A stretch of DNA of 26,482 nt from the IMG/VR virus record IMGVR_UViG_3300050821_004047, positions 1 through 26,482 of that record. One strand, written 5' to 3'. Shown piece by piece: positions 1 to 26,482 of this stretch (positions within the stretch are counted from its first letter, which is position 1; the number at the start of each line of letters is the position of its first letter). A program made the translations under genes and the position numbers. The stretch is from a virus. A model generated the notes under the pieces. The model searched no databases. It saw only the letters and a program-made list of their open reading frames with translations, and was not told the origin of the DNA.

Positions 1-441
1 CAGACCTGTCATCGCTGGAAGATCGACAAGCTCGTCATCGAGAACAAGGCGGCCGGTCATTCGATCGGCCAGGAAATCCGCCGCCTGATGACCGAGGGCA
101 CGATCCAGGATCCGGCGATGATCGACCTGTTCAAGCGGACCTACGCCATCCAGCTGATCGACCCCAAGGCGATCGACAAGGTGGCCAGGCTTTACTCGAT
201 CCAGCACATTTTCGAGGACAAGCTGATCTACGCGCCTGAGCGGCCGTGGTCGGAACTGGTGATCGACCAGTGCGCCGTTTTCCCCAACGCCAAGCACGAC
301 GATCTCACCGATACCGTGAGCCTCTGCCTGCGCCACCTGCGCGAGATGAACATGCTCGAGCGAGGGCTCGAAATCACCGCTGCGCTCAACGAGGAACTGC
401 GTTACAAGGGGAGGCCGCCCCAGAAATTGTATCCAGCCTAG
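1..441 (+). CDS. Terminase large subunit, C-terminal part (5' end outside window)
   Basis: The frame is already open at base 1 and ends at TAG 439-441, giving the last 146 residues. The visible part looks like the RNase H-fold nuclease domain of a phage large terminase, which cuts concatemeric DNA during packaging and drives translocation at the portal. The stretch KLVIENKAAGHSIGQEIRRL matches the usual strand-helix block of that nuclease, and FPNAKHDDLTDTVS near residues 95-108 matches its conserved late motif, whose aspartate normally helps bind metal. An internal ATG at 88 would drop the first block, so the gene is best read as cut by the window edge. The ATPase domain is not in view. The position upstream of the portal gene fits, although five accessory genes and two small unknowns lie between them. 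Confidence 0.85.
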   Translation, partial: QTCHRWKIDKLVIENKAAGHSIGQEIRRLMTEGTIQDPAMIDLFKRTYAIQLIDPKAIDKVARLYSIQHIFEDKLIYAPERPWSELVIDQCAVFPNAKHDDLTDTVSLCLRHLREMNMLERGLEITAALNEELRYKGRPPQKLYPA

Positions 442-485
442 GGGCGCCGCGGCCCGCACCCTTGGCATCATTGATGGAGGCTAAG

Positions 486-896
486 TTGTGCGACTATTCA
501 CTTGAAGCCTACAAATCTCAGGACGCCGAAGTTGGCGCGAAATACAAACTGCATCGCTTCCCGTCGGGTACTTTCGGCCTTCAGGTCGAAGGCACGGCCA
601 ATGAATATGGCTGTGGCACCGCGGCCTGCCTGAAGGAAGGCAGCAGGCTCCTGGTGTCCGGCATCGCCAGCACCTGCCCGGCCGGCGAAGGCATGGGACC
701 GGTCGAGGAAGTCATCTTCGTCAAGGTCGACAAAGATGCCAACACCCGGCACCACGATGCCGTGCGCTTCAGCAACGATCGGATCGTGACCCTTCAGTCG
801 CTGGGTGCCGGCGCCGAGATCACCCTTCTGTCGCTGCCCGAGGAGAAGCTCGAACAGCCGCATGTCGAAGCGCCCGAGATGGTCGACGCCGACTGA
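486..896 (+). CDS. CDYSL-family small protein, TTG start
   Basis: This is a 136-residue protein of unknown function. The frame extends upstream to an ATG at 474, but I prefer TTG 486 because it is preceded by GGAGG (476-480) at 5-nt spacing and because the product then begins (M)CDYSLEAYKSQ. That opening, followed by HRFPSGTFGL, is the N-terminal signature I recognise in a family of small proteins common in Rhizobiales genomes. The middle carries TAACLKEGSRLLVSGI, also typical of the family. No membrane segment or catalytic motif is apparent. The gene follows the terminase by 44 nt and is itself followed by a strong hairpin. In a phage it may be a cargo gene from the host; its role is unknown. 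Family recognition is from memory and was not searched. Confidence 0.7.
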   Translation: MCDYSLEAYKSQDAEVGAKYKLHRFPSGTFGLQVEGTANEYGCGTAACLKEGSRLLVSGIASTCPAGEGMGPVEEVIFVKVDKDANTRHHDAVRFSNDRIVTLQSLGAGAEITLLSLPEEKLEQPHVEAPEMVDAD

Positions 897-903
897 CGAT
901 TTC

Positions 904-928
904 CCCGGACCGTCATTGACGGTCCGGG
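904..928 (+). terminator. Perfect 11-bp hairpin after the CDYSL gene
   Basis: CCCGGACCGTC (904-914) pairs perfectly with GACGGTCCGGG (918-928) around the loop ATT. It lies 8 nt after the stop codon of the preceding gene, where a Rho-independent terminator would be expected. The following bases (TTCTATGCTGTT) are only weakly T-rich, so termination may be inefficient. The symmetry would also allow it to act as a protein-binding operator. Confidence 0.55.
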
Positions 929-951
929 TTCTATGCTGTTAAGCTGATTGG

Positions 952-1179
952 ATGATTACCACACCTGCCCAGGCGACCGTCGAGCCCCGCGACATGGTCA
1001 CGGGCGGCGGCGAACGCTGGTGGCGCGTCAATGTGAGTACACCGCCTGGCTGGCCCAAGGCTGCCAGCCGGTCCTACTGGATCAAAGCATTCACCGATGT
1101 GCAGGCGGGGCAGCTCGGCCTCAATCGTTTCAGCGAAGAGATCGACGGAAGGCCGCAGGGCCAGATATGGATGGGATGA
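952..1179 (+). CDS. Hypothetical protein, 75 aa
   Basis: A small protein I do not recognise. It runs from ATG 952 to TGA 1177-1179 and has high G/C at third codon positions, which supports real coding over the competing frame that spans the same bases (from 948). Residues around GERWWRVNV and SYWIKAFTD are rich in aromatic residues. No signal peptide or membrane segment is visible. No good Shine-Dalgarno sequence precedes the start. The stop overlaps the ATG of the next methyltransferase gene as ATGA (1176-1179), so the two are probably translationally coupled. It is the first gene of the accessory block between terminase and portal. Confidence 0.6.
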   Translation: MITTPAQATVEPRDMVTGGGERWWRVNVSTPPGWPKAASRSYWIKAFTDVQAGQLGLNRFSEEIDGRPQGQIWMG

Positions 1180-1925
1180 TGGATCAGTTCCTGCCGCCCG
1201 ATGACAACGACTACACCAATCGCGATCGCCAGCTGCCTGTGCAGGTCGCCATGCGGCAGTTCTTTCAGGGCGGCTACATCTACGATGCGCTGCTGCGCGT
1301 CACGCAGTCTGTTCTACCAATCAAATCTGTGCATGAGAAGTTCGACATTCAGCTCAAGCCCGGCATGACCTACGAGACCTTGGGCTCCGACCTCTCGACC
1401 CTGCATTTCTTGCAATTGCTGGTGCGCCTGACCGGCGCTAGGCATGTGTTGGAGATCGGCACCTACATCGGCGTGTCGGCGATGTTCCTGGCCGAGGCTT
1501 TGAAAATCAACAATGGTTTTATCGTTACGATCGAGAAGGGCAAGGAATTCGACAAAATAGCGCGAGATAATTTTCATCGTAACGGTATGTTGCATTGTAT
1601 TGAGCCGATTCTCGGCGATGCATTGGCTGTCGTAGAAGATTGGCGCGGCGCTGCTGCGCGGCCTTTCGACATGATTTTTCTCGACGGCGCCAAGCAAGAC
1701 TACGCGCGACTTCTCTTGCCGCTGCTCGACCTTCTCCGACCCGGCGCCCTGCTCGTGGTCGATGACGTCTTTTGCCAGGGCGACACGCTCAACCTGGAAC
1801 CGACGACCGACAAGGGCCGCGGCGTGCGCAATCTGCTGGACCAGGTGGCGAAGCTCGAGGGCTTCTCGCCGGTGATCCTGCCCTATGGTGACGGTCTGCT
1901 TCTGCTACGGAAGCCTCATGGATGA
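1176..1925 (+). CDS. SAM-dependent O-methyltransferase, family 3-like
   Basis: A 249-residue class I methyltransferase. Motif I, VLEIGTYIGVSAMF, lies at about residues 91-104 and would bind S-adenosylmethionine; an acidic partner appears in VTIEKGKEF; DMIFLDGAKQDY (about 165-176) and LLVVDDVF (about 192-199) match the later strands of the family-3/COMT-like O-methyltransferases. The start at 1176 is chosen because it forms an ATGA overlap with the previous gene; the open frame reaches back to 948, but that part is out-of-frame reading of the 75-aa gene. The substrate cannot be told from sequence: catechol-like groups, sugars or small metabolites are all possible. Its end overlaps the next methyltransferase by 8 nt, which suggests the two act in the same process. 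A patch of AT-richer codons occurs at about 1490-1640. Confidence 0.8.
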   Translation: MMDQFLPPDDNDYTNRDRQLPVQVAMRQFFQGGYIYDALLRVTQSVLPIKSVHEKFDIQLKPGMTYETLGSDLSTLHFLQLLVRLTGARHVLEIGTYIGVSAMFLAEALKINNGFIVTIEKGKEFDKIARDNFHRNGMLHCIEPILGDALAVVEDWRGAAARPFDMIFLDGAKQDYARLLLPLLDLLRPGALLVVDDVFCQGDTLNLEPTTDKGRGVRNLLDQVAKLEGFSPVILPYGDGLLLLRKPHG

Positions 1926-2601
1926 TTTGACCCAGCGCATCATCGCCGAAGTGCGCCCCTACACCATGGTGCCGAACGAAGGCCTCGCCACGACGATCGA
2001 GCTCACGCTCGACGCCATTAAGGCGGATATACCGGGCGAACTCGTCGAATGCGGCGTATGGAAAGGCGGCTGCAGCTTCGCCATGCTGCTGGCCCAGCGC
2101 TACGCCTTTGGCGAGATCAAGCGACCGGTCTGGATGTATGACAGCTTTCAGGGCATGGGCGCGATCAGTCCGCAGGACGGCGAGCATGCGCGCTGGTGGA
2201 AGCAGCGCTCGCTTTCCGGTGCGCCGGATCCCGACAAGCAGAATTACTGCGCCGCGCCGCTTGACGAGGTGAAGGAAGCGATCAGGCATTTTGATCTTGA
2301 AGATCACACCATCTTGCGCGCCGGCTGGCTGCAGGCAACGCTTCCGCTGCGGCCCAGACCGCAGCAGATCGCTGTGCTGCGGGTGGATTGCGACTGGCAT
2401 TCTCCCGTGAAGTGCTGTCTTGATGAGTTAGTACCGTTGGTGAGTGTTGGTGGACCTGTGATCTTAGATGATTTTGGTATTTGGGAAGGCGCTACACTTG
2501 CGACCTACGAATACTTGGCTACGAATCAGCGGCCATGGCCGATCCAATCTGTGCCGAACGGTTGCGGGGCGTATTTCATAAAAGGAAATGACACATGGTA
2601 G
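1918..2601 (+). CDS. TylF/MycF-type (macrocin O-methyltransferase-like) methyltransferase
   Basis: A 227-residue protein with the full motif set of the TylF family, whose characterised members methylate sugar hydroxyls, using SAM and a metal ion, during macrolide synthesis. GELVECGVWKGG (residues 40-51) is the SAM-binding motif, WMYDSFQGMG follows, LRVDCDW (154-160) carries the acidic residues, and VILDDFG (181-187) ends the core. The family often sits in sugar-modification clusters, so methylation of a glycan is a reasonable guess. ATG 1918 overlaps the upstream methyltransferase by 8 nt; a longer GTG start at 1885 lacks family support. The last roughly 190 nt, next to the HNH gene, have clearly lower third-position GC than the rest. 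The stop overlaps the HNH start by 7 nt. Confidence 0.8.
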   Translation: MDDLTQRIIAEVRPYTMVPNEGLATTIELTLDAIKADIPGELVECGVWKGGCSFAMLLAQRYAFGEIKRPVWMYDSFQGMGAISPQDGEHARWWKQRSLSGAPDPDKQNYCAAPLDEVKEAIRHFDLEDHTILRAGWLQATLPLRPRPQQIAVLRVDCDWHSPVKCCLDELVPLVSVGGPVILDDFGIWEGATLATYEYLATNQRPWPIQSVPNGCGAYFIKGNDTW

Positions 2602-3044
2602 CGCGCGCTCTATCGCTCGATGCAATCGCTGAAAAATTATTCGCTAAATCGATCCCCGAACCTAACAGCGGTTGTCGCCTGTGGGAGGCATGCACTGACA
2701 CGACTGGCTATGGTCTTGTGCGCCATAACGGGAAGCAGCGCGCGACGCATCGGTTGTCGTGGTTGGTGCATCGCGGGGCTATTCCTAAAGGTCTGGATGT
2801 GCTTCACAAATGTGACGTGCGGCAGTGCATTAACCCGGATCATCTGTTTCTCGGTACACATACTGACAACATGCGAGACATGACCGCCAAGGGGCGACAT
2901 GGGATGACAACTTTAACGGAAGATGATGTAAGGGCAATTCGCGCGGCTTCTGGTACGCAACAGGCGCTGGCTGATCGCTATAATGTCAGTCAGTCTATTA
3001 TATCGGATATCAAAATAAGAAAAAGCTGGAAGCATTTGTCGTGA
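2595..3044 (+). CDS. HNH homing endonuclease with C-terminal helix-turn-helix
   Basis: A 149-residue free-standing homing endonuclease. The HNH core is visible as ATHRLSW, then VLHKCDVRQCINPDHLFLGT and DNMRDM with KGRHG following; the histidines and the late asparagine fit the metal-binding and catalytic ββα fold. The C-terminal part (QQALADRYNVSQSIISDIKI) looks like a helix-turn-helix that would recognise DNA. These enzymes cut an allele lacking them and spread by repair. AAGGA at 2582-2586 lies 8 nt before the ATG. It overlaps TylF by 7 nt and its TGA overlaps the next GTG start as GTGA, so it is embedded without an intron. Codons are AT-richer than in core virion genes. The gene at 19810 has the same architecture. 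Confidence 0.9.
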   Translation: MVARALSLDAIAEKLFAKSIPEPNSGCRLWEACTDTTGYGLVRHNGKQRATHRLSWLVHRGAIPKGLDVLHKCDVRQCINPDHLFLGTHTDNMRDMTAKGRHGMTTLTEDDVRAIRAASGTQQALADRYNVSQSIISDIKIRKSWKHLS

Positions 3045-4087
3045 GCATTCCCCATCATCCCCTGATCGATGCCTGGTATCAGGAGGAACTTGCTACAGGT
3101 CACTATCAGCGCGACGATGCCGGCGTCGTCATGGGTTTCCCGCTATGGGGCGAAGCCTACGTGCAACGCTTCCTGAACTACATGCTGCCATCCATGATGG
3201 CGCCGCCCAATCACAAGGCGCTGGATGCTGCACGTTGGGAGCTCGTGCTTTACGTCGATCGGCAGACGGCGCAGAGCCTTGAGGCTGTATCGGCACTATG
3301 GAATAGGCCGATCGGCTGGCGTCTGCTGCCTGACGATCTCGCCGATCTGCTTCACCGCAGTCCTGAATGGAAGTACAGCCTGATGTCGGCGGTCCATAAC
3401 CTCCTGATCCATCAGGCGGCGCAAAAGGGCGCCGGCTTCGGCATGGCGGTGTCGGACATTGTCTATTCGAGCCGCTATTTCGAGCGCCTGCTGGCGCTGG
3501 GCCAGACGCACGATGTCATCGTCCATCAGGCCTTAATTGTCAGTGAAAAAGCAGCGGCATACGAACTTGATGCTCTAGCCTGGGAAGGCACGCTGGAGAT
3601 CTCTGCGCAGGAACTCGGCACTCTAGGCTGGTGGCGTGTTTGTGGCCTGATGAAGAGCTGGAACATGAACGACATCGAGGATCCGAGCGAAGGTGTGCCC
3701 GGCACGCACTTTGTGCTGTGGCGCGGCCAGAACAGCATTCGCATGCATTGTCCGCACCTCACGCCGGTCTGGCTCAGCAACAAGGCCTGCCGCGAGGTGC
3801 CGACCGATATCAGCGACACGCTCGACGCGCGCTTCCTGGGCGATGCGTACATGCCGACGCTTGACGACGACATGACGCTGATCACGATCGACAATTCGCG
3901 CGATGCGCCGGCCGACAAGGCGACTTTCGACCTGTTCAGGCATAACCTGCTGGCGCATTTTGCCGCCTGCATGTCGCAGTTCAAGGTGCCCTGCATGGTA
4001 CCGACCCTACCGGCGACCGACGGCTTCCTGCCTGACGACGTGATTGAGCAGCGTTTCCAAAAACTCTGCGGACTTTTAGGAGTGTGA
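3041..4087 (+). CDS. WGE-motif protein A, possible glycosyltransferase-like enzyme (paralogue 1)
   Basis: A 348-residue protein paralogous to the next gene. Shared blocks, in order, are VMGFPLWGEAYVQRFLNYML (about residues 30-49), KALDAARWELVLYVD, AVHNLLIHQA, the acidic SDIVYSSRYFE, LGTLG, and a C-terminal IRMHCPHLTPVWLS with an invariant-looking HC pair. The N-terminal strand-helix pattern (P-x-WG-x-x-Y...LPS...L-x-LYVD) followed by an acidic motif resembles GT-A type nucleotide-sugar-dependent transferases, and I recall alphaproteobacterial proteins with this opening being labelled that way. This is inference; no standard DXD is certain. GTG 3041 forms a GTGA overlap with the HNH gene. Its location after two methyltransferases suggests glycan chemistry. 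Otherwise it should be treated as unknown. Confidence 0.6.
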   Translation: MSIPHHPLIDAWYQEELATGHYQRDDAGVVMGFPLWGEAYVQRFLNYMLPSMMAPPNHKALDAARWELVLYVDRQTAQSLEAVSALWNRPIGWRLLPDDLADLLHRSPEWKYSLMSAVHNLLIHQAAQKGAGFGMAVSDIVYSSRYFERLLALGQTHDVIVHQALIVSEKAAAYELDALAWEGTLEISAQELGTLGWWRVCGLMKSWNMNDIEDPSEGVPGTHFVLWRGQNSIRMHCPHLTPVWLSNKACREVPTDISDTLDARFLGDAYMPTLDDDMTLITIDNSRDAPADKATFDLFRHNLLAHFAACMSQFKVPCMVPTLPATDGFLPDDVIEQRFQKLCGLLGV

Positions 4088-4089
4088 GT

Positions 4090-5127
4090 ATGGATATCGT
4101 CGCCTGGTACACCAAGGAGTATCTCGAAAAACGCTTCTATCGTGGCTCGCCGCGCCTGGTCATGGGCTGCCCGCTGTGGGGCGAGACCTACACCGAGTGG
4201 TTCATGAAATACTGCCTGCCGTCGATCCTGGCGCCGGCCAATCGCAAGGCGCTTGACGCTGCCGGTTGGCGGCTGATCCTTTACACCGATCAAGATCAGC
4301 TTATTGACTATTTACCGGCGGGCGTTCCGATTGAGATCAGAGGACTGCCTGAAGGCTATGCCGAAGCCATCGCCGAGAACGGCCACGAGAAATTCAAGAT
4401 CGTGGCCGTTGTGCACAACCTGCTGGTCCACGAGGCCGGGCGCTATCCCGAAGCCGGATTTCATATGCTGCTGCCGGATCACGTCTATTCCGAGCGCTTC
4501 TTCTCCAATCTCTTGTGGCTGGCGTGGAAGCATCCGGCGATCGTGCAGACTAGCCTGACCTGCGTGGAAGCGGATATCGGGCCAGTGCTAGAGTTTCATC
4601 GGCAGCCTGATGGTTCGCTGACTGTTCCAGCAACGAGGTTAGGTACTTTGGGTTCGCTGACGATGACTCCTCAATGGCGTTCATGGTGTCTTAGCGATAA
4701 CGAGACGTTAGAGCAGATGCCCAACACCGATTTCATCTTCTGGCAGGGTTACGACCATATCCGCATGCATTGCGCCCACCAGAACCTGATGTGGCTTTCC
4801 CCCAATCGCTGCCGCCATGCCGATACCAATGTCGGCGGCACGCTCGATAGCGAACTGCCGCGCTACACCCACAACTACTGCTTCTCGCCCCAGGTCGAGG
4901 ACGACATGGGCTTCATCGCCCTGTCGGGCGGCGGCGAGCCCGCGCCGATCGTCGATTTCGCCAAGTTCCGCAAGGATTTCTGGGCCAACCTGGATGGCAA
5001 CAAGGATTTCGAGAAATACGTCCGCACGCCCTGTTTCCTGCCCTGTGAACCGGCCGATGGCTTTCCAAGCGGCAAAGAGCTAGACTTCAAGTTTCAGCAG
5101 GTGATGCGGAAACTTGAAGAGGTCTGA
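4090..5127 (+). CDS. WGE-motif protein B, possible glycosyltransferase-like enzyme (paralogue 2)
   Basis: A 345-residue paralogue of the preceding gene, giving a tandem duplicated pair. It repeats the signature blocks VMGCPLWGETYTEWFMKYCL, KALDAAGWRLILYTD, VVHNLLVHEA, the acidic LPDHVYSERFF, LGTLG and DHIRMHCAHQNLMWLS. ATG 4090 is preferred over GTG 4084 because AGGAG (4078-4082) stands 7 nt before the ATG but only 1 nt before the GTG. The two copies differ enough that duplication is not recent, which suggests distinct acceptors or a heteromeric enzyme. A glycosyltransferase-like role is inferred from the fold pattern and neighbours only. Codons at about 4585-4700 are noticeably AT-richer than the rest. 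Its stop overlaps the portal ATG by one base. Confidence 0.6.
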   Translation: MDIVAWYTKEYLEKRFYRGSPRLVMGCPLWGETYTEWFMKYCLPSILAPANRKALDAAGWRLILYTDQDQLIDYLPAGVPIEIRGLPEGYAEAIAENGHEKFKIVAVVHNLLVHEAGRYPEAGFHMLLPDHVYSERFFSNLLWLAWKHPAIVQTSLTCVEADIGPVLEFHRQPDGSLTVPATRLGTLGSLTMTPQWRSWCLSDNETLEQMPNTDFIFWQGYDHIRMHCAHQNLMWLSPNRCRHADTNVGGTLDSELPRYTHNYCFSPQVEDDMGFIALSGGGEPAPIVDFAKFRKDFWANLDGNKDFEKYVRTPCFLPCEPADGFPSGKELDFKFQQVMRKLEEV

Positions 5128-7424
5128 TGGCACCCCCGCTCGACGCCGGCCTGGTCCCCAGTTCTGCCGAGGATGACGGCCCGCTCGAGGTCGAGCTTTT
5201 AGACCACGAGCCGGGCGAGGATAGGCCTGTCACCGACGATGACGGCAATATCCTGCGCATCGAGCATGCCGACGGCGAGATCACCGTCAGCGTGGACGGC
5301 AACCCGATCGCCCGGCTTAACGACAATCCAAACCCGCCCAAGTGGTTCGACAATCTGGTCGATCACATCGACAGAATGCAGCTCGGCATCATCTGCAACG
5401 ACCTGATCGATGGCGTGAAGCAGGACATCGAGAGCCGCACCGAATGGATGGACCAGCATGTCCAGGCCTTCAAGATGCTGGGCTGGAAGCTCGAGGTGCC
5501 GAACCAGACCAGCGACGCAGCCGACGGTGCGGTCGACGGGACGTCGACCGTCCGTCATCCCATGTTGCAGGAAGCCGTGCTGCGTTTCTGGGCCAATGCC
5601 GATGCCGAGATGCTGCCGGCTGACGGCCCGGTCAAGGTGCGCGACGACGACAATAACGGCGACATGCCACGCGACCAGCTGGCGGCCGCCTACATGACCG
5701 ATTTCAACCACTTTTTGACGGTGGTGGCCAAGGAATTTCAGCCCGACACGTCGCGCATGCTGCTGAAGCTCGGTTTCGGCGGCGCCGGTTTCAAGAAGGT
5801 CTACTACTGCCCGCAGCGCAATCGCCCGGTTTCTGAATCGATCGATGTCGAGGATCTGATCGTCAGCAACACCGCGACCAGCCTCGAGACGGCCCGGCGC
5901 ATCACCCATCGCATCATGATGGCGCCCAATACCGTGAAACGCATGCAGGTGCTGGGCATCTATGCCGACGTGCCGCTCGGTATACCGGCTGAGACTGATT
6001 ACGATCCCCTGAAGGAGGAAAAGGCGGCGCAGCAGGGCGTGCGCATTTCGACCATGCGCGCGGAGGATCGTGATCGCGAGATCTGGGAAATCTACTGCGA
6101 ACGCAACATCGCAGGCTTTGAGCACAAAAAGGGGCTTGAGGTACCTTACCGCATCACCATCGACTACTCGAGCCGGCAGGTTCTGGCGGTAGTGCGCAAC
6201 TACGACAAGGGCACCGAGCAGCTGCCGATCCCGCTGATCCCCTTCGTGATGTATACGTTCGTGCCTGGGTGGGGTTTCTGGCCGATCGGCTTGCTCCACA
6301 TTATGAGCAACCTGACTAATGCCAGCACGGCGGCGTGGCGCATCATGCTCGATAACGGCATGTTCGCAAACTTTCCCGGTTTCCTGATTGCCCAGGCTGG
6401 CATGCGGCAGGAGACATCGGTCATTCGCGTGGCACCGGGCAGTGGGGCTGCCGTCAACACCAACGGCATGCCGATCAAGGATGCCGTGATGCCGCTGCCT
6501 TATAAGACCGAGGGCCAGGCGGCCCTGATGGCGCTCAACCAGGACATCGTGGGCCAGGCGCAGCGGGTCGGCATGACGGCCGAGCTGCCGGTGTCGGAGG
6601 GTCGCGAGGATACGCCCGCCACCACCATGCTGGCGATGATCGAGCAGGCTCAGAAGCAGTTGCTGGCCGTGCACAAGGGCCTGCATCGGAGCCAGGCCGA
6701 GGAATTTAACAAGATTGCCGACGTCTTCCGGAAACACCCCGAAAGCTTCTGGCAGTGCAACAAGCGACCTGCCCATCCTTGGGATGAAGCGACCCTGATG
6801 CGTGCGCTCGACGATTGCAATCTCGTGCCGCGGTCCGACCCCAACACCGCGAGCCAGATGCATCGGCTGGTGAAAGTCGCCGCGCTAAAACTGCTGGAGA
6901 GCCAATCGCCTCCGGGCATGTTCGATCCGATCGCCACCAACACGATGGCCATCGAGGCGATCGGGTTTTCCAATCCGACACGCTTTTTTGCGCCGGTCAG
7001 CGCCATGGGTCAGCCGACGCCCGAGCAGGCGGCGCAGAACCGTGAGCTCGACATCAAACAAGCGTTGGCACAAGCCAAGACGGTCGAGACGCAGGCCAAG
7101 GCGCAGCAGATCCAGGCGACGGCAGGACTGGCTAACCAGAAGTTCCAGCTCGAGAGCGTGCTGGGCGAAGGCGACATGAAAATTAAAGCCGCGAAGACGC
7201 AGGGCGAACTGGCGCTTGACCAGCGCAAGGCTGACGACGCCAGGGAGAAAGACTTGATCGCCGAGCGGGTTCAGCTGGTCGATGTCGCCCAGAATTTAGC
7301 TGTCCACCCTGAGAGCGCCGGCCTGGTCGAGCCCCTGATCCGACCGGCATTCGAGGACGTACAGCGCCGCCAGAACGAGCACGAGGCCAAGAAGACGGCC
7401 GGCCTCGTGCCGCCGGGTATGTGA
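5127..7424 (+). CDS. Portal protein
   Basis: A 765-residue phage portal, the dodecameric ring at one capsid vertex through which DNA is packaged and ejected. Length and composition fit the large portals of podovirus-like phages. After an acidic N-terminus (about 1-45) there is a helical body. The region IRVAPGSGAAVNTNG, then MTAELPVSEGREDTPATTML and QKQLLAVHKGLHRSQAEEF (about residues 430-530), matches the conserved central part of this portal group. The C-terminal 140 residues are Gln/Ala/Lys-rich and predicted coiled coil (QALAQAKTVETQAKAQQIQA), as in the portal barrel or tail region. GAGG at 5119-5122 precedes ATG 5127, which shares one base with the previous stop. It partners the terminase encoded at the window start. 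Confidence 0.85.
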   Translation: MAPPLDAGLVPSSAEDDGPLEVELLDHEPGEDRPVTDDDGNILRIEHADGEITVSVDGNPIARLNDNPNPPKWFDNLVDHIDRMQLGIICNDLIDGVKQDIESRTEWMDQHVQAFKMLGWKLEVPNQTSDAADGAVDGTSTVRHPMLQEAVLRFWANADAEMLPADGPVKVRDDDNNGDMPRDQLAAAYMTDFNHFLTVVAKEFQPDTSRMLLKLGFGGAGFKKVYYCPQRNRPVSESIDVEDLIVSNTATSLETARRITHRIMMAPNTVKRMQVLGIYADVPLGIPAETDYDPLKEEKAAQQGVRISTMRAEDRDREIWEIYCERNIAGFEHKKGLEVPYRITIDYSSRQVLAVVRNYDKGTEQLPIPLIPFVMYTFVPGWGFWPIGLLHIMSNLTNASTAAWRIMLDNGMFANFPGFLIAQAGMRQETSVIRVAPGSGAAVNTNGMPIKDAVMPLPYKTEGQAALMALNQDIVGQAQRVGMTAELPVSEGREDTPATTMLAMIEQAQKQLLAVHKGLHRSQAEEFNKIADVFRKHPESFWQCNKRPAHPWDEATLMRALDDCNLVPRSDPNTASQMHRLVKVAALKLLESQSPPGMFDPIATNTMAIEAIGFSNPTRFFAPVSAMGQPTPEQAAQNRELDIKQALAQAKTVETQAKAQQIQATAGLANQKFQLESVLGEGDMKIKAAKTQGELALDQRKADDAREKDLIAERVQLVDVAQNLAVHPESAGLVEPLIRPAFEDVQRRQNEHEAKKTAGLVPPGM

Positions 7425-7618
7425 TGAGTGCGCTGGATTTTTATGTGGTCTACTGGACGCTGGATGGTCAACGTCATTCCGCAGAACATCTTGGTTTGTT
7501 GCAAGCTCAAAGGGATTTAGCGCACGTATCGAGATATGAAAACGTGGAAGATCCCGAGATGACGGGGCCTTTCACTTTTTCGGAATTGCTGGATATACGT
7601 AAGGCGATAGGTTTGTGA
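7424..7618 (+). CDS. Hypothetical small protein, 64 aa, AT-richer codons
   Basis: An unrecognised protein between the portal and the 1075-aa gene. It contains FYVVYWTLDGQRHSAEHLG and ends with FTFSELLDIRKAIGL. ATG 7424 shares one base with the portal stop; GTG 7421, giving a GTGA overlap, is an alternative that adds one residue. The third codon positions are much lower in GC than in the portal, suggesting later acquisition. The stop shares a base with the next ATG, so translation is coupled on both sides. No membrane segment or known motif is seen. Confidence 0.55.
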   Translation: MSALDFYVVYWTLDGQRHSAEHLGLLQAQRDLAHVSRYENVEDPEMTGPFTFSELLDIRKAIGL

Positions 7619-10600
7619 TGGACGGCGAACTGCCTCCCGACGATCAGTCGCAGCGCCAGCTCTCGCCAGTCGGTCTGTACAGCCATGCCGCCGACGTCGT
7701 TCAGAAATTCCCGCAGATGCGCGGCACGCCGCAGCAGTTCAAGGCGATGCTGACCAAGCAGGGCGTGAAGCCCGACGAATTCAAATACTCGAATTACGAT
7801 CAGGCGTTCGCCGGCAAGCCGATGGTGACGCGCGACGAGCTGGCGCAGCATTTCAATGCGAGCGTGCCACCCGTGCAGGAGACGACGCTGGGTGGTGCGC
7901 CACATCACGATTACGACGGCTTGCTGACGCATTCTGGCAGCGAAGCGCCGACTAAATTTCACTCTTATACCCTCCCCGGCGGCACGAACTACCGCGAGAC
8001 GCTGCTGCATTTGCCGCCTAAGTACGGCACATGGACCAATGGTGATCCTGTCACCGCAGAAGATATCGCGACGCCACATGGACGCGATACTGCGGCGCGG
8101 GTGGCTGGCTACAGTGACGACACATATAGCTCATCGCACTGGGACACGCCCAACGTGCTGGCACACCTGCGCATGTCTGATCGCGCGCTGCCCGGTGGCC
8201 AGAAGGCGCTGCACCTGGAGGAACTGCAGTCGGACTGGGGACAGCAAGGAAGAGAAAAAGGGTTCGAAGAAGATCGACGGCGCAAGCTCGATGAACTGAT
8301 TGCCGCTGAGAAGCGTTCAATCGTAGCGCATCAGTTGAACAAACCAGATAAAGCGCAGCGTCTTGCTGAGTACAATGAACTGGAGAAAAAGTACGGAAAG
8401 CATGTTGGCAGTAAAGGTTTGCCTTCCGCCCCCTACGTCGACAGCACGCAGAAATGGGTCGATCTCGGCCTGAAGCGGGCGCTGCACGAGGCGGCGAAGG
8501 GCGGCTACCACAAGCTGGTGGTGACGCCGGGCGAGGAGCAGGCGAAGCGGTACGATCTCAGCAAGCACATCAACGAGATCCACTATAGCGGTAGCAACTT
8601 GGTGGCGCGAGATCATCAAGGCAAAGACGTGATGAACCGCACGGGTGTTTTGCCGGAACAATTGCCCGAGATCATTGGTAAAGAGGCGGCCGAAAAACTA
8701 TTGAACCAGCCGAAGAAAGGCACCTTGCGTTCGCTACACGGTCAGGACTTGAAGATCGGCGGCGAAGGCATGAAGGCGTTCTACGACAAGATGCTGCCGG
8801 CTGCGCTGGAGAAGCTGGCGAAGAAGCACGATCCCGAGGCGAAGGTAGCCCTTAATTCCTCGATTAAAGCTCCCGCGCACTCGAAGGCTATTTACGAAGG
8901 CGAGCGCCATCCCGAATTATTTAAAGCGCATTCTCTCAATATCACACCTAAGATGCGCGAGAGCATCTTGAAAGGCCAGCCGGCCTATGCCGGGGGCGGG
9001 CGCATCGGCTTCGCCGAGGGTGGCGTGCCCGAGCAACCCGATCATCCGGCGCGCATCCCGACGCGACTGGTGACCAGCAAGAAAGGCGGTGGTCTGCCGA
9101 CCGACAATGTCGACATGGCGGCCTTCAAGTCGACGCCCGAACTCTATCAGAAGAACGTCGACCTGGTGCGCGACTACCCCAATACGCCCAGGCGCATTGC
9201 CAAACAGCCGCACGACAAGCTTGCCGAGCAATTCATCGAACACGCCAAGAACAACCTTTTGGATCTGCACGACCGCGTGCCCGATGCCGTGAAGGCGCGC
9301 AGCAAGCTCTGGTACAAGGGCGCCAACAGGATCGTGAAAGACCTCGGCCAGCAGTACAAGCTGCCCGATCACTCGGTCGCCGGCGCCATCGCAGCGCTCA
9401 GTCCGCAGAAGGACTGGTTCCAGAATGTCAGTCTCGCCAAGCGGGTCATCGAGGCGATGCATGGCGGCGGCCGGAATTTCTATGCCGGTTTCACCACGAC
9501 ACCGGCGATGGAGGCTACGTTCAAGGGTCGTAGTTCGCTCAACAAGCCCAAGTACATGCCGCTGCTGGACGCGATCAAGGGCAAGTCATTGCATGATCTC
9601 GATCAGACGGAAGGCAGTCCGCACGAGAAGGCCGCGCGCAAGGCGCTCTGGATAAGGCTGCATGACGAGACCTACAACAGCCCGAGTTATCCCCTGGTGA
9701 CGCCGGAAGGCAATTTTGGCGAACCGGTGAAGACCAAGGGCGGTGCCGAGCGCAAGGCCGGTTGGGGTTCCTTGACGGAAATAAGCAAGGCGATCCGCGC
9801 GCTCGAGGCGGCAAAAGATCCGAGCCAGATCTCGGCGCTGATGGGCGAGAAGCACAAGGTCCGCAATTTTTATAACAACATGCTGGACCCTGACGCCAGG
9901 CATGGCGACGTCACGATCGACACTCATGCTGTGGCTGCCGCGCTGATGCGGGCGCTGGCCGGGAAATCGACTGAGGTGGCGCACAATTTCGCCAATTCGA
10001 CCGCGCCCGGTGTATCGGCGGCTGGCGGCAGCGCCATCAGCGGTATCCAGGGTACCTATCCACTCTATGCCGAAGCTTATCGTCGTGCTGCCAAGGAGCG
10101 CGGTATTCTTCCTCGTGAAATGCAGTCGATCACCTGGGAAGGGATCCGCAGCATGTTCAACGACACCTTCAAGTCGAACAAAAACAACGTGAAGGCGATA
10201 GATGATATTTGGGAGAAGCATCGCAGCGGGAAACTTACGCAGAAACAGGCACGGGAGCAGGTCTATGCCTTCGCCGGAGGACTCAAAAATCCAGACTGGT
10301 TTTCTGGACATGATGAAGCGCCACAACATTCCCCTGACCAGGGAAAACTACCTCGACCTGGTGTATCTGGGTCAAGCACCGCAACACCTCTCGGCCGAGG
10401 AAGAGGACGAGCTGCCGGAGCAGTTCCGGCTGCACCACCAGCCGAAGTAGCGCCGGAACCGGTCCTGGCGAAAGCCGACGGAGGCGTTGTCGACGCCGCT
10501 CCGCACATGCATGCCGGCGCCGGGAGTGGCGCCGGACGGCTCGAGAAGATGCATATCCAGAGCGGTGATATGAGCCCGGACCAGAAGCTTCTGCCGCTGA

Positions 10601-10845
10601 TCTCCACGCCATTCATCGACAAAGCGATCGAGCGGGCTCAGGAGCCGCCGCGCGAGGAGTACAAGAACGGTGGCGTGGTAGCGAAACCTGAGAATAACGT
10701 CGAGGCGCTCGAGCGTCTTACTGGCATGGTTGCGCATCAGGGCGAAACGATTGATAAATTGACCAGAATCCTGTCGTCGCCGCAGGTCTTTGAGCGCGAT
10801 GACAAAAACCGTGTGAAGCGCGTCTATCGGGAAATGCCGCGATGA
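7618..10845 (+). CDS. 1075-aa multidomain (polyvalent-type) phage protein
   Basis: A very long protein with at least three parts. Residues about 125-460 hold a block I associate with phage and conjugative-element polyvalent proteins: SSHWDTPNVLAHLRMSDR, LHLEELQSDWGQQGREKGF and GMKAFYDKMLPAALEKL, ending near GGGRIGFAEGG. Residues about 490-890 form a second helical domain with AALSPQKDWFQN (about 592), DVTIDTHAVAAALM (764-777) and GTYPLYAEAYRRAA...QSITWE; the IDTH motif recalls the VDTH segment of HhH-GPD DNA glycosylases, but that is inference. The last 130 residues carry GAGSGAGRLEKMHIQ and YKNGGVV. Between the second and third parts, codons 10265-10450 look out of frame, and another frame there encodes a recognisable small protein. 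Such proteins are often injected with phage DNA. Whether all parts are made as one chain is uncertain. Confidence 0.7.
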   Translation: MDGELPPDDQSQRQLSPVGLYSHAADVVQKFPQMRGTPQQFKAMLTKQGVKPDEFKYSNYDQAFAGKPMVTRDELAQHFNASVPPVQETTLGGAPHHDYDGLLTHSGSEAPTKFHSYTLPGGTNYRETLLHLPPKYGTWTNGDPVTAEDIATPHGRDTAARVAGYSDDTYSSSHWDTPNVLAHLRMSDRALPGGQKALHLEELQSDWGQQGREKGFEEDRRRKLDELIAAEKRSIVAHQLNKPDKAQRLAEYNELEKKYGKHVGSKGLPSAPYVDSTQKWVDLGLKRALHEAAKGGYHKLVVTPGEEQAKRYDLSKHINEIHYSGSNLVARDHQGKDVMNRTGVLPEQLPEIIGKEAAEKLLNQPKKGTLRSLHGQDLKIGGEGMKAFYDKMLPAALEKLAKKHDPEAKVALNSSIKAPAHSKAIYEGERHPELFKAHSLNITPKMRESILKGQPAYAGGGRIGFAEGGVPEQPDHPARIPTRLVTSKKGGGLPTDNVDMAAFKSTPELYQKNVDLVRDYPNTPRRIAKQPHDKLAEQFIEHAKNNLLDLHDRVPDAVKARSKLWYKGANRIVKDLGQQYKLPDHSVAGAIAALSPQKDWFQNVSLAKRVIEAMHGGGRNFYAGFTTTPAMEATFKGRSSLNKPKYMPLLDAIKGKSLHDLDQTEGSPHEKAARKALWIRLHDETYNSPSYPLVTPEGNFGEPVKTKGGAERKAGWGSLTEISKAIRALEAAKDPSQISALMGEKHKVRNFYNNMLDPDARHGDVTIDTHAVAAALMRALAGKSTEVAHNFANSTAPGVSAAGGSAISGIQGTYPLYAEAYRRAAKERGILPREMQSITWEGIRSMFNDTFKSNKNNVKAIDDIWEKHRSGKLTQKQAREQVYAFAGGLKNPDWFSGHDEAPQHSPDQGKLPRPGVSGSSTATPLGRGRGRAAGAVPAAPPAEVAPEPVLAKADGGVVDAAPHMHAGAGSGAGRLEKMHIQSGDMSPDQKLLPLISTPFIDKAIERAQEPPREEYKNGGVVAKPENNVEALERLTGMVAHQGETIDKLTRILSSPQVFERDDKNRVKRVYREMPR
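10265..10450 (+). CDS. Overprinted small phage protein (PLTRENYL type), 61 aa
   Basis: Nested in the +1 frame relative to the 1075-aa gene. ATG 10265 has GGAG (10254-10257) at 7-nt spacing; internal ATGs at 10310 and 10313 are alternatives. The product contains MKRHNIPLTRENYLDLVYLG followed by an acidic SAEEEDELPEQF, which matches a small-protein signature I recognise from many tailed phages, usually near head genes. Over these bases this frame has high third-position GC, while the surrounding long frame has low third-position GC and translates to Gly/Pro/Ala/Arg-rich low complexity, so this frame looks like the selected one. Its function is unknown. Its presence suggests the long frame is a fusion across what are separate genes in relatives, or true overprinting. 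Confidence 0.6.
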   Translation: MPSPEDSKIQTGFLDMMKRHNIPLTRENYLDLVYLGQAPQHLSAEEEDELPEQFRLHHQPK

Positions 10846-11171
10846 GAAGCAAGCGAGATCAGCAAGGCGAACTACTCATAGATCACACCTTTTCGCCCGG
10901 CGTCACGCCGGAATGGGCTGCGGCGCATGGCGCTACCGGGCCGATCGTCGGCGCCGGCAAGAAATACGAAAGTGGCCTGCTGAACTGCAAGCATTGCGGC
11001 AGCGATGTCATCGCTCATCCGCTGCGCACCCGCGAACGCGAATGGTGCTGGACTTGCGATGCGTATATCTGTGACAACTGCGGACTGCTTCGCAAGCTGA
11101 ATGGCTACGTGCACAGGACCGCAAGGCAGGAAATGGAAGAGATTTTCAATCGCTATCAGAGGAGCTTCTGA
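10842..11171 (+). CDS. Zinc-ribbon small protein
   Basis: A 109-residue protein with three Cys pairs: CKHC (about residues 49-52), CWTC (about 69-72) and CDNC (about 77-80), spaced as in a zinc ribbon or treble-clef site. The N-terminal DHTFSPGVTPEW and the block RTREREWCWTCDAYICDNCG match a small-protein family I recognise in phage head operons. It probably binds zinc; its partner, nucleic acid or protein, is unknown. ATG 10842 overlaps the preceding stop as ATGA. The C-terminus (ARQEMEEIFNRYQRSF) looks helical. It ends 3 nt before the next gene. Confidence 0.7.
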   Translation: MRSKRDQQGELLIDHTFSPGVTPEWAAAHGATGPIVGAGKKYESGLLNCKHCGSDVIAHPLRTREREWCWTCDAYICDNCGLLRKLNGYVHRTARQEMEEIFNRYQRSF

Positions 11172-11174
11172 ACC

Positions 11175-11759
11175 ATGGGTACATCAGTCTTTGAAGTCGG
11201 CGCCCTTACGACCGGCGCGGGCACCGCCGACAACGCCTCGCTCACCACGCTCAATTTCATGGCTATTCAGGGCGGCACGGCCACGCAGGCGAGCTTCGTC
11301 GAGGAGGTCTACATGGGCGGCCAGGCCACGGCTTCGGCGCCTACCATCATGCTGCTCGGCCGCGACAGCACGGTGGGCGTCGGCATGGTGGCGCTCACGT
11401 CGCCGAATTCCTTCGGTCTGACCAATCCTTCGGGCGCCGTCGTCACGGCCATACCGGTCGCTTTCATCACGGCATCGGGCACGCAGCCTATCCGGTCCAA
11501 TACGGTGACGCTCGCCAAGAAAAACTTCACGTTCAACAGCTTCGGGGGCATCGTCAAAGCCTCCTACCAGAACACGCAGGATAGGTTCGGCATCATCGGC
11601 AGCACGGCGTCGTTGGGCGAGATGTCGCTGTCGGCCTTTACGGGCACGACCACCAGTTCGATCGGTGCGCATATCATCATCGAGGTGATGACTTGGATTT
11701 TGGTGGCTGCCGGTGTTTTGAGTAGTTTGGCGCAGCTCGCCGGAAATTCCGTAGTGTAG
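11175..11759 (+). CDS. Putative virion structural protein
   Basis: A 194-residue Thr/Ser/Ala/Gly-rich, probably beta-rich protein, typical in composition of head decoration or other virion proteins. GAGGAG (11159-11164) lies 10 nt before ATG 11175. Residues about 34-172 alternate short strands with turns and contain VTLAKKNFTFNSFGGIVKAS. The last 22 residues (TWILVAAGVLSSLAQLAGNS...) are strikingly hydrophobic and have lower third-position GC than the rest. They adjoin the GIY-YIG endonuclease gene and may be an altered C-terminus acquired with it. I do not recognise a named family. Confidence 0.55.
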   Translation: MGTSVFEVGALTTGAGTADNASLTTLNFMAIQGGTATQASFVEEVYMGGQATASAPTIMLLGRDSTVGVGMVALTSPNSFGLTNPSGAVVTAIPVAFITASGTQPIRSNTVTLAKKNFTFNSFGGIVKASYQNTQDRFGIIGSTASLGEMSLSAFTGTTTSSIGAHIIIEVMTWILVAAGVLSSLAQLAGNSVV

Positions 11760-11769
11760 AGCCTGTTAT

Positions 11770-12408
11770 ATGGCGACGTCGGATAAGAGTGGCGTTTACG
11801 CTATTACTTGCGTGGAAACCGGTAAATGCTATGTCGGTTCTAGCCACCGCATTGCAGGACGTTGGGCGCATCATCGCAGATTATTGAATGCGGGTAAAAG
11901 TCCATGTCTCTATCTGCAACATGCGTGGACGAAGTATGGTGCGCAAACGTTTGAGTTTAAGATACTTGAAGAGTGCGCACAGGCGGATTTGCTAACGTGC
12001 GAAGAGCATTATATTCGCAGGCTTGAACCGGTGTTTAATATGATGCGCGCGCTGGTTCCTTGGACGCCATCGTCGGAGATGCAGACCAAAGTGATCGCGG
12101 CCAATAAAGCGCGTGCAGCGGTTAGGACTCACTGTCCGCACGGTCATCCTTATAATGCTGAAAACACTTATTACGGCAAAAAGTTCAACGATCGACGCTG
12201 CCGGACCTGCGCGTACAACAGGGTAAAGACTGTTTTAACAACTGAAACAGTTGAACAACGTAAGGCGCGACGCCTTCGCATGAAAGACTACTACGAGCGA
12301 ACGCGCGAACAGCGACTTGCGCAAATGGCAACATATGCGGCATCCCGTAAAGCTGAGAAGCGAGAATATGACCGCCAGCGTCGTGAACGGCTACGGGAGG
12401 CGGCATGA
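11770..12408 (+). CDS. GIY-YIG homing endonuclease with Cys/His DNA-binding motif
   Basis: A 212-residue free-standing homing endonuclease. The nuclease core is at the N-terminus: SGVYAI (the GIY strand), CYVGSS (the YIG strand), the arginine in IAGRWAHH, LQHAWTKYG and FEFKILEEC, followed by a conserved-looking glutamate in CEEHYI. A second part, CPHGHPYNAENTYYG...RRCRTCAYNR (about residues 118-144), has Cys/His spacing like the small zinc fingers found in phage homing enzymes and would contact DNA. The C-terminus is a highly charged helix. The gene is AT-richer than its neighbours, lacks a clear Shine-Dalgarno sequence, and its TGA overlaps the next ATG (ATGA). No intron is apparent; it sits between a structural gene and a glycosyltransferase gene. 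Confidence 0.88.
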   Translation: MATSDKSGVYAITCVETGKCYVGSSHRIAGRWAHHRRLLNAGKSPCLYLQHAWTKYGAQTFEFKILEECAQADLLTCEEHYIRRLEPVFNMMRALVPWTPSSEMQTKVIAANKARAAVRTHCPHGHPYNAENTYYGKKFNDRRCRTCAYNRVKTVLTTETVEQRKARRLRMKDYYERTREQRLAQMATYAASRKAEKREYDRQRRERLREAA

Positions 12409-13259
12409 AAATATCCGTCATCGTTGCGACGCGCGGTCGTCCCCATCGCGCCGCCGGTGTGATCGAATGCGCCCGCAACTTCCTGTGCGGCGCGCATGAT
12501 GTTCAGTTCATTGTGGCGCTCGATGCGGACGATCAACTATCCATTGATTATTTCGCGTCGTGTGGCTCCTGCGGTATCACCAGTTATGTTCAGCCGAGGC
12601 CGATCGGCATAGGCGATGCCTGGAACCGGGCCGCCAAGGCCTTTCCGGCCGATTTCTACCTGGCGCTGCCTGATGATGCCTGGATCTGCACGCCGTACTG
12701 GGACGCCATCATGATCCAGATCCTGATGGTCGGGCCGCACCCCATTCCGGTGAAGCTCGGCATCGTCGGATGGATGGACCCTCTGCAGCCGGCTGTCTGC
12801 TCGATTTTTGGCATGACGCAGAAGTGGATCGACGTGAATGGCCACATTTTCGATCCGCGATATCCGTTCTGGTGGGGCGACGTCGCCCTCGTGGAGACGG
12901 CGATTTTCGCCACCGCGGAGGGTATGCCGGGGACCGATCAGCTCAAATTTGCGAGCCAGCCGGGCAACTTCAACCCGCACCTGCGCGACATGGAACTGTG
13001 GTGGGCATTCTTCGCCGCGACACGTCATGAACGGATCGCAACGGCGCGACGCCTCGGTATGCCTCCGGTCGATGACGACATGATGGAGCTCCTGGTCAAG
13101 GAATGTGAGGAGCGCGATGCGATGGGTATCCGCCAGATACCGCAGGTTCTCGCCACGATCCATCATCCGGCGCCGCCGACGAAGGAATACCTGATCGCCA
13201 AGGCGCAAGCTGAAACTTATCTGAGGGATGCGGCCATCGAGGCGCCGCGGGCGGCCTAA
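12405..13259 (+). CDS. Glycosyltransferase family 2-like protein
   Basis: A 284-residue protein opening with MKISVIVATRGRP, the first strand and loop of GT2-type GT-A glycosyltransferases. FIVALDADD (about 35-43) and DFYLALPDDAWICTPYWDA (about 83-101) supply the acidic residues expected to bind the metal and nucleotide-sugar. Later segments (FDPRYPFWWGDVALVETAI) fit an acceptor-side domain. It would transfer a sugar from an activated donor to an unknown acceptor, perhaps a virion protein or host glycan. GGGAGG (12395-12400) lies 4 nt before the ATG, inside the end of the GIY-YIG gene. It stands among structural genes and apart from the methyltransferase block, but may work with it. Confidence 0.72.
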   Translation: MKISVIVATRGRPHRAAGVIECARNFLCGAHDVQFIVALDADDQLSIDYFASCGSCGITSYVQPRPIGIGDAWNRAAKAFPADFYLALPDDAWICTPYWDAIMIQILMVGPHPIPVKLGIVGWMDPLQPAVCSIFGMTQKWIDVNGHIFDPRYPFWWGDVALVETAIFATAEGMPGTDQLKFASQPGNFNPHLRDMELWWAFFAATRHERIATARRLGMPPVDDDMMELLVKECEERDAMGIRQIPQVLATIHHPAPPTKEYLIAKAQAETYLRDAAIEAPRAA

Positions 13260-13264
13260 AGGCC

Positions 13265-13906
13265 ATGCCGCTTACCTGGAGCACCACAGCCAAAAATGCT
13301 CATGCCTTGCTGAGCAATGGCAATCTGACGGTCACGACGGACGGAACGGTCAGCACTGAGATCAGCGGGCGGGCCGACGATGGGTGCGGGATACTTGCGA
13401 GCCAGAGGATATACGTCGAGTTCAACATCAACGGTTTCAACGGGACAGGCAATAAAAGAGCTGTCGGGATCGCGAATGCTACGCTGACCTATCCCAACGG
13501 TGCGCAGCTCGGCTTCGACGCCAATCTGAGCTGCGGCGGTTATGGCTCGACCGGCATTTTCATCAACAGCGCCCAGCCGGGCAGTCTGGTTTTCACCAAT
13601 TTCGGTACCGGCGACGTGGTTGGCATGGCCGTTGACACGAACAGCAACCTGATCTGGTTCAGGACCAACGGCGGTCAGTGGAACGGCGATGTCATAGGCA
13701 ACCAGAACCCGGCGGTTGGCAGTCAGGTTGGCGGGGCCAGCATATCGGCGATTACCGGCACGCTCTTTCCGGCGTATACGGTGTGGGATGCGGCCGGGAC
13801 CATGGACCAATACACTCTGGTCATAAGCGGCTTTGGTACTGCTGCGCCAACAGGTTTCTCGTCCATCACTTCCGGCGACACTCTGATGGGCCAGGCAGTG
13901 ATGTAA
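13265..13906 (+). CDS. SPRY-like domain virion protein
   Basis: A 213-residue beta-rich protein. GDVVGMAVDTNSNLIWFRTN (about residues 117-136) matches the core of SPRY domains, in which a buried strand follows the G-D-x-V-G/D pattern and leads to a strand reading W-x-x-N-G. LFPAYTVWDAAGTMDQYTL resembles the final strands (FPA.......). SPRY-like domains occur in phage proteins, where they probably bind protein or carbohydrate; the ligand here is unknown. The start at 13265 has only a weak AAAGG close to the ATG. It follows the GT2-like gene by 5 nt. Confidence 0.65.
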   Translation: MPLTWSTTAKNAHALLSNGNLTVTTDGTVSTEISGRADDGCGILASQRIYVEFNINGFNGTGNKRAVGIANATLTYPNGAQLGFDANLSCGGYGSTGIFINSAQPGSLVFTNFGTGDVVGMAVDTNSNLIWFRTNGGQWNGDVIGNQNPAVGSQVGGASISAITGTLFPAYTVWDAAGTMDQYTLVISGFGTAAPTGFSSITSGDTLMGQAVM

Positions 13907-13910
13907 GCAG

Positions 13911-15626
13911 ATGACCTTTCGCGGCGTATACGGATCAAGACCGCCGCTACCTCGTGCGGACGTCACGCACGCACGTCAGTATGTCTGGGCGGGGCTTGCA
14001 CTCATCACTGCGCATGCCTTGCCTCCGGGCAAAGCGCAGTTCGAGCCTACGCCGGCGCGGCTCGATCCGGTTCATGCGCGTAACTGGACTCCGACCAACG
14101 ATCTTTCGCACAGATATGAATTGCTGCTTCCACGCGGCAAGACCGCCGGCATGGAACTGCCCAGAACGCTCACGCTGGACAGCCCCATCGCACGAGCCTG
14201 GCAGCGGGTAAACGACCTTCCGCGGCAGCTGCAGCAGACGCTGCCGTTCGCTCAAAAGGACTGGGCGCTTCCTTCCAGGCGACCACTTTCGGTTCTCGAG
14301 ACGTCGCCGCTTAACACCGCAGTTCTTCATACTGTTGTTGTCGTCACCGCGCCCTTCGCGATGTTCGATTGGCCGCTGACCAGGAAGTTGGGGCCGACGC
14401 CCGAGACCCCACTGATTCAAGCGATCAGGGCCGGTCCGACACCGTTTGCTTTCTACGACTGGACACTTGCGAAGCGACCACTGCCGCCGGCGCCTGAAAC
14501 ACCGCCGCTCAATGCCGCGGTCCAGATCGGGCCGACGCCGTTTGCTTTTTATGATTGGCCGTCGCCTCGACTAGCGGGACCTCTCACGAAAGAAACGCCG
14601 CCGCTCAATGCCGCGGTTCAGATCGGGCCGACGCCTTTTGCCGTTTACGACTGGCCTCTTGCCAAGAAACCGTTAGCGCCCGCGCCTGAGACGCCGCCAC
14701 TCAATATTGCTGCGATCCATACGATCGTTGCCGTCACGGCGCCTTTCGCTCAGTTCGACTGGCCGTTGCCTGCGAGGATCCCGCAGAAACCGCTACCCAT
14801 CAGCCTCGCGCGATTGGTCGTTCACGGTACCGCCGCGGTCGCCCAACCTTTTGCGTTGTTCGACTGGCCCCTGGCTGCACGACCGCTGCCGCGCGCACCT
14901 GAGACGCCGCCGCTCAGCCCGGTTCTTCAGATCGGTCCAACGCCTTTCGCGTTCTTCGACTGGACGCTGGCCAAAACGACGCCGCTGTTGGCGAAGGAAA
15001 CGCCACCCCTCAATGCTGCGGTCCAGATCGGCCCGACGCCTTTCCATTCAACCGAATGGCCGCTGGCCAGAAGTCCGCTGCCGTCGGCAAAAGAAACGCC
15101 GCCGCTCAATCAGGTGCTGCAGATCGAGCCGACGCCGTTCGCATTACTTGACTGGCCTCTGTCCAAGCGAACACCGCCACCAGCACCCGAGACACCGCCG
15201 CTTAATATCGCTGCGATCAATACGGTCGTCATCTCTGGGCCTCCTTTCTTCCAACTCGATTGGCCGCTGGCCAAGTTGCCTTTGCCGTCGGCACTTGAAA
15301 CGCCGCCTCTCAATCAGGCTCTTCAGATTGGTCCTACGCCTTTTGCGTTCTTCGATTGGACGCTGGCCAGGTTGACGCCGCTCGTTGTCGTCGACACGCC
15401 GCCGGCGACATCGGCGCCCATACCGCCCGCCACAGGTGGCCCCAATTACCTGCGCCGCCTGATTCAGACCGAAGAGGCGCGGCGGCAAAGGCTTGCCGAG
15501 CAGGACCGCGGCGTATTGCAGACGATGTTCCGCGAGGGTCGCGCTGAAGGCGGCCGGGTCGAGGGCGAAGAGGATCGTTTGATCGAGGAGGACGATGAGG
15601 ATATCCTGCGTTTCCTCGATCCTTAG
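13911..15626 (+). CDS. DWPL tandem-repeat protein
   Basis: A 571-residue proline-rich protein dominated by about 12 tandem repeats (residues 110-510). The idealised unit is PTPFAFYDWPLAKRPLPPAP followed by ETPPLNAAVQIG, about 32 residues, with longer variants of 35-36 that replace QIG by HTVVVVTA-like hydrophobic segments. The core F-x-x-x-D-W-[PT]-L is nearly invariant; unit 9 changes DW to EW. The N-terminus (about 1-109) is Arg/Pro-rich without clear repeats. The C-terminus changes to a charged helix (RRLIQTEEARRQRLAEQD) and a very acidic tail. It lacks a signal peptide. I recall related DWPNP/DWPL proteins in phage-like sequences of Rhizobiales, without assigned function. A fibrous or scaffold-like virion role is a guess from repeat architecture and location. 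Confidence 0.75.
   Translation: MTFRGVYGSRPPLPRADVTHARQYVWAGLALITAHALPPGKAQFEPTPARLDPVHARNWTPTNDLSHRYELLLPRGKTAGMELPRTLTLDSPIARAWQRVNDLPRQLQQTLPFAQKDWALPSRRPLSVLETSPLNTAVLHTVVVVTAPFAMFDWPLTRKLGPTPETPLIQAIRAGPTPFAFYDWTLAKRPLPPAPETPPLNAAVQIGPTPFAFYDWPSPRLAGPLTKETPPLNAAVQIGPTPFAVYDWPLAKKPLAPAPETPPLNIAAIHTIVAVTAPFAQFDWPLPARIPQKPLPISLARLVVHGTAAVAQPFALFDWPLAARPLPRAPETPPLSPVLQIGPTPFAFFDWTLAKTTPLLAKETPPLNAAVQIGPTPFHSTEWPLARSPLPSAKETPPLNQVLQIEPTPFALLDWPLSKRTPPPAPETPPLNIAAINTVVISGPPFFQLDWPLAKLPLPSALETPPLNQALQIGPTPFAFFDWTLARLTPLVVVDTPPATSAPIPPATGGPNYLRRLIQTEEARRQRLAEQDRGVLQTMFREGRAEGGRVEGEEDRLIEEDDEDILRFLDP
14238..15440 (+). repeat. About 12 tandem coding repeats, 32-36 codons each
   Basis: Each unit contains a codon run for F-[AF]-x-[FYLM]-DW-[PT]-L and, in most units, ETPPLN. 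Units are diverged at the nucleotide level, so recent slippage is not obvious, although some adjacent pairs (for example the two ETPPLNAAVQIGPTPFA units at about 14500 and 14600) remain very similar. Long units, with an extra hydrophobic segment, appear at positions 1, 5, 6, 10 and 12 in the series. Confidence 0.8.
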
Positions 15627-15641
15627 AAAGGAACCGACGGC

Positions 15642-16601
15642 ATGAGCGAAATGGCGAAGAAGGCACGCTCGGAGATGCGCGCCAAGGCGGTGCGCCTGGC
15701 AGGCGGCGGGGTCGGTTCTAACGATCCGTACAAGCCGGTCGATGCCAGTTCCTGGGCGCCGCCGCCCGATGCACTCGATGCCGGACGCAAGACCGGAGCG
15801 CGACCGATCCGACCCAGGATCTACAAGCACGGTGGTCATGTTCAGTTCGATCGCAATCCCGGCAAGGCGCCGCGCAAGCGCGCTTCCGGTGGTCGCGCCG
15901 GTACCGGACCGCTGTCGATGATCAACACGGCTGACGAAAACAAGCGTGACTTCGGCAGCTTTCATGAAGGCGGATACAAGAACGGCGGGAGCGCCGGCAA
16001 ACCTCACTGGATCAAGGATGCTGTTGGCAAGCCGGGCGCGCTGCACAAAAAGCTGGGCGTGCCCGAGGGCAAGAAGATCCCGGCCAAGAAGCTTGCTAAA
16101 GCCGAGCACAGCAAGAATCCGACCGAGGCCAAGGAAGCCAATCTCGCCAAGACGCTGCGTAGCTTCCACGCCAAGGGTGGCAAGGTCGATCCGGCGGCGC
16201 ACGAGAAGGGCGGCACTTACTACGGTGGCACGCGTCCCGAGGGCGGTCGGATGCCCCACGCTCATGGTGGTCGCGCCAAGGGCAAGACCAATATCAACAT
16301 CGTGATTGCTCAGCCCAAGGCGGGCGGTGGCCCGATGGGCGCGCAGGCGATGCCGCCGCAAGGTCCGGTGCGTCCGCCGATGCCGCCGCCGCAGATGGCG
16401 CCGCCGGCCGGTGGTCCGCCGCCGATGCCGCCTCCGGGCATGGGCGGACCTCCCGGCGGCATGCCGCCCGGCGCCGGGCCGATGATGCGTAAGTCAGGCG
16501 GCCGGACGACCGGTGATGCTATTCCGCTCAAGGATTATGGCTCGAACAGTGGTCTGGGGCGCCTCGAGAAGGTCAAGATCCAGGAACGCTCCCATAGGTA
16601 G
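15642..16601 (+). CDS. Basic Gly/Pro-rich virion protein with GALHKKLG motif
   Basis: A 319-residue basic protein. The central block WIKDAVGKPGALHKKLGVPE then GKKIPAKKLAKAEHS and ANLAKTLRSFH (about residues 122-178) is a conserved motif I recognise in phage proteins of unknown function. It is surrounded by repeated glycine-pair tags: YKHGGHV, YKNGGSA, AKGGKVD, RKSGG. Residues about 225-290 are a Pro/Met/Gly low-complexity run (PMPPPQMAPPAGGPPP). The C-terminus carries GSNSGLGRLEKVKIQ, nearly identical in pattern to a motif in the 1075-aa protein. AAAGGAA (15627-15633) gives good spacing to ATG 15642. Likely a virion-associated, possibly DNA-binding protein by charge; no enzyme motif is seen. 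Confidence 0.65.
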   Translation: MSEMAKKARSEMRAKAVRLAGGGVGSNDPYKPVDASSWAPPPDALDAGRKTGARPIRPRIYKHGGHVQFDRNPGKAPRKRASGGRAGTGPLSMINTADENKRDFGSFHEGGYKNGGSAGKPHWIKDAVGKPGALHKKLGVPEGKKIPAKKLAKAEHSKNPTEAKEANLAKTLRSFHAKGGKVDPAAHEKGGTYYGGTRPEGGRMPHAHGGRAKGKTNINIVIAQPKAGGGPMGAQAMPPQGPVRPPMPPPQMAPPAGGPPPMPPPGMGGPPGGMPPGAGPMMRKSGGRTTGDAIPLKDYGSNSGLGRLEKVKIQERSHR

Positions 16602-16644
16602 TGGCCTTGGCAATCGATCCGCTTAATGGCAGAGTGCGCGCCGC

Positions 16645-16863
16645 ATGGCTGTAGCCCCGCTCGGCACGATCAGTACGTTCCACGCCAACGTCGAGACGCT
16701 GGCCGCCAGGCGTTTAGAGGAAGCCATAGCAACGCAGAAAGAAGCGATTTGCGCCGGCATGCTGGATCATGACCGCTACAAGTACGAAGCAGGTAGGCTG
16801 ATGGGTCTGGCTGAAGCGCAAACGATCTTGCAAAGAGCAATCGCCGACGTGATGAAAGGCTAA
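16645..16863 (+). CDS. Hypothetical small helical phage protein
   Basis: A 72-residue protein predicted to be mostly helical, with RRLEEAIATQKEAICAGML, then YKYEAGRLMGLAEAQTILQR. The Y-x-x-x-x-G-x-[LI]-x-GL pattern is common in small phage proteins of head operons whose function is unknown. ATG 16645 is preceded by no strong Shine-Dalgarno sequence. It is followed after 3 nt by the GroES-like gene, so it belongs to the same transcript. Confidence 0.6.
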   Translation: MAVAPLGTISTFHANVETLAARRLEEAIATQKEAICAGMLDHDRYKYEAGRLMGLAEAQTILQRAIADVMKG

Positions 16864-16866
16864 TCG

Positions 16867-17268
16867 ATGGCTGTTATCCAGATGCGCAATTCGGCTGCGG
16901 CCGACAAGGTACTTCTGAAGGCGATCGGTGATCTTTCGTCGTTTGAAGTAGGCAATGAGCGCGTGTTGATCGCGATCTACCGGCACGAAGGCGTGACCAA
17001 GGGTGGTATCTTGACGTCGACCAAGACTGAGGATGAATCCGATTATCAGGGTAAGGTCGGTTTGGTATTGAAGGTTGGACCCTGCGTGAACCCCGAAGGC
17101 AGGGAACTGACGCGCGGGTTCGCGATTAGTGTCGGCGACTGGATCGTCGTCAATCCATCGGACGGCCTGTCGATGCATGCAGGCGCGCACGGCAGCAAGG
17201 TGATGCTGCGCATGCTGCCCGAGAAAGTCATTCACATGCGTGTGCCACGTCCCGACGTGGTCTGGTAA
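16867..17268 (+). CDS. GroES-like co-chaperonin
   Basis: A 133-residue protein with the layout of a Cpn10/GroES fold. ERVLIAIY (residues 31-38) fits the first strand, which in GroES reads D-R-V-L-V. GVTKGGILTSTKTED (42-56) resembles the flexible mobile loop whose GGI-x-L tripeptide docks on GroEL. GKVGLVLKVGP (62-72) and VGDWIVVNPSDG match the strands K-V-x-x-V-G-x-G and V-G-D-x-V. In phage T4, gp31 plays this role for capsid protein folding; here the gene lies just upstream of the scaffold candidate and capsid genes, which fits. It has extra N- and C-terminal residues compared with the 97-aa bacterial GroES. AAAGG (16856-16860) precedes ATG 16867. Confidence 0.65.
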   Translation: MAVIQMRNSAAADKVLLKAIGDLSSFEVGNERVLIAIYRHEGVTKGGILTSTKTEDESDYQGKVGLVLKVGPCVNPEGRELTRGFAISVGDWIVVNPSDGLSMHAGAHGSKVMLRMLPEKVIHMRVPRPDVVW

Positions 17269-17281
17269 ACGGAGCGAACAC

Positions 17282-18193
17282 ATGGCCGAAGGCGATGTTG
17301 AAGTCGAAGTGACGGAAGAACCCGCAGTAGAGCCGAAGCCGGGGACCGAAGGCACGACGCCGGTACAGACCGATGCCGTCAGTGCCGATATTGCCGATGT
17401 CCAGCGCCGGCTCGACGAAGCGGAAGCGAAAAACCGCCAGCTCGAGCAGGAGCGTAACGCGGCGCTTCAGCGTGCATCAGCGATCGAAACCGGTGCGATC
17501 GATGATCGCAAGCAGATGATCCAATCTGCGCTCGATACGATCGATGCCAACATCGCCACCCTGCAGACACAGATGGCCGACGCCATGGCGGCGGGCGATT
17601 TTGCCAAGCACTCCGAACTCAATGTCGCTTTGGCCAAGCAGATCGCGGCTCAACCTGATCTGCTGCGCGGCAAGGCGGCGCTCGAGGAACAGGCGAAACG
17701 TCCGCAGCCCAGGACGATCGACCAGCTGAGCGACAACGAGAAGATCGAGCTCTACACCAAGACCATGCAGCCCCGCGCCAAGGCCTGGATCCAAGCGCAT
17801 CCGCAGTACGTGCTCGATCCGAAGCTGAACAACAAGCTCCTGGCGCGGCATTACGCCTCCCTGGATGCAGGGAACGTCGAAGGCACCGACGGCTATTTCC
17901 AATTTATCGAGGCTGGCCTGGCGCTGCCGTCCGGCAATGGTCATGACCCTGTTCCGGTACCGACACCAACGCCACAGGCCGATCCCACGGCTGCTGCGGC
18001 TCAGGTCGTGAAGCGTCGCGATGACGTACAACCATCGCCGGCCGCGCCGTCGCGCGGCGGGGGCGGTGCTCGCACGATCCGGCTCACGCCGGCACAGCAG
18101 GAAGCGGCCCGCGATTCGGGGATGACGTACCAGGAATACGCGCAGTCGTTGGAGCGCGAGATCCGCGCCGGCAACATCAAGCGCGTCCACTAG
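17282..18193 (+). CDS. Putative capsid scaffolding protein
   Basis: A 303-residue protein with an acidic N-terminus (EGDVEVEVTEEPAVEP), a long predicted coiled coil (about residues 35-150, including VQRRLDEAEAKNRQLEQERN), a middle helical domain, a Pro/Ala linker and a basic C-terminal helix (IRLTPAQQEAARDSGMTYQEY and on to IRAGNIKRVH). This order, with helical rods and a basic C-terminal capsid-binding helix, is typical of phage scaffolds, and the LTPAQQEAAR-x-x-G-M-x-x-x-EYA end is a signature I recognise in them. GGAG (17271-17274) lies 7 nt before ATG 17282; the longer frame from GTG 17240 overlaps the co-chaperonin and is less likely. It lies one co-oriented gene cluster upstream of the capsid gene. 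Confidence 0.7.
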   Translation: MAEGDVEVEVTEEPAVEPKPGTEGTTPVQTDAVSADIADVQRRLDEAEAKNRQLEQERNAALQRASAIETGAIDDRKQMIQSALDTIDANIATLQTQMADAMAAGDFAKHSELNVALAKQIAAQPDLLRGKAALEEQAKRPQPRTIDQLSDNEKIELYTKTMQPRAKAWIQAHPQYVLDPKLNNKLLARHYASLDAGNVEGTDGYFQFIEAGLALPSGNGHDPVPVPTPTPQADPTAAAAQVVKRRDDVQPSPAAPSRGGGGARTIRLTPAQQEAARDSGMTYQEYAQSLEREIRAGNIKRVH

Positions 18194-18202
18194 GAGCACA
18201 CC

Positions 18203-19021
18203 ATGAGCGATGAACAGGCCACTACGCCAGCACCCGCGCCCAAGACTCGCCGCCGTCGGCGCAAGCGTCGTACCAGCCAGGCTGCCGCGCAGGCCGCGCG
18301 CCGGGAAATCAAGGCTGCCGCTGCGGCGGTTGACGCGACTGCCGTTGAGGCGGTGACCGGCCTCAAGCCCGAGCAGGTAAACGAGCTCGACAAGATCATG
18401 GCGGCGACCGGCTTGATGGCGGCGAATCTGCCCGAGGCCGAAGTGCTGGCCGAAACGCCTGAAGAGACCAAGGCCAAGCTGACCAAGATCGAAAAGGATC
18501 AGCTTTCGCTGGCACAGGCGCTGGCGCGCGAGGCCGAACTGCAGGCCAATGACGATGGCACCGATGACCAGCAGGATGCATTCTGGTTCGACAAGCGCCT
18601 GATCCCGCATGGCTGGCACTATGAGTACCGGGTCGACACGGTGCTGAACCAGCGCGATCCCAACAAATTGGTGTCCTTGCGCAAGCGCGGCTGGACGGCG
18701 GTGCCGCTCGACCGTCACCCGCACATGATGCCGTCGGACTGGACGGGCGGGAATTACATCACTCGTGGCGGCATGATCCTGATGGAGATCCCCAAGGCTA
18801 CCGAAGAGCGTCTGCGCGAGCAGGATCGCCAGAAGGCGCGTGCCGAACTGGAGAATAAACTGGCCCAGCTCAGCGGACGCCGGCCGGGCGACAAGGGCGG
18901 TTTTGAGCGCCGGGGCCAGACCTCGCGCGATTTCGGCGCCATCCAGGGCGCCAACGAGGCACTCTATGCCGGCTCGCTCAAGGGCAATGCCATCGTGAGA
19001 GACGGCCGAACTATCCGATAG
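18203..19021 (+). CDS. Head-operon protein with Arg-rich N-terminus and RKRGW motif
   Basis: A 272-residue protein. Residues 15-24 form a dense basic patch (TRRRRRKRR), suggestive of nucleic-acid contact, followed by an Ala-rich helix. The central domain reads FWFDKRLIPHGWHYEYRVDT, SLRKRGWTAVPLDRHPHMMP and ITRGGMILMEIPKATEERLR; this order (GW...VP..RHP.MMP...GG.ILME.P) is a recurrent pattern in phage proteins encoded just upstream of the capsid gene, with no assigned function that I know. The C-terminus is charged and helical. AGGAG (18192-18196), overlapping the previous stop, lies 6 nt before the ATG. It closes this gene run; hairpins follow. Confidence 0.65.
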   Translation: MSDEQATTPAPAPKTRRRRRKRRTSQAAAQAARREIKAAAAAVDATAVEAVTGLKPEQVNELDKIMAATGLMAANLPEAEVLAETPEETKAKLTKIEKDQLSLAQALAREAELQANDDGTDDQQDAFWFDKRLIPHGWHYEYRVDTVLNQRDPNKLVSLRKRGWTAVPLDRHPHMMPSDWTGGNYITRGGMILMEIPKATEERLREQDRQKARAELENKLAQLSGRRPGDKGGFERRGQTSRDFGAIQGANEALYAGSLKGNAIVRDGRTIR

Positions 19022-19039
19022 GGGCTTTACAAACCCCTA
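19019..19039 (+). other. Short hairpin over the stop codon
   Basis: TAGGGG (19019-19024) can pair with CCCCTA (19034-19039) around a 9-nt A/T-rich loop. The left arm starts with the TAG stop codon. The loop contains TTTACA, which is also a candidate -35 element with TATGCT 19 nt downstream (19051-19056). The spacing is long for a standard sigma-70 promoter, so this is tentative. Confidence 0.35.
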
Positions 19040-19069
19040 GTAGCTGTGCGTATGCTGTAGAACGATATG

Positions 19070-19097
19070 GCGCTCCCCCGATGCGGAGCGCTCTTTT
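19070..19097 (+). terminator. Rho-independent terminator-like hairpin
   Basis: GCGCTCC (19070-19076) pairs with GGAGCGC (19085-19091) around an 8-nt loop and is followed by TCTTTT. It lies in the longest intergenic stretch of the window (19022-19156), separating the scaffold run from the capsid run. The remaining bases to 19156 hold the GAGGAG ribosome-binding site for the next gene. No other gene is seen in this gap. Confidence 0.6.
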
Positions 19098-19156
19098 CGG
19101 CCCCTGACCGCCCCGAAGCGCGATGACGGAGCCCTCCGCGAGGAGTGCTGTCCGTC

Positions 19157-19798
19157 ATGGCGAACACATTCAAGCCGTTCGGCTTCCTGCAGTACCAGGG
19201 TGGTGCCGGTGGTGCTGCCACCTTCGGGATGACCCGTCGGCGCATCAGTTCGAGCTACGCTACCGCGCTTTATGCCGGCGATCCGGTGCAGCCCGCCGTC
19301 ACCTCGGCAACCGGCTACATCGTGCAGGGTTCGGCCTCAACCACGGTCCTGGCCGGTATCCTGAGCGCCGTGCAGTTCTTCAACTCCACGATCGGTCGCA
19401 CGGTCTGGCAGAACTACTGGCCTGGTTCTGGCGTCGCCACGGGCGATGCCTTTGCCCTCGTGGTTGACGACCCGAATGCACGCTTCCGGGTATCGAGCGG
19501 CAACAACACCACCTTCAACATCACCGGCACTCTGAGCACATTCACCTCGAGTCCGGTCGGCCAGTACGCGCAGTATTCGATGGGCACCGGTTCGGTGACC
19601 AGCGGCTACGGTCAGTCGGGTGCCTTCATCAACACGCTCGGCACGACCGTCACTTTGCCATTCATCGTGATTGACCTGATCACCGATCCGCCCGGCGACA
19701 ATGGCGCCGATCCCACCACCGCGGCCAATCATGTTGTTGTCGGCTTCAACAACGAATGGCTGCGCGACAATGGCGCCGGCCCGACCGGCATCTCGTAA
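19157..19798 (+). CDS. MANTFKPFG-type head structural protein
   Basis: A 213-residue protein. MANTFKPFGFLQYQGGAGG followed by RRRISSSYATALYAGDPVQPA matches the opening of a phage structural protein family (MANxxxPFG...LYxGDPV) often encoded next to the capsid gene. NYWPGSGVATGDAFALVVDDPNARFRV is the other conserved block. The rest is Ser/Thr/Gly-rich and probably beta-sheet. A decoration or capsid-stabilising role is likely but not shown. ATG 19157 is 11 nt after GAGGAG (19140-19145); GTG 19145 would place the start inside that site and is rejected. Confidence 0.65.
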   Translation: MANTFKPFGFLQYQGGAGGAATFGMTRRRISSSYATALYAGDPVQPAVTSATGYIVQGSASTTVLAGILSAVQFFNSTIGRTVWQNYWPGSGVATGDAFALVVDDPNARFRVSSGNNTTFNITGTLSTFTSSPVGQYAQYSMGTGSVTSGYGQSGAFINTLGTTVTLPFIVIDLITDPPGDNGADPTTAANHVVVGFNNEWLRDNGAGPTGIS

Positions 19799-19809
19799 GG
19801 ACAAACGCA

Positions 19810-20319
19810 GTGTACGAATTCCGAGTTGTTACGGAACGAGACGTTCTACAGGCGCGATTATTGAGTCGCGCCCGTCTTGCGCCGAATGGCTGCTGGGAGT
19901 GGTTTAAATCAACGCGCCGTGGTTATGGATTGTTTTATGGCGGCGGCAAATACCAAGGTGCGCACAGGGTTTCGTATGAAGCTTTTACCGGCGAAATCAT
20001 TCCCGAGGGTATGGTCGTTCGGCACACTTGCGATAACCCGCGCTGTATCAATCCTAATCATCTGGTGACGGGTACGGTTGCCGATAACATGGCGGATCGC
20101 GAAGCGCGTGGCCGTCGCGATGTAAAGGGCGAACAGATCGGCACTTCCAAGCTGACCAAGCCGGAAGTGAATTTGATCCTCATGAATAAACATCTTTCAG
20201 GCGTGCAGCTCGCGGCTCTGTTCGGCGTGAGCACTTCCACCATTTCCTTGATCCGCAAGGGCAAGGGCTGGCGGCACTTGAGCGCGACTAAAGTCGCAGG
20301 AGAGAACGATGGCCGTTAA
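19810..20319 (+). CDS. HNH homing endonuclease upstream of the capsid gene, GTG start
   Basis: A 169-residue enzyme with the same architecture as the one at 2595. NGCWEW, AHRVSYEAF, then VVRHTCDNPRCINPNHLVTG and DNMADREARGR form the HNH core; the C-terminus (QLAALFGVSTSTISLIRKGK) is a helix-turn-helix. GTG 19810 is preferred because AAGGA (19797-19801) lies 8 nt upstream; the open frame from 19756 overlaps the previous gene out of frame. It is inserted between two capsid-region genes and overlaps the capsid gene by 11 nt, so the capsid ribosome-binding site lies inside its 3' end. It is a free-standing homing element; no intron splice structure was recognised. Confidence 0.88.
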   Translation: MYEFRVVTERDVLQARLLSRARLAPNGCWEWFKSTRRGYGLFYGGGKYQGAHRVSYEAFTGEIIPEGMVVRHTCDNPRCINPNHLVTGTVADNMADREARGRRDVKGEQIGTSKLTKPEVNLILMNKHLSGVQLAALFGVSTSTISLIRKGKGWRHLSATKVAGENDGR

Positions 20320-21223
20320 TCTTGGGCAAATTCGCGATCTATTGCTGCCCGGCTTGCGCGGGATAGAAGGCAAGTATGAGCAAATCCCGGCCCAATATGA
20401 TAAAATTTATACTAAACATGTCTCAAGTATGGCTTTAGAAAGGACTGCAGAAATGCGGTTCTTAAGCCTAGCCCAACTTAAGACCGAAGGCGGTCAGACA
20501 GCCTTCGATAACAATGCCGGCGAAAGATTTGTGTATAATCAGGAGCACATCGAGGTAGCCGTGGGCTACGCGATGACTCGCAAGGCGATCGACGATAATC
20601 TCTACAAGAGCCAGTTCCATCCGTCGAACCTTGGCCTGATGGAATCCTTCCAGCAAACGAAGGAAATCTACGGCGCCAACATCCTGAACACGGCGACGAC
20701 GTTCATCACCTCGATCCAGGGCGACGGCGTTTCCCTCTGCAATACCGCGCATCCGATCGACACCGGCACCTACGCTAATCGCCCGACGATCGATGTCGAC
20801 TTGAATGAAGCGACGCTGCTCAACGCGATGATCTCGATTCGCACCGGCTTCCGCGACCAGGCCGGTCTGCGCATGTTTGCTCGCGCGCGAAAGCTTTTGG
20901 TGCCGCCGGCGCTCGAGCCGGTAGCGATTCGGCTGCTCAAAACGGAGCTTCGCCCGGGCACGTCGGATAATGACGTCAACGCCATTCTTACAACCAGCGG
21001 TGGTCTACCCGAAGCCTGGATGACGAACGACTTCTTGACGTCGTCTTTTGCCTGGTTCCTGCTGACCAACATCGATGGGCTCGCCTACATGGAGCGCATC
21101 AAATTTGAAACCGATATGCAGGTGGATTTCCTCACCGACAACCTGTTGGTGAAAGGATATGAACGTTACTCTTTCGGCTACTACAATCCGCGTAGTATCT
21201 GGGGGAGTTTTCCGACGAGCTGA
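20309..21223 (+). CDS. Major capsid protein (HK97-like fold)
   Basis: A 304-residue protein with the sequence pattern of HK97-fold capsid proteins of the Mu-like/podoviral type. An N-terminal helix (about 1-40) precedes GERFVYNQEHIEVAVGYAMT (E-loop region), CNTAHPIDTGTYANRP, LFV-type LLVPPALEPVAIRLLKTE and a C-terminal WFLLTNIDGLAYMERIKFE. The block [FC]-x-TAHP...G-x-YAN...LL-x-A followed by LVPP-x-LE is diagnostic for this group. Hundreds of copies would form the shell with the portal at one vertex. GGAG lies at the proper distance from ATG 20309, within the HNH gene. The first roughly 85 codons are AT-richer than the remaining two-thirds of the gene. Confidence 0.85.
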   Translation: MAVNLGQIRDLLLPGLRGIEGKYEQIPAQYDKIYTKHVSSMALERTAEMRFLSLAQLKTEGGQTAFDNNAGERFVYNQEHIEVAVGYAMTRKAIDDNLYKSQFHPSNLGLMESFQQTKEIYGANILNTATTFITSIQGDGVSLCNTAHPIDTGTYANRPTIDVDLNEATLLNAMISIRTGFRDQAGLRMFARARKLLVPPALEPVAIRLLKTELRPGTSDNDVNAILTTSGGLPEAWMTNDFLTSSFAWFLLTNIDGLAYMERIKFETDMQVDFLTDNLLVKGYERYSFGYYNPRSIWGSFPTS

Positions 21224-21236
21224 TGAGGCCTAGCAC

Positions 21237-22430
21237 ATGACCACGACCCATGAGGCAGGCCCGTTCGTAGTCTTCGGCCAGACCACGCAGGGACCGACGC
21301 CGGACTACAATCCCGATGGCGGCGGACCGTCGCTGCTTTTCGCCAGCGCCGGCCTGCTCGACCAGCGCGGCTACTGGTCCTACCAGCCGGGCAACCTCAA
21401 CTTTCAGGGCTGGAACGGCGCAGGCGACATCTTCACGATCAACTTCGTGCCTGCGGCATTGGCGACCGGCAACCTCGCCAATCTCGCTACGCCGACCACG
21501 GCTGTGGCCCTGCAGCTGGTTACGGCTGCCGCGACTGCGGGTGTCACGATCGGCGCCTCGATCCGCAATGCGGCGACCCAGGCGGTGGTTTCCAATCTGC
21601 TGGTGCTCGATGCGTTGACTGCTGCGGCGACCGGCTCAATCACGGCTAACGTCTTCACTGCGGCGAGCGGTGCCACCGGCACCTTTACCGTCGGCAGCGT
21701 ACTCTCGAGTACGGGCGGCAACACCAACGTCGTGCTCAACACCACGATCATCGGTCTGCTGACCGGCGAAGGCGGTACCGGCACCTATCTCGTGACGCCA
21801 TCGCAGGCCGTCACGGCACAGGTCACGATCAGTGGCGCCACCAACATCAACGGCGTGCCTCTCGTACCGGCGGCTCCCGGCAACATCACGGGTGTTCAGA
21901 CGGGCGGTGCGCTGCAGGGCGTCAGCGGGCCGCTGCTTTACAATCCGCTGTGCATGGTCGGGCGCAATATTCGCATCACGACCCAGTCGGGCGACACGGC
22001 GGTCTATACGGTGCGCGGCTTCGACGTCTATGGCTTCCCGATGACCGAGGCGATCACGGCCAACGGCGCCACCACGGTATCGGGCAAGAAGGCGTTCAAG
22101 TACGTGCAGAGCGTGACACCGGTTGGCACGGTAGGCGCCGGGGCCAGTGTGGGCACGGGCGACGTTTACGGCTTCCCGCTGTTCAGCCTCACTTTCCAGG
22201 ACGTCAATATGTCCTGGGGCACCAACACCAACACCGGCCTGATCACGTCGAATGTCGGTTACACGGCTGGCGATACGACCAATCCGCAGACGTCGACCAA
22301 CGGTGACCCGCGTGGTACTTACGCCGTGCAGTCGGCGTCGAACGGCACCCAGCGCTTCACCGTATGGCAGGCGCCCGCGCCGACCAACATCATCACCACG
22401 GTGGGCACCTACGGCGTCACGCCGGCCTAG
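21237..22430 (+). CDS. Beta-rich virion structural protein
   Basis: A 397-residue Thr/Gly/Ala/Val-rich protein. Residues about 145-200 (ITANVFTAASGATGTFTVGS, then TTIIGLLTGEGGTGTYLVTP and SQAVTAQVTISG) contain a GTGTYxVxxSQ segment seen in many phage fibre and virion proteins, apparently inserted between an N-terminal domain that opens AGPFVVFGQ and a C-terminal domain with YTVRGFDVYGFPMTEAITAN. The latter resembles part of the gene at 22953 (FRISGTNVSGNPISETVTG), suggesting a shared domain. GAGG lies 8 nt before ATG 21237. Its place directly after the capsid gene suggests a head surface or decoration role. Confidence 0.6.
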   Translation: MTTTHEAGPFVVFGQTTQGPTPDYNPDGGGPSLLFASAGLLDQRGYWSYQPGNLNFQGWNGAGDIFTINFVPAALATGNLANLATPTTAVALQLVTAAATAGVTIGASIRNAATQAVVSNLLVLDALTAAATGSITANVFTAASGATGTFTVGSVLSSTGGNTNVVLNTTIIGLLTGEGGTGTYLVTPSQAVTAQVTISGATNINGVPLVPAAPGNITGVQTGGALQGVSGPLLYNPLCMVGRNIRITTQSGDTAVYTVRGFDVYGFPMTEAITANGATTVSGKKAFKYVQSVTPVGTVGAGASVGTGDVYGFPLFSLTFQDVNMSWGTNTNTGLITSNVGYTAGDTTNPQTSTNGDPRGTYAVQSASNGTQRFTVWQAPAPTNIITTVGTYGVTPA

Positions 22431-22441
22431 GAGGCAAGTCA

Positions 22442-22885
22442 ATGGCCAAGCATCATCGCAAGCATAAGGCCTCGGGCGGCGTCGGACAGACCGCCGGCGA
22501 GAAGGATTTCGGCAAGCCGCGCGACGACTGGAAGGAGGAGGAGAGCTCCAAGCCGACCGATTACACCAATACCGGCAAGGGCGATCCTAATCCGGCCAAG
22601 GAAGCCGAGGAGAAGAAGCACGGCGGCAAGGCGCGCAAGAAGCGCAAGCATGGCGGCGCCACCAAGATCCACAAGCATCACGAGCACGGCGAGCACATGA
22701 AGCACGCCAGGCATCTCGGGCATGTCAAGGGCGAGCAGCATTTCGGGAACCCCGGCAAGGCGCGCAGGGCCGGTGGCGCGGTGGCGCGGGCTAGCGGAGG
22801 TCGCACCGGCTCCAATTTCAACCCGCTTTCCTCGGCCCACGCCGGCACCGATCCGCGCGATCACAAGACCGAGGATATCGACTAA
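22442..22885 (+). CDS. His/Lys/Gly-rich basic virion-operon protein
   Basis: A 147-residue, highly charged, low-complexity protein with 16 histidines, nine of them in a 26-residue stretch (residues about 79-104). It contains glycine-pair tags (KASGGVG, KHGGKARKK, RASGGRTG) like those in the protein at 15642, and ends with GSNFNPLSSAHAGTDP, a motif I recognise in small phage proteins. AGGAGG (22429-22434) is 7 nt before ATG 22442, the strongest ribosome-binding site in the region; the longer frame from 22364 overlaps the previous gene out of phase. It may bind DNA or metal; both are inferred from composition alone. Confidence 0.6.
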   Translation: MAKHHRKHKASGGVGQTAGEKDFGKPRDDWKEEESSKPTDYTNTGKGDPNPAKEAEEKKHGGKARKKRKHGGATKIHKHHEHGEHMKHARHLGHVKGEQHFGNPGKARRAGGAVARASGGRTGSNFNPLSSAHAGTDPRDHKTEDID

Positions 22886-22952
22886 ACAGGCAACAGGCCC
22901 ACGGAGGGCGTGACCAGGCTGCACATTCCGGCGCGCCGAAAGGATTTGATCG

Positions 22953-23582
22953 ATGCGCCCGATTACAGCAATCGTCGGACCCCTCTCGCTAGCCAGCGCG
23001 AACCTCCTGTTCGCGCCGGCTTCGATCGTCACCGGAGGCATCGCTCTTCTCGGCACGTCGCTCGATCACGCGCGGCGTATCATCTTCACGTCTTCGGGCA
23101 ACGATACCGGCCTCAGCTTCAGGATCAGCGGCACAAACGTCTCGGGCAATCCGATCAGCGAGACCGTGACGGGCCTCAGCGCCGCCGCCGCCAGCACGGT
23201 TCTCGACTACCTGGGTATCGTTACCGTGCAGTCGCTCGGCGCGTCGGCGGGCACGGTGGCGATCGGCACCAACGGCGTCGCCGGTTCGAACTGGGTGCGG
23301 CTTGACGAATGGGCACCTCCGTCGGCGCTCATTCAGGCTGACGTCGGCGGCACGGTCAACTTCACGGTCCAGTCCACCCTGGACGATCCCAACGATCCGA
23401 CCAATCCGGTGCCGCCGGCCAGTGTGAACTGGCTCAACACGACTGACGCGACGGCGATCACGGCGACCGTGACCTTGCAGACCAGTTACACCAATGCGCC
23501 GCGCTATGTTCGCCTGCTGCTCAACAGCGGCAGCGGCTCGATCACGGCCACGGTCGTGCAGTACAATGTCGTGACGAGGTGA
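22953..23582 (+). CDS. Beta-rich virion structural protein
   Basis: A 209-residue protein opening MRPITAIVGPLSLASANLLF and containing a HARRIIFTSSGNDTGLSFRI block followed by GTNVSGNPISETVTG, a pattern seen in phage virion proteins encoded between capsid and neck genes. A matching subdomain occurs in the protein at 21237. The C-terminal half, with VNFTVQSTLDDPNDP and NAPRYVRLLLNSGSGSITAT, is also probably beta-sheet. AAAGGA (22938-22943) lies 9 nt before ATG 22953. The 67-nt gap before it holds no supported gene. Its exact role is unknown; head decoration or neck association are options. Confidence 0.6.
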   Translation: MRPITAIVGPLSLASANLLFAPASIVTGGIALLGTSLDHARRIIFTSSGNDTGLSFRISGTNVSGNPISETVTGLSAAAASTVLDYLGIVTVQSLGASAGTVAIGTNGVAGSNWVRLDEWAPPSALIQADVGGTVNFTVQSTLDDPNDPTNPVPPASVNWLNTTDATAITATVTLQTSYTNAPRYVRLLLNSGSGSITATVVQYNVVTR

Positions 23583-23585
23583 TAT

Positions 23586-24281
23586 GTGGCGACCAGCGGC
23601 ACGTATTCGTTTAACCCGGCATTCAGCGACGGTATCCTCTACGCCTTCCATTTGTGCGGGGTGAGACCGCCGCAGATCACCCAGGAGCACATGTTCACGG
23701 CGCGCATGGCCGCGAACCTGATGCAACTCGACTGGGCGAACGAGGGCGTCAATCTCTGGGAGGTGAAAGGTCCGATCACGATCCCCTTCGTGCAGGGCAC
23801 GCCGACCTATGCCGTGCAGACCAACGCCGCCATCTTGCTCGATGTCTACGTGACACAGCCTGGCACGACGGTGAATATTGATCGCATCATTACGCCGATC
23901 ACCAGGACGGAATACGCGAGCTATCCCGACAAACTCGCGCAGAGCACGCCAAACGTCTACTGGTACGATCGTTTGATCGCGCCCACCATCACGTTCTGGC
24001 AAACGCCCAACGCTTCACCTTACACCCAGGCTAACTACTACTACGTATCGGTGATCCAGGATGCAGTATTGCCCGGCGGCACGCAGCTCGACGTGGTCAA
24101 TCGTTTCCTGCCGGCTTATATCGATGGTCTGGCGGCCCAACTTTCGCGGACGTGGGCGCCGTCTCGGACACAGGAACTGATGGCGACGGCGGCTGGGACG
24201 TTGGGACGGGCGAAAGGACAGGACGTCGAGCGCGGGAATTTCGTCGTTCAGCCGACGCTAAGCGGCTATTACAGGAATTGA
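23586..24281 (+). CDS. Head-to-tail adaptor (podovirus gp4-like) candidate
   Basis: A 231-residue protein. The N-terminal half is helical, with FHLCGVRPPQITQEHMFTAR and MAANLMQLDWANEGVNLW; the middle is sheet; ITRTEYASYPDKLAQSTPNV followed by YWYDRLIAPTITFWQTP is the characteristic R-x-E/D-Y...K...G/S-x-P-x-x-Y-W-x-DR block of proteins that bind below the portal and close the head, such as podoviral tail accessory factors. GTG 23586 follows GAGG (23576-23579) at 6-nt spacing; the overlapping ATG 23584 is in another frame. It probably assembles as a ring on the portal encoded at 5127. Assignment to a specific known adaptor family is moderate. Confidence 0.65.
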   Translation: MATSGTYSFNPAFSDGILYAFHLCGVRPPQITQEHMFTARMAANLMQLDWANEGVNLWEVKGPITIPFVQGTPTYAVQTNAAILLDVYVTQPGTTVNIDRIITPITRTEYASYPDKLAQSTPNVYWYDRLIAPTITFWQTPNASPYTQANYYYVSVIQDAVLPGGTQLDVVNRFLPAYIDGLAAQLSRTWAPSRTQELMATAAGTLGRAKGQDVERGNFVVQPTLSGYYRN

Positions 24282-24285
24282 GACG

Positions 24286-24558
24286 ATGGCTTACGCATCC
24301 CGTTCCGGTCACGCCAGCACGAGCCCGTCCAGGCCGCGCGCGTTCGCGGTATGCGATCGATGCAACAGGTGGTGGAACCATTATAAGTTGCGGTGGCAGT
24401 ATGACTGGGCGGGAACGCAACTGATTAACAAGCGCGTTCTGGTGTGCCAGCCCTGCTACGACCGCCCGCAGCAGCAGCTTCGCGCCATCATCCTGCCGGC
24501 GGATCCCGTGCCGATCGTGCAGCCGAGGCCCGAGCCTTTCCGGGATGACGAAGCATGA
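24286..24558 (+). CDS. CxxC zinc-binding phage protein
   Basis: A 90-residue protein with CDRC (about residues 23-26) and CQPC (about 54-57), likely a single zinc site. The block RPRAFAVCDRCNRWWNH, then LRWQYDWAGTQLINKRVLVC, and QQLRAIILPADPVPIVQPRP is strongly conserved in a small phage family of unknown function that I recognise from neck-region gene orders. Its stop overlaps the next ATG as ATGA. The Shine-Dalgarno sequence is weak. Confidence 0.7.
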   Translation: MAYASRSGHASTSPSRPRAFAVCDRCNRWWNHYKLRWQYDWAGTQLINKRVLVCQPCYDRPQQQLRAIILPADPVPIVQPRPEPFRDDEA

Positions 24559-24779
24559 GCATCTACGCCACCAATTCGAGCACGATCAATCAGTCGACGG
24601 GTCTGCCCGTGAATACGGGTGTGATCTATGTCACGATGACTGGTCAGTATTATTCGACGAACCCGATTGGTGAGTCGCCTTATGGCGTGAACAGCACGCC
24701 CGGCACTAGTTCAAGCGTGCCTGGCAATGGCGTGCCCTATAACTTCACTCCTCCCGTCAACATAGGGCCGACGGGATAG
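24555..24779 (+). CDS. Hypothetical small protein, 74 aa
   Basis: A Ser/Thr/Gly/Asn/Pro-rich protein (MSIYATNSSTINQSTGLPVN onwards) with VIYVTMTGQYYSTNPIGESP in the middle and a GPTG end. It has no enzyme motif, membrane segment or signal peptide. ATG 24555 overlaps the upstream stop as ATGA, and it ends 1 nt before the fibre-like gene, so it is likely a virion or fibre-associated component. I do not recognise its family. Confidence 0.5.
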   Translation: MSIYATNSSTINQSTGLPVNTGVIYVTMTGQYYSTNPIGESPYGVNSTPGTSSSVPGNGVPYNFTPPVNIGPTG

Positions 24780-24780
24780 C

Positions 24781-26472
24781 ATGGTCGCCACGACCAATAT
24801 CCCCGGCCTGCCGGTTGGTCTCGCGCTCACCGGTACTGAGATATTTCCGGCTGTTCAGAACGGCGTCGATCGGCGTTTCACGATCAGCCAGATCTCGACG
24901 TTCTTCAATACATCGGCCGCCGCTGTCTTGACGTTCCAGGCGCCATTGCAGCGCAACGCCAACATCGTCTCGCTGAACGGCTTCACGGCACAGGCCGATA
25001 ATGGCGTGGTATACCGCGCCTCGAGTGCTGCGGTGGGCGTCACGGCAGCCGGCACGATTGGCGCCCTGCTGATGGGCAACGGTACTGCGGCGCCGCCTTC
25101 TTGGGTGTCTGCAGGCACGACCGGGCAATTGCTAGTGGGCACCACAGGCGCACAGCCGGTATGGATCCCGGCTGGCATTTCGGCGCAGATCCTGGTTGCC
25201 ACCAATGGCCAGCCGGTATGGTCTTCCGTTTTACCTGGAGCTGCCGGCGTCGATACCTTTTCGGCCGGCGTAACCGGCTTCACGCCGACGTCGCCGACTA
25301 CCGGCAACGTGGTGCTGGGCGGCGTGCTGCTGCCGGGGTCGGGCGGCACGGGCGTGACGACGGCGACCGGTACCGGCCCTAGCACCGTATTGAGCACGCA
25401 GCCGAGCATCCTGTCGGCGCAGCTCACGACGCCGACAATCATTGGCGCGCTGACGTATGGCGGCGTCGTCTTGTCGGCTGCGGTGACCGGCACCGGCGCG
25501 ATGGTGCTGCAGACGCAGCCGAGCATCCTTTCGGCAGCGCTTACGACGCCCGCGATCGGCGTGGCGACCGGCACCAGCCTGTTACTGACCGGTGGCGCGA
25601 CGACATTCAATGCGACGGCGATCCCGGCCGGAGGCACGACAGGGACCGGTGTCCGGTTCAGCAACACCGCCAATTTCGGCACGTTCTTCGGCAGCGGTGT
25701 ACCGACGCTCACGGCAGCGGCCGGATCGCTGTACTATCGTAGCGACAGTCCCAACGAGCCCTATTACAGCACCGGGCCAGGTACCTGGACGATCCTTGCA
25801 TCGCTTTTCAATCTCGTTGTTCGCGTCACGTCGTTCACCGCCAGCGCTACCTGGAATGTCAACGCCAACACGGTTGTCGCTGTGATGGAGGCGTGGGGCG
25901 GCGGTGGCGGCGGGGGCGGTTGCGCAGCCCCGGCATCCACTTTCGCTGCTGGAGGAACTGGCGGCGGCGCGGGCAGCTATTCGCGCACAACATCATCCAA
26001 AGCCACGGTAGGCACCTCCCAGTCCATTACGATCGGCGCCGCAGGTCTCGCCGGTACTGCCGGCGCAAATCCTGGCGGCAATGGCGGCGATACGTCAGTC
26101 GGTTCGCTCTGCATCGGCAAGGGTGGCTCCGGCGGTCAAGCCAACAGTTCCGCCGGCGGCGCCACGCCTACAGGCGGCCTCGGAGGCGTTGCAGGAACCG
26201 GGGATATTGTAACCACGGGAGATCCAGGCGGCGCTGGCCTCGTGTATGGCGCTGTTCAGATCGCACCGGGCGCAAAAGGCGGCTCGTCATCAGTTGGAGG
26301 TGGCGGTCTTTCTGTGCTTGTTGGCGCCAGCGCGGCAGCGAACGGTAACCCAGGCACAGGACATGGTAGCGGCGGTGGTGGGGGTAGTACGCTTGGTAAT
26401 AGCGCTACGGCAGTCTCCGGCGGTGCCGGCGGTGCCGGCTATGTCGTCATTACCGAATACTGCACGCAGTAG
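24781..26472 (+). CDS. Glycine-rich tail-fibre or adhesin-like protein
   Basis: A 563-residue protein. The N-terminus (LPVGLALTGTEIFPAVQNG, then RRFTISQISTFF) is a recurrent opening of phage fibre-like proteins, presumably the virion-attachment part. Two imperfect repeats, VLSTQPSILSAQLTTP and VLQTQPSILSAALTTP, lie at about residues 204-219 and 241-256. From about residue 365 (EAWGGGGGGGGC) to the end it is dominated by Gly-rich loops (GGNGGDTSVGS, GKGGSGG, GSGGGGGS) and closes with GGAGGAGYVVITEYC. Polyglycine-rich C-termini of this kind are receptor-binding tips in some phages. No strong Shine-Dalgarno sequence precedes ATG 24781. The host receptor cannot be told. Confidence 0.7.
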   Translation: MVATTNIPGLPVGLALTGTEIFPAVQNGVDRRFTISQISTFFNTSAAAVLTFQAPLQRNANIVSLNGFTAQADNGVVYRASSAAVGVTAAGTIGALLMGNGTAAPPSWVSAGTTGQLLVGTTGAQPVWIPAGISAQILVATNGQPVWSSVLPGAAGVDTFSAGVTGFTPTSPTTGNVVLGGVLLPGSGGTGVTTATGTGPSTVLSTQPSILSAQLTTPTIIGALTYGGVVLSAAVTGTGAMVLQTQPSILSAALTTPAIGVATGTSLLLTGGATTFNATAIPAGGTTGTGVRFSNTANFGTFFGSGVPTLTAAAGSLYYRSDSPNEPYYSTGPGTWTILASLFNLVVRVTSFTASATWNVNANTVVAVMEAWGGGGGGGGCAAPASTFAAGGTGGGAGSYSRTTSSKATVGTSQSITIGAAGLAGTAGANPGGNGGDTSVGSLCIGKGGSGGQANSSAGGATPTGGLGGVAGTGDIVTTGDPGGAGLVYGAVQIAPGAKGGSSSVGGGGLSVLVGASAAANGNPGTGHGSGGGGGSTLGNSATAVSGGAGGAGYVVITEYCTQ

Positions 26473-26482
26473 GATAGCAGTA

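Follow-up and report, generated by a model that had tools for sequence, protein, structure and literature searches.

A small gene in a second frame beside DUF7178, probably carried as a cassette within a phage multidomain protein

The window analysed in this study is a 26,482-base metagenomic virus record (IMGVR_UViG_3300050821_004047). One mRNA stretch within it probably specifies two products, a multidomain protein with a cassette-borne DUF7178 domain and a small protein whose gene is nested in the same bases. In the mechanism proposed here, the long frame would be translated straight through to give an N-terminal part, DUF7178, a flexible linker and a C-terminal part. Ribosomes would also initiate internally at the ATG at position 10265, behind its own Shine-Dalgarno (SD) site, to produce a separate acidic, helical protein of 61 amino acids. 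DUF7178 and the small gene would form a two-gene unit that moves as a cassette. A unit placed terminally in a protein would have a DUF7178 frame that stops short of the small-gene end. In a unit inserted within a larger protein, this frame would be open and the small gene wholly nested, and shifted translation of the small gene would then act as a disordered linker. Sequence comparisons establish the conservation of the small frame, its start sites, its fixed frame, the near-obligate DUF7178 neighbourhood and the in-frame insertion.

Results

The long frame and the nested small gene. The long open frame lies downstream of a portal-like gene (5127-7424, from profile matches), and its parts are listed in Table 1. 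A preliminary description of this DNA had reported the frame with a length of 1075 amino acids; the frame is present and is one residue longer. DUF7178 is the only named domain that Pfam finds in it (PF23802, E 2.7e-26, 93.1 bits against a curated cut-off of 27), and the N and C parts are unnamed. The domain also matches phrog_3842. The N part has a 32% match to a Caudoviricetes hypothetical protein and a weak match to phrog_7348 (endolysin).

Table 1. Positions of the long frame, its parts and the nested small gene in the window.
Feature	Positions	Strand	Basis or remark
Long open reading frame, 1076 aa, GTG start	7615..10845	+	N part + DUF7178 + low-complexity linker + C part
N part of long protein	7615..9000	+	In-frame counterpart in sister phage L004
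Cassette (DUF7178 + small gene), approximate limits	9000..10475	+	Limits from L004 DNA identity
DUF7178 domain, predicted HhH-GPD-like DNA glycosylase	9061..10299	+	Pfam PF23802, phrog_3842, fold prediction
Proposed catalytic lysine, codon of invariant Lys273 (model numbering)	9856..9858	+	65/65 sequences
Proposed catalytic aspartate, within codons of invariant Asp-Thr-His (294-296, model numbering)	9919..9927	+	65/65 sequences
GGGAG Shine-Dalgarno-like site, small gene	10253..10257	+	
Nested small gene, +1 frame, 61 aa, stop TAG 10448-10450	10265..10450	+	
Long-frame linker over small gene	10300..10450	+	Low complexity, open, sequence unconserved
C part of long protein	10451..10845	+	L004 match; codon score +0.31

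The small gene occupies 61 codons in the +1 frame relative to the long frame. The GGGAG site stands 7 nt from the ATG with an SD duplex of -6.6 kcal/mol, which confirms the GGAG-led ATG and 61-aa product described earlier. An earlier ATG in the small frame, at 10202, would allow an 82-aa variant. GC content was compared by codon position in both frames. In the DUF7178 part the long frame has values of 0.58/0.44/0.76 at positions 1/2/3, and beyond 10451 they are 0.69/0.42/0.72. Over 10265-10447 it has 0.77/0.67/0.30, and the high third-position value shifts to the small frame (0.67/0.30/0.77). The codon-usage score over the same bases is +0.21 for the small frame versus -0.54 for the long frame, which is back to +0.31 beyond 10450. 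The low third-position GC and low complexity noted earlier for a long frame that stays open across the small gene are thus borne out, as is its good coding character up to 10845.

Relatives of the small protein. The small protein begins NIPLTRENYLDL..., is acidic and has three predicted helices; the mean net charge of the family is moderately negative (-4.9). It had no real match in Pfam or PHROGs, none among annotated phages using tblastn with family members as queries, and its model had no fold match in the PDB. A search with the long protein generated 80 viral loci with DUF7178. The small protein was recognised after DUF7178 by tblastn or HMM in most of them, and in nearly all loci with enough sequence it was on the same strand. 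The small protein alone, as an alignment, was used for a second, partly overlapping search that also generated 80 loci. A 24-row small-protein alignment was too diverse for scanning collections, and a 6-row subset was used instead. DUF7178 adjoins the small gene in 79/80 of these loci, and the remaining locus is cut by a contig end. In 75/79 DUF7178 is directly upstream on the same strand. Four loci (L096, L097, L099 and L112) have the two genes convergent on opposite strands; here the small gene (L096:2475-2679 and L097:248-454, likewise in L099 and L112) starts at its own ATG, behind GGAGGAG in L096. Two short, doubtful matches from a genome contig scan, L159 and L160, were set aside when the HMM gave no confirmation.

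Removal of near copies at 85% identity left 69 lineages, each with the small protein after DUF7178, in agreement with the earlier suggestion of a conserved phage gene overprinted in a longer open frame. The loci are metagenomic and unevenly related, so the lineage counts given here are not fully independent. DUF7178 occurs without the small gene in L063, L067 and L069, and in the complete phages zth2-2 and CRP-738. These few cases indicate that the enzyme does not always depend on the small gene, which is therefore not indispensable.

A decayed C-terminal DUF7178 remnant was seen on Bradyrhizobium barranii plasmid pCC829_1 (L164:2801-3433). An annotated hypothetical gene of 86 aa, WP_231145582.1, overlaps it; the product of this gene weakly matches the small-protein profile, and a TIR-domain gene lies just upstream.

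Selection and start sites. Substitutions were counted in disjoint pairs of related loci in which the long frame is open through the small gene. In the nested region they fall 16:7:37 at small-frame codon positions 1:2:3. Changes were nonsynonymous in 15/49 changed small codons versus 40/48 changed long codons. The wobble bases of the long frame coincide with position 2 of the small frame; it is therefore not the long frame that is being conserved. Across relatives the nested region follows the small frame, the opposite of a long frame conserved over an interrupted +1 frame, which the preliminary description had named as evidence against the overprinted gene. As judged from these substitution patterns, the small frame is under purifying selection and is a real gene. 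A start with an SD duplex of -5 kcal/mol or stronger, at most 35 codons upstream of the conserved core, was found in 66/69 lineages. The combination of ATG and SD occurs in the small frame in 59/69 lineages, versus 11 and 2 in the two other frames.

Open-through and terminated long frames. The DUF7178 frame is open across the whole small gene in 33/69 lineages, including the window, and ends short of the small-gene stop in 36/69, a split that is sensitive to contig quality and to the open-frame cut point. Open-through frames usually extend 100-2200 codons further. At least 80 codons follow the small stop in 26/33 long frames, and more than 1000 in several; the open frame of L005 reaches the contig end, and in six lineages the frame closes no more than 65 codons beyond the small stop. 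Relative to DUF7178, the small gene is in the +1 frame in 33/33 open-through and 28/36 terminated lineages, in the +2 frame in the other eight, and never in frame 0. The open or terminated state changed at least nine times on the DUF7178 tree, with at least four changes forced by starred branches. When the small protein was recoded synonymously in simulation, the long frame was open with a mean probability of 0.11 per lineage. Terminated lineages had a similar mean open probability, so the small protein does not force openness.

Among the open-through long proteins checked, ART-PolyVal, LPD3, LPD38, ddrB-ParB and InPase domains were found, with polyvalent-associated domains in relatives L037, L064, L071, L072 and L077. 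Several open-through relatives therefore carry domains of the polyvalent proteins of phages and conjugative elements (PMC5512222), unlike the long protein of the window, in which DUF7178 is the only named domain of this kind; two or more conflict-related domains in a single phage polypeptide are the mark of this class. In a text search, PMC5512222 mentioned neither overlap nor frameshift, nor a small protein or glycosylase. In L103:2335-6633 one 1433-aa frame appears to run from DUF7178 and the small-gene region into a prohead serine protease and a phage capsid domain, an unusual fusion.

A sister phage without the cassette. L004 has ~85% DNA identity to the window in the flanking genes. Its N and C parts form a single 902-aa frame that has neither DUF7178 nor the small gene. 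The two DNAs cease to match near 8999 of the window and match again from 10476, with ~250 bp between these points in L004. Residues 953-1076 of the long protein share 61% identity, in the same frame, with the C-terminal end of its L004 counterpart. Neither DUF7178 nor the small gene was found in the whole 33-kb L004 record, which may be incomplete. Together with the relatives, the in-frame joining of the flanks in L004 points to an in-frame cassette inserted into a phage protein and not to a stop loss or indel peculiar to this contig. Of the origins that had been put forward for the long protein, a natural fusion across an overlapping gene is the one upheld, by L004 and by the 33/69 open-through lineages. 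Elsewhere in the alignment, window positions 14200-15400 match L004 10435-11500 many times over at 65-85% identity, indicating internal repeats, probably within a fibre-like gene (13911-15626). A 554-aa antisense open frame opposite the portal gene (5199-6863, minus strand) has a 566-aa counterpart in L004 and is probably a by-product of GC-rich codon usage.

DUF7178 as a predicted enzyme. PF23802 is matched by 65/65 aligned relatives, and no other Pfam family matched DUF7178 consistently. The family has neither a function nor a companion gene in Pfam or PHROGs, in contrast to the companion found here, and our literature search found no paper that mentions it. A DUF7178 profile had no match among PDB sequences. 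The predicted model has a mean pLDDT of 95. Foldseek alone gave no significant match to the PDB; it listed AGOG with a probability of 0.44 at E 0.3, and its other PDB rows (transporters and synthases) were disregarded because of their very low probability. VIA-align placed 8-oxoguanine DNA glycosylases in all of its first five rows (Z 7.6 to 4.7), followed by a row at 3.2; the best value is middling, being under the VIA caution level of 8. One structural match of DUF7178 is named ART-PolyVal-like.

Lys273, Asp294, Thr295 and His296 are invariant in 65/65 DUF7178 sequences, in the motifs G-x-x-H-K and then D-T-H. Compared by sequence motif, this arrangement resembles the catalytic Lys/Asp of AGOG and OGG1, members of the HhH-GPD superfamily that provide the best predicted fold match. 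In Pae-AGOG the catalytic pair is K140/D172 (PMC9638937, PMC3397491). The predicted structure and the invariant residues suggest that DUF7178 is a helix-hairpin-helix (HhH-GPD) DNA glycosylase/lyase, although, unlike AGOG and OGG1, it is embedded in a phage multidomain protein. The HhH-GPD profile PF00730 had no match in the window, while 14/14 control genomes matched it. DUF7178 is therefore not filed as a member of PF00730, only as working like one. Gene 22 of Microbacterium phage Cece (L165:1914-2537) is a short, partly similar DUF7178-like protein annotated as 'glycosylase' by its submitters. A link between DUF7178 and thymine-hypermodification enzymes of the HhH fold would be speculative; a literature search on phage HhH pyrophosphorylases returned no match.

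Discussion

Several other explanations of the long frame and the small gene were weighed. Programmed +1 frameshifting, in which slipping ribosomes would give DUF7178 an alternative C-terminus encoded by the small frame, agrees with a relative frame of +1 in 61/69 lineages, as a fixed slip requires. We judge it very improbable nonetheless. An SD-led start lies just upstream in 66/69 lineages, far above the other frames, and the opposite-strand copies of L096/L112 and L097/L099 have starts of their own, both of which argue against frameshifting, as does the +2 frame of eight lineages. Frameshifting had been raised in the preliminary description, as had re-initiation. The latter would make the C part after the small-gene stop, with the long frame open by chance. 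That the linker over the small gene is unconserved in the long frame fits such split translation, as do SD-led starts after the small stop in 8/33 lineages, but an SD-led ATG is found there in only 4/33. The window has no strong site, its candidates being an ATG at 10507 without an SD and a modest one 42 bases on. The single frame of L004, which joins both parts without the small gene, and the low joint probability that all 33 frames would be open, though these lineages are related, make this explanation improbable as well.

The sharp fall in long-frame coding character over 10265-10447 could be taken to favour an assembly error, an indel or a recent stop loss in the window contig. The open-through state recurs, with an unchanged relative frame, in independent contigs from many samples, and the two flanks stand in frame to each other as they do in L004. 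Comparison with relatives thus refutes this origin, to which we assign almost no probability. It is unlikely, though to a lesser degree than any of the foregoing, that the small gene is real but independent of DUF7178 and linked to it only because the overlap makes them inseparable. Overlap alone would conserve linkage, and a few phages keep DUF7178 alone. Against this, the two genes remain linked in the +2 lineages, where they overlap little or not at all, and also where they are on opposite strands, and a neighbourhood kept under these circumstances points to shared function. We therefore prefer a cassette of two genes with two products.

The chance that the small protein is a dedicated partner of the DUF7178 enzyme is about even, judged purely by their association. 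As a partner it would most likely control or assist the enzyme, as a regulator or accessory subunit; that it inhibits DUF7178 is a guess, weaker than either of these. Its negative charge would suit a DNA-mimicking regulator. Ugi, the phage inhibitor of uracil-DNA glycosylase, is small and acidic. The pairing of a small acidic phage protein with a predicted DNA glycosylase is alike in concept, by analogy, but the charge of the small proteins here is only moderately negative. It is possible, if doubtful, that this widespread phage family, missing from the libraries, serves specifically to regulate a phage enzyme of DNA base excision and is encoded within the gene of that enzyme, in a second frame. 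If so, large phage proteins can incorporate the enzyme and its regulator is never lost.

The lambda gene Rz1 is a small functional gene in another frame, fully nested within Rz. Likewise, the longer gene that encloses the small gene here belongs to the same operon and is read in a different frame. The two systems differ in that the outer frame here is an interdomain linker, and in that the state switches between nested and merely overlapping. A gene pair that enters and leaves multidomain phage proteins as a cassette, its second gene kept alive in a linker, would offer a tractable natural experiment on overlapping genes. DUF7178 gains an enzymatic hypothesis, DNA base removal, together with a probable partner. 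Genes overlapping longer ones are often dropped by gene callers and family libraries, and this family, spread over dozens of phage lineages, is missing from Pfam and PHROGs. In Rhodobacteraceae phage LS06-2018-MD07 the small frame is unannotated and lies inside one annotated coding sequence of ~9.3 kb.
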